Below, piece after piece: positions 1 to 64,000 of a DNA stretch of 64,000 bases. Source of the DNA: Mesorhizobium sp. Lineage in GTDB: Bacteria > Pseudomonadota > Alphaproteobacteria > Rhizobiales > Rhizobiaceae. Made by a program: the position numbers and the translations under genes. A model generated the notes under the pieces. It was not told where the DNA came from and did not search any database. It was given only the letters and a program-made list of their open reading frames with translations. Every line of letters starts with the position of its first letter. Within the stretch, counting starts at the first letter, position 1. The DNA is taken from assembly GCA_004020875.1 (NCBI GenBank), contig SAPZ01000014.1, forward strand, positions 89,571 through 153,570. Direction: 5' to 3'.

Positions 1-1
1 G

Positions 2-814
2 CGCGCGGCGAGCGCCCGTGACAAGGGCGAGGTCGTGACCATGCAGGTGCAGGCAGGTTTCGAGAAGGGCACTGGCGAGCCGCTCTTCGAGGAACGCGTG
101 ATCGACCTCGCGCCGATGCCCTATATCGTCATCATCGTCGACGAGATGGCCGACCTGATGATGGTGGCCGGCAAGGAGATCGAAGGCGCCATCCAGCGGC
201 TGGCGCAGATGGCGCGAGCCGCCGGCATCCATCTGATCATGGCGACGCAGCGCCCCTCGGTCGACGTCATCACCGGCACGATCAAGGCCAACTTCCCCAC
301 CCGCATCTCCTTCCAGGTGACCTCCAAGATCGACAGCCGCACCATCCTCGGCGAGCAGGGAGCGGAGCAGCTGCTCGGCCAGGGCGACATGCTGCACATG
401 GCCGGCGGCGGGCGCATCTCGCGCGTGCACGGTCCCTTCGTGTCCGATCTCGAGGTCGAGCACGTCGTGGCGCATCTGAAGGCGCAGGGGCGTCCCGAAT
501 ATCTCGACACCGTCACCGCCGACGAGGAAGAGGCTGAGGAGGCGGCTGATACCGGCCCGGTCTTCGACAAGGGCTCGATCGCCGAGGAGGATGGCGACGC
601 GCTCTTTGAGGAGGCGGTCAAGGTGGTCAAGCGCGACAAGAAATGCTCCACCTCATACATCCAGCGCCGCCTCGGCGTCGGATATAACCGCGCCGCCTCC
701 CTGGTCGAGCGCATGGAGAAGGAAGGCCTGGTCGGCGCCCCCAACCATGTCGGCAAGCGCGAGATACTCAACGGCCGGCGCGATCGCGAGCCGGAACGCT
801 CCGACACGGACTGA
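2..814 (+). CDS. ftsK: DNA translocase FtsK, C-terminal part (5' end outside window)
   Basis: This is the last 270 residues of an FtsK/SpoIIIE DNA pump, which moves chromosome ends through the division septum and activates XerCD recombination at dif. The reading frame is open from base 2, so the N-terminal membrane part and the Walker A motif lie upstream of the window. What is visible is the Walker B strand [12 protein letters not shown] near fragment residue 41, the motor-domain stretch with [12 protein letters not shown] and [15 protein letters not shown], an acidic linker ([10 protein letters not shown]), and the C-terminal winged-helix gamma domain ([18 protein letters not shown]) that reads KOPS sequences. 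It converges on yihA with a 31-base gap. Family assignment is firm; whether it is the only FtsK in the genome cannot be told. Confidence 0.95.
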
Positions 815-845
815 GCCTTGGCTGATCGGCCTCTGGCGGACGGCG

Positions 846-1517
846 TCAGCCGCCGTTCGCCACCAGCACGATCGCGGCGCGCAGTTCGTCGAGACCCGAG
901 GCTTTCTCCGATGATGTCGCCAGGACGACGGGGAAAGCCGCCGGCCGCTTCTTGATCTTGGCCAGCGTCTCCTCGATCAGCCTTGGCACGCCGGCGGCCT
1001 TGATCTTGTCGGTCTTGGTCAGCACCACCTGGTAAGACACCGCCGCCTTGTCGAGCAGGGTCAGCACTTCCTCGTCCTTGGCCTTGATGCCGTGGCGCGC
1101 GTCGATCAGCACATAGACGCGCTTCAGCGTCACGCGGCCCTGCAGATACTCATAGATCAGCTTCGTCCATTCATCGACCTTGTCCTTCGGTGCGCTGGCG
1201 TAGCCGTAGCCGGGCATGTCGACCAGCGCCATCGGCGGCAGGTCGGCGCCTTCGCCAGAGAAGCCGTCCGGCACGAAATAGTTGAGCTCCTGCGTTCGGC
1301 CCGGCGTGTTGGAGGTGCGCGCCAGGCCCTTGTGGCCGACCAGCGCGTTGATCAGCGACGACTTGCCGACATTGGAGCGGCCGGCGAAGGCGATCTCCGG
1401 CGGTCCTTCCGGCGGCAGGAACTTCATCGACGGCACGCCGCGGATGAAGATCCAGCCTTGGGTGAACAGCTCCGGGCTGATTGCCGTTTGGTTCGTGCTC
1501 TTGTCGGGCGCGCTCAA
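846..1517 (-). CDS. yihA: Ribosome biogenesis GTP-binding protein EngB/YihA
   Basis: A 223-residue P-loop GTPase of the TrmE-Era-EngA-YihA family that helps assemble the large ribosomal subunit in the cytoplasm. All G motifs are readable: G1 GRSNVGKS at residues 46-53, the G2 region [10 protein letters not shown]3 DMPGYGYA, G4 TKTDK and a G5-like ATSSEK. Length is normal for the family with a short N-terminal extension. Its start codon overlaps the stop of the upstream acetyltransferase as ATGA (1514-1517), so the two are translationally coupled. In many Rhizobiales this gene directly follows yidC; here an efflux module and an acetyltransferase lie between them. Confidence 0.97.
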
Positions 1518-2161
1518 GCCGCTGCCTCCAGCTTTGAAATGTCGGCGCCGCGAATGGCATTAAGGTTGCGGCCGATCTTGTCGACCGGCCAGTCCCACCA
1601 GGCCGCCTTGAGCAGCCGCCGCACCGTGAATTCGTCGAAGCGCATCTTCACTATCCTTGCCGCATTGCCGGCGACGATCGCATAAGGCGGCACGTCGTGC
1701 GTGACAACCGATTTCGCCGCCACGATGGCGCCGTCGCCCACCGTTACCCCCGGCATGATCACCGCATCCATGCCGATCCACACGTCATTGCCGATGACGG
1801 TGTCGCCGCGGATCTCCTTCGACCATGTCCGCGGGTCGAAACCTTCCTCCCAGCCATGGCCGAAGATGTTGAACGGATAGGTCGAGAAGCCGGACATGGC
1901 ATGGTTGGCGCCGTTCATGATGAAACGCGCGCCTTCCGCGATGGCGCAGAACTTGCCGATCATCAGACGGTCGCCGATGAAGTCGTAGTGGTGCAGCACG
2001 CATTTTTCGGCGAATTTGTCGGGACCGTCGGGATCGTCGTAATAGGTGAAGTCGCCGATCTCGATGTTGGGCGACGTCACCAGCCCCTTCAGGAAGCCGA
2101 CGCGCGGATGCATCGCGATCGGATGCTTGATGTTGGGATTGGGGCCGGTCATCGCGGTCAC
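1514..2161 (-). CDS. CatB/Vat-type O-acetyltransferase (left-handed beta-helix)
   Basis: A 215-residue protein of the xenobiotic acyltransferase group (CatB chloramphenicol and Vat streptogramin acetyltransferases), which use acetyl-CoA on hydroxyl groups. The residues around [16 protein letters not shown] (His87) match the catalytic His region of the family, and hexapeptide repeats follow ([31 protein letters not shown]). The N-terminal region with FTYYDDPDG and [16 protein letters not shown] is also typical. It shares an ATGA overlap with yihA downstream. An alternative start lies three codons in. Many chromosomal members have no proven drug substrate, so antibiotic inactivation is only possible. 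Its position beside an EmrAB efflux operon is suggestive but not proof. Confidence 0.85.
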
Positions 2162-2238
2162 CTCCGTTGGCTAAAGGCGCGTTCCGGCGCGGTCGACATC
2201 CGATCAAACTAACGTGATCCGGCCGTGGCACCAACCGT

Positions 2239-2553
2239 TCAGTGGCTGTCGCGGCAGATCACGATCGGGTTGGAAAGGGCGCTGTCGAAGCCGCTGCCCT
2301 GATAGACCTGGACGTTTGTCGCGCCAGGCTGCAGCGAGAAGCTGCCTTCCACGATTTTCTCGTCGCCGGCCGTCGTGTGCAGGGCCCAGCTGAAGGTGCA
2401 GAATTGCGGCGGCGCCTTGGGTTGCACGTGGCTGCAGTTGAGCTGCGCGCCGCCCAGCATCGCCGCGCCGCCGCAGCTCACCGCGTCCTTGGCGGCGGCC
2501 GGAAAAGCATATCCCACGAGCAGCGCCAGCATTGTGATCTTGAGCCGGTTCAT
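2239..2553 (-). CDS. Small exported cysteine-containing protein, unknown function
   Basis: A 104-residue protein with a clear signal peptide (MNRLKITMLALLVGYAFPAAAKD, cleavage after about residue 21) and four cysteines in the mature part (C27, C40, C52, C100) that could form two disulfides in the periplasm. The frame stays open far upstream to 3012, but that extension overlaps the divergent MarR gene and its operator, so the ATG at 2553 in front of the signal peptide is the sensible start. I do not recognise a domain. It is divergent from the MarR-EmrAB operon and shares its 165-base upstream region, so co-control by MarR is possible. Confidence 0.6.
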   Translation of the reverse strand: MNRLKITMLALLVGYAFPAAAKDAVSCGGAAMLGGAQLNCSHVQPKAPPQFCTFSWALHTTAGDEKIVEGSFSLQPGATNVQVYQGSGFDSALSNPIVICRDSH

Positions 2554-2662
2554 CGTCTTGTCCTTGCCGTAACCCGGGCTGGTCCGGCCGGGTTCTGGCC
2601 TATGCGATATTTTTTCCAAGCGCCTTAGTCGGTCTTGCGCTCCGCGTCCAGCAGGATTATGT

Positions 2663-2683
2663 GCATGATGATAATAAGCATGC
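2663..2683. promoter_or_regulatory. Candidate MarR operator (imperfect palindrome)
   Basis: Arms GCATGATGAT (2663-2672) and ATAAGCATGC (2674-2683) are inverted copies matching at 8 of 10 positions around one central base. The site lies between the divergent secreted-protein gene and the MarR gene, 35 bases before the chosen MarR start, where MarR-family proteins usually bind to repress their own operon. Binding is inferred. Confidence 0.45.
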
Positions 2684-2718
2684 TCACGAAAAGTTGTCAC
2701 CGACTCCGAAGTTCTCCC

Positions 2719-3183
2719 ATGTCCTCCACGCCCAACATCAGCTTCGTGCTGCACGACGTCGCGCGCCTGCTCAGGAAGCGGTTCGAGCAGCGCTCGCGCA
2801 CCTTTGGGCTGACCCGCGCGCAGTGGCAGGTGCTGGCCTATCTTTCGGTGCATGAGGGCATCCACCAGAACAAGCTGGCCGACCTCCTGGAGATCATGCC
2901 GATCACGCTGGCGAGGCTGCTCGACAAGATGCAGGCGCGCGGCTTCATCGAACGCCGGCCCGATCCGGCCGACCGTCGCGCGTGGCTCCTCTATCTGACG
3001 TGGCAGGCGCATCCGCTGATTGAAGTCATGCGCACCAACGGCCGGAAGACGCGTGACGAAGCTTTCGCTGGCCTATCCGCCGACGCGCAGCAGCAGCTGC
3101 TGCAAACCCTTTGCCTGATCAAATCCAATCTGCTCGAGGCCTGCAAACAGCCGGCCGTCGACGGGGAGAAAGTCAATGTCTGA
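2719..3183 (+). CDS. MarR-family transcriptional regulator of the EmrAB operon
   Basis: A 154-residue winged-helix repressor. The recognition helix region (HQNKLADLLEIMPITLARLLDKM) spans about residues 50-72, followed by the wing with the family signature DPADRRAW near residues 82-89. The frame is open from 2635, but in-frame starts upstream of 2719 would place coding sequence over the candidate operator, and the ATG at 2719 gives a normal MarR N-terminus. Its last codons overlap the start of the EmrA gene by 8 bases, so the regulator and pump form one operon. The family usually senses small phenolic or drug-like ligands; the ligand here is unknown. Confidence 0.9.
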   Translation: MSSTPNISFVLHDVARLLRKRFEQRSRTFGLTRAQWQVLAYLSVHEGIHQNKLADLLEIMPITLARLLDKMQARGFIERRPDPADRRAWLLYLTWQAHPLIEVMRTNGRKTRDEAFAGLSADAQQQLLQTLCLIKSNLLEACKQPAVDGEKVNV

Positions 3184-4471
3184 AGGAACCTCGCCCAGAA
3201 AGCCCGCCGGCGGAGAAAATGCCGGCGAAAGAGTAAGCGACCAGGTCATCCGCCTGGACAGCCAGCGCGAGCAAAGGCGCGGCAATAATCCGCCTGTCGT
3301 CGAGGACGATGAGCTGGAAGCGCCCGTGGCGCCGGAGCCGTCGGCGCTGGAAGCTCCCTCGGCGCAGCCGAAGCCGGCTTCCGTTACTGTAGCTCCGTCC
3401 GCTCCCGTCAAGCCGCGCCGCAGCCTGACGCGGCCGGTCCTGTTTGCGCTTTTGCCGGTCGCGCTGGTGGCCGGCGGCTACTACTATGTCGTTGGCGGCC
3501 AGATCATGACCACCGACAACGCCTATATCCAGGCGCAGTCGCTCGGCGTCTCGACCGACGTCTCCGGCACCGTGGACGAGATCGATGTGCACGACAACCA
3601 GGCAGTGAAGAAGGGCGACGTGCTCTTCCGCCTGCGGCCCGCCTCCTTCGAGACCGCGCTCGCCGGCGCCAAGGCGCAGCTCGGCACGGTGCGCAACCAG
3701 GTGCTGACGCTGCAGGCGAGCTACCAGCAGTCGCTGGCCTCGATCGATCAGGCCGAGGCGGACATCCCCTATTACGAGTCGGCCTTCCAGCGTCAGCAGG
3801 ACCTGCTCAAGACCTCGACCGCCTCCAAGGCAACCTTCGACAGTGCCGAGCACGACCTCATAGCGGCCCGCCAGAAAGTGACTGTCGCCAAGGCGCAGGC
3901 GCAGGCGATGCTTGCCCAGTTGGGCGGCGACGCCAGCGAGCCCGTCGAGCAGAACCCGTTCTACCTGCAGGCCCAGTCGGCGGTCGACGACGCGCAGCGC
4001 AACTTGAACGACTCCGTGGTAAAGGCGCCGTTCGACGGCATAGTCACCAATGTCGACGCCTTGCAGGTCGGCAAGTACCTGCCGGCCTCGCAGCCGGCCT
4101 TCAGCCTGGTGTCGTCGACCGACATCTGGATCGCGGCCGAGCCGAAGGAAACGGAGCTCACCTATGTGCGCCCCGGCCAGACGGCGACGATCAGCATCGA
4201 CGGCTATCCGGGCGAGGTCTGGCATGGCACGGTCGGCTCGATCAGCCCGGCTTCCTCGTCCAGCTTCTCGCTGCTGCCGGCGCAGAACACCTCGGGCAAT
4301 TGGGTCAAGGTTGTGCAGCGCATCCCGATGCGCGTCACGATCGACGATCCGGACGGCAAGCCGCCGCTGCGCGGCGGCATGAGCGCGGTCGTCAGCATCG
4401 ACACCGGCCATGCCCGCGGCCTGCCCGACTTCATCGCCAAGCTCTTCAAGCAATCCGGACCGAAGTCATGA
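3176..4471 (+). CDS. emrA: EmrA/HlyD-family membrane fusion protein of an efflux pump
   Basis: A 431-residue periplasmic adaptor that links an inner-membrane MFS pump to an outer-membrane channel. An unusually long cytoplasmic N-terminus rich in Pro, Ala and Glu (residues 1-85) precedes one membrane segment (about 87-104). The biotinyl-lipoyl-like first half (DNAYIQAQSLGVSTDVSGTV) follows, then a coiled-coil hairpin (about 160-250), the second lipoyl half (KAPFDGIVTNV) and the beta-barrel region. It starts 8 bases inside the MarR gene and ends in an ATGA overlap with the EmrB gene, so all three are one operon. The 85-residue leader is longer than in E. coli EmrA and has low complexity. Confidence 0.93.
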   Translation: MSEGTSPRKPAGGENAGERVSDQVIRLDSQREQRRGNNPPVVEDDELEAPVAPEPSALEAPSAQPKPASVTVAPSAPVKPRRSLTRPVLFALLPVALVAGGYYYVVGGQIMTTDNAYIQAQSLGVSTDVSGTVDEIDVHDNQAVKKGDVLFRLRPASFETALAGAKAQLGTVRNQVLTLQASYQQSLASIDQAEADIPYYESAFQRQQDLLKTSTASKATFDSAEHDLIAARQKVTVAKAQAQAMLAQLGGDASEPVEQNPFYLQAQSAVDDAQRNLNDSVVKAPFDGIVTNVDALQVGKYLPASQPAFSLVSSTDIWIAAEPKETELTYVRPGQTATISIDGYPGEVWHGTVGSISPASSSSFSLLPAQNTSGNWVKVVQRIPMRVTIDDPDGKPPLRGGMSAVVSIDTGHARGLPDFIAKLFKQSGPKS

Positions 4472-6012
4472 CAACGGCTTCCGCGACAGGCGCGCCCGTA
4501 GTCGCCAATCGCGGCGCCATCACCGCCTGCGTCATCCTGGCGGTCATCATGCAGGCGCTGGACACCACCATCGCCAATGTCGCGCTGCCCTATATCCAGG
4601 GCAGTGTTTCGGCCAGCGCCGACCAGATCAACTGGGTGCTCACCTCCTATATCGTCGCCGCCGCGGTGATGACGCCGCCATCGGGCTATCTCGCCAACCG
4701 CTTTGGTCGCAAGCGCATCCTTCTGGTGGCGATCACCGGCTTCGTGGTCGCTTCGGTGCTGTGCGGCTTCGCGCAGTCGCTGCCGCAGATCGTCGGTTTC
4801 CGCCTGCTGCAAGGCCTGTTCGGCGCAGCGCTCGTGCCGCTGTCGCAGTCGATCCTGCTTGATATCTACAGCGTCGAGGAGCGCGGTTCGGCCATGGCGC
4901 TGTTCGGCGTCTCGGTCATGGTTGGTCCGGTGCTGGGGCCGGTCATCGGCGGCTGGCTGACCGAGAACGTCTCCTGGCGCTGGGTGTTCTACATCAACGT
5001 GCCGATCGGCGCGCTGGCCTTTATCGGCGTCTCCATGTTTGTCCAGGAAACCAAGCTCGACCTCAAGGCTAGGCTGGACTGGCTGGGTTTCGGCATGCTC
5101 TCGATCGCCATCGCCTCGCTGCAGATGTTCCTGGACCGCGGCGAGCAGCTCAACTGGTTCTCCTCGGCCGAGATTATCGTCGAGGCGCTGGTCTGCGCGT
5201 CCGCTTTCTATATCTTCATCGTCCACACCTTCACCGCGCGTGACACCTTCGTGAACCCGCGGCTGTTCCTCGACCGCAACTTCGCCGTCGGCATGATCTT
5301 CATCTTCATCATCGGCATCACCTATCTCGCCTCGCTGGCGCTGATGACGCCCTATCTGCAGACGTTGATGGGTTATCCGGTGGTGACGGCCGGCATCGTC
5401 ATGGGCCCGCGCGGCCTCGGCACCATGGCCTGCATGTTCGTGGTCGGTCGCCTGGTCGGCAAGATCGACACGCGCTGGCTGCTGTTCATCGGCCTCGCCA
5501 TCACCGCCTGGGCGATGTACGACATGACCGGCTGGACGCCCGACGTCTCGCAATGGACGATCATCAGCACCGGTTTCATCCAGGGCGCGGGCCTAGGCTT
5601 CCTGTTCGTGCCACTCACCACCATCACCTTCGCCACGCTGGCGCCGGAGCGGCGCGCCGAAGGCACCGGCCTTTACAATCTGTCGCGCAACATCGGCTCC
5701 AGCGTCGGCATTTCGGTGGTCACCGCGCTTTTGACGCAGAACCAGCAGATCAATCACGCCAACATCGCCACCTATGTGACGCCCTACAACCCGGCCTTCG
5801 GCGATCCGTCGATCTCGCAGGCGCTGAGCCCCTACACCGCCGCCGGCCGCGCCGCGCTCGACGGTCTCGTCACGCTGCAGGCCACGATCATCTCCTATAT
5901 CGACGACTTCAAGCTGATGATGGTCCTGTCCCTGGCCGCGATCCCGCTGGTGCTTCTGCTGCGCAAGCCCGGCACCCCGGCCAAGGTCGATCACAGCGCT
6001 GTCATGGAGTGA
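4468..6012 (+). CDS. emrB: EmrB/QacA-family (DHA2) 14-TM drug:H+ antiporter
   Basis: A 514-residue MFS transporter expected to form a tripartite drug pump with the EmrA protein before it. The start ATG at 4468 overlaps the emrA stop (ATGA). Family features are visible: motif D1-like LDTTIANVALPYIQG near residue 30, motif A between TM2 and TM3 (GYLANRFGRKRIL) and motif C in TM5 (GPVLGPVIGGWLTE). Length and hydrophobic pattern suit 14 membrane segments. The substrate is not deducible from sequence; the family exports hydrophobic weak acids and drugs. A GC-rich hairpin follows the stop within six bases. Confidence 0.94.
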   Translation: MTTASATGAPVVANRGAITACVILAVIMQALDTTIANVALPYIQGSVSASADQINWVLTSYIVAAAVMTPPSGYLANRFGRKRILLVAITGFVVASVLCGFAQSLPQIVGFRLLQGLFGAALVPLSQSILLDIYSVEERGSAMALFGVSVMVGPVLGPVIGGWLTENVSWRWVFYINVPIGALAFIGVSMFVQETKLDLKARLDWLGFGMLSIAIASLQMFLDRGEQLNWFSSAEIIVEALVCASAFYIFIVHTFTARDTFVNPRLFLDRNFAVGMIFIFIIGITYLASLALMTPYLQTLMGYPVVTAGIVMGPRGLGTMACMFVVGRLVGKIDTRWLLFIGLAITAWAMYDMTGWTPDVSQWTIISTGFIQGAGLGFLFVPLTTITFATLAPERRAEGTGLYNLSRNIGSSVGISVVTALLTQNQQINHANIATYVTPYNPAFGDPSISQALSPYTAAGRAALDGLVTLQATIISYIDDFKLMMVLSLAAIPLVLLLRKPGTPAKVDHSAVME

Positions 6013-6017
6013 AAGGA

Positions 6018-6046
6018 CCGGGATCCCGCCGCCTGCGGGACCCCGG
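6018..6046 (+). terminator. Hairpin after emrB, possible terminator without U-tract
   Basis: Arms CCGGGATCCCGC (6018-6029) and GCGGGACCCCGG (6035-6046) pair at 11 of 12 positions around a five-base loop, six bases after the emrB stop. There is no T-run, so it may be an RNA stability element or part of a Rho-dependent end rather than a classic intrinsic terminator. Confidence 0.4.
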
Positions 6047-6206
6047 CCTGCCGGACGACCTCCCAAACACCGGCGTCGCTGCGCCGGAAGCCGTCGCGGC
6101 CTTTTTGGAGAGGACTAGAATCATACGAAGCGAGCCGGCGCGGAGTTTCACTCACCTCCGGCAATTTGCCGAAAATATTCCATCACCGGCATATCCGGCG
6201 GGCAAC

Positions 6207-6235
6207 AAAAAACCCCGGCCGATGAAGGCCGGGGG
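6207..6235 (-). terminator. Intrinsic terminator of the rpmH-rnpA-yidC transcript
   Basis: Read on the minus strand, an 8-bp stem CCCCGGCC/GGCCGGGG (6227-6234 with 6213-6220, loop 6221-6226) is followed directly by six T residues (6212-6207). It lies 27 bases past the yidC stop and is a textbook Rho-independent terminator. Confidence 0.85.
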
Positions 6236-6261
6236 TTCTGATATGTAGCTCGGCGATCCGG

Positions 6262-8094
6262 CTATTCAGCCGGCGATGGTTTCTTGCGGAACATCGATGC
6301 CAGATTGTCCCACAATTCGATCTTGGCGCCCTGGCGCTTCATGATTACGCCCTGCTGCAGGATCGACAGCGTATTGTTCCAGGCCCAATAGATGACGAGG
6401 CCGGCCGGGAACGAGCCCATCATGAAGGTGAAGATCACCGGCATCCAGGTGAAGATCGCGGCCTGCGTGGGGTCCGGCGGCGCCGGGTTCATGCGCATCT
6501 GCAGGAACATGGTGATGCCCATCACCACCGCCCAGGCGCCCATATGCGGCAGGAAGGCGGGCGCCGCGAACGGCAGCAGGCCGAACAGGTTGAAGATCGA
6601 CGTCGGATCGGGCGCCGCAAGGTCGTGGATCCAGCCGAAGAACGGCGCGTGCCGCATCTCGATGGTGATGTAGAGCACCTTGTAGAGCGAGAAGAAGACC
6701 GGGATCTGCAACGCCACCGGCCAGCAGCCGGCCAGCGGATTGATCTTCTCGGTCTTGTAGAGCTCCATCATCGCCTGCTGCTGCTTCATCTTGTCGTCCG
6801 CGTATTTTTCGCGGATCTCGACCATCTTCGGCTGCACCTTCTTCATGTTCGCCATCGAGGCATAGGATTTGTTGGCCAGAGGGAAGAAGATCGCCTTGAC
6901 GATGACGGTGGTGGCGAGGATCGCCAGACCGAAATTGCCGAAGAATTTGTAGAGCGTGTCGATGAGCCAGAACATCGGCTTGGTGATGAAATAGAACCAG
7001 CCCCAGTCGATCAACAGGTTGAACTGGCGAATATGACGGTCGGCCTCGTAGGCGTTGATCTTGGCAACCTCCTTCGCGCCGGCGAAGATTTCAGACTCGA
7101 TCGTCGTCGACTGGCCAGGCGCGACGCTGATCGCGTCGGACAGAAAGTCGGACTGGTAGCTGTGGCTGTGCGGCCCGTCCTTGAATTCGAAATAGGAGAA
7201 TTTCGGCTGGAAGGGCTGCTTCTCCGTCGGGATAAGCGTCACCGCCCAGTATTTGTCGGTGATGCCGAGCCAGCCATCGGTGGATTTGCCGGGCTTGACT
7301 TCCTTGTCCTTCTCGATGGCCGAGTATTTGTACTCGCTCAGCCCTTCGCTGCCGGTCACGCCGATCAGGCCTTCATGCAGCACATAGGTGCTGGCGACGG
7401 CGGGTTTGTCGAAACGGGTGACGCGCCCGTAATTGTAGAGCGAGACGGCGGCCGTTCCCGAATTCTGCACCGTGTCGGAAACAGTGAACATATATTCGTT
7501 GTCGATCGAGATGGTGCGCTTGAACGTCAGCCCCTTGTCGTTGGTGAAGGTCAGCGTCACCGGCGTCGAGGGCGTCAGCGTCGGGTTGCCTTCGATGCTC
7601 CACACCGTATCCGCGCCCGGCACCGTGCCGGTCGTATCGTTGCCGACGAAGCCGATCTCGGCGAAATAGCCGTTGGGCAGCGACGATGGGTTGAGCAGCT
7701 CGATTTCGGGCGAGTTCTTGTCGACCGTCTCGGTATAGTGCTTGAGCTTCAGGTCATCGAGGCGCGCGCCCGTCAGGTTGATCGACCCCTCGAGGCTGGG
7801 CGTGTCGATCTTGACGCGCTTGGTCGCGGCAATGGCCTGGTCGCGGCTGGCGGCGGTCACCGCTTCACCGCCGGGTGCGCCGGGAACGCTGCCGGCCGCC
7901 GGCGCCGGCGTTCCGGCCGCGCCGGAGTTGGCGCCGCCGCCCGCTTCCTTCTTCTGCGCCTCGACGCGCTGCTGCTCGATGCGGGCCTGCTCCCGCTGCT
8001 GCTCCATCTTCGGGTTCATGTAGAACACCTGCCAGAGCGTCAGGATCAGCACCGACAGCGCGATGGTGATGAAGAAATTGCGGTTGTTTTCCAT
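6262..8094 (-). CDS. yidC: Membrane protein insertase YidC
   Basis: A 610-residue Oxa1/YidC/Alb3 insertase that places proteins into the inner membrane alone or with SecYEG. It has the Gram-negative layout: an N-terminal membrane segment (residues about 6-25), a Pro/Ala/Gly-rich linker, a large periplasmic beta-sandwich domain (to about residue 360), and a C-terminal 60-kDa inner-membrane-protein core with five membrane segments. The conserved RQFNLLIDWGWFYFITKP stretch opens the core and KINPLAGCWPVALQIPVFF marks the substrate-groove region. It starts 14 bases after rnpA and ends just before an intrinsic terminator, so it closes the rpmH-rnpA-yidC operon. Confidence 0.98.
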   Translation of the reverse strand: MENNRNFFITIALSVLILTLWQVFYMNPKMEQQREQARIEQQRVEAQKKEAGGGANSGAAGTPAPAAGSVPGAPGGEAVTAASRDQAIAATKRVKIDTPSLEGSINLTGARLDDLKLKHYTETVDKNSPEIELLNPSSLPNGYFAEIGFVGNDTTGTVPGADTVWSIEGNPTLTPSTPVTLTFTNDKGLTFKRTISIDNEYMFTVSDTVQNSGTAAVSLYNYGRVTRFDKPAVASTYVLHEGLIGVTGSEGLSEYKYSAIEKDKEVKPGKSTDGWLGITDKYWAVTLIPTEKQPFQPKFSYFEFKDGPHSHSYQSDFLSDAISVAPGQSTTIESEIFAGAKEVAKINAYEADRHIRQFNLLIDWGWFYFITKPMFWLIDTLYKFFGNFGLAILATTVIVKAIFFPLANKSYASMANMKKVQPKMVEIREKYADDKMKQQQAMMELYKTEKINPLAGCWPVALQIPVFFSLYKVLYITIEMRHAPFFGWIHDLAAPDPTSIFNLFGLLPFAAPAFLPHMGAWAVVMGITMFLQMRMNPAPPDPTQAAIFTWMPVIFTFMMGSFPAGLVIYWAWNNTLSILQQGVIMKRQGAKIELWDNLASMFRKKPSPAE

Positions 8095-8108
8095 CGAAAG
8101 CCCTTGGC

Positions 8109-8462
8109 CTATCGTGCGCCGCGTAGCCGGCGGGAAAGCTCGGCCTTCAACTGGCCGAATGGAATGGCGAGCACGTCTTCACGCCCGACGATGACATAGT
8201 CATTGCCGGGCGCCATGTCATCGGCGGCGTGAACGCGCACGGCTTCCCTCAGTCGCCGCCGGACGCGGTTGCGCACCACGGCGTTGCCGACCTTCTTGGT
8301 GACGGTGTAGCCGACGCGCGGCGCAAGATCGTCGCCGCGGTCGAGAACTTCAACAAGAAAAAGCCGTCCGCGGCGTTTCTCGCCGCCGCGCACAGCCAGG
8401 AAGTCCGCGCGTTTCAGAAGCCGCCCGGGAGTTTTCCCTTTTGGCTTGCCGGTTGCGGGCAA
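8109..8462 (-). CDS. rnpA: Ribonuclease P protein component
   Basis: The 117-residue basic subunit of RNase P, which aids the catalytic RNA in trimming tRNA 5' leaders. The signature [13 protein letters not shown] (RNR motif) and the N-terminal region [16 protein letters not shown] are clear. The frame continues upstream to 8567, but that part overlaps rpmH in another frame. The likely start is a TTG at 8462 (first residues MPATGKPKG), 16 bases after the rpmH stop and preceded by a purine-rich AAGACGAGA. Start choice is an inference from rpmH spacing; the product call is secure. Confidence 0.93.
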
Positions 8463-8478
8463 CGATCTCGTCTTTCGT

Positions 8479-8613
8479 TCAGGCGCTGAGCCGCTTGCGA
8501 CCGCGATTACGGCGGGCAGCAACGACGCCACGGCCACCCTTGGTGGCCATGCGGGCACGGAAACCATGCCGGCGCTTACGGACGAGCTTGGACGGTTGGT
8601 AGGTACGCTTCAT
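8479..8613 (-). CDS. rpmH: 50S ribosomal protein L34
   Basis: A 44-residue, highly basic ribosomal protein ([18 protein letters not shown] at the start, [10 protein letters not shown] at the end), the standard length and sequence of bacterial L34. It is the first gene of the rpmH-rnpA-yidC operon, with a good minus-strand promoter about 120 bases upstream. It is short enough to be missed by ORF length cut-offs. Confidence 0.97.
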
Positions 8614-8733
8614 TTGTTTTAATACCGCGGGGTGCGGCCCTTCTTGATTCTGTCACTCTGTAACAGGAGCTTGCCGGGCCGGCTTAGGCGCGATCGAAAC
8701 CGCGCCGGGACGAATGGCCCGAGCGTGAGCGGG

Positions 8734-8762
8734 CTTATAGAAAGAAGGTTTTTGGAAGTCAA
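8734..8762 (-). promoter_or_regulatory. Sigma-70-type promoter of rpmH operon
   Basis: On the minus strand, TTGACT (8762-8757) and TATAAG (8739-8734) are separated by exactly 17 bases, a near-consensus housekeeping promoter. It would start transcription near 8727 and give a 5' leader of about 113 bases before rpmH. Confidence 0.8.
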
Positions 8763-8866
8763 TCCGCCCCGCCGCGAGGCAATTTTTCGCGGGGTGACGA
8801 TGAAATTGGCAAAAAAGCCGCAAATCGCATAATCTTGCCCAATCAAGCCTTTGTGAATGCGCGTCA

Positions 8867-10360
8867 ATGACGAGTGAAACTCTGTCCACGAACGATAAGG
8901 CAACGCCGGCGGCGGCAAATCCGACGCGCCGGGTGCCGCTGTCGCGCGGCCTGTCGACAAAGCTCCTCCTGCTCACCATCGCCTTCGTGCTGCTGGCCGA
9001 AATACTGATCTTCCTGCCCTGGATCGCCAGTTACAGGGTCAACTGGCTGAAGGAGCGGTTGAGCACGGCCGCCGCCGTGTCGATCGTTTTGTTGCAGGGC
9101 GAGCCCAACTCGCTGTCGCACAATGCACAGAACGACGTGCTGATGGCGATCGGCGCCAAGGCGATCGCCGTGCGCGACGGCGGCGTCTCGCGGCTGCTCG
9201 TCGTTTCCGACATGCCGCCGCAGGTCGACGAGCATATCGACATCGCCAATGTCGGGCTGGTCAATGGCATGACCGGCGCGCTCGACACTCTGTTCTTCGG
9301 CGGCAAGCGCATGCTGCGCGTCTTCGGTCCTGTCGGCGACAGCGACAAGGAATTCGAGCTCATCATGCCGGATTACCGTCTGCGCGACGCTATGCTGAGA
9401 TATTCGCGCAACGTGGCCGTCGTCTCACTGCTCATTTCGCTCTTCACCGCAATGCTCGTCTATGCGGCGATCGACCTGATCATGATCGGGCCGATCCGCA
9501 CCATGACGCGATCGATCCTGTCCTTCTCGGAGGCGCCGGACGACCCCGGCCGCGTGATCTCTCCGACGGATCGCGCCGATGAGATCGGCGTGGCCGAGCG
9601 CGAACTGGCGCAGATGCAGGACCGGCTGCAAAAGATGCTTTCGGAGCAGAAGCATCTGGCCGACCTCGGTTTGGCCGTATCGAAGATTAACCACGACATG
9701 CGCAATATCCTGGCGTCTGCGCAACTGATATCGGACCGCCTGCGCCAGGTGAAGGACCCGACCGTGCAGGCCTTCGCGCCGAAACTTTTGCGCGCGCTCG
9801 ACCGCGCCGTTTCCTATTCCGAAGGCGTGCTTCACTACGGTCGCACGCAGGAACCGGCGCCATCGCGCCGGCGGCTCAGGCTGCGCCAGCTGGTGGACGA
9901 CGTGCATGGCCTGCTCGATATCGAGCAAGGCATCGAGTTTATAAATGCCGTCGAGCATGCCTTCGAGGTCGATGCCGATTCCGACCAGCTCTTCCGCGTC
10001 CTCACCAATCTGTGCCGCAATTCCGTCCAGGCGATGGCGGCAGACACCGAAAGCGCGGTGGTGCGCCGCCTTGCCGTATCGGCCGAGCGCAATGGCAGCG
10101 TCAGCCGCATCACCGTCACCGACACCGGGCCTGGTTTGCCGCCAAAGGCGCGCGAGAACCTGTTCGCCGCATTCCGCGGTTCGGCGCGCAGCGGCGGCAC
10201 CGGCCTTGGCCTGGCGATCGCCCATGAATTGATCCGCGCCCATGGCGGCACGGTCGAGCTGGTCGAATCGATCGGCGGCCGTACCGTTTTCGCCGTCACC
10301 ATCCCAGACCAGCCGGTCCGGCTCGATCAGGCGCGCAACGGCCTGCGCCGCCCGGCCTGA
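8867..10360 (+). CDS. Membrane sensor histidine kinase, orphan
   Basis: A 497-residue two-component kinase. Layout: membrane segment 1 (residues about 33-51), a periplasmic sensor of about 130 residues, membrane segment 2 (about 183-204), a HAMP-like linker with coiled coil (205-265), the phospho-acceptor region KINHDMRNIL (His276), then the HATPase core with N-box RNSVQAM (Asn385), G1 DTGPGLPP (419-426) and G2 GGTGLGL (443-449). The H-box has Asn-His-Asp-Met-Arg-Asn instead of the common His-Glu-Leu-Arg order. No response regulator gene lies beside it; it is flanked by rpmH (divergent) and tRNA-Arg, so partner and signal are unknown. Confidence 0.93.
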   Translation: MTSETLSTNDKATPAAANPTRRVPLSRGLSTKLLLLTIAFVLLAEILIFLPWIASYRVNWLKERLSTAAAVSIVLLQGEPNSLSHNAQNDVLMAIGAKAIAVRDGGVSRLLVVSDMPPQVDEHIDIANVGLVNGMTGALDTLFFGGKRMLRVFGPVGDSDKEFELIMPDYRLRDAMLRYSRNVAVVSLLISLFTAMLVYAAIDLIMIGPIRTMTRSILSFSEAPDDPGRVISPTDRADEIGVAERELAQMQDRLQKMLSEQKHLADLGLAVSKINHDMRNILASAQLISDRLRQVKDPTVQAFAPKLLRALDRAVSYSEGVLHYGRTQEPAPSRRRLRLRQLVDDVHGLLDIEQGIEFINAVEHAFEVDADSDQLFRVLTNLCRNSVQAMAADTESAVVRRLAVSAERNGSVSRITVTDTGPGLPPKARENLFAAFRGSARSGGTGLGLAIAHELIRAHGGTVELVESIGGRTVFAVTIPDQPVRLDQARNGLRRPA

Positions 10361-10549
10361 GACCACGACTTCCGGCTGAGCCTCTGGTAGGCAGCGGCGC
10401 GTCTCGATCAGCACCGGCAAAAAACCCCTGCGACAAAACTTTTGCCGGATCGGCTTGCTTTTCGTAAATTCAGTCGTTAGGGAACACTCCACATCGCGGC
10501 CGGCCGTCTCGACCGGATTGCGGGGCTTGTGTCACACACGGCCTGTTGC

Positions 10550-10626
10550 GCGCCCGTAGCTCAGCTGGATAGAGCACCAGACTACGAATCTGGGGGTCAG
10601 GAGTTCGAATCTCTTCGGGCGCGCCA
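10550..10626 (+). tRNA. tRNA-Arg (anticodon ACG)
   Basis: A complete cloverleaf: acceptor stem GCGCCCG (10550-10556) with CGGGCGC (10616-10622), discriminator G, encoded CCA (10624-10626), D-arm AGCTCAGCTGGATAGAGC, anticodon stem CCAGA/TCTGG around loop CTACGAA with anticodon ACG at 10584-10586, and T-arm with GTTCGAAT. The last 24 bases are repeated in degenerate form at 11411-11434, as at an integration site. Confidence 0.97.
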
Positions 10627-10658
10627 ATCTTTCTGATATTTGCCGGCCCCATCGTTTT

Positions 10659-10682
10659 CAAACCGCCCTTCGGAACGGTTTT
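10659..10682 (+). terminator. Possible terminator after tRNA-Arg
   Basis: A short inverted repeat AAACCG...CGGTTTT lies about 35 bases after the tRNA and ends in four T residues. The stem is only 6-7 bp, so the call is tentative. Confidence 0.35.
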
Positions 10683-10792
10683 GCAACGTCAAGCGGGTTC
10701 GCGTGGCTGAGAGAACTGCAGCGCAGTTGAGCGTTGCCCCAGAAACCAATTGCAAAATAAAACCAGTCAGGCTAGCCTGAACCGATTGCACA

Positions 10793-10809
10793 GCGCAATC
10801 GGATTGCGC
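10793..10809. promoter_or_regulatory. Palindrome upstream of DHFR-like gene, possible operator
   Basis: Perfect 8-bp arms GCGCAATC and GATTGCGC flank one base, 20 bases before the start of the DHFR-like gene. A second CGATTGC half-site sits at 10783-10789. It could be a repressor site or a 5'-UTR hairpin; there is no regulator gene beside it. Confidence 0.35.
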
Positions 10810-10828
10810 GAATAGCGGAAAGCAGCCA

Positions 10829-11359
<531 letters not shown>

Positions 11360-11410
11360 TCTCACCGCGACCGCCCATGCTGCACCCGGACTGCTTGTCT
11401 GAGGCACGCG

Positions 11411-11434
11411 GTTTGAATCTATTCGGGCCCGCCA
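11411..11434 (+). repeat. Degenerate direct repeat of tRNA-Arg 3' end (att-like remnant)
   Basis: These 24 bases, ending in CGCCA, match the last 24 bases of tRNA-Arg (10603-10626) at 21 positions in the same orientation. This is the pattern left when an element integrates into a tRNA 3' end; the 785 bases between the copies hold only the DHFR-like gene. Confidence 0.65.
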
Positions 11435-11464
11435 TTCGGTGTTCGAAAGTCCGCTTTGAAATGG

Positions 11465-12301
11465 TCAGGTGAGCCGGACGATCTTGAAGCCCTCCACCTC
11501 CTTGACGACCGGATGACCCTTCCAGCGCTCGACATCGTGCAGTACGACAAGCTTCGACAGATCGCCGCCAAGCTCGTCATTCATCTTGTCGATGGTCTTA
11601 AGCTGCTCCCAGACGCTGCCCACCGCATTGTTGAGCGGGACATAGACGCCGTCGTGATTGTGCCCGGTGAACTGGCGCCGCGAATAGACGCAATCGCCGG
11701 AGATGACGCGGCGGCCGGCATCGGTGTCGACGAGCACGAATTGCTGGCCGATCGTGTGGCCGCTGCCGAGCCGCGTATGGATGCCGGGCAGGATGTTGTC
11801 CTTGTCGCCGTCGATGAGCGTCACGCGATGCTCGATCGAGGCTTCGAGGGCGGTTCGCAAATTGTCGGGATCGATGATGGCGGTCAGATGCGCGAAGCGC
11901 TTCGGCAACGCGATCGCTTCGTACCACGAAAGCAGCTCGCTCTTCTGGATGTGGATATGCGCGCGCGGGAACTCGGCGATCGAGCCCATATGGTCGAAAT
12001 GCGCGTGCGTGACCACGATGTCGCTGATCTGATCGGGTGCGATGTCGAGCGCCGCCAGCATCCGCACCGGCGAGATCCATGTCGGGATGCCGAACTTCTG
12101 CGAGAAGCTGTGGTCGTCCTGCATGAAGCCGGTATCGATGAGCACATTGCGTTCGCCGTTGCGCGCGAGCACGAAGGAGAAGGGCAGGTCGACCACGCCG
12201 TCATTGTACATGCCGCTGATGAGATCGACCCAGGGCTGTTCCTTGGATCGCGCATATTCCAGCACGAAGACTTGCCATGTCGCGGATTGCGGAACGGTCA
12301 T
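11465..12301 (-). CDS. AHL-lactonase-like metallo-beta-lactamase-fold hydrolase
   Basis: A 278-residue MBL-fold enzyme close to the AttM/AiiB N-acyl-homoserine lactonase group. The metal motif HAHFDH is at residues 99-104, with further ligands in GSGHTIG, SGDCVYS and VVLHDVERW. The frame is open further upstream but only through the permease gene in another frame; ATG 12301 gives the usual N-terminus. It is the last gene of a sugar-type ABC operon, 17 bases after the permease. That context fits hydrolysis of a sugar-derived lactone or related ester taken up by the transporter as well as quorum quenching; the true substrate cannot be read from sequence. Confidence 0.88.
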   Translation of the reverse strand: MTVPQSATWQVFVLEYARSKEQPWVDLISGMYNDGVVDLPFSFVLARNGERNVLIDTGFMQDDHSFSQKFGIPTWISPVRMLAALDIAPDQISDIVVTHAHFDHMGSIAEFPRAHIHIQKSELLSWYEAIALPKRFAHLTAIIDPDNLRTALEASIEHRVTLIDGDKDNILPGIHTRLGSGHTIGQQFVLVDTDAGRRVISGDCVYSRRQFTGHNHDGVYVPLNNAVGSVWEQLKTIDKMNDELGGDLSKLVVLHDVERWKGHPVVKEVEGFKIVRLT

Positions 12302-12318
12302 CGGTATTCTCCTCCAAT

Positions 12319-13311
12319 TCAGCTTTCGGCAAGCGAGCGGCCAAGGCTGGCGAGCCCGACCGCGACGATCAGGATGGCGCCCTGGAACACGAATTGCGAG
12401 AAGGTCGGCGCGCCGAAGATGTTGAGCCCGTTGAAGCCGAGCACGATGATGAGCGTGCCGATGAGCGTGCCCAATATGTGGAATTCGCCGTCGCGCAACG
12501 TGGCCGATCCGAGGAAAACGGCGGCGAAGGCGGTCAGGAGATAGGAATCGGCGGCATTGGTCGTGCCGCTGCCGAGCCGGGCGGCAAGCAAGGTGCCGGT
12601 GAGAGCCGCGCACATGCCGGAGAGCACGAAGCCGAGGATCTTGATGCGGTCGACATTGATGCCGGCGAGCCGGGCCGCGGCCGGGTTGCCGCCGACCGCC
12701 TGGATCTCCTGGCCGATCGCCGTGCGCTCGACCAGCAGCCACAGGCCGCCGAACACCAGCGCCATGAAGATGATCGGATTGGGGATGCCGAACAGCCAGC
12801 GTCCCAGCGCCAGCTGGAGGAAGGATTCCGGCACGCCGGAGACGATCGGCACGCCTGCCGAATAAGCGAAGGAGAGGCCGACCAGCACGGTGCCGACGCC
12901 AAGCGTGGCGATCACCGAATTGACCTTGAGCTTGGTGACGATCACGCCGTTGACGACCCCGATGAGCGCGCCGAGCGCAAGCTCGATCAGAACGGCGACC
13001 GGGATCGGCAGGTGGTTTGCCACGATCAGTCCCGTGACGAGCACGCCGTGCAGGCTGGCGGCATAGCCGACCGAGAGGTCGAGCTCGCCGACGATCACGG
13101 CCATGGTCAGGCCACCGGCGATGATCATCGCGAGGGACGCCTGGTTCAGCACGTTGATGAAATTGCTGAAGGTCGGAAAGGCGTGCGGCGACAGGAACGA
13201 GAAGACGAGGATCATCGCAAGCAGGCCGATGATGGTGCCATAGCGCGCGAAAACCCCAAGCGCGGCCCTGGTGCTGGGCGAAAGGCGTCGCGTGTAGCTG
13301 ACGTCACTCAT
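12319..13311 (-). CDS. RbsC-type sugar ABC transporter permease
   Basis: A 330-residue inner-membrane permease of the BPD_transp_2 (ribose/xylose/AI-2) family with about 8-10 membrane segments. Characteristic stretches include GGLTMAVIVGELDLSVGY, NSVIATLGVGTVLVG and AVGGNPAAARLAGINVDRIK, the cytoplasmic coupling loop that contacts the ATPase. Its ATG overlaps the stop of the ATPase gene (ATGA, 13308-13311). It works with the ATPase and binding protein encoded upstream on the same strand. Confidence 0.93.
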   Translation of the reverse strand: MSDVSYTRRLSPSTRAALGVFARYGTIIGLLAMILVFSFLSPHAFPTFSNFINVLNQASLAMIIAGGLTMAVIVGELDLSVGYAASLHGVLVTGLIVANHLPIPVAVLIELALGALIGVVNGVIVTKLKVNSVIATLGVGTVLVGLSFAYSAGVPIVSGVPESFLQLALGRWLFGIPNPIIFMALVFGGLWLLVERTAIGQEIQAVGGNPAAARLAGINVDRIKILGFVLSGMCAALTGTLLAARLGSGTTNAADSYLLTAFAAVFLGSATLRDGEFHILGTLIGTLIIVLGFNGLNIFGAPTFSQFVFQGAILIVAVGLASLGRSLAES

Positions 13312-14861
13312 GCGGGAACCCTTTCCTCGGTTAAGGCATAGCTTGCCTCGATGATGGCGCTGCGGGTGAGATCGGTGCCGGCGAGTTCGCGCACGATCCG
13401 TCCTTCCGCCATCACGAGGACTCGGTCGCACAGATCGGGAAGTTCGTCCGGCTCGGACGAGATGACGAGCACGGCCATGCCGTGTCCGGCGAGCTCGCGG
13501 ATGAGCCGATGGATTTCCCCGCGTGCGCCGATATCGACCCCGCGCGTCGGCTCGTCGAGGATGAGGACCTCCGGCTTCGAGCGCAGCCAGCGGCCGATGA
13601 CGACCTTCTGCTGGTTGCCGCCGGAGAGCCGCCCGACCGGCTGTTCCGTCGAGCTGGCCTTGATTGAGAGGTCGCGGATCGTCGCCTGCGCCAGCCGCGC
13701 TCGCTTGCGCAGGCTGATGAAGGGAAGGACCGGGCTGGCGAGGAGAGGCGTGAGATTGCCGAGGCTGAGGTTGAAGGCGACGGATTTGCCGAGGAGCAGC
13801 CCCTCCGTGCGACGCTCCTCCGGTACAAGACCTAGCCCGGCGCGCACCGCGCCCGCGGGGGTGCGCGGCGCAAAAGGCCCTCCCTCTATCGTCATGCTGC
13901 CGGCGTCGGGCCGGTCCGCGCCGTAGAGTAGACGCGCAAGCTCGCTGCGCCCCGCGCCGACAAGGCCGCCCAATCCGAGCACCTCGCCGCGGTGGAGATC
14001 GAAGCTCGCCTCCGTCACGCGGGGCAGTCGGCGCAGGCCTCGCACCGACAGCACGACCTCGCCGCGCGCCGTGTCGCGTGACTTGGACAGGTGCTCGACT
14101 GCCCCGCCGACGATTGCCTGGACCAGCCCGCGCCGGGTCAGGCCGGGGCCGTCGAGGACCGCCACCGAGCGGCCGTCGCGCAGGACGGTGACGCGGCCGC
14201 ACAGATCGAGGATCTCATCCAGCCGGTGCGATACGTAGAGCACCGCCACGCCCGATGCCGAAAGCCCCCGGATAATGGAGAAGAGCTTGCGGCATTCGCT
14301 TGCCGAGAGCGAAGCGGTCGGCTCGTCCATGACGATGAGGCGCGCCTTCCACACCAGCGCCCGGGCGATGCTGATCAGCCAGTTCTCGGCCGTCGACAGG
14401 CTCTTGGCCGCGGCATCGAGTGGCGCTGTTATGCCCACGCGCTCGATGATCGGCGCAACGTCGCGCTGGATCGCGGCCCAGTCGACCAGGCCGAGTCGCG
14501 TCGTTTTCTTGGGCAGGCCGAGCATGATGTTCTCGAGCACCGTCATGTCAGGCACGAAGGCGAGCTCCTGGTGGATGAAGCTCATGCCAAGTCCGCTCGC
14601 CGCATGCGGCGACGCGATCGCCACCGGCCTGCCCTCGATGGCGATCTCGCCCGTATCCGGCTGCGTCAGACCAGCCAGAATGCGGATCAACGTCGACTTG
14701 CCGGCGCCGTTGGCGCCGACCAGCCCGTGCACTTCGCCGGGCAGCACGGAGAGCGACGCACCGCGCAGCGCCTGCGCTCCTCCGTAGGATTTGCTGACCG
14801 CACTCGCCGCCACGAACGGCACCGCCGGCGGCGCCGCCATCAATGTCGGGACAGGGTTCAT
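13308..14861 (-). CDS. RbsA-type sugar ABC transporter ATP-binding protein (two NBDs)
   Basis: A 517-residue double-nucleotide-binding ATPase of a carbohydrate importer (CUT2 family). NBD1 has Walker A GANGAGKST (residues 49-57), signature-like SLSTAENWLISIARAL and Walker B LIVMDEPTASL. NBD2 has the degenerate Walker A GLVGAGRSEL typical of RbsA, signature LSGGNQQKVVIGRWL and Walker B VLILDEPTRGVD. It starts 19 bases after the binding-protein gene and overlaps the permease gene. Confidence 0.94.
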   Translation of the reverse strand: MNPVPTLMAAPPAVPFVAASAVSKSYGGAQALRGASLSVLPGEVHGLVGANGAGKSTLIRILAGLTQPDTGEIAIEGRPVAIASPHAASGLGMSFIHQELAFVPDMTVLENIMLGLPKKTTRLGLVDWAAIQRDVAPIIERVGITAPLDAAAKSLSTAENWLISIARALVWKARLIVMDEPTASLSASECRKLFSIIRGLSASGVAVLYVSHRLDEILDLCGRVTVLRDGRSVAVLDGPGLTRRGLVQAIVGGAVEHLSKSRDTARGEVVLSVRGLRRLPRVTEASFDLHRGEVLGLGGLVGAGRSELARLLYGADRPDAGSMTIEGGPFAPRTPAGAVRAGLGLVPEERRTEGLLLGKSVAFNLSLGNLTPLLASPVLPFISLRKRARLAQATIRDLSIKASSTEQPVGRLSGGNQQKVVIGRWLRSKPEVLILDEPTRGVDIGARGEIHRLIRELAGHGMAVLVISSEPDELPDLCDRVLVMAEGRIVRELAGTDLTRSAIIEASYALTEERVPA

Positions 14862-14880
14862 GGGCGAAGCGTTGAGGTTC

Positions 14881-15816
14881 CTATTTCATGGCGTCCGGAT
14901 GCTTGGCGATGAAGTCGTCGATAGTGTCCTTGGTGACGAGCACAGCGGGGACCTCCACCGCCTTCGGCTTCCAGTCCGCGCCGGCCTTGCGGATCTCCGG
15001 CAGCAGTTTGATCATGTTGTAGCCTTCTGTATAGCTGTCCTGCCAGGCGGTCGCGGTCATGAAGCCGTTCTTGATGTTCTCCAGCGCCTGCGCGTTGCCG
15101 TTGACGCCGTAGACCTTGACGTCGTCGCGGCCCTGCGCCCTGAGCGAGCCGATGGCGCCGATCGCCGGATCGTCCCAGCAGCCCCAGATGGCGAGATTCT
15201 CCTGGCCTGCCGGGTGGGAGGCCAGCCAGGCATTGGCATATTGCGCGCCATCCTCGAAATAGCCGGGGATGCGCACCTCATTCTTGGTGACCTTGATGTC
15301 GGGATTGGCCGCAAGCGCCTTGTCGAGTTCGACCTCTCGGTTCCGGCAAACCTCGCCTGTGTGATAGGTCAGCGCCAGGATGGAGCCCTTGCCGCTCATC
15401 GCCTTCAGCATCAGCTCGTCGACCGGCACAACCATCGGCCCGCCCGAGCCATTTGTGGCGGCGACCGAGCTTCCGAGCCCGCCGCCCCAGGTCACGACCG
15501 GGATATTGGCCGACTTGGCCGCCTGCAGCCCGGCCCCGATCGAGGAATAGGGAAACACCATATCGACGATGGCAGCCGAGCCGCGCTGCGCGAAATTCTG
15601 GATCGCGGCATTGGCCTGGTCGGCACTGCCCGCCGCATCGATGACCGAAACATCCCAGCCGATCTCCTTCGCGGCGGCCTTGGCGCCGACGATGTAGCGG
15701 GCATTATTCGCCTCGGTCGCCGAAATCGAGACAATACCGACCAGCGGCGTATCCGCCAGAGCGGGAACCACTCCGGCTGCGGCCACCAGCGCAGCCCCAA
15801 TCACTATCCACTTCAT
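14881..15816 (-). CDS. Periplasmic sugar-binding protein of CUT2-type ABC transporter
   Basis: A 311-residue type-1 periplasmic binding protein (RbsB/Peripla_BP_4 family). A signal peptide covers residues 1-22 (ending VVPALA). The start is set by ATG 15816 directly preceded by GGAGGAGATC, a strong ribosome site. The mature part has the typical LVGIVSIS strand, NNARYIVGAKAAAKEIGWDV, and the hinge region with GVNGNAQALENIKNG. It is the first gene of the operon binding protein-ATPase-permease-lactonase, divergent from a LacI gene. The substrate is unknown; a pentose, hexose or sugar lactone is plausible. Confidence 0.92.
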   Translation of the reverse strand: MKWIVIGAALVAAAGVVPALADTPLVGIVSISATEANNARYIVGAKAAAKEIGWDVSVIDAAGSADQANAAIQNFAQRGSAAIVDMVFPYSSIGAGLQAAKSANIPVVTWGGGLGSSVAATNGSGGPMVVPVDELMLKAMSGKGSILALTYHTGEVCRNREVELDKALAANPDIKVTKNEVRIPGYFEDGAQYANAWLASHPAGQENLAIWGCWDDPAIGAIGSLRAQGRDDVKVYGVNGNAQALENIKNGFMTATAWQDSYTEGYNMIKLLPEIRKAGADWKPKAVEVPAVLVTKDTIDDFIAKHPDAMK

Positions 15817-15851
15817 GATCTCCTCCCTTGCCGTTGCAGCGTCTACCTCGC

Positions 15852-15863
15852 CGAACCGTTTCG
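15852..15863. promoter_or_regulatory. Second, weaker LacI-type site
   Basis: CGAACCGTTTCG has 4-bp inverted arms and the AA-N-CG-N-TT core of LacI-family operators. It lies 36 bases upstream of the binding-protein gene start, where it could block that promoter. It is short, so chance is not excluded. Confidence 0.3.
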
Positions 15864-15941
15864 CTAGATTATGCCCATGGCGGCAGCAATCAAGCAAATT
15901 TTCAGTGACATGGCCTAGACAAATGGCATTTCGCCGACCAA

Positions 15942-15967
15942 AACTCAGCTAACCGATTAGCTGAGTT
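15942..15967. promoter_or_regulatory. LacI-family operator, perfect 26-bp palindrome
   Basis: Arms AACTCAGCTAA (15942-15952) and TTAGCTGAGTT (15957-15967) are exact inverted copies around CCGA; the centre reads AACCGATT with the central CG typical of LacI-family sites. It ends five bases before the LacI start and lies in the 156-base divergent region, so it should serve autoregulation and probably the ABC operon. Confidence 0.75.
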
Positions 15968-15972
15968 CGCCA

Positions 15973-17025
15973 ATGGCCACCATCAAGGACGTTGCTCGTG
16001 CAGCGGGGGTATCGACGGCGACGGTGTCGGCGGTGATCAACGATTCTGCTTATGTGAGCGCGGAATTGCGTGCCCGCGTGCTGTCCGCGGTTCGCGACCT
16101 CAATTACTCGCCCTCGCTCGCCGCGCAGAACCTGAAGCGGGGCCGCAGCCAGTTGATCGCCCTGGTCGTCGCCGATCTCGCCAACCCGTTCTTCTCGCGC
16201 GTCGTGTGGGCGGCGGAGGCCGCAGTCGCGGCCTGGGGATATTCGCTCCTCATCTTCAACAGCGACGAGAAGCCGGAGGTCGAGCGCCGTATCCTGGCCC
16301 GCGTGCGTACCCTCTCCTGCGACGGAGTGATCCTGGTTCCGGTCGGCGATTCGACGGAGCATCTGCGGAACGACCCCGATGGCAAGCCGATCCCTACCGT
16401 CCTTTTCGGACGTTCCGTCGCCGATTACAGGTCGGACACGGTGACAATCGACAACATCTCGGCCGGCAGGCAGGCGACGGAATATCTGCTCGACCTTGGC
16501 CATACCCGCCTCGGCACGATCACCGGCCCGCTGCATGTCACCACCGGACGTGGGCGCCTCGACGGAATGATGGCCGCTATGCAGTCGCGCGGCCTGACGC
16601 TTGAATCCCGCTACATACGCTCGGGCGAGTTCCGCGAGGATGCCGCCTATTCGGTGGCGCGCAGCCTGCTGGAGCAGCCGGACCGACCGACGGCACTCTA
16701 TGTCGCGAGCGGTCTGATGGCGCTCGGGGTGATGCGGGCAGTTGCGGATCTCGGGCTGCGTTGTCCCGGCGACATCTCCATCGCTTCCACCGATACCATC
16801 CCTGGTATCGGCGGTCTGCGCCCGCGCTTGACGCGCACCGAGCATCCGCTTGTCGACATGACCAACGAGGCGGTGCGGCTCCTCGTCGACCAGATCAGGC
16901 GTGGCGGTCCTGCCGAACCGCGCAACGTCGTCTTCCAGCCCTCACTGGTGGTCGGCGACAGCTGTGCGCCGGTCGTGGCGCAGCTCGGACCGCCGCCGCT
17001 CTCATCCTCCGGTTCTTGTCAGTAG
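15973..17025 (+). CDS. LacI-family transcriptional regulator of the adjacent sugar ABC operon
   Basis: A 350-residue repressor with the family N-terminal helix-turn-helix (TIKDVARAAGVSTATVSAVI, residues 3-22, then the hinge region SPSLAAQNLKRGRS) and a periplasmic-binding-protein-like effector domain (ALVVADLANPFFSRVV onward; TDTIPGIGGLRPRLT near the C-terminus). It is transcribed away from the ABC transporter-lactonase operon and has a perfect operator-like palindrome just before its start codon. The effector is probably the transported sugar or a derivative. Confidence 0.93.
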   Translation: MATIKDVARAAGVSTATVSAVINDSAYVSAELRARVLSAVRDLNYSPSLAAQNLKRGRSQLIALVVADLANPFFSRVVWAAEAAVAAWGYSLLIFNSDEKPEVERRILARVRTLSCDGVILVPVGDSTEHLRNDPDGKPIPTVLFGRSVADYRSDTVTIDNISAGRQATEYLLDLGHTRLGTITGPLHVTTGRGRLDGMMAAMQSRGLTLESRYIRSGEFREDAAYSVARSLLEQPDRPTALYVASGLMALGVMRAVADLGLRCPGDISIASTDTIPGIGGLRPRLTRTEHPLVDMTNEAVRLLVDQIRRGGPAEPRNVVFQPSLVVGDSCAPVVAQLGPPPLSSSGSCQ

Positions 17026-17063
17026 CCGCACCACTTCCAGGCAGCGGACATGCGGCACTTTGC

Positions 17064-17603
17064 TCACACCTTGGCGGTGGCCGCCTTCCCGTTCGCGCCG
17101 TCGAGCAGGGCGATCAATCCTTTGAGGATATCGATCGGCGGCGGCGGGCATCCCGGAATGTGCAGATCGACCGGCAGCACGTCCGACACGCCGCCCACGA
17201 CCGCATAGCTGCCGGCGAAGCAGCCGCCGTCCTTGGCGCAGCCGCCGAGCGCGACCACCCATTTCGGGTTGGGCGTCGCCTCAAAGGTCCGCTTCAGGGC
17301 CTCGCGCATGTTCTTGGTGACCGGCCCGGTGACCATCAACACGTCGGCATGGCGCGGCGAGGCGACGAAACGGAAGCCGAAGCGCTCGATGTCGTAGAAG
17401 GCATTGTTGAGCGCATGCATCTCGAGCTCGCAGCCATTGCAGGAACCGGCGTCGACCGCGCGGATCGACAGGCTCCGGCCGAGTTTCCTGCGAGCCATAC
17501 CGTCAAGCGCGCGCGCGAGCTCGTCGACGGCAGCATTGCTGACTTGCGGCGGGCGTTCCGTCAGGGGCGGGCGGATCAGGCTTTCAAAGAGCAGTTTTCG
17601 CAT
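17064..17603 (-). CDS. hyfI: HyfI/NuoB-like small subunit of a hydrogenase-4/complex I-like enzyme
   Basis: A 179-residue iron-sulfur subunit of the NuoB/HycG/HyfI family. The four ligands expected for one [4Fe-4S] cluster are present: C55 and C58 (GSCNGCELEM), C122 (GGCAKDGGC) and C152 (PGCPPPP). The CNGCE form resembles group 4 hydrogenase-related proteins rather than true complex I. It is the last gene of the Hyf-like locus on the minus strand but is set off from hyfG by 123 bases that include a dispersed repeat. It would sit at the membrane-arm junction beside HyfG. Role in this Ni-less complex is uncertain. Confidence 0.9.
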   Translation of the reverse strand: MRKLLFESLIRPPLTERPPQVSNAAVDELARALDGMARRKLGRSLSIRAVDAGSCNGCELEMHALNNAFYDIERFGFRFVASPRHADVLMVTGPVTKNMREALKRTFEATPNPKWVVALGGCAKDGGCFAGSYAVVGGVSDVLPVDLHIPGCPPPPIDILKGLIALLDGANGKAATAKV

Positions 17604-17667
17604 GGCGGTGTGCCTTGGGCCGGTTTGGAGCAGTTCAGCGTCTGATAGAGTCGCCGACCAGCTCCAA

Positions 17668-17730
17668 CTCTTTGTTTTTGCGCAATTCCGGACGGAAAAC
17701 CGCTGCGCACTTTTCCCGGAATCGCTCTAG
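17668..17730 (-). repeat. Dispersed ~63-bp intergenic repeat, copy 1
   Basis: On the minus strand this stretch reads GAGCGATTCCGGGAAAAG, then GGTTTTCCGTCCGGAATTGC, and is clearly the same element as 55407-55469 and 32619-32682. Inverted GATTCCGG/CCGGAATT arms let it fold. It overlaps the hyfG stop codon and fills half of the hyfG-hyfI gap. Confidence 0.75.
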
Positions 17731-19253
17731 AGATCATGGCCGGAATAGGAGCAGTTGAACGATTTGTTGCAGAGCGGGAAGTCGGCGACGATGTTCCCCT
17801 CGATCGCCGCTTCCAAGAGCGGCCACTGGAACCAGGAGGGGTCGCGCAGGTGGCAGCGCTCGATCAGGCCGTTCTCACCGATGCGCAGCCAGGCAAGGAT
17901 GTCGCCGCGAAAACCCTCGACCAGCGCCATGCCTTCGCGGGACCCTTCTGGCGCAGCGACCTTGACGAGGGTCGGGCCGGCGGGCAGCCGCCCGAGAATC
18001 TGCTCGACCAGCGACAGGCTCTGCTCGACCTCCCGCACGCGAATCCAGACGCGCGCGTTGACGTCGCCCTCCTGCAGCACCGGCACATCGAAGGCGAGCT
18101 CGTCATAGGGCGCGTAACCCGGCATGCGGCGCGCGTCGAAATCGCGGCCCGAGGCGCGTCCGACATAGCCGCCGGCGCAGTATTGCCGGGCAAGCTCGAC
18201 CTTGAGCCGGCCGGTCGCCACGGTCCGGTCCTGCAGCGAGGCGGTGTTGTCGTAGAGTTCCACCAGATGCGGGAAGCGCCGACTGATCTCCGCGACCAGC
18301 GATCGGATGGCATCCGTCCCCGCCTCGTTCAGATCGCTTGCCGTGCCGCCGGGCAGGATGCGGTCGCGCATCAGGCGATGGCCGAAGGCGGCATCGGCGG
18401 CGCGCAGCACGCGTTCGCGCAACACGCCGCAATGCGCGTGCATGATCGCAAAGGCCGCATCGTTGCAGATGGCGCCGATGTCGCCGAGGTGATTGGCAAG
18501 GCGTTCCAATTCAGCCATCAGCGCCCGCAGCCAGATCGCGCGCGCCGGCGGCGTGATGCCGAGCGCGGCCTCCACCGCACGGGCGAAGGCCAGTGAATAG
18601 GCGATGGTGCTGTCGCCCGAGGTCCGGCCGGCGAGTTTCGCGGCACGATCGATCGATGCGCCCTGCATCAACCCCTCGATGCCCTTGTGCACATAGCCCA
18701 GCCGCTCCTCCAGCCGCACCACCGTTTCGCCGCCCGCCGTGAAGCGGAAATGCCCCGGCTCGATGATGCCGGCATGCACCGGCCCGACAGGAATCTGGTG
18801 GAGGCCCTCGCCCTCGGCTGCCAGGAACCGGTAGGACGACGCGGCCGCCGGCCCACCGGGCCGCGCCGCCAGCGGATGCGAGACGCCCCATCGGCCATGG
18901 TCGAGCCAGCGGCGGGTGTCGGGCAGGCCTTGCGGCGCCAGCCCGAAAAGATCCGCCGCGGCGCGTTCCAGCCGGAGAGCCGGTGGATGGTGCTGGCCGA
19001 CCGACGGGTAGCGGCCGCCCCGGCAATCGAGGCTGATCACGCCCATGGTCTGCGCCTCGTCGATAAGCGCCATGTGCACTTTGTCCGGCTCCCCCCACAG
19101 GCCGAGCAGGCTCCAGCGTCCGGCGGCGAGCTGCTCGACGGCAAGGTTCCAGGCCTTCGGAGCGACGACGGCGCGCCGCCAGGGCGCGTGATGCTCGACC
19201 TGGCGGTCGGCCTCGATGAGATCTGCAAGCGCGGGCATATTCTTCCGGATCAT
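17727..19253 (-). CDS. hyfG: HyfG/HycE-like large subunit lacking NiFe ligands
   Basis: A 508-residue protein with an N-terminal NuoC-like part (about residues 1-130) fused to a NuoD/HycE-like part, the layout of HycE and HyfG. In true group 4 hydrogenases the first Ni-binding motif is R-x-C-G-x-C-x-x-x-H; here the aligned residues are RTSGDSTIAY (210-219), so both Cys are Ser and the His is Tyr. The C-terminus (FPLCNKSFNCSYSGHDL, 492-508) lacks a canonical DPCxxC. Ni binding and hydrogen chemistry are therefore unlikely. ATG 19253 is five bases after hyfF; ATG 19238 with GGAAG before it is an alternative. The stop lies at the edge of a dispersed repeat. Confidence 0.9.
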   Translation of the reverse strand: MIRKNMPALADLIEADRQVEHHAPWRRAVVAPKAWNLAVEQLAAGRWSLLGLWGEPDKVHMALIDEAQTMGVISLDCRGGRYPSVGQHHPPALRLERAAADLFGLAPQGLPDTRRWLDHGRWGVSHPLAARPGGPAAASSYRFLAAEGEGLHQIPVGPVHAGIIEPGHFRFTAGGETVVRLEERLGYVHKGIEGLMQGASIDRAAKLAGRTSGDSTIAYSLAFARAVEAALGITPPARAIWLRALMAELERLANHLGDIGAICNDAAFAIMHAHCGVLRERVLRAADAAFGHRLMRDRILPGGTASDLNEAGTDAIRSLVAEISRRFPHLVELYDNTASLQDRTVATGRLKVELARQYCAGGYVGRASGRDFDARRMPGYAPYDELAFDVPVLQEGDVNARVWIRVREVEQSLSLVEQILGRLPAGPTLVKVAAPEGSREGMALVEGFRGDILAWLRIGENGLIERCHLRDPSWFQWPLLEAAIEGNIVADFPLCNKSFNCSYSGHDL

Positions 19254-19258
19254 GCGCC

Positions 19259-20710
19259 TCACCCCAGGATACCGGCGACATGCTGGAACCACGCCACCAG
19301 CGGCGCCGGCAGATAGATGCCGGCCGCAAACACCAAAGCGAGGTGCGAATACATCGGCACGTAGGACGCCTCGACGGGCGCGGTGCCGCCGCGCGGCTCG
19401 CCGAAGGCGACGCCGGTCAGCCGCAGCAGCAGCGCCCCGAAAGCGATGAGCAGCCCGAACACCAGCGGGATCGCCAGCCAGGGATGCCTGGCGAAAGTCG
19501 AGCTGACGACCAGGAACTCGCTCATGAAGATGCCGAGCGGCGGCAGGCCGGCAATGGCCACGACGCCGATGACCAGCGCCCAGCCAAGTCCGGGATGGCT
19601 TTCGGTCAGCCCCCTGATCTCGGAGATCTTCTGCGTGCCCTTGACCTGCGCGATATGGCCGACGGCGAAGAAGATCGCCGATTTGGTCAGGCTGTGCATG
19701 ACCATGTGCAGCAGGCCGGCGAAGTTGGCGAGCGGGCCGCCCATGCCGAAGGCAAAGACGATGATGCCCATATGCTCGATCGAGGAATAGGCGAACAGGC
19801 GTTTGATGTCGCGGCGGCGGTAGAGCATGAAGGCCGCGAAAATCAGCGAGGTCAGCCCCATCGTGACCATCAGCGGCCCCGGCCCGATCGCCTGCGGGCT
19901 CGCCGCGAGCAACAGCTTGAAGCGCAGCACGGCATAGAGCGCGACGTTGAGCAGCAGGCCCGACAGCACCGCCGAGATCGGCGTCGGGCCCTCGGCGTGC
20001 GCGTCGGGCAGCCAGGCATGCAGCGGCGCGAGACCGACCTTCGTGCCGTAGCCGAGCAGCAGGAAGATGAAGGCGACGCTGAGCAGCGCGGGATCGAAAT
20101 GCGCCGCCTTTTCGATCAGCACCGACCAGACCATGGCGTTGGTGCCCTCACCGACCACCGGCTGCGCGGCCATGTAGACGAGGATCGTTCCGAACAGCGC
20201 GAGCGCGATGCCGACGCTGCCGAGGATGAAATATTTCCACGCCGCTTCGAGCGCCTCATGCGTGCGGTAGATGCCGACCATCAGCACGGTGGTCAGCGTG
20301 GCAAGCTCGACCGCGACCCACATCAGGCCGATATTGTTCGACACGAAGGCCAGGTTCATGCCGAACATCATGATCTGGTACATGGCGTGGTAGAAGCGCA
20401 GGTTCGGCGCTGTCAGCCGGCCGGTTTCCAGCTCATGCGCGATGTAGGACGCGCTGAACACGCTGGTGGTGAAGCCGACGAATGTGTTGAGCACGATGAA
20501 GACGATGTTGAGGTCGTCGACCAGCAGATATTGTCCCGGCGCCGGTCGGTCGGTGACGAACAGTGACAGCGCCGCGAGCAAGGTGAGCAGGCTGGCGATG
20601 ACATTGACGACCGCCGTCATGCGGTAGTTCGGCATTGCCGCCAGGATAGCCGCGGCACCCGCCGGGATGAAAAGGATCGCGGCCACGGCGTCCAAGGAAA
20701 ACCCGCTCAC
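19259..20710 (-). CDS. hyfF: HyfF-like antiporter-type membrane subunit
   Basis: A 483-residue, about 14-segment membrane protein of the NuoL/M/N and MrpD antiporter family (Proton_antipo_M). Recognisable stretches are WVAVELATLTTVLMVGIYR (with the conserved TM Glu), GYGTKVGLAPLHAWLPDAHA (Lys in TM7 and the loop His/Asp) and LFAYSSIEHMGIIVFAFG. These charged residues form the ion path in the family. Start overlaps the hyfE stop (ATGA) and it ends five bases before hyfG. It is one of two large antiporter-like subunits in this locus. Confidence 0.92.
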   Translation of the reverse strand: MSGFSLDAVAAILFIPAGAAAILAAMPNYRMTAVVNVIASLLTLLAALSLFVTDRPAPGQYLLVDDLNIVFIVLNTFVGFTTSVFSASYIAHELETGRLTAPNLRFYHAMYQIMMFGMNLAFVSNNIGLMWVAVELATLTTVLMVGIYRTHEALEAAWKYFILGSVGIALALFGTILVYMAAQPVVGEGTNAMVWSVLIEKAAHFDPALLSVAFIFLLLGYGTKVGLAPLHAWLPDAHAEGPTPISAVLSGLLLNVALYAVLRFKLLLAASPQAIGPGPLMVTMGLTSLIFAAFMLYRRRDIKRLFAYSSIEHMGIIVFAFGMGGPLANFAGLLHMVMHSLTKSAIFFAVGHIAQVKGTQKISEIRGLTESHPGLGWALVIGVVAIAGLPPLGIFMSEFLVVSSTFARHPWLAIPLVFGLLIAFGALLLRLTGVAFGEPRGGTAPVEASYVPMYSHLALVFAAGIYLPAPLVAWFQHVAGILG

Positions 20711-21372
20711 CGGCGTTCTCCCCGGTAGTCGTCCAGCGCGCCGATATCGACCGAATCGAACCGTTCGCGGATGCGGAACAGGAAGACGCCGATGACGATG
20801 AAGGCGATCAGGATCGAGAAGGCGACGCTGATCTCGACGACTAACGGCATGCCCTTGGCGCCCGTGGCGGCCAGCACCAGCCCATTCTCCAACGACATGA
20901 AGCCGACGACCTGGCTGACGGCGTTGCGCCTTGTCACCATCACCAGCAGCCCCAGCAGGATGATCGACAGCGCGAAGGCGAGGTCCTCGCGGGCGAGCGG
21001 GTCGGCCTCCGGCGTCACCCGAAGCATCAGCACCATGGAGAGCGTCACCAGCCCGATGCCGGCAAGCATGGTCAGACCGATGCCGACCGCCGTCTCGATA
21101 TCGCGGTGGATGCCGAGCCGCTGGATGATGCGATGCAGCCCGACGGGAATGACGATCGCCTTGAAGACCAGCGCGATTGCCGCGGTGATGTAGAGGTGAT
21201 GCGCATCCTGGATATAGGCCTGCCAGGCGACCGAAAGCGCGAGCACGACGGCATGCAGCGCAAAGACGTTGATCAGCGCGAACAGCCGGTCCTGGTAGAG
21301 CATCATGAAGGAGATCAGCACCAGGCTGCCGGCGAGCAGATGGGCGATGTCGAAGGTGAGACCGTTCATCAC
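20707..21372 (-). CDS. hyfE: HyfE-like membrane subunit
   Basis: A 221-residue membrane protein of the HyfE family, with a NuoK/MrpC-like portion and about six to seven membrane segments. Visible marks are LAGSLVLISFMMLYQDRLFALIN at the N-terminus, VFKAIVIPVGLHRIIQRLGI, and GFMSLENGLVLAATGAKGMP, which carries the conserved membrane Glu of NuoK-like subunits. ATGA overlaps tie it to hyfC upstream and hyfF downstream. Confidence 0.9.
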   Translation of the reverse strand: MMNGLTFDIAHLLAGSLVLISFMMLYQDRLFALINVFALHAVVLALSVAWQAYIQDAHHLYITAAIALVFKAIVIPVGLHRIIQRLGIHRDIETAVGIGLTMLAGIGLVTLSMVLMLRVTPEADPLAREDLAFALSIILLGLLVMVTRRNAVSQVVGFMSLENGLVLAATGAKGMPLVVEISVAFSILIAFIVIGVFLFRIRERFDSVDIGALDDYRGERR

Positions 21373-22319
21373 AGGCTCCGCGAGACGAACAGCAACAGCG
21401 TGCCGAGCAGCGCCAGCATCAGCGCCGCGCCCAGGAAGTCCGGCACGCGGAAGACACGCATCTTGGCGACCGCCGTCTCGAACACGGCAAGCAGGATGGC
21501 GAGCACCGTGAGCTTGCAGAGATAGGCGGCCGCGCCGATGGCCAGCGATTTCGGCCCGGTCCCCCCGCTGTCCAGCCCCCAGGGTAGGAAGACGCAGGAG
21601 ATCAGCGACATGTAGAGCAGCAGCTTGAGGAAGGTGGCGAGCTCGATCATCGCCAGATGGCGGCCGGAATACTCCAGGATCATTGCCTCATGCACCATGG
21701 TGAGCTCCAGATGCGTGGCCGGATTGTCGACCGGTATGCGGGCATTCTCGGCGATCGCCACCATAACCATGGCAATCAGCGACATGCCGAGCGACACCCG
21801 CAGTCCGACCTGCGGCGATCCCATGAAGGCGGCGACCGTCGAAAGCTGCGTGGCGCCGGCCAGCAGCGCCAGGCTGAACACGATGAGCAGCATCGCCGGT
21901 TCGGCCAGCGACGCGATCATCACCTCGCGGCTGGCGCCGAGGCCGCCGAAGCTGGTGCCGACATCCATCCCGGCCAGTGCCTGGAAGAAGCGGGCGCTGC
22001 CGAGCAGCGCCACGATGACGATGAGGTCCGCGGTCCAGCTGAATTCGAGGCCGGTAGCGAAGGTCGGAACGAGCGCCGCCGCAACCCAGGTGGCGGCGAA
22101 GATCAGATAGGGCGTTACGCGGAACAGCCAGGACGCATTGTCCGCCAGCACGACCTCCTTGCGCATCAGCCTGACGAGGTCGCGATAGGGCTGGATCAGC
22201 GAGGGTCCCTGCCGCCTGACCAGCCTTGCCTTCACCTTGCGCACGAAGCCGATCAGCAGCGGTGCCAGCAAAAGCACCGAAAGCATCTGCGCGCCCTGCA
22301 CGGCCAACTGCGCGATCAT
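21369..22319 (-). CDS. hyfC: HyfC/NuoH-like membrane subunit
   Basis: A 316-residue membrane protein of the NuoH/HycD/HyfC family, the quinone-side anchor subunit that links the peripheral arm to the antiporter subunits. Typical segments are KARLVRRQGPSLIQPYRDL (the Q-x-G-P-x-x-x-Q-P-Y-x-D signature), GMDVGTSFGGLGASREVM and MVAIAENARIPVDNPATHLE followed by LTMVHEAMILEYSGR. The chosen ATG 22319 gives an ATGA overlap with hyfB like the other junctions here; an ATG two codons earlier (22325) is also possible. The frame runs further upstream only through hyfB in another frame. Confidence 0.92.
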   Translation of the reverse strand: MIAQLAVQGAQMLSVLLLAPLLIGFVRKVKARLVRRQGPSLIQPYRDLVRLMRKEVVLADNASWLFRVTPYLIFAATWVAAALVPTFATGLEFSWTADLIVIVALLGSARFFQALAGMDVGTSFGGLGASREVMIASLAEPAMLLIVFSLALLAGATQLSTVAAFMGSPQVGLRVSLGMSLIAMVMVAIAENARIPVDNPATHLELTMVHEAMILEYSGRHLAMIELATFLKLLLYMSLISCVFLPWGLDSGGTGPKSLAIGAAAYLCKLTVLAILLAVFETAVAKMRVFRVPDFLGAALMLALLGTLLLFVSRSL

Positions 22320-24331
22320 GGCCATAGAGCGAGCACCAGAAGCAGGATGATGAGGTAGAGGAAGACCAGCGTCAGGTAGCGGCGGATGGTCAGGAACTGC
22401 AGCTGGTTCAGCCGCTCGGTGGCGAAACCGATCGCGCCGGTGATCGGCTGGTAGAAGACCTCCCAGGCCACATCGTGCATCTCCACCTTGAGTCGCGCCG
22501 GCTCGAGGGCGCCTGGCGCCGGCATCTTCACCGTCTCGCGCGAGCGGAACGCGAAGCCGCCGAAGACGCGGCGAATAGGCTGCGCGAAGCTGACCGCCGT
22601 GTATTGCGCGGCTGGCACCGCGTCCGTGAAGCCGCACCCCCAAGCAATGCCCCGGCGCAGCGCGTGCGAGGCGAAGCGGTGAATGAAGAAGGCCGCGAGC
22701 GACGCCGAGATGGTGATGAAGACGAAGACCAGCAGGCCGTTATAGGAGCTGCGGCTCTCGGCGATCGGCACGATCGACAGCCAGGGCTGCGCCATCTGCA
22801 CCGGCATGCGCTCGCCGACGAGTGGAAGCGTTACCGTCGACAGGCTGTCGATGACGAAGCCTGGCAGGATGCCGGCGAGCAGGCAGAAGGCGGCAAGCAC
22901 GGCCATCGCGGCCAGCGACCAGCGATCGACTTCGTGTGCGCGTTCCACCGCCACCGACCGTGCCCGGCCAAGGAAGGTGATGCCGAATGCCTTGACGAAG
23001 CAGGCCGCGGCCAGTGCGGCCGAGAGCGCCAGCATGCCGCCGACCGCGGGCACCATGACCTTCAGTCCCCATTGCGGCAGCTCTGGGCTGCGCAATATGG
23101 CCTGGAAGACCAGCCATTCGGAGGCAAAGCCGTTGAAGGGCGGCAGCGCCGAGATCGAGACGCAGCCGATGAGGAAGACGAAGCTGGTCACCGGCAGGCG
23201 ATGGATGAGGCCGCCGAGCTTTTCCATGTCGCGCTCGCCGGTTGCCGTCAGCACGGCGCCGGCGCCGAAGAACAGCAGGCTCTTGAAGAAGGAATGGTTG
23301 AGCACGTGGAAGAGCGCCGCGGTGAAGGCCAGCGCGGCGGCCGACGGCATGCCGTTCGCCTTGAAGGCCAGCGCAAGGCCGAGGCTTGCGAAGATGACGC
23401 CGATATTCTCGATGGTCGAATAGGCAAGCAGCCGTTTGAGGTCCTTTTCCATCAGCGCGTGCAGGATGCCCAGCACCGCCGTCACGCCGCCGATGAGAAG
23501 CACCGCCACGCCCGACCACCATGCCGGCTCGCCAAGCAGGTCGAACACCACGCGGACGAAGCCATAGAGGGCCACCTTCGTCATGATGCCGCTCATCAGC
23601 GCCGAGACATGGCTGGGTGCCGCCGGATGGGCAAGCGGCAGCCAGGCATGCAGCGGCACGAGGCCAGCCTTGGAGCCGGCGCCGAGCAGCATGAGAACCA
23701 GCACCGCGCCGGCGGCGAACGGGCCGGGATGCGCCGTCCGCATCGCGTCGAACGCATAGGTTCCCGCCGGCCCGGCCAGCAGGCCGAAGGCAAGCAGCAG
23801 CGCCATCGTGCCGAAGCTTGCCATCACCAGGTAGATGTAGCCGGCGCGCCGGTTGGCCTCATCGCGGTGATGCGCCATGACCAGCGCCCAGGAGGCGAGC
23901 GACATGAACTCCCAGGACAACAGGAAGCTGAAGGCGTCGTTGGCCAGCACCACGAGGTTCATGCCGGCGAGGAAGGCGGGATAGAATGGCAGAACCCGAT
24001 GCGGCTGGGATTCATGCCGGCCATAACCGAGACCGTAGAGGCTGGTGATCGTGCCGCCCAGATTGACGACGACAAGAAAGAACGCCGACAGGCCGTCGAG
24101 CCGGAACCGGGCGCCTGTCCAGGGCAGGCCGAGCGGCAAGGTGGCGGAGGCCTCGCCGGGGTTACCGGCGAGATGGCCGGCAGCAGTCGCGAGCAGTACG
24201 GCTGAAATCACAAGCGTCGCGCCATAGACCAGTCGAGTCGCGGCGGCGAGCCGGCTGGCGGCCGCAGCCATTATGGCTGTCGCCAAGAACGCGGCAGGAC
24301 CGCACAACAGAAGGGGGACGGTCGAATTCAC
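22316..24331 (-). CDS. hyfB: HyfB-like large antiporter-type membrane subunit
   Basis: A 671-residue membrane protein of the NuoL-like HyfB/HycC family with about 16 membrane segments. Conserved marks are LLSWEFMSLASWALVMAHH (TM Glu), GAGSKAGLVPLHAWLPLAHP (TM Lys) and LAYSTIENIGVIFASLG. The length beyond a 14-TM core includes the C-terminal extension expected for HyfB. It starts inside the stop of the XRE regulator gene (ATGA, 24328-24331) and overlaps hyfC. It probably forms the distal ion-translocating module of the complex. Confidence 0.92.
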   Translation of the reverse strand: MNSTVPLLLCGPAAFLATAIMAAAASRLAAATRLVYGATLVISAVLLATAAGHLAGNPGEASATLPLGLPWTGARFRLDGLSAFFLVVVNLGGTITSLYGLGYGRHESQPHRVLPFYPAFLAGMNLVVLANDAFSFLLSWEFMSLASWALVMAHHRDEANRRAGYIYLVMASFGTMALLLAFGLLAGPAGTYAFDAMRTAHPGPFAAGAVLVLMLLGAGSKAGLVPLHAWLPLAHPAAPSHVSALMSGIMTKVALYGFVRVVFDLLGEPAWWSGVAVLLIGGVTAVLGILHALMEKDLKRLLAYSTIENIGVIFASLGLALAFKANGMPSAAALAFTAALFHVLNHSFFKSLLFFGAGAVLTATGERDMEKLGGLIHRLPVTSFVFLIGCVSISALPPFNGFASEWLVFQAILRSPELPQWGLKVMVPAVGGMLALSAALAAACFVKAFGITFLGRARSVAVERAHEVDRWSLAAMAVLAAFCLLAGILPGFVIDSLSTVTLPLVGERMPVQMAQPWLSIVPIAESRSSYNGLLVFVFITISASLAAFFIHRFASHALRRGIAWGCGFTDAVPAAQYTAVSFAQPIRRVFGGFAFRSRETVKMPAPGALEPARLKVEMHDVAWEVFYQPITGAIGFATERLNQLQFLTIRRYLTLVFLYLIILLLVLALWP

Positions 24332-24639
24332 GGCTGGCTCCCGCCGGTTTCGACCTCGCCGCCATCGGGTTCAGACGCCTTGGCGAGATCGAAGCCAGCC
24401 TTCAGCCGCACGCCGCGCCCGCCGCCCTGGCTGGTCGCTCCTTCCCCGATCAGCTCGATGCCGGAGATCTCGAGCGCCGCGATCAGCTTCATCAGCGAAT
24501 CGACATTGCCCCTTATGATCGAGCCGCTGGCTTCCATGCGCTGGATCGTCGGCACCGACAGGCCGGACAATTCGGCAAGCCGGCGCTGATCGATCCCGAG
24601 CAGCGATCTGGCTGCGCGCAATTGCGGTGCGGTTATCAC
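24328..24639 (-). CDS. XRE-family HTH regulator, first gene of the Hyf-like operon
   Basis: A 103-residue small DNA-binding protein. The Cro/CI-type helix-turn-helix occupies residues about 4-57 (QLRAARSLLGIDQRRLAELS then GLSVPTIQRMEAS). A Gly-rich and acidic tail without known domain follows. Its stop overlaps the hyfB start, so the regulator and the membrane complex are co-transcribed. An inverted repeat flanks a -35-like hexamer about 60-90 bases upstream, which suggests autoregulation. The signal it responds to is not evident. Confidence 0.85.
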   Translation of the reverse strand: MITAPQLRAARSLLGIDQRRLAELSGLSVPTIQRMEASGSIIRGNVDSLMKLIAALEISGIELIGEGATSQGGGRGVRLKAGFDLAKASEPDGGEVETGGSQP

Positions 24640-24698
24640 CGAGCACTCTCTCGTTCAGGTCTGAGGTATCAGGTCTCGGTGCTACAGCCTACATTAAA

Positions 24699-24732
24699 AT
24701 GTTCTATCGTCAAGGATTGATGTGTAGAACAT
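24699..24732 (-). promoter_or_regulatory. Inverted repeat and promoter region of the XRE-Hyf operon
   Basis: ATGTTCTA (24699-24706) and TAGAACAT (24725-24732) are exact inverted copies 18 bases apart. Between them, on the minus strand, lies TTGACG (24713-24708), a good -35; the -10 is weak. A dimer or dimer pair on the two arms would cover the promoter. The XRE protein encoded next is the natural candidate ligand. Confidence 0.5.
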
Positions 24733-24842
24733 CTATGTTGATGCCGCGACAGTGTGGACCGAGGGTGCGCAGAACCCCTGGCCAGATACCGCACCCCACC
24801 TGTCCAGCCGGTGTTTAGAGTGCCGCGAAGCGGAAGGGCTCC

Positions 24843-25502
24843 TCAGCGCTCCACGGCTGCATAAGCCAGGGCCAGGATGCACGGGGAGGTGGCAAAACGG
24901 ACGGCCAGACGACGGCCCCACGAAGTGACTGCTTCACCCTTTTCGAAATCGACCGCGATGTCCTCAAAACCCAACACGCGACCGTCGAGCGGGAACGATG
25001 CCTTGTAGGCCGCCTCCTTGACCGCGAACAGGATACGGCCGCCCAGATTTGGATCGAGATCACCCAGACGATCCTCCGATGCGGCAACCACGGCCCGGAG
25101 ATCGTCGGGCAATGGCAAGGCGGGCTCGATGTCGACGCCGACGCTTCGCAGCGCGTCGGATCGCGCGATGACTGCCACGGCCATCGTGTCGTCATGCGCG
25201 ATCGAGCCGACAAGGCCGGCCGGCCAGATTGGGTTTCCCAGTTGGCCGCGCAATATCGCGCGGTTCACGCATCCTCGACGCCTCAGCAATTCATGCGCGA
25301 TGTGGCGGCCTGCCCCCGTGGCGGCGCGCGCCCCGGGTGCACGCGTCGCCATGGAAGCGCCTTCCGCAGGCAGGATGTATTGTTCGTCGCCGGCGAGGAT
25401 ATGCCGGCAGCCGCCGCTCAGGCCGGGCGGCGCGAGGCCGGCCAATGCCTGCTCGACGGTATGTTGGATGCTCGCCGACATCCCTTGCGGCCGGGTGTTC
25501 AA
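24843..25502 (-). CDS. Sfp/EntD-type 4'-phosphopantetheinyl transferase
   Basis: A 219-residue enzyme that moves phosphopantetheine from CoA to the Ser of a carrier domain. Motifs: GSIAHDD (residues 99-105), the Mg-binding GVDIE (122-126) and FAVKEAAYK (159-167), all in the order of the EntD/Sfp class. It is the last gene of the operon NRPS-GNAT-PPTase, four bases after the GNAT stop, so its most likely target is Ser584 of the NRPS next door. An ATG at 25481 is an alternative start. Confidence 0.92.
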   Translation of the reverse strand: MNTRPQGMSASIQHTVEQALAGLAPPGLSGGCRHILAGDEQYILPAEGASMATRAPGARAATGAGRHIAHELLRRRGCVNRAILRGQLGNPIWPAGLVGSIAHDDTMAVAVIARSDALRSVGVDIEPALPLPDDLRAVVAASEDRLGDLDPNLGGRILFAVKEAAYKASFPLDGRVLGFEDIAVDFEKGEAVTSWGRRLAVRFATSPCILALAYAAVER

Positions 25503-25506
25503 CGCT

Positions 25507-25977
25507 CTATCCGCCCAGTTCGAGCACGGCGATCATCTCGTCGTCCTCGTCCGGTCCTTGCTCGACGAAACCGAAGCCGGCGTAAAGCCGGCGCGCCGCC
25601 TCGTTCTCCTGTTCATAACAGATCAAAACGCGGCGGACGTGGCCGCGCTTCGCGATCTCTTCCAGCACCTTGGCAACAGCGGCGCGGCCGAAGCCTTTGC
25701 CTTGCTCCCGGCGGTCGATCATGAAGCGATAGATGATCGCTTCGTCATCGTCGCCAAACGCGCTGTACATGAGGAATCCGACAACGCGCCCGGCGGAGAC
25801 CACGGCGCGGGCGATCGCCTCGTCATCCTGCTCGGCCTCCGCCAGCGATTCGGCGTTGGAGGCAACGTACTCCTGCTGTTCCGGTAACAGTTCGAGCGCC
25901 AGTATCGCCGCCCAGTTGTCCTTGCCGACAGGCTCCAGGGCAATCGGGCGGTCGCTGGTGCTGCCGCTGCGCGTCAC
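25507..25977 (-). CDS. GNAT-family N-acetyltransferase
   Basis: A 156-residue acetyl-CoA-dependent acetyltransferase. The CoA-binding signature RREQGKGFGRAA is at residues 89-100, and the C-terminal NEAARRLYAGFGFVEQG is the usual family end. Sequence character (LYAGFGF, strongly acidic) recalls spermine/spermidine and aminoglycoside acetyltransferases. It overlaps the NRPS stop by ATGA and precedes the PPTase. In a poly-basic-amino-acid operon it could acetylate the product or monomer for self-protection; that is inference. Confidence 0.87.
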   Translation of the reverse strand: MTRSGSTSDRPIALEPVGKDNWAAILALELLPEQQEYVASNAESLAEAEQDDEAIARAVVSAGRVVGFLMYSAFGDDDEAIIYRFMIDRREQGKGFGRAAVAKVLEEIAKRGHVRRVLICYEQENEAARRLYAGFGFVEQGPDEDDEMIAVLELGG

Positions 25978-28900
25978 GGGGCGTGCCCGACTTCCATCGC
26001 ACGGGCGTCGATCGGCGTCACCACGCCGTAGAGCTTCGCCGGGTTGCCGCGCCAGACCGTGTTCGGCTCCAGCACCTCGCCCTTCATGACGAAGCAGTCG
26101 ACGTCGGCCACGGACCCCTCGCCCATCACCACCGCGTAATGAACGAAGGCGGACGGCGCCAGGGTGCAGCCATTGCCGATGCGGATGTAGTCGGACTTGA
26201 ACGCGCCTTCCTCCAGCGAGTGCGGCTGGATCACGCAGCCTTCGTTGAGCGTCACGTCGTCGCCGATCTCCACCAGCGAGCGCTCGGTGATGATGCAGCC
26301 GCCGTCATAGAGGCGCAGCCCCACCTTCACGCCCAGCATGCGCAGGATCAGCGGCCGGAACGGGGTGCCGGTGAACAGGCTCATGATCGGCGAGTCCGAC
26401 AGCTTCCAGTGACGTTCGTGCCGCCAGAAAACCGGGTCGTAGATTGTCGCCATCCTGGGCTTCAGGCGGCGGAAGCCGAGGCTGGCTCGTTCGAGGAAGA
26501 TGTAGAACGGGATGCCGATCGCCGTGGTCAGCATCACTGCCACGAACAGTGCGGTCTGCCCCCACTCGGTATAGTAGTTAAGCGCGCGGTCCCAGATTGC
26601 CAGCGTCAGGAACAGGATCAGCCACTGCGCGGCCACGAACATCAGCGCGGTGACGAGATTGTGCAGGTTCTTCAGGGGCAGGCGGCGACTGCGCTCCTTG
26701 TCCGAGATCAACCCGAGAAGCTCCTTGTCGCGATTGACCATGCGCGGAATTTCGAACGGCGGCGAGCCCAGAAGCCCGACATTCTCGCGAATGGGGCCGT
26801 CCACCGGCACGTGGACCTTGGTCCCGAGCAGGCAATTGTCGCCGACGCGGGAATCCGGTGAATAGATGATGTTGTTGCCGAAGAAGTTGCGTTCGCCAAC
26901 CCGGGTATGCTCGAGCCGGAAGGAGTTGGCCGACTTCTGCATGTTCACCATGAACAGACCGTCCGACACCATTGTATGCGAACCGATCTCGCTCAGCTGC
27001 GGATTTTCATGCCGCTGGTTGGTACCGAAATTCGACCCGGTCTGATCCACCTCGTTCAGCTTCCAGCCGATGGCGCGTAGATAATAGACGACGGCGGAAC
27101 TGTCGCCGAACAGCACGTTCAGCAGCCGCACATTGCTGACCAGCTCCAGCATCGTTTGCAGCCAGTAGTGGAAGCCGTAGAGCGAATAGTTCCGGCCGGG
27201 CTTTAGCACGAGGTTGAACAGCCGCGGCACGATGGCCGCCAGCAGCACCCCGCCGATGACGAAGCCCGCCACCGTGACCGTGGTGCCGATTGCCACGATG
27301 CCGAGGGTCTCATCATAGTCGTCGCCGACATTTTCCCAGTAGCTGTGGAACAGAAGCGGGAACGGTGTGATGATGGCAAAAAGGATGAAGAGCTGGATCG
27401 CCTCGTAGATGGCGCGGCGCACCCGCGACAACGGGACGTTGGGCACTTTGCAGTAGTCCGCCTTGGTGGGGATCGCTGGCGAGCCGTGCCAGTGCTCTCC
27501 GGCCGGAACGATCTGCCCGCGATGCAGCGACGAAGCGTGACCGAGCTGGGCGCCATCGCCCATGCGTGTATCGATGTCGAGTGTCGACCCGACGCCGACA
27601 AAGGCGTTGTTGCCGATACTGACCGGCCCGGTATGGATGTAGCCGGCCTGCGCCCGAAAACCGAGGATCGTGGAGTCCTTGCGCAGGATCGAGTTGTCGC
27701 CGATGGTGATCAGGTCGGTGCAGACCGGAACGGCCCGGCACTCGACGACGGCGCGGCCGCCGAGCCGCGCGCCGAGCAGGCGCAGATAGAGGCTATAGAG
27801 CGGACTGCCGCGGAACAGCACGACCGGAGCGCTGCGGACCAGAGTCTTGACGATCCAGAATCGATAGTAACGCCAACCCCAGATCGGAAAGGTTTCGGCC
27901 TTCCAGCGGCCGACCAGCAGCCATTTGGCGGCGACGGCGAAGCCGCTCAATCCAAAGAACACGCCGGCGGACAGAAGAACGCAACGCAGATAAAGAGACA
28001 GCGGGTCGTCCAGGGCCTCATAGACCCAATTGAGGCCGTCATTGATCGCCCACAAAGCCACATAGCTGTAGACCGCGTAAAACAGCAGCTGGCCGAATCC
28101 CGTTGCCCAGATGGCAAGATTGGAGGCCCTGTGCGTCAGCATGGGCTCGCGCGCGGCAACCGCGGCCATCTGAGGTTCCCGCAGATGTTCGGCAAGCTTC
28201 GCTATCGTCGGGTGCAGGTAGATGTCGCGCATCGAGGTCGTCGACCAGGCCTTGCGCGAGCGGATGCGCGCGCAGAACCGCGCCATCAACAGCGAGTTCG
28301 CGCCGAGGTCGTCGAAGAAGTGGTCTTCGATGGAGATATCCTCGAATTTCAGCACGTCCGCCAGCGTCTCCACGAGGAACTTCTCGTCCTCGTTGCGCGG
28401 GTCGATCATCGCATGACCGGCGGCGACACGCGCGCTCGTCGGCTTTGGTAACTTCCTTAGGTCGACCTTGTTGGAAACGGTCATCGGGATCGCGGCCAAC
28501 TGCTCGAGATAGGCCGGAACCATGTAATCGGGCAGCCGTCGCTTCAGCTCCTGCACGAGAGTGGTGCGATCCACACCGTCACCGCCGCTTTTAGGAGCGT
28601 AATAGCCGACCAACTCCGTGCGCTCGGGTTCTATTTCCCAGGTCGTGACCGCCGCCTGCGCGATGCCTGGCTGGTCCAGCAGCACGGCCTCGATCTCGCC
28701 CAGCTCAATCCGGTAGCCGCGAATCTTGACCTGTGTGTCGATGCGTCCGTGGTATTCGATCTCGCCCCTGTCGTTGATCCGGCCAAGGTCTCCCGTACGA
28801 TAGATGCGGCCGCTGGGGTTGTTCGGCAGGCCGATGAAATCATGGATGAATTTCTCGTCGGTCAGCTCCGGCCGGTTGAGATAACCGACCGCAACGCCCA

Positions 28901-30044
28901 TGCCACCGATGCAGATTTCGCCCAACGCGTCGCCGCTCAGCACCTCTGGCTTTTTCGGGTCGAGGACTGCGATCGAATAAGTAGGCAGCGGCCTGCCGAT
29001 CGTCACCGGTTCGTCCGGTGTCAGCAAGGCCATGGTGGCGGTGACGGTCGCCTCCGTCGGGCCGTAGGTGTTCAGGATCTGGCGGCCGGGCTTCGCCCAC
29101 CGCACCACGAGCTTGTGAGAGCAGGCCTCGCCGCCGACAAGGATCGCGCGCAGGCTCGGCGCGTCGCTCTCGATCGACGACAGCAGCGTCGGGCTGCAGG
29201 CCATGCAGGTGATGTTGTGCTCGCGAAGGAAACTGGCCAGCTCCTCGCCCACCAACGGCTGCTGGCCGGGCGCCGGCACGACGGTGGCTCCGGCGGCGAA
29301 CGGCACCCAGATCTCCTCCGAAGAGAAGTCGAAGGCGATGGTCATGCCCTGGTACACGCGGTCGCCGGGCTGGTAGCCGTAGGACGCGGCGGCGACGCGG
29401 ATGAAATTACAGAAGCTCTGATGGGTGATGACCACGCCCTTGGGCTTGCCCGTGGTCCCCGACGTGTAGAGGATGTAGCAGGTCTGATCCTGGCCGCCGT
29501 CCGGCAAGGGTTCCGTTTCCGGCTGGAGCGCAATTTCGGACTCCGCCGAATCGATCGAGATATGCGGAACGGGCAGGCGCGCCACGCGCGCGGCATAACC
29601 GGAAACGCTGATCACCATCGTGACGTTGGCGTCCTCGATGATCATCACCATGCGGTCTTCGGGAAACGCAGTGGCCAAGGGCACGAATGCCGCCCCGGCC
29701 TTCATCACCGCAAGCACCGCGATGTAGGTTTCGGCGGAGCGGTCGAGCAAAAGACCAACCCTGTCGCCTGGCTTGACACCGCGCTCGATCAACAGATGCG
29801 CGAACTGGTTGGCGCGGCTGTTCAGCTCGCGATACGACCAGGGCCGACCGCCGGAGATGACCGCGGGCGCCGCGTCGAAGCGGCTCGCCAAGTCGCCGAA
29901 GAAGCGGTCCAGCCGCTCATGCGGCTCGCCTTTCTGGATGAAATCTGGCCCGATAAGGATCTGATCGCGCGACGGTGCTACGGTCGTTGCTTTAACCTGC
30001 CGAGAATTCTGCTTGCCGGGCTTGGTGGCTTCATTGAGAGACAT
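25974..30044 (-). CDS. Pls/PosA-type single-module NRPS with membrane and beta-helix C-terminus
   Basis: A 1356-residue membrane enzyme. The adenylation domain (about 40-530) has A3 LYTSGTTGKPKG (192-203), A4 FDFSSEEIW (238-246), A5 NTYGPTEATV (325-334), A7 YRTGDLGR (415-422) and A10 Lys526. The carrier domain (about 550-622) has LGANSLL with Ser584. The rest holds several membrane segments (starting near 645, 685, 890, 930, 1130, 1165) around left-handed beta-helix acyltransferase-like domains (about 755-860, 1040-1110, 1225-1340). There is no condensation or thioesterase domain. This is the layout of epsilon-poly-lysine synthetase (Pls), where the C-terminal domains link free monomers into a chain. 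It leads an operon with GNAT and PPTase genes. The monomer is not proven. Confidence 0.88.
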   Translation of the reverse strand: MSLNEATKPGKQNSRQVKATTVAPSRDQILIGPDFIQKGEPHERLDRFFGDLASRFDAAPAVISGGRPWSYRELNSRANQFAHLLIERGVKPGDRVGLLLDRSAETYIAVLAVMKAGAAFVPLATAFPEDRMVMIIEDANVTMVISVSGYAARVARLPVPHISIDSAESEIALQPETEPLPDGGQDQTCYILYTSGTTGKPKGVVITHQSFCNFIRVAAASYGYQPGDRVYQGMTIAFDFSSEEIWVPFAAGATVVPAPGQQPLVGEELASFLREHNITCMACSPTLLSSIESDAPSLRAILVGGEACSHKLVVRWAKPGRQILNTYGPTEATVTATMALLTPDEPVTIGRPLPTYSIAVLDPKKPEVLSGDALGEICIGGMGVAVGYLNRPELTDEKFIHDFIGLPNNPSGRIYRTGDLGRINDRGEIEYHGRIDTQVKIRGYRIELGEIEAVLLDQPGIAQAAVTTWEIEPERTELVGYYAPKSGGDGVDRTTLVQELKRRLPDYMVPAYLEQLAAIPMTVSNKVDLRKLPKPTSARVAAGHAMIDPRNEDEKFLVETLADVLKFEDISIEDHFFDDLGANSLLMARFCARIRSRKAWSTTSMRDIYLHPTIAKLAEHLREPQMAAVAAREPMLTHRASNLAIWATGFGQLLFYAVYSYVALWAINDGLNWVYEALDDPLSLYLRCVLLSAGVFFGLSGFAVAAKWLLVGRWKAETFPIWGWRYYRFWIVKTLVRSAPVVLFRGSPLYSLYLRLLGARLGGRAVVECRAVPVCTDLITIGDNSILRKDSTILGFRAQAGYIHTGPVSIGNNAFVGVGSTLDIDTRMGDGAQLGHASSLHRGQIVPAGEHWHGSPAIPTKADYCKVPNVPLSRVRRAIYEAIQLFILFAIITPFPLLFHSYWENVGDDYDETLGIVAIGTTVTVAGFVIGGVLLAAIVPRLFNLVLKPGRNYSLYGFHYWLQTMLELVSNVRLLNVLFGDSSAVVYYLRAIGWKLNEVDQTGSNFGTNQRHENPQLSEIGSHTMVSDGLFMVNMQKSANSFRLEHTRVGERNFFGNNIIYSPDSRVGDNCLLGTKVHVPVDGPIRENVGLLGSPPFEIPRMVNRDKELLGLISDKERSRRLPLKNLHNLVTALMFVAAQWLILFLTLAIWDRALNYYTEWGQTALFVAVMLTTAIGIPFYIFLERASLGFRRLKPRMATIYDPVFWRHERHWKLSDSPIMSLFTGTPFRPLILRMLGVKVGLRLYDGGCIITERSLVEIGDDVTLNEGCVIQPHSLEEGAFKSDYIRIGNGCTLAPSAFVHYAVVMGEGSVADVDCFVMKGEVLEPNTVWRGNPAKLYGVVTPIDARAMEVGHAP

Positions 30045-30270
30045 TGGGAACCTCGCGGGCTATCCGCCCGCAATACAGATTGGTGAAAAGACAAAAACTA
30101 GCGAAGTCTTACCAGGGATGCCTTCTTCGCGGCCGGTGGAATGGTCGTACCGCAGCGTATCGGACCGGGTGCTGGCCGACTTCAAGCCGGCCTATGCTGC
30201 TGCTCTGATGGCCGATCCGTGACGGTCGCGTCACTTCACGATGATTTGATAGGCCATGCCTCATGCGGCG

Positions 30271-31158
30271 TCAAACAGCGACGGCGCGGATATCGGCATT
30301 CTCGAGGCAGTACGGTGCGTAACGGAAATCGCGGAGGCTCACGACGAGGTCGTTGCGCCAGTTCAGGAGCATGAAACCACGCAACGCATTGTCCGCCTGC
30401 GGGTTGCGGATGAGGATCGCCGGCCGGGCCTCGACGAAGCCGAGCGACAACGCCCAATCGCCGAGGCGGTCGTAATTGCCGAAATAGGTCGAGGCTTCTT
30501 TCTTGCCGTTGAGGCGGGTGCGGTTGACAACGTCGACCTGGACGTCCTCGGCGATCAGCGCCCTGACCCCGTCGAAATCACGCGCGTTGAACAGGTCGAC
30601 ATAGCGGCGCAGCCGGCGCTCTTCTTCCGGTTCCAGTTTTGGCATTGCGACGTCGGCTGGCGCCGAAGCCAGCGCCTTCAATTCCGCCCGGCCGCGATGC
30701 AGTGCCGCCTTCGTGGCGGCAAGTGTCGCGCCCGTCAACTCGCGGGTCTCATGCAAGGTGAGACCAAGCACGTCTACGAGGATCACGGCACTGCGCTGCG
30801 CCGGCGTAAGCTGCATGAAACTGCGCAGGCTTGCCGCCGCCGCGAGCCGAACCTCCGCGTCGGCAGAGACATCTTCAATTCCGATCATATCGGCTTCGGT
30901 CATGCGCGAGCGCTCCCGCTGGCGGCGGCGCAAATGATCCTGCGCCGCGTTGTGGGCGATTCGGAACAGCCACTGCTCGAGGCGCTCGACGAGAGCACCG
31001 CCATCATGGGCGGCAAGCGCCTTCACCACCGTCTCCTGCACGATGTCCTCGCCCTCGATCACCGAGCCCGCCATGCGCGCGGCATAGCGGTGCAGTTTCG
31101 GGCGCAGGCCGATGAGCATGGCTTCAAGTTCCGCGCGGTCGAATTTCGCTGCGCTCAT
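30271..31158 (-). CDS. ECF sigma factor with C-terminal SnoaL-like domain
   Basis: A 295-residue sigma-70-family factor. Region 2 lies at about residues 8-80 (GEDIVQETVVKALAAHDGG, LFRIAHNAAQDHLRRR), region 4 at about 110-165 (LTPAQRSAVILVDVLGLTLHETRELTGATLAATKAALHR), and an NTF2/SnoaL-like tail at about 180-290 (YVDLFNARDFDGVRALIAED). Sigma factors of this build (ECF41-like) use the tail in place of an anti-sigma factor. ATG 31158 preceded by AAGAGG is preferred; an in-frame ATG exists at 31194. It is encoded 46 bases after a small protein that is probably its operon partner. Confidence 0.9.
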   Translation of the reverse strand: MSAAKFDRAELEAMLIGLRPKLHRYAARMAGSVIEGEDIVQETVVKALAAHDGGALVERLEQWLFRIAHNAAQDHLRRRQRERSRMTEADMIGIEDVSADAEVRLAAAASLRSFMQLTPAQRSAVILVDVLGLTLHETRELTGATLAATKAALHRGRAELKALASAPADVAMPKLEPEEERRLRRYVDLFNARDFDGVRALIAEDVQVDVVNRTRLNGKKEASTYFGNYDRLGDWALSLGFVEARPAILIRNPQADNALRGFMLLNWRNDLVVSLRDFRYAPYCLENADIRAVAV

Positions 31159-31204
31159 CGGCCTCTTTCTCTGGTTCGCCGGTTCGTGAGCCATGTCGCC
31201 CCGG

Positions 31205-31525
31205 TCAGGCCGGCACAGCCTCATCGGCTTTCGCCAGCATACGATAGTTGCCGACGATCTTCGCCGGCGATCTGGCAAACGGCGTCGAACGCCGAGTGGC
31301 GTGATCGGCGCCGAACGCCTTGAACGCGTCGAGTTCGGTCAGCGCCGAGCTGTCCTTGTCGTAACCGACGAGGTGGACGAACTCGCCATTCTCCAGTTCG
31401 AGCACCAGATAGCGCACCGATCGCGGCTGCCCCTCGTCCAGCGCCTCGAACACTTGTTCCACCAGCGCCCGGTTCTCGGCGATGCTGGCGTCCTTCACGC
31501 CGTAGCGGATCAGATTGTAGGTCAT
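31205..31525 (-). CDS. Small cytoplasmic protein beside ECF sigma factor, unknown function
   Basis: A 106-residue soluble protein starting MTYNLIRYGVKDASIAENRA. The pattern (beta strand, helix with ALVEQVFEALDEG, then the strands YLVLELENGEFVHLVGY) looks like a ferredoxin-fold dimeric alpha/beta barrel protein such as the ABM/EthD-like group, but I cannot name a family. ATG 31525 with GGAGACGACC before it is a better start than the ATG at 31552. It precedes the sigma gene on the same strand. Confidence 0.65.
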   Translation of the reverse strand: MTYNLIRYGVKDASIAENRALVEQVFEALDEGQPRSVRYLVLELENGEFVHLVGYDKDSSALTELDAFKAFGADHATRRSTPFARSPAKIVGNYRMLAKADEAVPA

Positions 31526-31621
31526 GGTCGTCTCCTGTTTGCGGGTCTGCATGAGGAAGACGTTCCATGAGCTCGAAAGGATTCCCGGGCGGGTTGCTAT
31601 CTTTCGATTTGTCTCGTGCGA

Positions 31622-32587
31622 TCAGCCGGCTCCGCCGATCATGGAGGCAATCGTGTCGTCGCCGGCAGATTGCGGCGGCATCCGGCCGCTGGCCAGCTCG
31701 ATCGACAGTCTGCACAAGGCTGCGTTGACTGGCGTCACCATGCCGTGCAGCCGCCCGAGCAGCACGATCTCGCCATTGAGGAAGTCGGTTTCGAGGGAGC
31801 CTGTCCCGCGCACGATGCTCTGCAGCGTCGACGACCCGACGCGCGTTCGGCCGGGAATGGTGGTTATGGTCAGTTCCTCGCGGGGCATCGCGTCGGTCTT
31901 GTCCCACGCGATTCCGGCCGCGGTCAGCACCGCTTCCGCCTCGGCGAGCGCCCTGGCATACCATTTCCGCTGAAGCTCGGTGTCCGCCAGCGCCGCATCG
32001 ATAATGTTGCGAAGATTGGACAGCAGCTTGCGGTATTTGCTGCTCATCACATTGTCCCTGCGGTCGACGATGAAGCCGGACGCACGGAGTATCCCGCGCA
32101 GTTTCTTGACCGCGTCGTCGGTTCCGGATGGATAGCGGCCGATATCGAAAGCGCCGATCTTTGGCGTGAAATAAGCCGCGACCTCGCCCGGCGTGTCGTA
32201 ATCGGCCGGCAGCATCACCGTCGCGCCATAGACATTGGCGAAGAAACGCAGGGCGAGCGGCTCGTTGGCGACGCCGTTCTGGAAGCAGAATATCGGCTGG
32301 GCGGAAACGCCTATCGCGTTGAGCCGCTGCAGCGCGCCCAGCGTATCGGGCGTTTTCATCGTCAGCAGCACGGCATCGTCCGGCCTGAACGAAATCTCCG
32401 CCGGGTCGGCATGGACGGGAAAATGCGCGGTCCTGGTGCCTTGCGGTGTGGAAAGCGACAGCCCAGACGCACGGATGGCATCGAGCTGCCTGCCGCGGGC
32501 GATGCCGACCACGTCATGTCCGGAGAAACTCAGCTGGGCCGCGATGGCGCCGCCGATCGCGCCGATTCCATAGACGATGATGCGCAT
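31622..32587 (-). CDS. Ketopantoate reductase-family oxidoreductase (ApbA/PanE-like)
   Basis: A 321-residue NAD(P)-dependent 2-dehydropantoate 2-reductase-like protein. The Rossmann motif GIGAIGGAIA is at residues 7-16, FCFQNGVANE is the catalytic-domain junction, and the C-terminal ApbA_C helices follow (KYRKLLSNLRNIIDAAL with the conserved Lys and Asn). Total length fits the family. Many bacteria carry several paralogues with unknown 2-keto substrates; without a pantothenate gene nearby I do not call it panE. It stands alone, followed 97 bases later by the small gene of the sigma operon. Confidence 0.88.
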   Translation of the reverse strand: MRIIVYGIGAIGGAIAAQLSFSGHDVVGIARGRQLDAIRASGLSLSTPQGTRTAHFPVHADPAEISFRPDDAVLLTMKTPDTLGALQRLNAIGVSAQPIFCFQNGVANEPLALRFFANVYGATVMLPADYDTPGEVAAYFTPKIGAFDIGRYPSGTDDAVKKLRGILRASGFIVDRRDNVMSSKYRKLLSNLRNIIDAALADTELQRKWYARALAEAEAVLTAAGIAWDKTDAMPREELTITTIPGRTRVGSSTLQSIVRGTGSLETDFLNGEIVLLGRLHGMVTPVNAALCRLSIELASGRMPPQSAGDDTIASMIGGAG

Positions 32588-32618
32588 GTCGTTCTCATAG
32601 CGATTGGAGTTCGTTCAC

Positions 32619-32682
32619 GAGAGCAATGCCGGGAAAAATGGGAGCTGTTTTCCGTGTGGAATTGCGTCAAACAAAACATAGG
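32619..32682 (+). repeat. Dispersed ~63-bp intergenic repeat, copy 3 (diverged)
   Basis: GAGCAATGCCGGGAAAAATG followed by TGTTTTCCGTGTGGAATTGC aligns with the copies at 55407 and 17668. After it, ATAGGGC (32678-32684) and GCCCTAT (32714-32720) form an inverted pair. It fills most of the gap between the reductase and the FAD-dehydrogenase genes. Confidence 0.6.
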
Positions 32683-32729
32683 GCCCTTCGCTGTTTCCGT
32701 GAAACGATGAAGCGCCCTATGTCCTCCGT

Positions 32730-34385
32730 TCACGCAATCGTGGCCGCGGCCGCCCGTCCGGCGCTGCGCCCCGAAAAGATGCATCCGCCGAGGAAGGTGC
32801 CTTCCAGCGCCGCATAGCCATGCACGCCGCCGCCGCCGAAGCCGGCTACCTCGCCGACCGCGTAGAGCCCCGGAACCGGCTGTCCGGCGGCATCGAGAAC
32901 GCGGCTGTCGAGGTCGGTCTCAAGCCCGCCCAGCGTCTTGCGGGTCAGGATATTGAGGCGCACCGCAATCAGCGGACCGTTTGCCGGATCGAGCATCTTG
33001 TGGGGTTTTGCCGTGCGGATCAGCTTGTCACCAAGATAGGCGCGGGCGCCGCGCAGCGCAGTGATCTGCGCGTCCTTGGAGAACGGGTTGTCGAGCTGCC
33101 TGTCGCGGGCGCGGATCTCGCGCTCGACCTGGGCGAGGTCCAGCAGTGGCTCGCCGCCGGCCAGCGCGTTCATGCCCGCCACCAGCTTCGAAAGATCGGT
33201 CTCGACGATGAAGTCTTCGCCTTTTTCCATGAAGGCTTTCACAGGACCGGGAATGCCTGATGTCGCGCGGCCCAGCACCTGCCGCCAGCTTTTGCCGGTG
33301 AGGTCCGGGTTCTGCTCCGAGCCCGACAGCGCAAATTCTTTCTGGATGATCTTCTTGGTCAGGATGAACCAGGAATAGTCGAAACCGGTGCTCATGATGT
33401 GGCTGAGCGTGGCCAAAGTGTCGAAGCCCGGATAGAGCGGCACCGGCAATCGGTTGCCGCGCGCGTCGAGCCACAGCGAGGAGGGGCCGGGCAGTATGCG
33501 GATCGCGTGCTCGGACCAGATCGGCGCCCAGTTCCTGATGCCCTCGACATAGTGCCACATGCGGTCGCGGTTGATGACCCTGCCCCCGGCAGCCTCGGTG
33601 ATCGCCAGCATGCGCCCGTCGACATGGTCGGGCACGCCGGTGATCATCCGATTGGGAGGCGCGCCCAGCCGCTCAGGCCAATTCTTGCGCACCAGCCCGT
33701 GATTGCCGCCGATGCCGCCGGAAGCGACGATCACCGCTTGCGCGCCAAGCTCGAACTCGCCGGCCACCATGCGCGAGCTCTTGCGGCCGCGTTCGACGCT
33801 GCTCGCCTCCAGCACGTCGCCGCGCACGCCGGTGACGGTATCGCCGGTGCGGATGATCTCGTTGACCCGGTGGCGGAACTTGAACTGCACGAGCCCGCGC
33901 TTCTCCGCCTCGCGCACGCGCAGCACGAACGGCTCGAGCACGCCGGGCCCGGTGCCCCAGGTGATGTGGAAGCGCGGCACCGAATTGCCGTGGCCTACGG
34001 CATTGCCGCCACCCCGCTCGGCCCAGCCGACCACGGGGAAGAATTTCAGCCCGCGCTCGATAAGCCAGGAACGCTTCTCGCCGGCGGCGAAGCCGACATA
34101 GGCTTCAGCCCATTTGCGCGGCCAGAAATCCTCCGGACGGTCGAAGGCGGCGGTGCCCATCCAGTCCTCGAGCGCGAGGTCGTGCGAATCGCGGATGCGT
34201 ATGCGCCGCTGCTCCGGCGAATCGACCAGGAATAGCCCGCCGAAGGACCAGAAGGCCTGGCCGCCCAGCGACTGCTCCGGCTCCTGATCGACGATGACGA
34301 TTTTCTTGCCGGCCTCCGCCAGCTCGGCCGCGGCGACGAGGCCCGCCAGCCCCGCGCCGACAATGATCACGTCCGCGTCAGCCAT
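32730..34385 (-). CDS. FAD-binding dehydrogenase (3-ketosteroid dehydrogenase/fumarate reductase-like)
   Basis: A 551-residue flavoprotein of the FAD_binding_2 family. The N-terminal dinucleotide motif VIIVGAGLAGLVAAAELAEA begins at residue 5 and is followed by the ribose-binding Asp/Glu end VDQEPEQ. An ASGGIGGN glycine stretch lies mid-protein and a second flavin-contact region GLYAVGEVAGFGGGGVHGY lies near the C-terminus. Start ATG 34385 is preceded by GGGAGGAAAA. The family oxidises or reduces C-C bonds of steroids and related rings; the real substrate is unknown. It follows a Gfo/Idh/MocA gene by 40 bases on the same strand. Confidence 0.88.
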   Translation of the reverse strand: MADADVIIVGAGLAGLVAAAELAEAGKKIVIVDQEPEQSLGGQAFWSFGGLFLVDSPEQRRIRIRDSHDLALEDWMGTAAFDRPEDFWPRKWAEAYVGFAAGEKRSWLIERGLKFFPVVGWAERGGGNAVGHGNSVPRFHITWGTGPGVLEPFVLRVREAEKRGLVQFKFRHRVNEIIRTGDTVTGVRGDVLEASSVERGRKSSRMVAGEFELGAQAVIVASGGIGGNHGLVRKNWPERLGAPPNRMITGVPDHVDGRMLAITEAAGGRVINRDRMWHYVEGIRNWAPIWSEHAIRILPGPSSLWLDARGNRLPVPLYPGFDTLATLSHIMSTGFDYSWFILTKKIIQKEFALSGSEQNPDLTGKSWRQVLGRATSGIPGPVKAFMEKGEDFIVETDLSKLVAGMNALAGGEPLLDLAQVEREIRARDRQLDNPFSKDAQITALRGARAYLGDKLIRTAKPHKMLDPANGPLIAVRLNILTRKTLGGLETDLDSRVLDAAGQPVPGLYAVGEVAGFGGGGVHGYAALEGTFLGGCIFSGRSAGRAAAATIA

Positions 34386-34425
34386 TTTTCCTCCCGGGAT
34401 GAGCCGGCAAACCTGCTCGGAAGCG

Positions 34426-35415
34426 TTAGACGGTCTCCCAGCCGTCCTTCTCGCCGGCGCGGAAGATGGCGTCGATGACCTTCTGGTTGAGCACCGATTC
34501 CTCCAGCGTGAAGACGCGGTCCTTGCCGCCCTGGGCGGCGCGCACAAAGGCCTCGCATTCCAGCCGGTATTGCTGCGTGCCGGGAAAGCGGAACACCTGC
34601 GCCTCGGTGTGGTTCTGGTTGTGCAGCTCGATGCGGTGGTGCTCGTAGAGCCCGGCATTGAACGGGCCGAAGACTTCGATGAAGCCTTTCTCGCCGTGGA
34701 ACACCATCACCTGGCGCGCCGCCATCTGCGTCGACAGATAGAAGGACAATTCGAAGTCGCCGAAATCGGCGCGAATCGAGGAGTAGATGTCGGTGCCGAA
34801 GGTCGTGTCGCGCTCGATCGTCGCCTGCACGCGCAGCGGCTCCTTGCCGGTCGAGAACCGCGTCGACACCGTTGGATAGACGCCGATATCGGGCAGCGCG
34901 CCGCCGCCGAGATCGAGCTTGTTGCGCATGTTATTGGGATCGACATTGTAATAGGAGAACGCGCCCTGCACGTGCCGCAGCCGGCCGATGGCACCGCTGG
35001 CGATGAGATCGCGCACCTTGATCCATTGCGGATGGTACACGACCATGAAGGCCTCGCAGACCAGCACATTCTTCTGGTCGCGCAGCTTGATCAACGGCGG
35101 GATGTCCTTGGCGTCGAGCGCGAGAGGCTTTTCCACCAGCACATGTTTTCCGGCCTCGATCGCCTTGGCCGTCCATTCGACATGCTGCGAGGTCGGCAGC
35201 GGGATGTAGACGCCGTCGACGTCCGGCGAGGCAAGCAGCTCCTCATAGGAGCCGAAGGCATGGCGGGCGCCGAAACGCTCGCCCACCACCTTGGCCTTCG
35301 ACAGATCGCGGCTGGCGATCGCCGACAGAATGCCGTTCTCCGAATCCACGATTGCCGGCAAAAGCTGCTCGCGGCCGATCTTCGCCGTCGACAGAACACC
35401 CCATCGGAACATCAC
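34426..35415 (-). CDS. Gfo/Idh/MocA-family NAD(P)-dependent oxidoreductase
   Basis: A 329-residue oxidoreductase acting on sugars or inositol-like compounds. The Rossmann region at the N-terminus ([20 protein letters not shown]), [20 protein letters not shown] and the family hallmark [10 protein letters not shown] (catalytic Lys) are present, followed by the beta-sheet domain. The substrate is not assignable. The gene is probably co-transcribed with the FAD-dehydrogenase gene downstream. A 372-base non-coding stretch with a palindromic repeat lies upstream. Confidence 0.92.
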
Positions 35416-35535
35416 GCTTCTCCATGTCGGTTACATCGATGGAGGTGTGCCCCAATTCCGGAGAAAAGCCAATCGCAGACGCTCCGTGCAGCTTGGCGCA
35501 TGCATTGTCTAATGTAGCGCTGGTCGACTCCCACT

Positions 35536-35681
35536 CCGTCTCGGCTTCGCCGAGCCACCTCTCCCCGATCGACGGGGTAGAGGAAAGGCGCCAGGCTTTT
35601 TTTGCCGTCGACGCTCGTCCAGCAACGCTCCCTTCCTTTCCCTCCGGAGGGGGGAAAGGTGGCGCTGCGAAGCAGCGACGG
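35536..35681. repeat. Palindromic intergenic element (MITE- or RIME-like), 31-bp inverted ends
   Basis: The gap 35416-35787 has no gene I can support. It holds an element with inverted ends at 35536-35566 and 35651-35681. Each end has a small hairpin (CTCGGCTTCGCCGAG; CGCTGCGAAGCAGCG) next to CCACCT-TCCCC or its complement. The hairpin arms differ between the ends but keep their pairing, which points to selection on structure. The middle has a run of seven T. Confidence 0.65.
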
Positions 35682-35787
35682 ATTGGGGGAACCACGTGGC
35701 GATCAAGCCGAGGCCTGATCAGTCAGTCACAGAACATGAGTTCATTGCCTAGCCCGGCTTTGCCGGGGGCGAGGAAATGTGCCGCGC

Positions 35788-36363
35788 CTACCCCCTCTTC
35801 CCCGTCAGCGTCATGTCGAAATCGACGACGTTGGAATAGAGCGGCGTCCCGACATCCATTCCGTAGCGTGACCGCAGCACCTTGCCGGTGACGTGGAATT
35901 TGATCGTGCCGGATTTCAGCCCGCCGAGCTCGGCGGTGAATTTTTCCGGAAACGTCTTGCCGCGCGCCGTCAGCCGGCCGGTCACGACCGCCGTCGTGTC
36001 GCCGGTGCGCGTCACGTTTGTAGAGCGGAACTGTATTTCCGGATTGTTGGCCGCGTCGAACACCGCGTCGGAACGCAGGAAGGCGTCGATGCGGCCCTGC
36101 CCGGTACCGACGCTCTCAGGATAAATGGTGAGGTCGACCTTCGAGTGGCCGACATCGCCATTGTCGATGCGGATCGTGCCCTTGAAGCGGCCGAAGGCGC
36201 CGTCGAAACCGCCGCCGCCGGCCTTGCCGATGGTGAAGCGGATCGAGGAGCCCGACGGGCTGATCGTGTAGCTGCCGGCGGCGTCGCTGAGCGCCACAGC
36301 GGCAACGGCAGGCACGGCAAAGCAAGCGGCAAAAGCCGCCATTCCGAGGATGCGCGCGTTCAT
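35788..36363 (-). CDS. YceI-family periplasmic lipid-binding protein
   Basis: A 191-residue exported protein: signal peptide in residues 1-22 (MNARILGMAAFAACFAVPAV then AAVAL), then the YceI lipocalin-like barrel with YTISPSGSSIRFTIGKAG, GRFKGTIRI, SKVDLTIYPESVGTG and the FRSTNV and VTGRLTARGKTF strands. YceI proteins bind polyisoprenoids in the periplasm. It follows a cytochrome b561 gene by 61 bases, the standard partner, and the pair is likely one operon. Confidence 0.93.
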   Translation of the reverse strand: MNARILGMAAFAACFAVPAVAAVALSDAAGSYTISPSGSSIRFTIGKAGGGGFDGAFGRFKGTIRIDNGDVGHSKVDLTIYPESVGTGQGRIDAFLRSDAVFDAANNPEIQFRSTNVTRTGDTTAVVTGRLTARGKTFPEKFTAELGGLKSGTIKFHVTGKVLRSRYGMDVGTPLYSNVVDFDMTLTGKRG

Positions 36364-36424
36364 GGGTTTGTTCCTTCCGCAGCTTTTCTGCGTTCTCGCC
36401 CCACCAACGAATGATGGCGCGGTT

Positions 36425-36994
36425 CTATTCCCTGCCTGACGAAGGTGTGATCATCCGTGTCAGCACGCTATCGCGCAGCAGGAAATGATGGCGCAGCGCA
36501 GCCGCGATATGCAACGCCACCAGCGCGATGCCGGCATAGGCGAGATACCAATGCGCGGAAGCCCAAAAGCTCTCCGCGGCGTCGGATTCGGCGAGCGGAA
36601 GATTGGGCATCACGAACAGATCGAAGGGCATGGTCGGGATTTCCAACGTCGATACCGACACCAGCGCCCAGCCCGAGAGCGGCAGCGCGATCTGGAAGGC
36701 ATAGAGCGCGAAATGCGCCAGCGGCGCGGTCCTACGTTCCAGCGTTCCCACCGAGCCCGGCAGTACCGGGGACGCATTGCCGAGCCGCCAGGCGATGCGC
36801 ACGATGATCAGTCCCAGCAGCAGGAAGCCGAAGGATTTGTGCAGCTGGATCAGCTCAAAGGATGTCCGCTGGCTTGCCGTGCGCACCATGACGACGCCGA
36901 GCGCGAACTGGCCGATGAAGATGACGCCGATCAGCCAGTGCAGGATGATCATCGGCCAGCCATAGCGGGTGGGGGTGTTGGTGAGGGAACGCAT
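36425..36994 (-). CDS. Cytochrome b561
   Basis: A 189-residue four-helix membrane cytochrome b. Candidate haem ligands are His19 (IILHWLIGVIFIGQF), His52 (QLHKSFGFLL), His147-148 region (ASAHWYLAYAG) and His160-162 region (VALHIAAALRHH), the usual spacing for the family. It probably carries electrons from quinol in the inner membrane and is paired with the YceI protein downstream. Confidence 0.93.
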   Translation of the reverse strand: MRSLTNTPTRYGWPMIILHWLIGVIFIGQFALGVVMVRTASQRTSFELIQLHKSFGFLLLGLIIVRIAWRLGNASPVLPGSVGTLERRTAPLAHFALYAFQIALPLSGWALVSVSTLEIPTMPFDLFVMPNLPLAESDAAESFWASAHWYLAYAGIALVALHIAAALRHHFLLRDSVLTRMITPSSGRE

Positions 36995-37087
36995 GCGAGG
37001 CGAACGAAGCCGGTGGCAGCTTTCTTCCGCCTCTGCCTGAAGGCGGGCTGCGCTGCCGGATGCAATTGTACCTTTCGCGGGGACGAG

Positions 37088-37978
37088 CTACCCGTTCACC
37101 TTGAAGAAATCCACGAACGCTCTGAGCGCCGGCCGCATCTGGCGACGGCTCGGATAATAGACGAAGAAGCCGTCGAAGGCAGGACACCAGTCCTCCAGCA
37201 CGCGGATGAGCCTTCCGTCGGCGAGCGGCGCGCGGGCATAAGGTTCAAAGACGAAGGCGAGGCCTGCCCCGTCGATGGCCGCTTGGGCGATCAGATGGTC
37301 CTCGTCTAGAATCAGTGGCCCTTCGACCGCTATCTCGATTTCCTCGCCGCCCTTCTCGAACTCCCAGCGATAAAGAATGCCGCTGGAAAAACGGAAGCGG
37401 ATGCAGCGATGGTCGGCGAGATCTCGGGGATGGCGCGGCTTCGGCATGGAAGCGAAATAGGATGGCGCGGCGACCACCGCGCCGCGGAGGTCGGGCCCGA
37501 TGCGCACCGCGATCATGTCGCGCTGCAGGCTTTCGCCGAGGCGCACGCCGGCGTCGAAGCCGCCTTCGACAACGTCGGTGAAGCGATCCTCGATGACGAT
37601 CTCCAGCACGATATCGGGATAGGCCGCGGCAAAGGCGCCGAGCCTGGGCGTCAGCGTCAGGTGGGCGGCCGTGCGCGGCACGGTGAGCCGCAGATTGCCC
37701 GCCGGCCTGTCGCGCGCCTCGACCGCCGTCTCCAGAGCGAGGTCGATCTCGGACAGAGCCGGGCGCAGCCGTTCGAGAAGCTGCGCCCCTTCTTCGGTCG
37801 GCGCGACGCTGCGCGTGCTGCGCGCCAGAAGCCGCACGCCGAGCCGCGCTTCCAGGCTCGACACCGCGTGGCTGACCGCCGAGGGCGCGATGCCGAGCTC
37901 GCGCGCCGCGCCGCGAAAGCTGGCGCACTGGGCGACGGTGGCGAGTACGGCGAGCTGGGAGAGATTGGTCCGGTTCAT
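37088..37978 (-). CDS. LysR-family transcriptional regulator
   Basis: A 296-residue regulator. The N-terminal winged HTH is clear (LSQLAVLATVAQCASFRGAA, then LGIAPSAVSHAVSSLEARLG), with a LysR substrate-binding domain after about residue 90. ATG 37978 is chosen because the family begins a few residues before the helix; the open frame to 38080 overlaps the divergent gene. A T-N11-A box lies four bases upstream of the start, and the aldo/keto reductase gene diverges from it, so this is probably its activator or repressor. Confidence 0.92.
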   Translation of the reverse strand: MNRTNLSQLAVLATVAQCASFRGAARELGIAPSAVSHAVSSLEARLGVRLLARSTRSVAPTEEGAQLLERLRPALSEIDLALETAVEARDRPAGNLRLTVPRTAAHLTLTPRLGAFAAAYPDIVLEIVIEDRFTDVVEGGFDAGVRLGESLQRDMIAVRIGPDLRGAVVAAPSYFASMPKPRHPRDLADHRCIRFRFSSGILYRWEFEKGGEEIEIAVEGPLILDEDHLIAQAAIDGAGLAFVFEPYARAPLADGRLIRVLEDWCPAFDGFFVYYPSRRQMRPALRAFVDFFKVNG

Positions 37979-37981
37979 TGA

Positions 37982-37994
37982 TCTATATCTTAGA
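37982..37994. promoter_or_regulatory. LysR-type T-N11-A box
   Basis: TCTA-TATCT-TAGA is a perfect 4-bp inverted repeat with T and A 11 bases apart, the consensus recognition form for LysR proteins. It lies in the 96-base region between the LysR gene and the aldo/keto reductase gene. Confidence 0.55.
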
Positions 37995-38074
37995 ACAAGC
38001 TGTGCAAAGAAGAGCCGATTATCGAACGGATTGCAAGGCCTTATGTCCTGCCCATCGCAACAAGGAGATGCGCC

Positions 38075-39070
<996 letters not shown>

Positions 39071-39138
39071 GCAAAGGGCGCTTCGGCCTTTCGTTGAGAG
39101 GTAGGGCCTCGCGCCGACGTTTCTTATCTCTGCACCCT

Positions 39139-39744
39139 CTACCACGGCACCACCTCAATCTCCGGCCAGCACGCCTGCGCCCTTCTCCCCTTCGTCTCGT
39201 GGGTCCGCTGATTGTCCAGCACCCTGTTCGGCGTGATCCGAAACGAAAAGATATCATCCAGCCCAAACGGCGCCACCAATTCTAGGGTCCCGTCACTGCC
39301 GTACCGCACTCCCACCGCATGCGTCTTCGACGCGAAATAGCTGACGGATTCGCTCGAACTCGCATAGCGCGAGCATGCCCGGCCGAACTTCTGCGGATAC
39401 CACAGATGCACCCGCGCCTGGTTGCGCACCTCGACCGGCAACGGCAGCCCTTCGAAATGCGCCGCCGCCCGACGGATCACCGCGTCCTCGGCCTCGTAGG
39501 AAAGATCGGCGTCGTCGAAATAGAACAGGTCGACATCCCTGATGCCGTAGCCCGGCGGCTTGCCGGTGAGATAGTTCCACACGCTGTTGTAGAGCGCGCC
39601 GGAAACCACCAGCCAATCCGGCAAGGCAAGTTCCCGCACCTGCGCCAGCGTCTCGGCCAACAGCGGGTCGGCCGCGATGATGCCGAGGAAAGCCGCGCGT
39701 TGCGTTTCGAAGGGAAGGCCGGAGTAGCGGAGGTGGTCCATCAC
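39139..39744 (-). CDS. Nucleotidyltransferase-family protein (DUF925/NTP_transf_6-like)
   Basis: A 201-residue protein. The region WLVVSGALYNSVWNYLTG and IRDVDLFYFDDADLSYEAED look like a nucleotidyltransferase-fold core with an Asp pair (RDVDLFYFDD), as in the DUF925 family, and APFGLDDIFSFRITPN lies near the C-terminus. Enzyme activity is not established for the family. Met2 is an equally good start. It lies 36 bases after pheT on the same strand and may read through from it. Confidence 0.82.
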   Translation of the reverse strand: MMDHLRYSGLPFETQRAAFLGIIAADPLLAETLAQVRELALPDWLVVSGALYNSVWNYLTGKPPGYGIRDVDLFYFDDADLSYEAEDAVIRRAAAHFEGLPLPVEVRNQARVHLWYPQKFGRACSRYASSSESVSYFASKTHAVGVRYGSDGTLELVAPFGLDDIFSFRITPNRVLDNQRTHETKGRRAQACWPEIEVVPW

Positions 39745-39780
39745 CCTTTGGAGGGCGATTCGCCACCTTCCGGCAATCCC

Positions 39781-42189
39781 TTATGCTCTGAGCACGCCGC
39801 CCGTCTGCTTGTTGACATTATCGACGATGCGCTTGGCCAGCGCCTCGAAATCCTCGTCGGTCAGCGTCTTTTCTACCGGCTGGATCGACACCTCGATGGC
39901 GATCGACTTCTTGGCTTCGCCGAGCGACGCGCCCTCGAAGACGTCGAACACCGAAACGCCGGTGACCAGCTTCTTGTCGGCGGCGAGCGCCGCCCGCACC
40001 AGCGTGCCGGCCTCGACCGTTCTTTCGACGACGAAGGCGAAGTCGCGCTTCACCGCCTGGAAGGGCGACAGCTCCAGCTTCGGCTTGGTGCGCGTCGGCT
40101 TGGCCTTCGGCTCCGGCACGGCGTCGACGAAAACCTCGAAGCCGCAGATCGGGCCGGACGCGTCGAGCCCGTCCAGCGTCTTCGGATGGAACTCGCCGAA
40201 CGTGCCGAGCACCGTCTTGGGGCCGAGCTTGATCGTGCCGGAGCGGCCGGGATGGTACCAGGCGGGGCCGCCGGGCTCGATCTGCAGCCGGTCGACCGGA
40301 GCGCCGCAGGCTTCCAGTGCTGCGATCGCGTCCGCCTTGGCGTCGAACACGCCGACGGGCCCGGCATTGCCGGCCCAGCTGCGGCCCGAACCTTCGAGCT
40401 TGGCCGTGCCGCGCCGGACGCCCGCAGCGACGCGCCGCTGCTGATCGGCCAAGTCGCCCTCATAGGTGCCGGAGACCTCGAACAGCGCCACGTCGCCGAT
40501 GCCGCGGTCGGCATTGCGCTGCGCCGCGGCGATCAGGCCGGGCAGCAGCGAAGGCCGCATGTCGGACATGTCGGCGGCGATCGGATTGGCGAGCTTCAGC
40601 GCCGTCTGGCCGCCGCCAAAGAGTTCGGCATGCTTGGCCGGGATGAACGACCAGGTCACGGCTTCCATCATGCCGCGCACGGCGAGCGCCCGCTTGGCCG
40701 CGCGGGTGCGCACCTGCAGCGTGGTCAGGATCTTGCCGTTGACGGCGTCATGCGAGGTCAGCGGCTGCGGCGCGATGTTGTCGACGCCGTGGATGCGCAT
40801 CACCTCCTCGACGAGATCGGCCTTGCCATCAATATCCGGCCGCCATGAGGGCACCGTCACCTTGAGGAGGTCGCCCGAGCCCTGTGGCTCGAAGCCGAGA
40901 CGGGTCAGGATGCCGAGGGTTTCTTCTTTTGGCACCTCGATGCCGGTCAGCCGCTTCACTTCCGGCAGCGGGAAGGAGACGATCATCGGCTTGTGTCCGG
41001 CATAGCCGGCAACCTCGATCTCAGAAGGCGTGCCGCCGCAGAAATCGAGCACCAGCTTCGTTGCGAGCTCCACGCCCGGCACCATGAATTCAGGGTCGAC
41101 GCCGCGCTCGAAGCGGTAGCGCGCGTCGGTGATGATGCCGAGCGCGCGGCCGGTGCGGGCCGTGGTGATCGGATCCCAGAGCGCCGATTCGATCAGCACA
41201 TCGGTGGTGTTCTCGTCGCAGCCCGAATGCTCGCCGCCCATGATGCCGGCGATCGATTCCACGCCATTGTCGTCGGCGATCACGCACATTTCGGGCGTCA
41301 GCGTGTATTCGCGTCCGTCGAGCGCCAGCACCTTCTCGCCGTCCCTGGCGCGACGCACCACGAGGTTGCCGGCGACCTTCTTCGCGTCGAACACATGCAG
41401 CGGCCGGCCGCGGTCGAAGGTGACGTAGTTGGTGATGTCGACCAGCGCGCTGATCGGCCGAAGCCCGATGGCGATCAGCCGCTGCTGCAGCCATTTCGGC
41501 GACGGGCCGTTCTTGACGCCCTTGACCAGCCTCAGCGCGAAGCCCGGGCAGAGCTCCGGTGCCTCGATCGTGACCTTGACCGGGCACAGGTCCTGGCCGG
41601 CATGCGGCATGATCGCGCCGCCGGTGAGCCGGCCGAGCCCGCTCGCCGCGAGGTCGCGGGCAATGCCGTAGACGCTGGTCGCATCCGGCCGGTTCGGCGT
41701 CAAATTGATCTCGATGACGGGATCGTCGAGATGCGCATAAGCCGCGAAGCTGGTGCCGACCGGCGCATCTTCGGGCAGGTCGATGATGCCGTTATGCTCG
41801 TCGGAGATCTGAAGCTCGCGCTCCGAGCACATCATGCCATGGCTCTCGACGCCGCGGATCTTGCCGACCGAGAGCGTCACGTCGATGCCCGGAACATAGG
41901 TGGCAGGCGCCGCGAAGGCGCCGATCAGGCCAGCGCGGGCATTGGGCGCGCCGCACACGACCTGCACCGGCGGCTTGCCGTTGCCGGTGTCGACGGTGAG
42001 CACCCGCAGCCGGTCGGCGTCGGGATGCTGCACCGCCGTCAGCACTTTGGCGATGACGAAAGGCTTCAGCCCCGCCTTGTCGTCGACATGTTCGACCTCG
42101 AGGCCGATCGCGGTCAGCCGCTCGACGATCTCGGCAAGCGAGGCGTCGGTCTCGAGATGGTCTTTGAGCCAGGAGAGGGTGAATTTCAT
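39781..42189 (-). CDS. pheT: Phenylalanine-tRNA ligase beta subunit
   Basis: An 802-residue subunit of the cytoplasmic (alpha-beta)2 enzyme that charges tRNA-Phe. The N-terminal EMAP-like tRNA-binding domain (about 39-148), the B3/B4 editing region, B5 domain and C-terminal anticodon-binding ferredoxin-fold ([24 protein letters not shown] onward) are in the normal order and length. Its ATG overlaps the stop of a GFA-family gene (ATGA) that separates it from pheS. Confidence 0.98.
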
Positions 42190-42623
42190 GGTTCTGTTCC
42201 GTTCGGTCCTTGCCCTTCAGGTCGGGGCACGCTTGTCTTCAGATGCCTGGGCAAATCGTCCGGCATGTGCAGGAAGGGCAGTTGCTCACGCACATAGGCA
42301 TGTAGCGTCGGCTTGAAATAGGCCGGCATGTCCATGGCGCCGAGCATGAAATAGATCCGGTTGTCGAGCCGCCGGTCGACATAGGCGATCGGCGAGCCGC
42401 AAAAGCCGCAGAAGGAGCGCTCCACCGGGCCGTTGCGGTAGCTCTTCAGCGATTTGCCTTCGAGCGTGACCTGGTCGGCCATGAAGCCGACAAAGGCCGA
42501 CACCGGCGCGCCGCTGGCGCGCCGGCAGTCGCCGCAATGGCAATAGCTGATGTGGTGCGGCTCGGCCGAGGCCTGGAACCGCACCGCGCCGCAACGGCAG
42601 CCGCCGGTGTGAGGTGCCGTCAT
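42186..42623 (-). CDS. GFA-family (Mss4-like) zinc-binding protein between pheS and pheT
   Basis: A 145-residue protein of the glutathione-dependent formaldehyde-activating (GFA) fold. Zinc ligands are visible as C9-x-C11 ([10 protein letters not shown]), C28-x-C30-x-x-C33 ([10 protein letters not shown]) and a later CGFCGSPI. Real substrates of most members are unknown. It overlaps pheS upstream and pheT downstream, each by ATGA, so it must be co-translated with the synthetase subunits. Confidence 0.92.
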
Positions 42624-43717
42624 GCAGACAGCCCCCCGAACAGCGTCGGCAGATCGAGCGGCCGGAAGCCGTAATGCGACAGCCAGCGCACATCGGCGTC
42701 GAAGAAGGCGCGCAGGTCCGGCATGCCGTATTTCAGCATGGCGATGCGGTCGATGCCCATGCCCCAGGCAAAGCCTTGATATTCGTCGGGATCGAGGCCG
42801 CCGTAACGCAGCACGTTGGGATGCACCATGCCGCAGCCCAGGATCTCCATCCAGTCGGAACCTTCGCCGAAGCGCACTTCGCCTGGACGTGAGCGGTCGC
42901 ACTGGATGTCGACCTCGAGGCTGGGCTCGGTGAACGGAAAGAAGGACGGGCGGAAGCGCATCTTGACGCTCGGCACCTCGAAGAATGCCTTGCAGAACTC
43001 CTCCAGCACCCACTTCATGTTGGCGATGTTCGCGGATCTGTCGATCACCAGCCCTTCGACCTGGTGGAACATGGGCGAATGCGTGGCGTCGGAATCCTGC
43101 CGGTAGGTCTTGCCGGGGATGACGATGCGGATCGGCGGCTTCTGCCGCTCCATGGTGCGGATCTGCACGGGCGAGGTGTGCGTGCGCAACAGCTTACGCT
43201 CGCCCTTCTCGTCCGGCTGGAAGAAGAAGGTGTCGTGCATCTCGCGCGCCGGATGTCCCTCGGGGAAATTCAGCGCGGTGAAATTGTAATGGTCGGTCTC
43301 GATATCCGGACCTTCGGCGATCGAGAAGCCGAGATCGCCGAAGATCGCCGCGATCTCGTCGATCACCTGGCTGATCGGATGGATGCGCCCGCGCTCGGCC
43401 GGCGACTGGCGCACAGGGAGTGTGACATCGACCTTCTCGGCGGCGAGCCGGGCGGCGATCGCCACATCCTTCAGCTCCGCCTTGCGCTGGGTGAGCGCCT
43501 CGGTGACGCGGTTCTTGAGGCCGTTGATCGCCGGGCCCTTCACCTGCCGCTCCTCGGCGCTCATGGCGCCCAGCGTCTTCAGCATTTCGGAGACCGAGCC
43601 CTTCTTGCCCAGCGCCGAGACGCGCACCGCCTCGATCGCGGCCTCGTCCGCGGCCGCCGCGATCTCGGCGAGCAAAGAAGCTTCCAGGGCTTCAAGATTT
43701 CCAGCAGTGGCGTTCAC
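42620..43717 (-). CDS. pheS: Phenylalanine-tRNA ligase alpha subunit
   Basis: The catalytic class II subunit. Motif 2 ([11 protein letters not shown]) and motif 3 ([13 protein letters not shown]) are clear, with an N-terminal coiled-coil for tRNA binding. The frame is open to an ATG at 43786, but that lies against the T-run of a terminator. The GTG at 43717 ([18 protein letters not shown]) with AGAGAG seven bases upstream gives a normal 365-residue protein. ATG 43753 is a second alternative. The stop overlaps the GFA gene. Confidence 0.95.
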
Positions 43718-43784
43718 GGCGAAACTCTCTTCGTTCGGGCGGACAGCACCCATGTGGTGCGTCACCATCTTGGTTTGATCAGGC

Positions 43785-43821
43785 AAAAGAAAAACCCGCG
43801 CCAGCCGTGCCAGCGCGGGTT
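43785..43821 (-). terminator. Intrinsic terminator between rplT and pheS
   Basis: On the minus strand a perfect 9-bp stem AACCCGCGC/GCGCGGGTT (43821-43813 with 43801-43793) is followed by a T-rich tract (TTTTTCTTTT). It lies 39 bases after rplT. It ends the L35-L20 transcript, or could act as an attenuator for pheS; no leader peptide or T-box is visible. Confidence 0.8.
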
Positions 43822-43859
43822 CCCCAAATCAGTACTAGAAATGCTTGGGAAGCGCTGGC

Positions 43860-44261
43860 TTAGGCGACAGCGCTCTCAAAAGCATTCGGCGTGGTGTTCT
43901 TCAGATATTCGAGCGCGACCTTGGCCTTGGCGACCAGCGCGGCGAAAGCCTGCGGCTCGTGGATGGCCATGTCCGAAAGGATCTTGCGGTCGATCTCGAT
44001 GCCGGCCTTGTTGAGGCCGTCGATGAAGCGGCCATAGGTCAGGCCGTGCTCATGCACCGCCGCGTTGATGCGCTGGATCCACAGCGCGCGGAACGAGCGC
44101 TTGCGGTTCTTGCGGTCGCGGTAGGCATACTGCAGCGACTTCTCCACCGCCTGCTTGGCGATGCGGATGGTGTTCTTGCGGCGGCCGTAGAAGCCCTTGG
44201 CGGCTTTCAGGACCTTCTTGTGCTTGGCGTGGGCGGTGACGCCTCTCTTTACGCGTGCCAT
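43860..44261 (-). CDS. rplT: 50S ribosomal protein L20
   Basis: A 133-residue basic ribosomal protein ([19 protein letters not shown] start; [20 protein letters not shown] mid-region), full length for L20. It binds 23S rRNA early in assembly. It follows rpmI by 37 bases and is followed by an intrinsic terminator. Confidence 0.98.
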
Positions 44262-44298
44262 GTCATGATCTCCTTAAACGCTGTCCAGACCGAAATGC

Positions 44299-44502
44299 TC
44301 AGAGGCCGTTCGGCAGAAAATTCTTGATGACCTTCTTGCCGTCCGGTTCAGCCAGAACCATCGTGCCGCGGGCATCGCGAATGAACTTGTTGGAACGCTT
44401 GATCATGCCGTGGCGCTTGCCGGCGGCAGCCGACAGCACCTTGCCGGTGGCAGTAATCTTGAACCGCTTCTTGGCGGCCGATTTGGTCTTCATCTTGGGC
44501 AT
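44299..44502 (-). CDS. rpmI: 50S ribosomal protein L35
   Basis: A 67-residue basic ribosomal protein ([20 protein letters not shown]). ATG 44502 with GAAAGGAAAGCAAA just upstream is the true start; the longer frame to 44574 lacks family similarity. It forms an operon with rplT. A strong hairpin lies 77 bases upstream. Confidence 0.97.
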
Positions 44503-44578
44503 TTTGCTTTCCTTTCGTAGGGGCCCACAATCGGGCCGATGTTCGCTTCGGGCCGACCAAAGCCCGAAAAGCAAAATG

Positions 44579-44610
44579 AAACCGCCACGGCATGCCCTGC
44601 CGGGCGGTTT
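44579..44610. terminator. Bidirectional hairpin between ICMT-like gene and rpmI
   Basis: AAACCGCC-a-CGGCA (44579-44592) and TGCCG-GGCGGTTT (44598-44610) form a 13-bp stem with one bulge and a five-base loop. T-rich sequence follows on both strands (GGTTTTC on plus; GTTTCATTTTGCTTTT on minus). It probably ends the upstream methyltransferase transcript and could also act in the rpmI leader. Confidence 0.6.
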
Positions 44611-44685
44611 TCTGGAACGGCGGTCCTATAGATCAAAGACGGCCGGTGTGCAACACCTCAACGAGTGCGTTGCCCTGTCCCGTGG

Positions 44686-45333
44686 TCAGGGCAGCGTGAA
44701 CCACACCGGCAGCATGCCCGACTGCTGCATGCCGTCGATCAGTTCGAAGGCCGGCAGCGCCACCAGGAACACCAGCCCGTCAAGCAGGGTGTTCAACAGC
44801 AGTCGCGGCTTGAAGCCGTCGGTGTCGCCCTCCTGGTAGAGCCTGGGGTTCGGGAAGAAGCGCGGCACGTTGGAGAGATACGCCGCATAAGGGGCGCCGA
44901 GAACTTCTTTCAGATACCGTTCCTCGCGCAGGATAACGATGTGGAACGCGCCGGCGCACAGCAGCGCAAAGAGAATGATGCCTGAAAACGAGCCGATCTG
45001 CGCGCCGACGCCGGCGGCTGCCACCGTCGAGAACAGATAGAGCGGGTTGCGGGTGATCGAATAGGGCCCGCCGGTGACCACTTCGGAGGATTTGCGTCCG
45101 CCGATATAGAGCGTCGACCATAATCGCCCCACAATGCCGAGAAAGATCAAGAGCACACCGAACATCTCGATCGACTCGTGCATCGGCGTGTTGGGAGGGA
45201 ACGTCGACTGGCCGAACAAGAGCGCCGCAAACAGCACCACGATCAGCACCGCCAGCACGATCCGGCGCATATGCTGGTAGCCGCCCAACCCTTCCTTCTG
45301 GTTGTCGGCCGGGACCTTCACTTCATCGACCAT
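44686..45333 (-). CDS. Isoprenylcysteine carboxyl methyltransferase-family membrane protein
   Basis: A 215-residue membrane methyltransferase of the ICMT/PEMT superfamily. Membrane segments lie at about 22-40, 55-72, 100-135 and 185-205; the SAM-site signature TGGPYSITRNPLYL (residues 87-100) and the following EERYLKEVLGAPYAAY are typical. Substrate is probably a small or lipid molecule. ATG 45333 is used. The gene sits between infC and rpmI, which are adjacent in most bacteria, and is flanked by a GATCG-rich palindromic stretch and a hairpin. Confidence 0.85.
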   Translation of the reverse strand: MVDEVKVPADNQKEGLGGYQHMRRIVLAVLIVVLFAALLFGQSTFPPNTPMHESIEMFGVLLIFLGIVGRLWSTLYIGGRKSSEVVTGGPYSITRNPLYLFSTVAAAGVGAQIGSFSGIILFALLCAGAFHIVILREERYLKEVLGAPYAAYLSNVPRFFPNPRLYQEGDTDGFKPRLLLNTLLDGLVFLVALPAFELIDGMQQSGMLPVWFTLP

Positions 45334-45354
45334 GATCCATTCCGACCGTCGATT

Positions 45355-45440
45355 TGCTCGCGATCGGGAAAACCCGATCGTCGAGATTGCTCGCGATCGG
45401 ATTGAAAACAGGCGCCCCGCCGATCGTCGGGACGCCGTGC
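45355..45440. repeat. GATCG-rich inverted repeat region
   Basis: GCTCGCGATCGG occurs twice (45356-45367 and 45389-45400), and CGATCGGG-AAAA-CCCGATCG (45361-45380) folds into a perfect hairpin; a third GCCGATCGTCGG copy follows. It lies in the infC-ICMT gap of 202 bases. Function unknown; likely a remnant of a palindromic intergenic repeat. Confidence 0.45.
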
Positions 45441-45535
45441 CCGGCAATTCGGGCGAATTTTAGAGCGCGATATGAAGAGCCGGCAACTCTCGAAACCGCG
45501 ATGGACGCAACGCTTTGAGAGCCGCGCCTTCGCGG

Positions 45536-46072
45536 TCAGCGCGGCGCCAGAACCATCATCATCTGGCGGCCTTCGAGCTTCGGCTCCGCCTCGACCTTGG
45601 CGATCGTCGCCACTTCTTCGCGCACCTTGGCCAGAAGCTGCATGCCAAGCTCCATATGCGCCATCTCGCGGCCGCGGAAGCGCAGCGTCAGCTTGACCTT
45701 GTCGCCCTCCTCGAAGAAGCGCCGCACGGCCTTCATCTTGGTCTCGTAGTCATGGCTGTCGATGTTCGGGCGCATCTTGATCTCCTTGATCTCGATGACC
45801 TTCTGGTTCTTGCGCGCTTCGGCCGCCTTCTTCTGGTTGGCGTATTTCAGCTTGCCGAGATCGAGGATCTTGACGACGGGCGGCACAGCATTGGGCGATA
45901 TCTCGACAAGATCGAGCCCGGCCTCTTCAGCCAGCAGCAATGCGTCGTTGATGGAAACATCGCCGCGGTTCTGGCCTTCGGCGTCGATAAGCTGGACCCG
46001 GGGAACCCGGATGTCTCGGTTGGAGCGCGGCCCGTCTTTGGTGGGTGCCGCTGCTTTGAAAGGTCTGCGAAT
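45536..46072 (-). CDS. infC: Translation initiation factor IF-3 (AUU start)
   Basis: A 178-residue IF-3, matching E. coli length (180). The N-domain ([20 protein letters not shown]), linker and C-domain ([18 protein letters not shown]) are intact. The mature sequence begins [13 protein letters not shown] and the codon before it is ATT at 46072, preceded by GAGGAGA nine bases upstream. AUU is the known infC start used for IF-3 autoregulation. An in-frame ATG at 46168 would add 32 residues with no family similarity. Confidence 0.93.
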
Positions 46073-46286
46073 GGTCGTGATCTCCTCGGCCGTTTCGTTC
46101 AGGGTTTCTTCAGATGCGAATAGGTCGACGCGCCTATGTGGTGAGCGCGCGGCCGGAGTCAATAGCATAGGCTCGTGGGAAAATCACCTGTCCGCTCGCC
46201 TTTACCTGCACCAAGCAAAGAAATCCCGCGAGCACTTTTCGTTGAACCACCGCCTGTGTCAAAAGACCGGCGGAAAGGACAAGCCC

Positions 46287-47057
46287 ATGGCAGCCAGCGC
46301 CCCGGTTTTCATCGATGTGGACGGATCGAGCATCGCCGTCAGGCAGGCCTCCGGCACGGCGCCCGGCGTGGTGTGGCTCGGCGGCTACAGGTCCGACATG
46401 CTGGGCACCAAGGCGGAGACGCTTGCCGCCTGGGCCGCTCGCGAGGGCCACGCCTATCTGCGCCACGACTATTCCGGCCATGGCGAGTCGGGCGGCGAAT
46501 TCGCCCAAGGCACGATCTCCAGGTGGCTGGCCGAGAGCCTCGCAGTCCTCCGGCGCTTCAGCAAAGGCAAGCAGGTCCTGGTCGGCTCCTCGATGGGGGC
46601 GTGGATTGCGCTGCGCATGGTGCAGGAATTGCGCCGGGCGGGCGACGACCGGGTGGCCGGTCTGGTGCTGCTTGCCCCGGCGCCTGATTTCACATTCGAG
46701 TTGATCGAACCGGTGCTGACCAAGGCACAGAAGCGCGATCTTTCGAAGAAGGGTTTTTTCGCCGAGCCGTCCGACTATTCGGACGAGCCTTATATATACA
46801 CCCGAGCGCTGATCGAGGACGGCCGAGCCAACCGGGTCATGACCGGACCGATCGACACGCACTGTCCGGTGCACATATTGCAGGGCCTGGCCGATCCGGA
46901 CGTGCCGTCCAGCCATGCCCTGAAGCTGGCATCGATGCTTCCCGCCGACGATGTGACGCTGTCGCTGATCCCCGACGGCGACCATCGCCTGTCCCGTCCC
47001 GAGGATCTCGACATGCTGAAGCGCGCCGTCGCCGACATGGTCAGGCGGGCGGCCTGA
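46287..47057 (+). CDS. Alpha/beta hydrolase
   Basis: A 256-residue serine hydrolase. The nucleophile elbow GSSMGAW, the oxyanion-side HDYSGHGESGG, an acid in LADPDVPSS and the catalytic His in DGDHRLSRPED form the expected triad order. It resembles ABHD10/palmitoyl-thioesterase-like bacterial enzymes. ATG 46287 with GGAAAGGAC upstream is the start. It is divergent from infC and lies two bases before a BenE-type transporter gene, so both are one operon. Confidence 0.9.
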   Translation: MAASAPVFIDVDGSSIAVRQASGTAPGVVWLGGYRSDMLGTKAETLAAWAAREGHAYLRHDYSGHGESGGEFAQGTISRWLAESLAVLRRFSKGKQVLVGSSMGAWIALRMVQELRRAGDDRVAGLVLLAPAPDFTFELIEPVLTKAQKRDLSKKGFFAEPSDYSDEPYIYTRALIEDGRANRVMTGPIDTHCPVHILQGLADPDVPSSHALKLASMLPADDVTLSLIPDGDHRLSRPEDLDMLKRAVADMVRRAA

Positions 47058-47059
47058 CC

Positions 47060-48202
47060 ATGCGCATCTCCATCCCGATATCCGCCTTCGTCGCCGCGAT
47101 CGTCGGCTTCGGCGGCACGCTGGCCCTCGTCATCGCCGCTGCCAAGGCGGTCGGCGCCACACAGATCGAGACCGCGAGCGGCGTGACGGCGATCTGCCTG
47201 GCCATGACGATCGAATGCCTGTGGCTGTCTTGGCGCACGAAGATGCCGGTGATCACCGCCTGGTCGACGCCCGGCTTGGCGCTGATCGCAGCCTCCAGCG
47301 GTTTCACCATGCCGCAGGCGGTGGGCGCCTTCATGGTCACCGGCGTCCTCTTGGTCGCCACCGGGCTGTTCAAGCCGCTGACCCGGCTGATCGCGCAGAT
47401 TCCGGCCTCGGTCGCGTCCGGTATGCTGGCCGGCATCCTGGTCAGTTTCGCCGTCAATGCGGTCAAGGCCATACCCGCTGATCCCTGGTTGATCCTCCCC
47501 TTGATCGTCGCCTTCTTCGTCATCCGCCTGTTCAATCCGGCGGTTTCCGTGCTGGTGGTGCTGGTCGGCGGCGGCCTTGCCGCTTTTCTCACCGGCCGCG
47601 TCGGCAGCCTGCCGGTGCCGCAACTGTCGACATTGACGTTCATTGCGCCGCAGTTCACCATTTCGGCGACCATTGGCCTTGCCCTGCCGCTCTATCTGGT
47701 CACAATGGCCTCGCAGAACCTTTCCGGCCTCGCGGTGCTGCGTGCGGCCGGCTACCACCCCGAACCCGGCCCGCTGATCGGCGTCACTGGCCTGTTCTCG
47801 TTGCTGTCTGCGCCATTCGGCGCCGCGACCACCAATCTTGCGGCGATCTCGGCCGCAATCTGCACCGGCCCAGACGTCCATCCCGATCCTGCCGAGCGGT
47901 GGAAGACCGGGCCGTTCTATGCGCTCGCCTATCTCATCTTCGCCATCTTTGGCGCCTCGCTGGTGGCGATCTTCGCCGTCCTGCCGCAAAGCCTGATCGT
48001 GCTGGTCGCGGGGCTTGCCTTGACGGCGCCGCTGGCCAACGCGCTGTCGATAGCCCTTCATGACGCTGGCGACCGCATGCCGGCCACCGTCACCTTCGCC
48101 GTGACGGCTTCGGGGCTCACGCTCTTCGGCGTCGGCGCGGCATTTTGGGGGCTGGTTGCCGGAATGGCAGTACTTTTCTTGGAAAAACTCAAAAAGCGAT
48201 AA
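47060..48202 (+). CDS. BenE-family (benzoate/H+ symporter-like) transporter
   Basis: A 380-residue inner-membrane protein with 11-12 hydrophobic segments. The family stretches VITAWSTPGLALIAASSG, ASVASGMLAGILVSF, PLYLVTMASQNLSGLAVLRA and SLLSAPFGAATTNLAAISAA are well preserved. BenE proteins import aromatic acids with protons, but there are no aromatic-degradation genes here, so the cargo is open. It is coupled to the hydrolase gene in front. Confidence 0.92.
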   Translation: MRISIPISAFVAAIVGFGGTLALVIAAAKAVGATQIETASGVTAICLAMTIECLWLSWRTKMPVITAWSTPGLALIAASSGFTMPQAVGAFMVTGVLLVATGLFKPLTRLIAQIPASVASGMLAGILVSFAVNAVKAIPADPWLILPLIVAFFVIRLFNPAVSVLVVLVGGGLAAFLTGRVGSLPVPQLSTLTFIAPQFTISATIGLALPLYLVTMASQNLSGLAVLRAAGYHPEPGPLIGVTGLFSLLSAPFGAATTNLAAISAAICTGPDVHPDPAERWKTGPFYALAYLIFAIFGASLVAIFAVLPQSLIVLVAGLALTAPLANALSIALHDAGDRMPATVTFAVTASGLTLFGVGAAFWGLVAGMAVLFLEKLKKR

Positions 48203-48317
48203 TCATTTCAGAAGCTTCGCCGGTTTTGGCCGGATTTGTCTTGAATAGTCCATTTCGCCTTCCCATTTCGATTCCACGCAGCCGGTTTGGCTGTCTCCAA
48301 CGGAAGGATTGGGAGAA

Positions 48318-48797
48318 ATGAATACGAGTGCATTGATCCGTCCGGCCTGGACGCCGGCCACCATCGCGCTGATGGTCATCGGCTTCATGGTGTTCTGGCC
48401 GCTCGGCTTCGCCATGCTCGCCTACATCATCTGGGGCGACCGGCTGGAAGGCTTCAAGCGCGACGTCAACCGCGCGACCGACGGCATCTTCGCCGGCTGC
48501 CGCCGCGGCTCCGACAAGGCGGCCCGCTGGGGCCACGGCTCGGCCCGCACCGGCAACGTCGCCTTCGATGACTGGCGCGAGAAGGAGCTCGAGCGCCTGG
48601 CCGAGGAGCGCCGCAAGCTGGACGAGATGCTGACCGAGTTCGACGATTACGCCCGCGAACTGCGTCGCGCCAAGGACCAGGACGAGTTCGACCGCTTCAT
48701 GGCCCAGCGCAACAAGCATACCGCGCCGACCACGACCGAGTCGGCTGAGAAGCCCGCTTCCAAGCGCGGCAAGGGCACGAACCTGCTCGACGACTGA
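48318..48797 (+). CDS. DUF2852 membrane protein
   Basis: A 159-residue protein of the alphaproteobacterial DUF2852 family. One or two N-terminal membrane segments (residues about 15-42, TPATIALMVIGFMVFWPLG) are followed by a charged cytoplasmic coiled-coil part (REKELERLAEERRKLDEMLTEFD). Function is unknown. ATG 48318 is preferred over an upstream in-frame TTG (48309). A strong intrinsic terminator follows 30 bases after the stop. Confidence 0.88.
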   Translation: MNTSALIRPAWTPATIALMVIGFMVFWPLGFAMLAYIIWGDRLEGFKRDVNRATDGIFAGCRRGSDKAARWGHGSARTGNVAFDDWREKELERLAEERRKLDEMLTEFDDYARELRRAKDQDEFDRFMAQRNKHTAPTTTESAEKPASKRGKGTNLLDD

Positions 48798-48826
48798 GAT
48801 CCTGCGACAGGTCTCAGAGTGGTACG

Positions 48827-48860
48827 ACGGCGTCGCGCCTAGCGGCGCCGTTTCTTTTTT
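48827..48860 (+). terminator. Intrinsic terminator after DUF2852 gene
   Basis: ACGGCG-t-CGC and GCG-g-CGCCGT pair into a nine-bp stem with one mismatch and a five-base loop, followed by TTTCTTTTTT. It is the clearest plus-strand Rho-independent terminator in the window. Confidence 0.85.
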
Positions 48861-48918
48861 GTTCTCTTTGTAGCTTCCCTCCACTGGCCGTTTTTTTCGA
48901 ATCGCGTATCGTCCAGCC

Positions 48919-49677
48919 ATGACCCTCGGCTTCTTTCGCAATCTGACCAAGCCAAAGCCCACGCCTGTCGTGGAGCGCGAACATTGCGTCGCCGGCCGAA
49001 CTTTGCCGTTGAAAATCGTCGAAAGCGCCAGGGCCAGGCGGCTCACGCTGCGCATCGATTCCGGCGGCCAGGGCCTGCGCGTCACCGTGCCGCCCGGCCT
49101 GCGCCGGGGCGAGGTGGAGAAATTTCTCGACCGCCATCAGGATTGGCTGGAGCAGCGCCTGGCCAAGGTCCCGACGAGGCCGCAAGTGCGCCCGGGCATC
49201 AGGATACCGATCCGCGGCGTGCCGCACCGCATCGTGCATGAGCCTTCCATGCGCGGCACCGTCACCGTCTCGCGCGACGAGCGCGGCCCGCTTCTGGTCG
49301 TTCATGGCGAGCGCATCCATCTGCCGCGCCGGATCGCCGACCATCTCAAGCGCGAGGCCAAGAAGGAGATCGAGAGGTTGGTGGTCAAGCACACCGAGGC
49401 GATCGGCAAGCGCGCCAAGGCCATAAGGTACAAGGACACCTCCAGCCGCTGGGGGTCATGCACCTCGGAGGGCAATCTCTCCTTCTCCTGGCGCATCATG
49501 ATGGCGCCGCCGGCGGTGATAAACTATCTGGTGGCGCATGAGGTGGCGCATCTCAAGGAGATGAACCACGGCCCGAAGTTCTGGAAATTGTGCGAAAAAC
49601 TCTGCCCGGACACCGACCGCTGCAAGGATTGGCTGAAGCGCAACGGCGGGGCGCTGCAGGCGATTGTGTTTGAGTAG
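48919..49677 (+). CDS. YgjP-like (DUF45/SprT-type) zinc metalloprotease-fold protein
   Basis: A 252-residue protein with the C-terminal YgjP domain. The zinc motif HEVAH is at residues 207-211, a third ligand His217 follows in KEMNHGPKF, and the conserved KDTSSRWGSCTSEGNLSFSW block precedes it. The fold resembles SprT/WLM metallopeptidases; some YgjP members have been proposed to act on nucleotides, so the reaction is unsettled. It stands alone and is followed by a palindromic repeat. Confidence 0.9.
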   Translation: MTLGFFRNLTKPKPTPVVEREHCVAGRTLPLKIVESARARRLTLRIDSGGQGLRVTVPPGLRRGEVEKFLDRHQDWLEQRLAKVPTRPQVRPGIRIPIRGVPHRIVHEPSMRGTVTVSRDERGPLLVVHGERIHLPRRIADHLKREAKKEIERLVVKHTEAIGKRAKAIRYKDTSSRWGSCTSEGNLSFSWRIMMAPPAVINYLVAHEVAHLKEMNHGPKFWKLCEKLCPDTDRCKDWLKRNGGALQAIVFE

Positions 49678-49705
49678 TTTAACCGGCTAGGGCGCGTTCC
49701 TTCAC

Positions 49706-49861
49706 ACCCCCCTCTGGCCTGCCGGCCATCACCCCCGCAAAGGGGGAGATTGGCTGTCGCCAAGGCTTTCGCCAATCTCGGGCGCTGCAGGAGGAACTCC
49801 AGCGCCGAAGCTGCTGGTCTCCCCCTTTGCGAGGGAATTGGCCGGCAGGCCAGAGGGGGGT
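49706..49861. repeat. Long palindromic intergenic element
   Basis: Outer arms of about 45 bases (49706-49750 and 49818-49861) share ACCCCCCTCTGGCCTGC, GCCGGCCA and CAAAGGGGGAGA in inverted order, interrupted by short unequal segments. An inner hairpin AGATTGGC/GCCAATCT lies at 49747-49778. This type of CCCCCTCTG-CCTGCCGGCCA palindrome is common between rhizobial genes. The 230-base gap holds no supported gene. Confidence 0.8.
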
Positions 49862-49907
49862 GCTGTCCCGCCAGCCTCTCCCCTATTCGCTTGAACCCAT
49901 TAGACAC

Positions 49908-50123
49908 TCAATCGTCATTCGCCGCGTTCAACTCTTCCGGCCGCAACCCTTCCTCCGAATGCGGCCAGGGCAGAAAATCCCGGTCGAAGGCCTCGCTGCC
50001 GAAATACTCAAGCGCCCGGTGCGCCTCGGCGCCGTTGAAGGCGGCCTTGTCTATCAGATGCGCGATCACCTCGCGCGCCTGCGCGATCTTCTGCCTGAGT
50101 TCGGCGACGGTCCGGTCGGCCAT
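49908..50123 (-). CDS. Small conserved-looking hypothetical protein
   Basis: A 71-residue acidic, helical protein (MADRTVAELRQKIAQAREVI at the start). I do not recognise a family. Coding is supported by an ATG with GGGAG ten bases upstream, a sensible amino-acid mix and divergent placement from trpF with a 110-base gap. Function unknown. Confidence 0.55.
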   Translation of the reverse strand: MADRTVAELRQKIAQAREVIAHLIDKAAFNGAEAHRALEYFGSEAFDRDFLPWPHSEEGLRPEELNAANDD

Positions 50124-50233
50124 GATTGTCGTGCTCCCGCCTGTGGTTCCTATATGAAGGTAGTGTTTTCCGCCGTAGCGGCAACAGCATGCTTTTTCTC
50201 GACTCTTTTCCCGTTTCGTGCCAAGCCCGCGCC

Positions 50234-50893
50234 ATGACGCTCGACATCAAGATCTGCGGATTGAAGACCGACGCCGCGATGGCCGCCGGCCTTGCCGGCG
50301 GCGCCAGCCATGTCGGCTTTATCTTCTTCCCCAAGAGCCCGCGCTATGTCGAGCCCGCCGAGGCCGGGCGCCTGCGCGAAGCGGCGCGCGGCAAGGCCTT
50401 GGCGGTTGCCGTCACCGTCGACGCCGATGATGCTTTCCTGGACGAGATCGTCGCGAAAATGCAGCCGGACATGCTGCAACTCCATGGTTCGGAAACGCCC
50501 AAGCGCGTGGCCGACCTCAAGGCGCGTTACGGCCTGCCGGTCATGAAGGTGTTTTCCGTCAGCGAGACAGCCGACCTCGAGCGTATAAAGCCTTTCGTCG
50601 GAATTGCCGATCGTTTCATGTTCGACGCCAAGCCGCCGAAGGGGTCACAACTCCCGGGCGGCAATGGCGTCGCCTTCGACTGGCGCATCTTGGCCGGCCT
50701 TGACGCCGGACTCGATTACATGCTTTCCGGGGGGCTCAACGCCACCAATATCGGCGATGCCCTGAGACTGGCCAACCCGCCCGGGATAGACGTTTCGTCC
50801 GGTGTGGAAAGCGCTCCGGGTGTCAAGGATCCGGCGCTGATCGAGCAGTTTTTCCGGGCCGTCAGGGCCGCGCGCGACGACCGCGCCGCCTGA
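50234..50893 (+). CDS. trpF: Phosphoribosylanthranilate isomerase
   Basis: A 219-residue (beta/alpha)8 enzyme for the third step of tryptophan synthesis. The start [13 protein letters not shown] holds the catalytic Cys, [11 protein letters not shown] is the family LQLHG motif, and [10 protein letters not shown] and [14 protein letters not shown] near the phosphate site are typical. ATG 50234 matches the family N-terminus; the frame open to 50126 is not used. No Trp leader peptide or attenuator is apparent. It leads the trpF-trpB-trpA-accD-folC block. Confidence 0.97.
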
Positions 50894-50918
50894 ACACAAC
50901 CAAATCAGGAGATCGGCG

Positions 50919-52139
<1,221 letters not shown>

Positions 52140-52141
52140 CA

Positions 52142-52981
52142 ATGACCACCCGCATCGATCGCCGCATGGCGAAGCTCAAATCCGAGGGCCGTCCGGCTCT
52201 CGTAACCTACATCATGGGCGGCGACCCCGACTACGATACCTCGCTGTCGGTCATGAAGGCTCTGCCTGCCTCAGGCAGCGACGTCATCGAGCTCGGCATG
52301 CCCTTCTCCGATCCGATGGCCGACGGCCCGGCCATCCAGGCGGCGGGTCTTCGGGCGCTGAAGGGCGGCCAGACACTGGCCAGGACGCTGAAGATGGCAT
52401 CCGAGTTCCGCGCCGGGGACGACGAGACGCCGATCGTGCTGATGGGCTATTACAACCCGATCTACATCTATGGCGTCGACCGCTTCCTGGCCGACGCCAA
52501 GGCCAGCGGCATCGACGGCCTGATCGTCGTCGACCTGCCGCCGGAAATGGATGAGGAGCTGTGCATTCCGGCGCTGAAAGCCGGTGTCAACTTCATCCGC
52601 CTGGCGACGCCGACCACCGACGACAAGCGCCTGCCCAAGGTGCTCGAAAACACCTCCGGCTTCGTCTATTACGTCTCGATGACCGGCATCACCGGCTCGG
52701 CGCTGGCCGACACCGCTAAGGTCTCGGCCGCGGTCAGCCGTATCAAGGGCCACACCGCGCTGCCGGTCTGCGTCGGGTTTGGCGTCAAGACCGCCGAGCA
52801 GGCGCGTGTCATCGGCGCCTCGGCCGACGGCGTCGTGGTCGGCACGGCGATCGTCAACGCGATCGCCAATGTGCTTGGGCCGAAGGGCGAGAAGACTGCC
52901 GATCCGGCGGAGGCCGTAGCCACTTTGGTCAGCGGGCTTGCCCAAGGCGTCCGTTCCGCCCGCCTTGCTGCCGCCGAATAG
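52142..52981 (+). CDS. trpA: Tryptophan synthase alpha chain
   Basis: A 279-residue TIM-barrel lyase that makes indole from indole-glycerol phosphate. Catalytic Glu50 and Asp61 are visible in [16 protein letters not shown], and the phosphate site region [14 protein letters not shown] is near the C-terminus. It pairs with TrpB as an alpha2-beta2 complex with an internal indole tunnel. Confidence 0.98.
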
Positions 52982-53020
52982 TCTTACTACGTCTACCTTC
53001 CAGGACAGGGAGCCGAAGCC

Positions 53021-53947
53021 ATGAACTGGATCACCAATTACGTCCGTCCGAAGATCAATTCGATGCTCGGCCGGCGCACCGACATGCCGGAAAACCTCTG
53101 GATCAAGGATCCCGAGACCGGCGAGATGATCTTCCACAAGGATCTCGAATCCAACCAGTTCGTCATCCCGGCCTCCGGGCACCACATGAAGATCTCGGCC
53201 AAGGAGCGGCTGAAATACTTCTTCGACGACGGCAAATACGAGGTGCTGGAAAATCCCAAGGTCGTCCAGGACCCGCTGAAGTTCCGCGACGAGAAGCGTT
53301 ACACCGATCGCCTGAAGGAGGCCAAGGCCAAGACCAGCCTCGAGGATGCGATCCTCAACGGTGCCGGCACCATCGACGGGCTGCCGGTCATCGTCACCGT
53401 GCAGGATTTCGCCTTCATGGGCGGATCGCTCGGCATGGCCGCCGGCGAAGCCATCGTGCATGCCTTCGAGGTGGCGCTGCAGCGCAGGCGGCCGCTGATC
53501 CTGTTCGCCGCTTCCGGCGGCGCCCGCATGCAGGAAGGCATCCTGTCGCTGATGCAGTTGCCGCGCACCACGGTCGGCGTCGACCGGCTGAAGGAGGCAG
53601 GCCTGCCCTATATCGTCGTGCTGACCAATCCCACCACCGGCGGCGTCACCGCCTCCTATGCCATGCTGGGCGATGTCCATATAGCTGAGCCCGGCGCGCT
53701 CATCGGCTTTGCCGGCCCACGCGTCATCGAGCAGACCATTCGCGAAAAGCTGCCCGACGGTTTTCAGCGCGCTGAATATCTGATGGAACACGGCATGGTC
53801 GACATGGTCGTCTCGCGCCTCGAAATGCGCCAGACCATTGCGCGGCTCCTGAAGATGCTGCTCAAGACTCCGCAAGCCGAGAAGCCGTTGGAGCCGGAGA
53901 TCCTGCCGCCGGCGGTGGTCAACGCGGAGGCTAGGCCGCAAGCCTGA
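53021..53947 (+). CDS. accD: Acetyl-CoA carboxylase carboxyltransferase beta subunit
   Basis: A 308-residue subunit that with AccA forms malonyl-CoA. The carboxyltransferase core is intact ([54 protein letters not shown]). The N-terminal four-Cys zinc ribbon known from E. coli AccD is not preserved: in ungapped alignment the ligand positions read Asp30, Thr33, Ile49 and Ser52. It lies 39 bases after trpA, as in other Rhizobiales. Confidence 0.96.
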
Positions 53948-54041
53948 TACTGTATCGGTCCGACGCGACATCGTTCGCCGCGAACCGCGATTTGCGCTGC
54001 CCGTCGTGTGCTGTAGCCTCTGATTTGCGCACGGCCGTATC

Positions 54042-54060
54042 GAAACCGATTCCCGGTTTC
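54042..54060 (+). other. Hairpin in accD-folC gap
   Basis: GAAACCG (54042-54048) and CGGTTTC (54054-54060) form a 7-bp stem 24 bases before folC. There is no T-run. It may be a fragment of a dispersed repeat or a leader hairpin. Confidence 0.3.
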
Positions 54061-54084
54061 GGTAGCATGCGCTAGGATTCCATC

Positions 54085-55410
54085 ATGACAACGCTTTCCG
54101 CCGAACGCGAAATCGAACATCTGATGACGCTGCATCCGAAAGGCTTCGACCTTTCGCTGGACCGCGTCACCCGGCTTCTCGAACGCCTCGGCAATCCGCA
54201 GGACCGGCTGCCGCCGGTCATCCACATCGCCGGCACCAACGGCAAAGGCTCCTGCGCCGCCTTCTCGCGCGCGCTGCTGGAGTCGGCCGGCCATCTCGTC
54301 CACGTCCACACCTCGCCGCACCTGGTGCACTGGCATGAGCGCTACCGGCTGGCGGCCGAGGGTGGCGGCAAGCTCGTTGACGACGAGGTTTTCGCCGAGG
54401 CCATCGCACGCGTCGCCGAAGCCAATCAAGGCCAGAAGATCACCGTCTTCGAGATACTCACCGCCGTCACCTTCATTCTGTTCTCGGAGCATCCGGCTGA
54501 GGCGGCGATCATCGAGGTCGGCCTCGGCGGCCGCTTTGACGCAACCAATGTCATCAAGCGACCGGCGGTTTCGGTGATCATGCCGATCTCGATGGACCAC
54601 GAAGCCTATCTCGGCGACCGCGTCGAGCTGATCGCCGCTGAAAAAGCCGGCATAATGAAGCGCGGCTGTCCGGTGGTGATCGGCGCCCAGGAAAGCGACA
54701 CCGCGCTTCAGGTGCTGATCGAGACGGCCGAGCGGCTGGATTGCCCGACCGTGGTCTATGGCCAGGATTTCCTTGCCTTCGAGGAAAACGGCCGCATGGT
54801 TTACCAGGACGAGGACGGGCTGATGGATCTGCCCTTGCCGCGCCTGCCCGGGCGCCATCAATACGCCAACGCCGCGGCGGCGATCGCTGCCGTCAAGGCG
54901 GCCGGTTTCGAGATCGGCCATCGCGCCGCCGAGCGGGCGATGACCCATGTCGCCTGGCCGGCACGCATGCAGAAGCTGACGCAGGGGAAGCTGGTGGACC
55001 TTGCGCCGAAAGGGGCCGACATCTGGCTGGACGGCGGTCACAATCCGGGCGCCGGCATCGTCATCGCCGAAGCGCTGGCCGAGCAGGAGGAGAAGAATCC
55101 GAGGCCGCTGGTGCTGATCTCCGGCATGATCAACACCAAGGACCAGACCGGCTATTTCAGCGCTTTCAAGGGCCTCGCCCGCCATGTCTACACCGTGCCG
55201 GTGACCAACAGCGATGCCGGCGTGCCGAACGACGAGCTGGCCCTTCGTGCCGAAGAGGCGGGCCTGTCGGCCGAGCCTGTCAGCTCCGTCGCCAGCGCCC
55301 TGATGCTGCTGCGCGACAGCTGGGATGGTCCGGCGCCACGCATTCTCATCGGCGGCTCGCTCTATTTCGCCGGCGCCGTTCTTGCCGAGAACGGCACGCC
55401 GCCGACCTGA
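54085..55410 (+). CDS. folC: Folylpolyglutamate/dihydrofolate synthase
   Basis: A 441-residue Mur-ligase-type enzyme that adds glutamate to folates. The ATP loop GTNGKGS is at residues 50-56, the family TSPHLVHWHERYRL segment follows, and VIMPISMDHEAYLGD and WLDGGHNPGA are the Mg/ligase motifs. It closes the trpFBA-accD-folC block. Its stop lies within the first bases of a dispersed repeat. Confidence 0.97.
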   Translation: MTTLSAEREIEHLMTLHPKGFDLSLDRVTRLLERLGNPQDRLPPVIHIAGTNGKGSCAAFSRALLESAGHLVHVHTSPHLVHWHERYRLAAEGGGKLVDDEVFAEAIARVAEANQGQKITVFEILTAVTFILFSEHPAEAAIIEVGLGGRFDATNVIKRPAVSVIMPISMDHEAYLGDRVELIAAEKAGIMKRGCPVVIGAQESDTALQVLIETAERLDCPTVVYGQDFLAFEENGRMVYQDEDGLMDLPLPRLPGRHQYANAAAAIAAVKAAGFEIGHRAAERAMTHVAWPARMQKLTQGKLVDLAPKGADIWLDGGHNPGAGIVIAEALAEQEEKNPRPLVLISGMINTKDQTGYFSAFKGLARHVYTVPVTNSDAGVPNDELALRAEEAGLSAEPVSSVASALMLLRDSWDGPAPRILIGGSLYFAGAVLAENGTPPT

Positions 55411-55469
55411 GCAATTTCAGGAAAAGTGTGAAGCAGTTTTCCGTCTGAAATTGCGCCAAAACAAAGGGA
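55407..55469 (+). repeat. Dispersed ~63-bp intergenic repeat, copy 2
   Basis: The stretch GAGCAATTTCAGGAAAAGTG then AGTTTTCCGTCTGAAATTGC matches the copy at 17668-17730 read on its minus strand. CAATTTCAG and CTGAAATTG are exact inverted arms. The repeat begins at the folC stop codon. Confidence 0.75.
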
Positions 55470-55562
55470 TAGGACATTTCGCCATTTCCATGAAGCGGTG
55501 AAATGCCTGAGTTGAGATCACGATAGCGCTGCGGATTCGGCGGGGGCCGAAAGGAACCGGCC

Positions 55563-55982
55563 ATGATCAAGGTGAAGCAGCTCGCCCATGTCTGCATCTT
55601 CGCGCATGACCTGGAGGCGACGCGCGGCTTCTATCGCGACGTGCTCGGCATGGACACAAGGTTCAATTTCCTGCGCGACGGCAGGATTTTCGGCTTCTAT
55701 CTCGACTGCGGCGGCCGCAGCCATGTCGAGGTCTTTGAAAAGAACGAGGCCAGCTACAGCGACCGTAACCAGATCAACCATTTCTGCCTGGAAGTGGAAG
55801 ACATCGACGCGGCCATCGCCCATATCAGGTCGAAAGGCATCGAGGTCACCCCGAAGAAGCTTGCCTGCGACGACACTTACCAAGCCTGGACCGCCGATCC
55901 CAACGGCGTGAGGATCGAGCTGTTCGAATATACCGCAAAAAGCGCGCAGTTCACCGGCGGCGATCGCGTCGCCGACTGGTGA
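55563..55982 (+). CDS. VOC-superfamily (glyoxalase/bleomycin resistance-like) protein
   Basis: A 139-residue vicinal-oxygen-chelate protein with two beta-alpha-beta-beta-beta modules. Possible metal ligands are His9 (QLAHVCIF), Glu57-58 region (SHVEVFEK), His76 (INHFCLEVED) and Glu120 (RIELFEY). The GFYRDVLGMDTRF segment is typical of glyoxalase I-like members. Substrate unknown. It is convergent with the VapC gene 8 bases on. Confidence 0.9.
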   Translation: MIKVKQLAHVCIFAHDLEATRGFYRDVLGMDTRFNFLRDGRIFGFYLDCGGRSHVEVFEKNEASYSDRNQINHFCLEVEDIDAAIAHIRSKGIEVTPKKLACDDTYQAWTADPNGVRIELFEYTAKSAQFTGGDRVADW

Positions 55983-55990
55983 CTAGCGCC

Positions 55991-56404
55991 TCAGAAATCC
56001 CACGGTGAGATCAGATCAAGGCCAGCGGAGCTGAAGTCGCTCGAATTGCGTGTTGCCAGCCGACCACCGTTGATGCGAGCGATCGCTGCAATCATGCCGT
56101 CGGGAGCGGACATGCTTAGGCCTTGGCGCTTGGCCGTTCCCATGATCTCGCCGTAAGCCAAGGCAACCTCTTCCGTCAGGCCAAAGATGCGGTCGGCAAA
56201 GCGATGGCGCCACTGGGAAAGCCCTTGCTCCAAGCGGTTGGCGCGCTCATCAGGTCGTATCTTTTGGATGCCGAAAGCGATTTCACCGATCGCGACTGTG
56301 GGAAGAGCGAGCTCCGCGTCGTTCCGGACAAGCCAGGCCAGCACGGCTGGGTTGGGTACCTTCTTAAGGGTCTCCGAAATCACATTGGTGTCGACGAAAA
56401 TCAA
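55991..56404 (-). CDS. vapC: VapC-type PIN-domain toxin ribonuclease
   Basis: A 137-residue PIN nuclease. The acidic metal-binding residues are in place: Asp5 (FVDTNVISE), Glu41 (IGEIAFG), Asp102 (SAPDGMIAA) and Asp123 (RNSSDF). Such toxins cut tRNA or rRNA when freed from their antitoxin. It overlaps the antitoxin gene by ATGA (56401-56404), the usual type II toxin-antitoxin layout; it closely resembles the FitB/VapC group of Rhizobiales. Confidence 0.93.
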   Translation of the reverse strand: MIFVDTNVISETLKKVPNPAVLAWLVRNDAELALPTVAIGEIAFGIQKIRPDERANRLEQGLSQWRHRFADRIFGLTEEVALAYGEIMGTAKRQGLSMSAPDGMIAAIARINGGRLATRNSSDFSSAGLDLISPWDF

Positions 56405-56649
56405 AGCTCTGGCCCGCTATGCACTTGGCGATCTTCGCGGATCACTTTCTCCAGATCGATGTCGGTGCCGCTGCTTGCCGACAGACGAGCATAGAAGGTG
56501 GATGCGGGTTCGCGCCCCGCTTCACGAATCTCATAGGACTCAAGCGCGCGTTCGACGACATCCGCTATTGAGCGATTTTCGCGACGAGCAAGTCGATGAG
56601 CAAGGTCCCGTGCTTTTGCGCTACGGACCGAGAGCTGTGGTTCGGCCAT
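56401..56649 (-). CDS. vapB: VapB/FitA-type antitoxin
   Basis: An 82-residue antitoxin. The N-terminal ribbon-helix-helix-like part (QLSVRSAKARDLAHRLARRE) is followed by a C-terminal tail expected to block VapC. ATG 56649 is preceded by GGAGGT. A promoter with an overlapping palindrome lies just upstream, fitting autoregulation by the VapBC complex. Confidence 0.88.
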   Translation of the reverse strand: MAEPQLSVRSAKARDLAHRLARRENRSIADVVERALESYEIREAGREPASTFYARLSASSGTDIDLEKVIREDRQVHSGPEL

Positions 56650-56672
56650 ATCAACCTCCGCTTGACAAAGAT

Positions 56673-56701
56673 AACATATGCCTATCAGAATGTGCCATCA
56701 A
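56673..56701 (-). promoter_or_regulatory. Promoter of vapBC with overlapping imperfect palindrome
   Basis: On the minus strand TTGATG (56701-56696) and TATGTT (56678-56673) are 17 bases apart, 24 bases before the vapB start. GATA-A-CATATG-CC-TATC (56671-56687) is an imperfect palindrome across the -10, a likely VapBC operator. Confidence 0.55.
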
Positions 56702-56729
56702 GATGGCAAATGATGGCCAGCCAGATCGC

Positions 56730-57011
56730 CTATTTCAACTCGATCTCGATAAACGCGTACTCGCCGTCATTGGCATTGATGACGTCGTGCTCGACGCCTT
56801 CCTTGCGAAAATAAGGCGCTCCCTTCTTCATCTCCGCGAAGGCTTCGCCCTCCTTGGTCACCAGCTTCACCTTGCCGTCCATCAGCGGCACGACGACATA
56901 GTCGTGGCCATGGCGATGCCAGCCGGTGTTGGCGCCTGGCGCGAAACGGTACTCGGTGACGATTACGCGCTCATTGTCGACGTGAACTGTGGCCTTGGCT
57001 GTCCCGGTCAT
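56730..57011 (-). CDS. Single-domain cupin protein
   Basis: A 93-residue cupin. Motif 1 is seen in NTGWHRHGHDYVVVPLMDG with the metal-site His pair, and motif 2 in APYFRKEGVEHDVINA. Function unknown; small cupins bind a metal and often bind or process small organic acids. ATG 57011 with GGGAGAG before it is the start. Confidence 0.87.
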   Translation of the reverse strand: MTGTAKATVHVDNERVIVTEYRFAPGANTGWHRHGHDYVVVPLMDGKVKLVTKEGEAFAEMKKGAPYFRKEGVEHDVINANDGEYAFIEIELK

Positions 57012-57087
57012 GGCGCTCTCCCGTTTCTTGTAGAAGAGAAGATGGCGGGCGCGCACGTCAGAGCCAGGGCGCCATGAGCGATAGCGC

Positions 57088-57118
57088 CAAAGAAAAAGCC
57101 CGGCGCGATGGCCGGGCT
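57088..57118 (-). terminator. Intrinsic terminator of trxA
   Basis: On the minus strand AGCCCGGC (57118-57111) pairs perfectly with GCCGGGCT (57104-57097) and is followed by TTTTCTTT. It lies 24 bases after the trxA stop. Confidence 0.85.
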
Positions 57119-57142
57119 TGACCCTTGGATATCCGAATTGAC

Positions 57143-57466
57143 TCAGGCGATGGCGCCGTTGATCCAGTGCGACAGCGCCGTCTTCGGCGCGGCGCCCACC
57201 TTCATGTCTGCCACTTCGCCGCCCTTGAAGATCATCAGCGTCGGGATCGAGCGCACGCCATACTGAGCGGCGAGCTCGGGATTCTCGTCAATGTTGAGCT
57301 TGGCGACCTTAACCTTCGAGCCGAGCTCCCTGGCGATCTCTTCCAGAGACGGGCCGATCATCTTGCACGGGCCGCACCACTCGGCCCAGAAATCCACCAC
57401 GACCGGCTCCTTGGCGTTGAGCACATCGGCCTGGAAATTGCCATTGTCGACCTTGACGGTGGCCAT
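57143..57466 (-). CDS. trxA: Thioredoxin
   Basis: A 107-residue thioredoxin with the active site WCGPC (Cys31, Cys34), the cis-Pro region [12 protein letters not shown] and the C-terminal helix. It reduces disulfides in the cytoplasm with thioredoxin reductase. ATG 57466 with GAAAGGATTTCAGC upstream is preferred; the longer frame has no family similarity. It lies 74 bases after addA on the same strand. Confidence 0.98.
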
Positions 57467-57540
57467 GCTGAAATCCTTTCGAAAACTCGGGTTGCACCAA
57501 ATGTGGTGGCTGTGGCGGCGATGTTCAAGCAGTTCTTGTG

Positions 57541-60500
57541 TCACGCTCCCGTGAGTCGGGCAAGGGCGTCGTCCATGGCAGCCGCGGGCAGCTCGATCAG
57601 GCGCGGTGCCTCGGTGAACAGCAGCGCCGCCGTCACCTCGCGCCCCGTATAGAGCGGCTCAAGCAGCGCGCGATAGAGCGCCAGCTGCAGCACATAGGCC
57701 GGCGGCACTTCGGCCAGGGTCGTCGGCGCCGGCCGGTTGGTCTTGTAGTCGACGATCGAAACCTTCTCCGGCGTGACCGCCAGCCGGTCTATCTTGCCGG
57801 AGATTGAACGCAGTCTGCCCTTCACCTCCAGGCTGCCCATGATCGCGACTTCCGCGCGCGAAGAAGGCGAGAACAGCGCGCCGAAGCGGCTGTCGGACAG
57901 GATCGACAGCACGGCGTCCAGCGACCTGTCGCGCTCACCATCCGGCCAGTCGGCGCCGGCGCGCGCCAGGTAGCGCTCGGCCGCGCTCCGCCTTTCATCC
58001 TCCGCGATGGCGGGCAGCATCTGCAGCAATTTGTGCAGGGCAAGGCCGCGCACCACCGCGAAGCCGGGCTCGGCGGCGGTATCGAGCACCGGCGAGCGTG
58101 TGTCGGGCAGAGCTTCTTTCGCTTCCTCGATCAGCGCCGAAGCGCCGGAGGGCGAAAGCGGCCGCGGCAGTTCCTCATAGGGCGGCAACGGCTGGAACAG
58201 GGCGCCAGGCAGCGGGGCGGCATGCCCGATTGAATGCTCAATTTCGCCCTCAGCCAGCGCCACCGGCGGCAATTTCGTCATGTGGAAGCGATGCACCGCC
58301 ACCTCGGCCGTGGCCGGATGACGCCGCTCGGAACTCTCGGGCGCGCCCACCAGCGCGCGACTGACGATCGAATGCCAGGTGCCGGTGCTGGGCTGCCGCT
58401 TGCCGTGATAGCCGCAGACGACCAGCCGGTCCTCGGCGCGAGTCATGCCGACATAGAGCAGCCGCCGGTATTCGTCGTCCGCCAGTTCGCGCGCCCGGAC
58501 CGAGGCCGCCTTCGAGACGCCATTGGCGACATCGCTGGCCGAGCGCCACAGATAGCCCTTGCCTTTCCATTGCGTCCCCGAGCTTTGGAACGGCATCAGC
58601 CGCGGCAGATGCTGGTCGCTGAATGGCGCCGAGCCGCCATCCACCAGGAAGACCACTGGCGCCTCCAGGCCCTTGGCGGCATGAACGGTCATGACGCGGA
58701 CCTCGTCGCGCGTCTGGTCCATCTCGCGCTTGATTTCTGGGCCGGCATTTTCCAGCGTCGACAGGAAGGATTCCAGGCCCGGCAGTCCAGTGCGTTCCTC
58801 GGCCAGGCAAAAACTCAGGAATTCATCAAGGATGTCGCCGGCTTCGGGTCCTAGCCGCGCCGTCATCTTGCGGCGCAGCCCGTCGCGCGCCAGGACCGCC
58901 GCATAAAATTCGAACACGGGCTCGAACGCGACCTCGTTTGCCCAGCCGTCCAGCCGGCTAACGACAGCGGCGAGGGAAACATCTTCGGCAGCATGTTGCC
59001 TGAGCGAGGCAATCAGCGACTGGCCCGTCGGCCTGTGGCCGGCCACCATCAGCAACGTCTCCTCGGAGACCTCGAAGATCGGGCTGCGCAGCACGGCGGC
59101 CAGGGAGAGATCGTCTTCCGGCTGGACCAGGAAATGCCCGAGCGCGATCAGGTCCTGCACGGCGATATGGCCGGGCAGGCTCAGCCGATCGGCACCAGCG
59201 ACCGGGATCTGCCGGTTCTTCAGACTGCGCGATAGCGCATGGACGAAGCGGTCGCGCTTGCGCACCAGGACGAGGATATCGCCGGCGGTCAGTTTCCTGC
59301 CCTTGCCTTCGATGACCTCGCCATTGCGCAGCCAGTTCTGGATGGTCGTGGCAACATGCTCGGCCACCCGTACCGCGGGCGCGCTGGCATGGTTGACCGG
59401 CAAGGTCCAGTCGTCCGGCTCCTCGACCATTTCGGCGCCGATCGAAGGCCACACCTCAACATAGCCCGGCGCGTCATTGCGGATCGCCTTGTGGCTCAAA
59501 GGGTCTGGATCGTGGCTGATGCCGCGCCGCACGCCCGGTTCGGCGAAGACCCGGTCGACCGCGGCCAGAACGTCGTCGCTCGACCGGAACGACCAGGTGA
59601 GCTTGAGATTGGCGAAGGCGGCTTCGGCGTCGCGCACGCGCCCGGCGAACAACTGCCGGCTTTCGGCAAAGGAATCGGGCGCCGCGCCTTGGAAGGAGTA
59701 GATCGACTGCTTTTCGTCGCCCACGGCAAAGATCGTGCGCGTGACCGCTTCGCGCTGGCCCAGCCCGGCGAAGAACTCTTCCGTCAGCTTCTTCACCACC
59801 TCCCACTGGTCGGGGCTGGTGTCCTGCGCCTCATCGAGCAGGATATGGTCGATGCCCTGGTCGAGCTTGAACTGCACCCATGGTCCCGCATCGGGCCGCG
59901 ACAAGAGGCTCACGGTGCGGGTGATGAGGTCGTTGAAGTCGAGGAAGCCTCGCCCGCGCTTCAACTGCTCGTAGCGCGCGATCAGCCAGCCGGCGACGGT
60001 GAGCGCCGCCGCTGTGCCCTCCAGCATGCGGAACAGCGCCAGCCGGTCCGACACGTCGAGGATCGCCTTGGCGGTCGCCAAATAGCGTTCCGGCAAATCC
60101 GGCAGCCGGTCGACCAGCGCCTTCTTGAAGATCTTGGGCGGCTCATAGGGATCGCCGTCGGCCTTGAGAAAGGCCTTTGCCAGCAGCCGCAGCCGCCGGA
60201 TCGGATCGGCTTCGGCGAATGCGCCTCGCGCATAGGGGATCACATTGTTCAGCACCTGCCGCGCGTCGGCGGCCTCGGCGGCCTGTGCGAATTCGGCGAA
60301 CTGGCCGCGATCGAAGCCGGGCAGCGGCCAGAGCGACGCGGCGATGCCCTCGGCCGTCTGTCCGGACTTAAAGCCGAACTCCGCGAACAACGGCCGGAAA
60401 TCCCGATCCCTGCCGAGCTTGGCGATGAAATCGCGCAGCTCGTCGCGCTTGCCGACGATCTCGCCAAGCAACGTATCGAGACCGAATTCGCCGCCGCGCT

Positions 60501-61053
60501 CCAGCACGGTTGCGAAGGCTTCCGCCAGGTCTTCGACGCCGGCGCCTGCCCCCGAGATCATGTCGCGGCGGGCATCTGCAAACAGCGAGGCCTCCATCTG
60601 CGGATCGAGCATCTCGAAATGCGCCGGGATGTTGGCCTCGAGCGGGAACTGGTGCAGCACGGATTCACAGAAGGCGTGGATGGTCTGGATCTTCAGCCCG
60701 CCCGGCGTCTCTAGCGCCTCGGCAAATAGGCGCCGCGCCCGCCGCATCGTGTCTCGGTCCGCGCCGCGGCCGTCCAGCGCCGCGATCCTGATCGCCAGCT
60801 CCGCATCGGGCAGCGCCGTCCATTCCGAGAGCGTCGAGAACACGCGGTTCGACATGTTCGCGGCGGCAGCCCGCGTGTAGGTGAGGCACAGGATCTTCGA
60901 CGGATCGGTGCCGTTGAGCAGGAGCCGGATGACGCGCTGCGCCAAGACATGCGTCTTGCCGGAGCCGGCATTGGCCGACACCCAGGCGGAATAGGCGGGA
61001 TCCGAGGCGCGCGCCTGGCTGGCTGCGGTATCGGAGGGGATCGGATATTTCAT
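57541..61053 (-). CDS. addA: Double-strand break repair helicase/nuclease AddA
   Basis: A 1170-residue UvrD-type helicase with a C-terminal RecB-like nuclease, the alphaproteobacterial RecBCD substitute. Walker A ANAGSGKT is at residues 27-34, helicase motifs [14 protein letters not shown] and [13 protein letters not shown] follow, and the nuclease motif IVDYKTN begins at about residue 1100 (Asp1102, Lys1104). With AddB it resects DNA ends for RecA. The ATG overlaps the addB stop (ATGA). Confidence 0.97.
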
Positions 61054-64000
61054 CCTTCCGCCTCGTCTTCGCTGGCGCCGCCCGCCGACCATTCCAGCAC
61101 GCGCGCCAGAAGATCGTAGTCGCCACCAGCCTCGCCCTCGCGGAAGGGAAGGGCGCGCGACAGATAGCCGGTGGTCGGATCGGCATAGTGGAAAAGCAGC
61201 CGCTCCAGCCGCGCCCAAGCTTCCTCGGAGAGATCATTGGCGGTGCGGGGCTTGCGGTTATATTCCAGGATCGATTCCTCGAACACCTCGCCATTCGGTT
61301 TCAGCCGTACAAAGGCAAGCTGCGAGGGCTCGCGGATGCCCAGTTCCCTGAAGGCGCCGCGCCTGAGCAGCGCGCCCTCCAGCGCGAGCTGCGGCGACAG
61401 AAGCGTGTGCGCCTGCGCTTTCGAGGGCGAGGAGCCGGTCTTGTAATCGAGTATGTCGGCCATGCCGCCGGCCAGCAGGTCGACGCGGTCGGCATAGCCC
61501 GACAGCGTCACGCCGGTGCGCCCGACCACCGTCTTCTCGGCGCGTTCCTCTGCATAGCGCCTCGCGACCGCATCGGCGCGGCCAGCCTCCCATTCGATGA
61601 CGTTCTCGGCGAGCTTTTCGAAACGCGGCCACCAGATGGCCTCGATATCGGACGGAAGCTTTGCCTCGGCAAAGCAGAGACGCCCGGCTTCGATGAGGCT
61701 CGACAGCGCGTTCGCCGCCCTTGGATCCTCCACCCGCCGCGAGAACAGATGCAGGATCTCGTGGAATAGCGTGCCGCGCTCGGCGGCGCCCGGATCGCGG
61801 ATCAAAGGCTCGAGCGGCATCAGGTTGAGGATGCGCCGCGCATAGACCGCATAGGGGTCGCGGCGCAAAGTCTCGATCTCGGTGACCGAGAAATGCAGCG
61901 GGCGCATGCTGAGCGGCGGCTTGGGCTGCGGGCGGGGGGCAAAATCCGTCTTCTCACCGGCGTCGAGCGCCCGCGCCCAGCCGAGCAGCGCGTCGCCGCG
62001 CCGGCGAAGTGCTGTCGCCGGCTCCTTGCCGATGAAGGTCAGGATGCGCTGCAGCCAGCGCGACGGCACGGCCGGCGCATCGCCAGAGCGGGCCGACCGT
62101 GTCAGCACCACGTCGCCCGCGCCCATCGCCATCTGGAAATCATGCGCGGCAAGGCCGATGCGCCGCTCCGGCGGCTCGAGGTCGATGCCGGTCTTCATCA
62201 ACCGCGACATGAAGCGATCGCTCTCGGGCTTGCGCGGCCACACCCCTTCATTGAGCCCACCGATGACCAGCGTGTCGACATCCTGCAAGCGGGCTTCCAG
62301 CGCGCCCCAGATGGCGATGTTGCGGTCGGTGCCTTGCGCCGGCTTCACCGTCTCCGGCGCGATGAGCGCTTCCATCACGTCGGGCCATTCCGAAGCGGCG
62401 AAGGTGAAGGGCGAGGATGCCGCCACCAGTCCGCGCAGCAGCTCGGCGAGTTTTTCGCCGGCGTCGCCGGCATAGAGCTCAGCGAGGCTGCCGTCGGCCG
62501 CGCGGCCCAGATCCTCCAGCGCGACGACGCTTGCTCGTGTCAGCCTCGCGATGTCGGCGTCCTTCTCGCCCCGCATAGCGGCGAGCGGCGAGAGCGCCTT
62601 GGTAAGGTGGCCAAGCATGCCGTGCGCCTGCTCGATGCCAGGCACGGTCAGCCGCGAAAACCAGAAAGGCTGCCTAGTGTCGCCGCTGAGCTCCGCGAGC
62701 CGCGTCTCGAAAAGCGCGTCGACCGACGTGACGTCGGGCCGGCCCGTGCCTCCCCGTAAGGCGACCAGCTCGACCAACTCGGCGGCCTTGCGCACGCTCT
62801 GGCGTTCGAGGCCGAGCCCGAGCAGCGGATGCTTGAGCAAGGACAGAAGACCTACCGGGTCGCCGGGCCGGAAGGCGGCGCTCAACGCGAGCCTGAGCAG
62901 GCTGGCGGCCGGTGTGTTGATAAGCGGCGCGCCGCCGGAATCGTCTGCAACGACGCCGAAACGCAGGAGTTCGGCCGAAACTCGCCGCGCCAGCGCGCGG
63001 TCGCCGGTGACGAGCGCCGCACGCTTGCCCGGAGCTTCCACCGCGCGCTTGAGCGCGATGGCGATCGCCGCTGCCTCGTCGCGTTCGTTCGCCGCCTCCA
63101 CAAGAGTCACGCCGGCAAGCGCCTGTTCGACATCGCCTGCCGTGAAGCGCGGCCGCGTCTCGGTCCAGTATTCGGTGGTTTCGGCCGGCCGCAGCGCTTC
63201 GCCGACAAGGGCCGCGCGCAGCGCAAGCGGCAGCGTCGCGGCGACGACCTCCTCGACATCGCGGCGCGGAATGCCGATGCCGCCGATCAGCTTGGCGAGG
63301 CCGTATTGCGGGTGACCGAGCGTCGCCGGACGCGCGCCCGGCGCCGTGATCGCCGCGAAGGATGCGTCGTCCAACTCGCGGTCGAGCCCGGGCAGCACAA
63401 CGGCGCCGTTGGGCAGTCCGGCGATCACGCCAAGCAGTTCCGCCGTGGCGGGAATGGAGCCGGTGGACCCGGCGGCGATCACCGGGCCGGCCGGCGGATT
63501 CCGTTTCAGCCGCGCCGCCTCCAGCCGGATCAGCGCGCTGCGATGCGCGGCGGGGTTGGAGCGGTCGCGCTCCTTCAGCAGTTCCGGCCAGTTGTCGGTG
63601 ACGATGCCGAGGAAATCGAGCGTCACCTGCCACCAGCCGGCGAGGTTGCCGGTGACCAGTGTCGCGAGCTTCGCCCAGTCCGTGCCCTCGGTCTCGATCT
63701 CGTCCATCAGCCGGGCAAGGTCGCGCGCCAGCCAGATGGCGTCGGCGGCCGAGGTCGGCACGACGAATTCCTCGTTGAATCGCGCTCTGACATGTGCCGG
63801 TAGGCTTTCCTTCCAGGCGCGCACCAGCGGCGCCAGCAACAACAATCGCTCCTGCGCGGCGATCGGCGGCACGAGGTCTATCGCTGGCGCCGCTTCGGCG
63901 TCGAAGGCCGCCTCGTCCTCGTCGAACTCGCCGAGCGGCCGCACCGTCGGCAGGATGGCCGAGCGTTGACCGAGAATGTCGACGAAGGCGCCGCGCAAGG
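61050..64000 (-). CDS. addB: Double-strand break repair protein AddB (N-terminus outside window)
   Basis: The last 983 residues of AddB; the frame is open to the window edge and no credible start lies inside. Typical stretches are QRSAILPTVRPLGEFDEDEA near the edge, VIGGLNEGVWPRKPESDRFM mid-protein, and the C-terminal nuclease motif ILDYKTGS preceded by an iron-sulfur-type region. AddB provides the second nuclease of the AddAB complex and recognises Chi-like sites. It is co-transcribed with addA. Confidence 0.95.
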   Translation of the reverse strand, partial: LRGAFVDILGQRSAILPTVRPLGEFDEDEAAFDAEAAPAIDLVPPIAAQERLLLLAPLVRAWKESLPAHVRARFNEEFVVPTSAADAIWLARDLARLMDEIETEGTDWAKLATLVTGNLAGWWQVTLDFLGIVTDNWPELLKERDRSNPAAHRSALIRLEAARLKRNPPAGPVIAAGSTGSIPATAELLGVIAGLPNGAVVLPGLDRELDDASFAAITAPGARPATLGHPQYGLAKLIGGIGIPRRDVEEVVAATLPLALRAALVGEALRPAETTEYWTETRPRFTAGDVEQALAGVTLVEAANERDEAAAIAIALKRAVEAPGKRAALVTGDRALARRVSAELLRFGVVADDSGGAPLINTPAASLLRLALSAAFRPGDPVGLLSLLKHPLLGLGLERQSVRKAAELVELVALRGGTGRPDVTSVDALFETRLAELSGDTRQPFWFSRLTVPGIEQAHGMLGHLTKALSPLAAMRGEKDADIARLTRASVVALEDLGRAADGSLAELYAGDAGEKLAELLRGLVAASSPFTFAASEWPDVMEALIAPETVKPAQGTDRNIAIWGALEARLQDVDTLVIGGLNEGVWPRKPESDRFMSRLMKTGIDLEPPERRIGLAAHDFQMAMGAGDVVLTRSARSGDAPAVPSRWLQRILTFIGKEPATALRRRGDALLGWARALDAGEKTDFAPRPQPKPPLSMRPLHFSVTEIETLRRDPYAVYARRILNLMPLEPLIRDPGAAERGTLFHEILHLFSRRVEDPRAANALSSLIEAGRLCFAEAKLPSDIEAIWWPRFEKLAENVIEWEAGRADAVARRYAEERAEKTVVGRTGVTLSGYADRVDLLAGGMADILDYKTGSSPSKAQAHTLLSPQLALEGALLRRGAFRELGIREPSQLAFVRLKPNGEVFEESILEYNRKPRTANDLSEEAWARLERLLFHYADPTTGYLSRALPFREGEAGGDYDLLARVLEWSAGGASEDEAEG

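Follow-up and report, generated by a model that had tools for sequence, protein, structure and literature searches.

We propose that a three-gene unit of Mesorhizobium sp., encoding a Pls/PosA-family synthetase (Pls), a GNAT N-acetyltransferase and a 4'-phosphopantetheinyl transferase (PPTase), builds a small diamino acid, most likely 2,4-diaminobutyrate (Dab), into a short cationic polymer with isopeptide links, a reading to which we assign a probability of about 0.6. The unit lies in a stretch of 64,000 nucleotides, referred to below as the window, and its three open reading frames run on the minus strand in the order Pls, GNAT, PPTase. The features are as follows.

25974..30044, minus strand: Pls/PosA-family synthetase, 1356 residues, with an adenylation (A) domain, a carrier (PCP) domain and a membrane terminal domain (TIGR02353; dN/dS)
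28467..29888, minus strand: adenylation domain, residues 53-526, code DFEALGTVTK (Pfam and code reading)
28182..28379, minus strand: carrier domain, residues 556-621, with the predicted phosphopantetheine site Ser584, codon 28295-28293 (Pfam)
26037..28091, minus strand: terminal domain of Pls, residues 652-1336, predicted to form three helix pairs and three left-handed beta-helix units (TIGR02353, structure model, hydropathy)
25507..25977, minus strand: GNAT N-acetyltransferase, 156 residues, GTG start (Pfam; kin to spermine/spermidine acetyltransferases)
24843..25502, minus strand: PptT-like PPTase, 219 residues counted from a TTG start (Pfam; matches to PptT structures)
30045..30270, minus strand: non-coding stretch 5' of Pls, likely the promoter region (block shared with the moved copies L043 and L052)

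A sequence-only reading of this DNA had described the genes as joined by ATGA or four-base spacing. The four-base gap between GNAT and PPTase holds if the TTG start at 25502 is correct, an in-frame ATG at 25481 being the alternative; the junction of Pls and GNAT is not ATGA but GTGA, in which the GTG start of GNAT overlaps the Pls stop. No sigma-70 consensus was found in 30045..30270. These 226 bases are common to L043 and L052, absent from the shared block of L049, which begins at 30047, and partly present in L054 and L060, where the block begins at 30094; because they are shared so unevenly among these loci, the position of the promoter can be given only roughly.

The neighbours were inspected from 21369 to 34658 of the window. 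The cassette is followed downstream by an HTH gene and by membrane genes resembling those of hydrogenase-4; its upstream side encodes an ECF-type sigma factor, a small protein without a match, a protein similar to 2-dehydropantoate-2-reductase, and an FAD-binding dehydrogenase. None of these was recognisable as an exporter or a peptidase, in keeping with the earlier remark that no exporter stands beside the operon. Between 21369 and 24639 the HTH gene overlaps the operon of hydrogenase-4-type membrane subunits that adjoins the cassette. In three related loci, the cassette matches the window as one block (30270-24861 in L052, 30338-24861 in L043 and 30047-24859 in L049) and the sigma-factor and hydrogenase-4 genes sit elsewhere, away from it. 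Because of this separation, we place the flanking genes outside the system.

The domain content of Pls is that of a single-module enzyme. Searches against Pfam (E 0.001) gave AMP-binding at residues 53-389 (277 bits), AMP-binding_C at residues 450-526 and PP-binding at residues 556-621, that is, one A domain and one carrier domain, with Ser584 being the serine within the DDLGANSLL motif of the latter; condensation and thioesterase families are absent from the five Pfam matches of the protein, so that the layout first read from the letters agrees with Pfam. Far from aligning only to unrelated acyltransferases, the C-terminal part matches TIGR02353, the "Pls/PosA family" model, at twice its cut-off (846 bits against 423.1) and over nearly its full length (model positions 6-695 of 695). 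Together with a PosA-like Asp and Glu in the pocket, this upholds the family first suggested, and by the sequence of its terminal domain and its layout the enzyme is assigned to the known Pls/PosA (CHPA synthetase) family. The A domain also aligns at 264 bits to that of epsilon-poly-L-lysine synthetase (7WEW), which has the same family membership and layout.

The membrane segments and left-handed beta-helices proposed for the terminal domain appear to be present as well. Hexapep scored 37.4 bits, above its Pfam cut-off of 27, and Hexapep_2 24.6 bits, below the same value; a hydropathy threshold of 1.6 picks up five of the six predicted membrane helices. An AlphaFold2 model of the domain, of modest quality (pLDDT 60.2, pTM 0.62, built from 10 aligned rows), has three units, each consisting of two long helices followed by short strands, and the three repeat units align with one another by profile (hhalign; E 2e-6, 7e-16 and 3e-5). 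When the domain was compared with solved structures, only pieces of beta-helix acyltransferases matched. The model appears to agree with the three-unit structure predicted for PosA, and is too weak to argue for a catalytic site. The nearest relatives of Pls are from Mesorhizobium, at 96% identity across 1356 residues. With a dN/dS of 0.08-0.11, Pls is therefore under purifying selection, as are GNAT (0.14-0.35) and PPTase (0.20-0.28), all computed against 7 of 22 close loci.

The identity of the monomer was approached through the A-domain pocket. Alignment to PheA at ten specificity-code positions, which we take to be the standard ones, gave D239, F240, E243, A282, L302, G304, T326, V334, T335 and K526. 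The pocket is thus acidic, with Asp in the first code position and Glu in the third, and carries Lys in the tenth. The same script returned DAWTIAAICK for PheA, as expected, and read the published PosA code DMEHNGTVSK in four relatives (L120, L121, L122 and L125).

In the portion of the PosA report that we draw on (PMC10522769), Asp217 and Glu221 of PosA are essential and serve the two amines of the substrate, and code position 2 sets the chain length, with Ala in the lysine enzyme, Met in the ornithine enzyme and Phe in the PDAP and PDAB enzymes. Since the window enzyme combines Phe at position 2 with the Asp/Glu pair, its substrate is likely a three- or four-carbon diamino acid, Dab or 2,3-diaminopropionate (Dap), and neither lysine nor ornithine. 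Family and pocket are still best read as pointing to a homopolymer built from a basic amino acid, as the sequence-only reading had it, and a small Dab or Dap monomer likely sharpens this reading. Nothing in the analysis pointed to a non-amino-acid substrate of the A domain, the other outcome that would have told against that reading.

Between these two monomers Dab is our best guess, because relatives with the code DFEC[LI]S[AV]VTK adjoin a Dab transaminase gene in six of eight loci (the eight being L063, L139, L140, L146, L149, L154, L155 and L162). The six linked loci come from two Skermanella, one Acidimicrobiales MAG, two Streptomyces and one Embleya, about four lineages by taxonomy; at the two Streptomyces loci and the Embleya locus an aspartate kinase gene follows. 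No Dab transaminase was seen beside Pls in L140, and L149, whose Pls is interrupted, has an aspartate-kinase fragment only. In the poly-D-Dab pathway, Dab transaminase and aspartate kinase are the enzyme types called PddC and PddD (PMC8225329, in part).

The window enzyme itself belongs to a code class of 38 loci (L039-L061, L112-L119, L136, L137, L138, L150 and L159-L161; the code of L118 is incomplete and L160 has Ile at position 8), and its code differs from the Dab-linked one at positions 4, 6 and 7. In none of the 38 do the fetched flanks, which are of unequal lengths, contain a Dab transaminase. The linked supply genes of PddA-like systems, transaminase and aspartate kinase, are absent at the cassette. 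Across the genus (146 genomes), 43 of the 81 genomes with Pls and 39 of the 65 that lack it encode a Dab transaminase (TIGR00709, E 1e-100); the two are not associated (Fisher p 0.50), and 38 of the Pls-bearing genomes are left without the transaminase at that threshold. The window's own genome has an EctB-type Dab transaminase on a different contig (630 bits against a cut-off of 552). Judged by eye, this gene (L163 6797-8053; G000, contig C35) has neighbours that resemble an ABC transporter, a LuxR-type gene and a GNAT gene, and no ectoine genes were recognised among them.

Dap is the main rival to Dab: the same type of enzyme would then make beta-poly-Dap, which we consider rather unlikely. 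PDAP and PDAB enzymes alike are reported to have Phe as the second residue of the code (PMC10522769), and the LGTVTK ending of the window code, unlike the LSAVTK or LSVVTK of the Dab-linked enzymes, is the same as in the Rhodococcus code DFEYLGTVTK, whose two fetched loci are without a Dab transaminase. Against Dap, an SbnA-type Dap synthase above cut-off was found in none of the 146 genomes, with lower-scoring homologues in 145, and the tree puts the window class, with Rhodoplanes, beside rows from Skermanella, Paenarthrobacter and Acidimicrobiales (the last on a long branch), among which Skermanella and Acidimicrobiales are Dab-linked. Telling against Dab, the Dab-linked Streptomyces rows group with Rhodococcus and S. 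cattleyicolor on a neighbouring branch, apart from the Dab-linked rows nearest to the window class. The tree left out PheA and 8 of 44 rows that were short, interrupted, divergent or outside the family (L142, L143, L144, L145, L146, L149, L151 and L158), and its rows should not be counted as species, some genomes contributing two loci (e.g., L056 and L117).

Some related loci have unusual neighbours. On two Rhodococcus plasmids (L141 11996-13968 and L156 13008-15001), Pls with the code DFEYLGTVTK is followed by a BPL-N protein and then by a membrane protein similar to heparan-alpha-glucosaminide N-acetyltransferase, a different acetyltransferase-like gene lying two genes after Pls. On two Skermanella plasmids (L139 12033-16169 and L162 12056-15601), ectB and Pls are followed by genes for a hypothetical protein, an S41 peptidase and a porin, which possibly serve processing or export. 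Three actinobacterial plasmid genes of 2.5-3.1 kb (L142, L143 and L145) are annotated Pls/PosA and are without a normal A domain; they may be decayed or may use an A domain in trans.

The two helper genes could also be assigned to families. The PPTase matches 4PPT_N (56 bits) and ACPS (26 bits), both above the Pfam cut-offs, and PptT structures at E 7e-23; the window's genome contains one other ACPS-family match and, at E 1e-5, no second match to the cassette PPTase. The nearest solved relatives of the GNAT, a likeness by sequence alone, are the spermine/spermidine acetyltransferases 2FL4 and 9DSB, so named by their depositors (E 6e-17 and 7e-17, next best 3e-4; 65 bits over residues 12-142). 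Because a polyamine-type acetyltransferase is co-inherited here with a polycation synthetase, we suggest that its substrate is either the monomer or the polymer; the kinship fits the "protection or tailoring" first ascribed to this gene and proves neither.

The co-inheritance is best seen across the genus. Pls (E 1e-100) was found in 81 of 146 genomes, at 82 loci. The Pls-bearing genomes fall into two score groups, one of 52 genomes and one of 29, and no genome belongs to both; the groups are score bands with few members placed on the tree. A GNAT match (E 1e-25) stands beside Pls in 79 of the 81 genomes; any such match is always beside Pls, and the 65 genomes without Pls have none. An adjacent PPTase match is present in all 81, two of them being partial or split (G450 and G002) and five more having an internal stop (G023, G489, G482, G510 and G514); one GNAT match also has an internal stop (G018). 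Beyond the genome set, sequence searches of named records gave 25 loci, and both helpers stand beside Pls in 23 of these, namely 22 close Mesorhizobium-type loci and Rhodoplanes, the exceptions being Rhizobium (L059) and Acidimicrobiales (L063). Among plasmid records, 54 matched and 25 were fetched; the Aureimonas, Phyllobacterium and Shinella loci and Rhizobium L150, described below, are from the fetched set. The three genes are inherited as a single cassette in the genus, and in some relatives the cassette is at other sites. The coupling of PPTase and GNAT to Pls, first proposed from this one locus, is therefore near-perfect in the genus, with either helper missing in some other genera.

Two genomes depart from the pattern in other ways. 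In G005 (Mesorhizobium; L118/L020) the Pls frame is interrupted, with an open frame of 990 residues, and GNAT and PPTase remain. G442 is the sole genome of the 146 with two Pls loci at E 1e-100 (contigs C25 and C8), and its GNAT and PPTase matches are at the C8 locus only.

Could the GNAT and PPTase be passengers with general roles, Pls alone being what matters? The GNAT is missing at three fetched Shinella loci that keep the PPTase, the PPTase at two Phyllobacterium loci that keep the GNAT, and both at two Rhizobium loci (L059 and L150); moreover, less similar PPTase-like genes occur in 15 genomes without Pls. The GNAT, missing also from 2 of the 81 Mesorhizobium genomes, is thus not essential. 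Nevertheless, the near-exclusive adjacency within the genus, and the preservation of the gene order in Rhodoplanes, with 48% and 46% identity, and, for all three genes, in Aureimonas, make the passenger reading improbable. Less probable still is the coupling of the activated diamino acid to another acceptor, such as a lipid, a polyamine or a cell-surface group, rather than to itself: the terminal-domain units do resemble acetyltransferases acting on other molecules and the cassette is without a precursor, export or release gene, but the family match covers nearly the whole model and the characterised members (Pls, PDAP synthetase, PddA and PosA, as described in the sources cited here) make homopolymers.

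Several known systems can be set beside the proposed polymer of a small diamino acid. PosA, the delta-poly-L-ornithine synthetase of Acinetobacter baumannii (PMC10522769), resembles the window enzyme in its A-PCP-terminal layout, in its pocket Asp and Glu and, as predicted for each enzyme, in having beta-helices and three pairs of helices, six in all; it differs in its code (DMEHNGTVSK against DFEALGTVTK) and in being a single-gene operon, whereas the window unit includes a GNAT and a PPTase. PddA, the gamma-poly-D-Dab synthetase of Streptoalloteichus hindustanus (PMC8225329), is, by description, likewise a single-module membrane enzyme, and its product is a cationic diamino-acid polymer as proposed here, but its pathway has a coupled Dab racemase, Dab transaminase and aspartate kinase, and the window cassette has none of these. 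The PDAP synthetase of Streptomyces albulus PD-1 (PMC4668381) shares the A-PCP arrangement and the membrane segments around three tandem soluble domains, and uses a small diamino acid, as predicted for the window Pls; its monomer is made in that organism by homologues of cysteine synthase and ornithine cyclodeaminase. The epsilon-poly-L-lysine synthetase has Ala at code position 2, for lysine, where the window enzyme has Phe. In open-licence PMC we found no published account of the cassette, the gene set, its product or a Mesorhizobium member.

On these comparisons, the synthesis of the diamino-acid polymer could proceed as follows. Ser584 would be armed by the PptT-like PPTase, as family and adjacency suggest. 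The A domain would adenylate the diamino acid, with Asp239 gripping the alpha-amine and Glu243 the amine of the side chain, and with Phe240 shortening the pocket, by extension from the structures and mutants of PosA (PMC10522769). The terminal domain, embedded in the membrane, would then receive the aminoacyl thioester, and its three beta-helix units, by analogy with the family, may link monomers iteratively via their side-chain amines. Finally, the polyamine-type GNAT might acetylate free amines of the monomer or polymer, for self-protection, capping or charge tuning.

It is worth considering, as a doubtful but larger possibility, that the product is a kind of polymer not yet isolated, a poly-Dab or poly-Dap partly acetylated by the GNAT so that the bacterium sets its charge, made by a PPTase-armed unit that is widespread and movable in plant-associated Mesorhizobium. 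The genus is known for legume symbiosis, and if the proposal is true, about half of the sampled Mesorhizobium species (81 of 146) would be equipped for the synthesis of a cationic polymer belonging to a class with known antimicrobial activity. The purpose of such polymers is called unclear in the abstract of one report (PMC9606270). With its own PPTase, the cassette would be handy for testing both the role of the GNAT and the purpose of the polymer.
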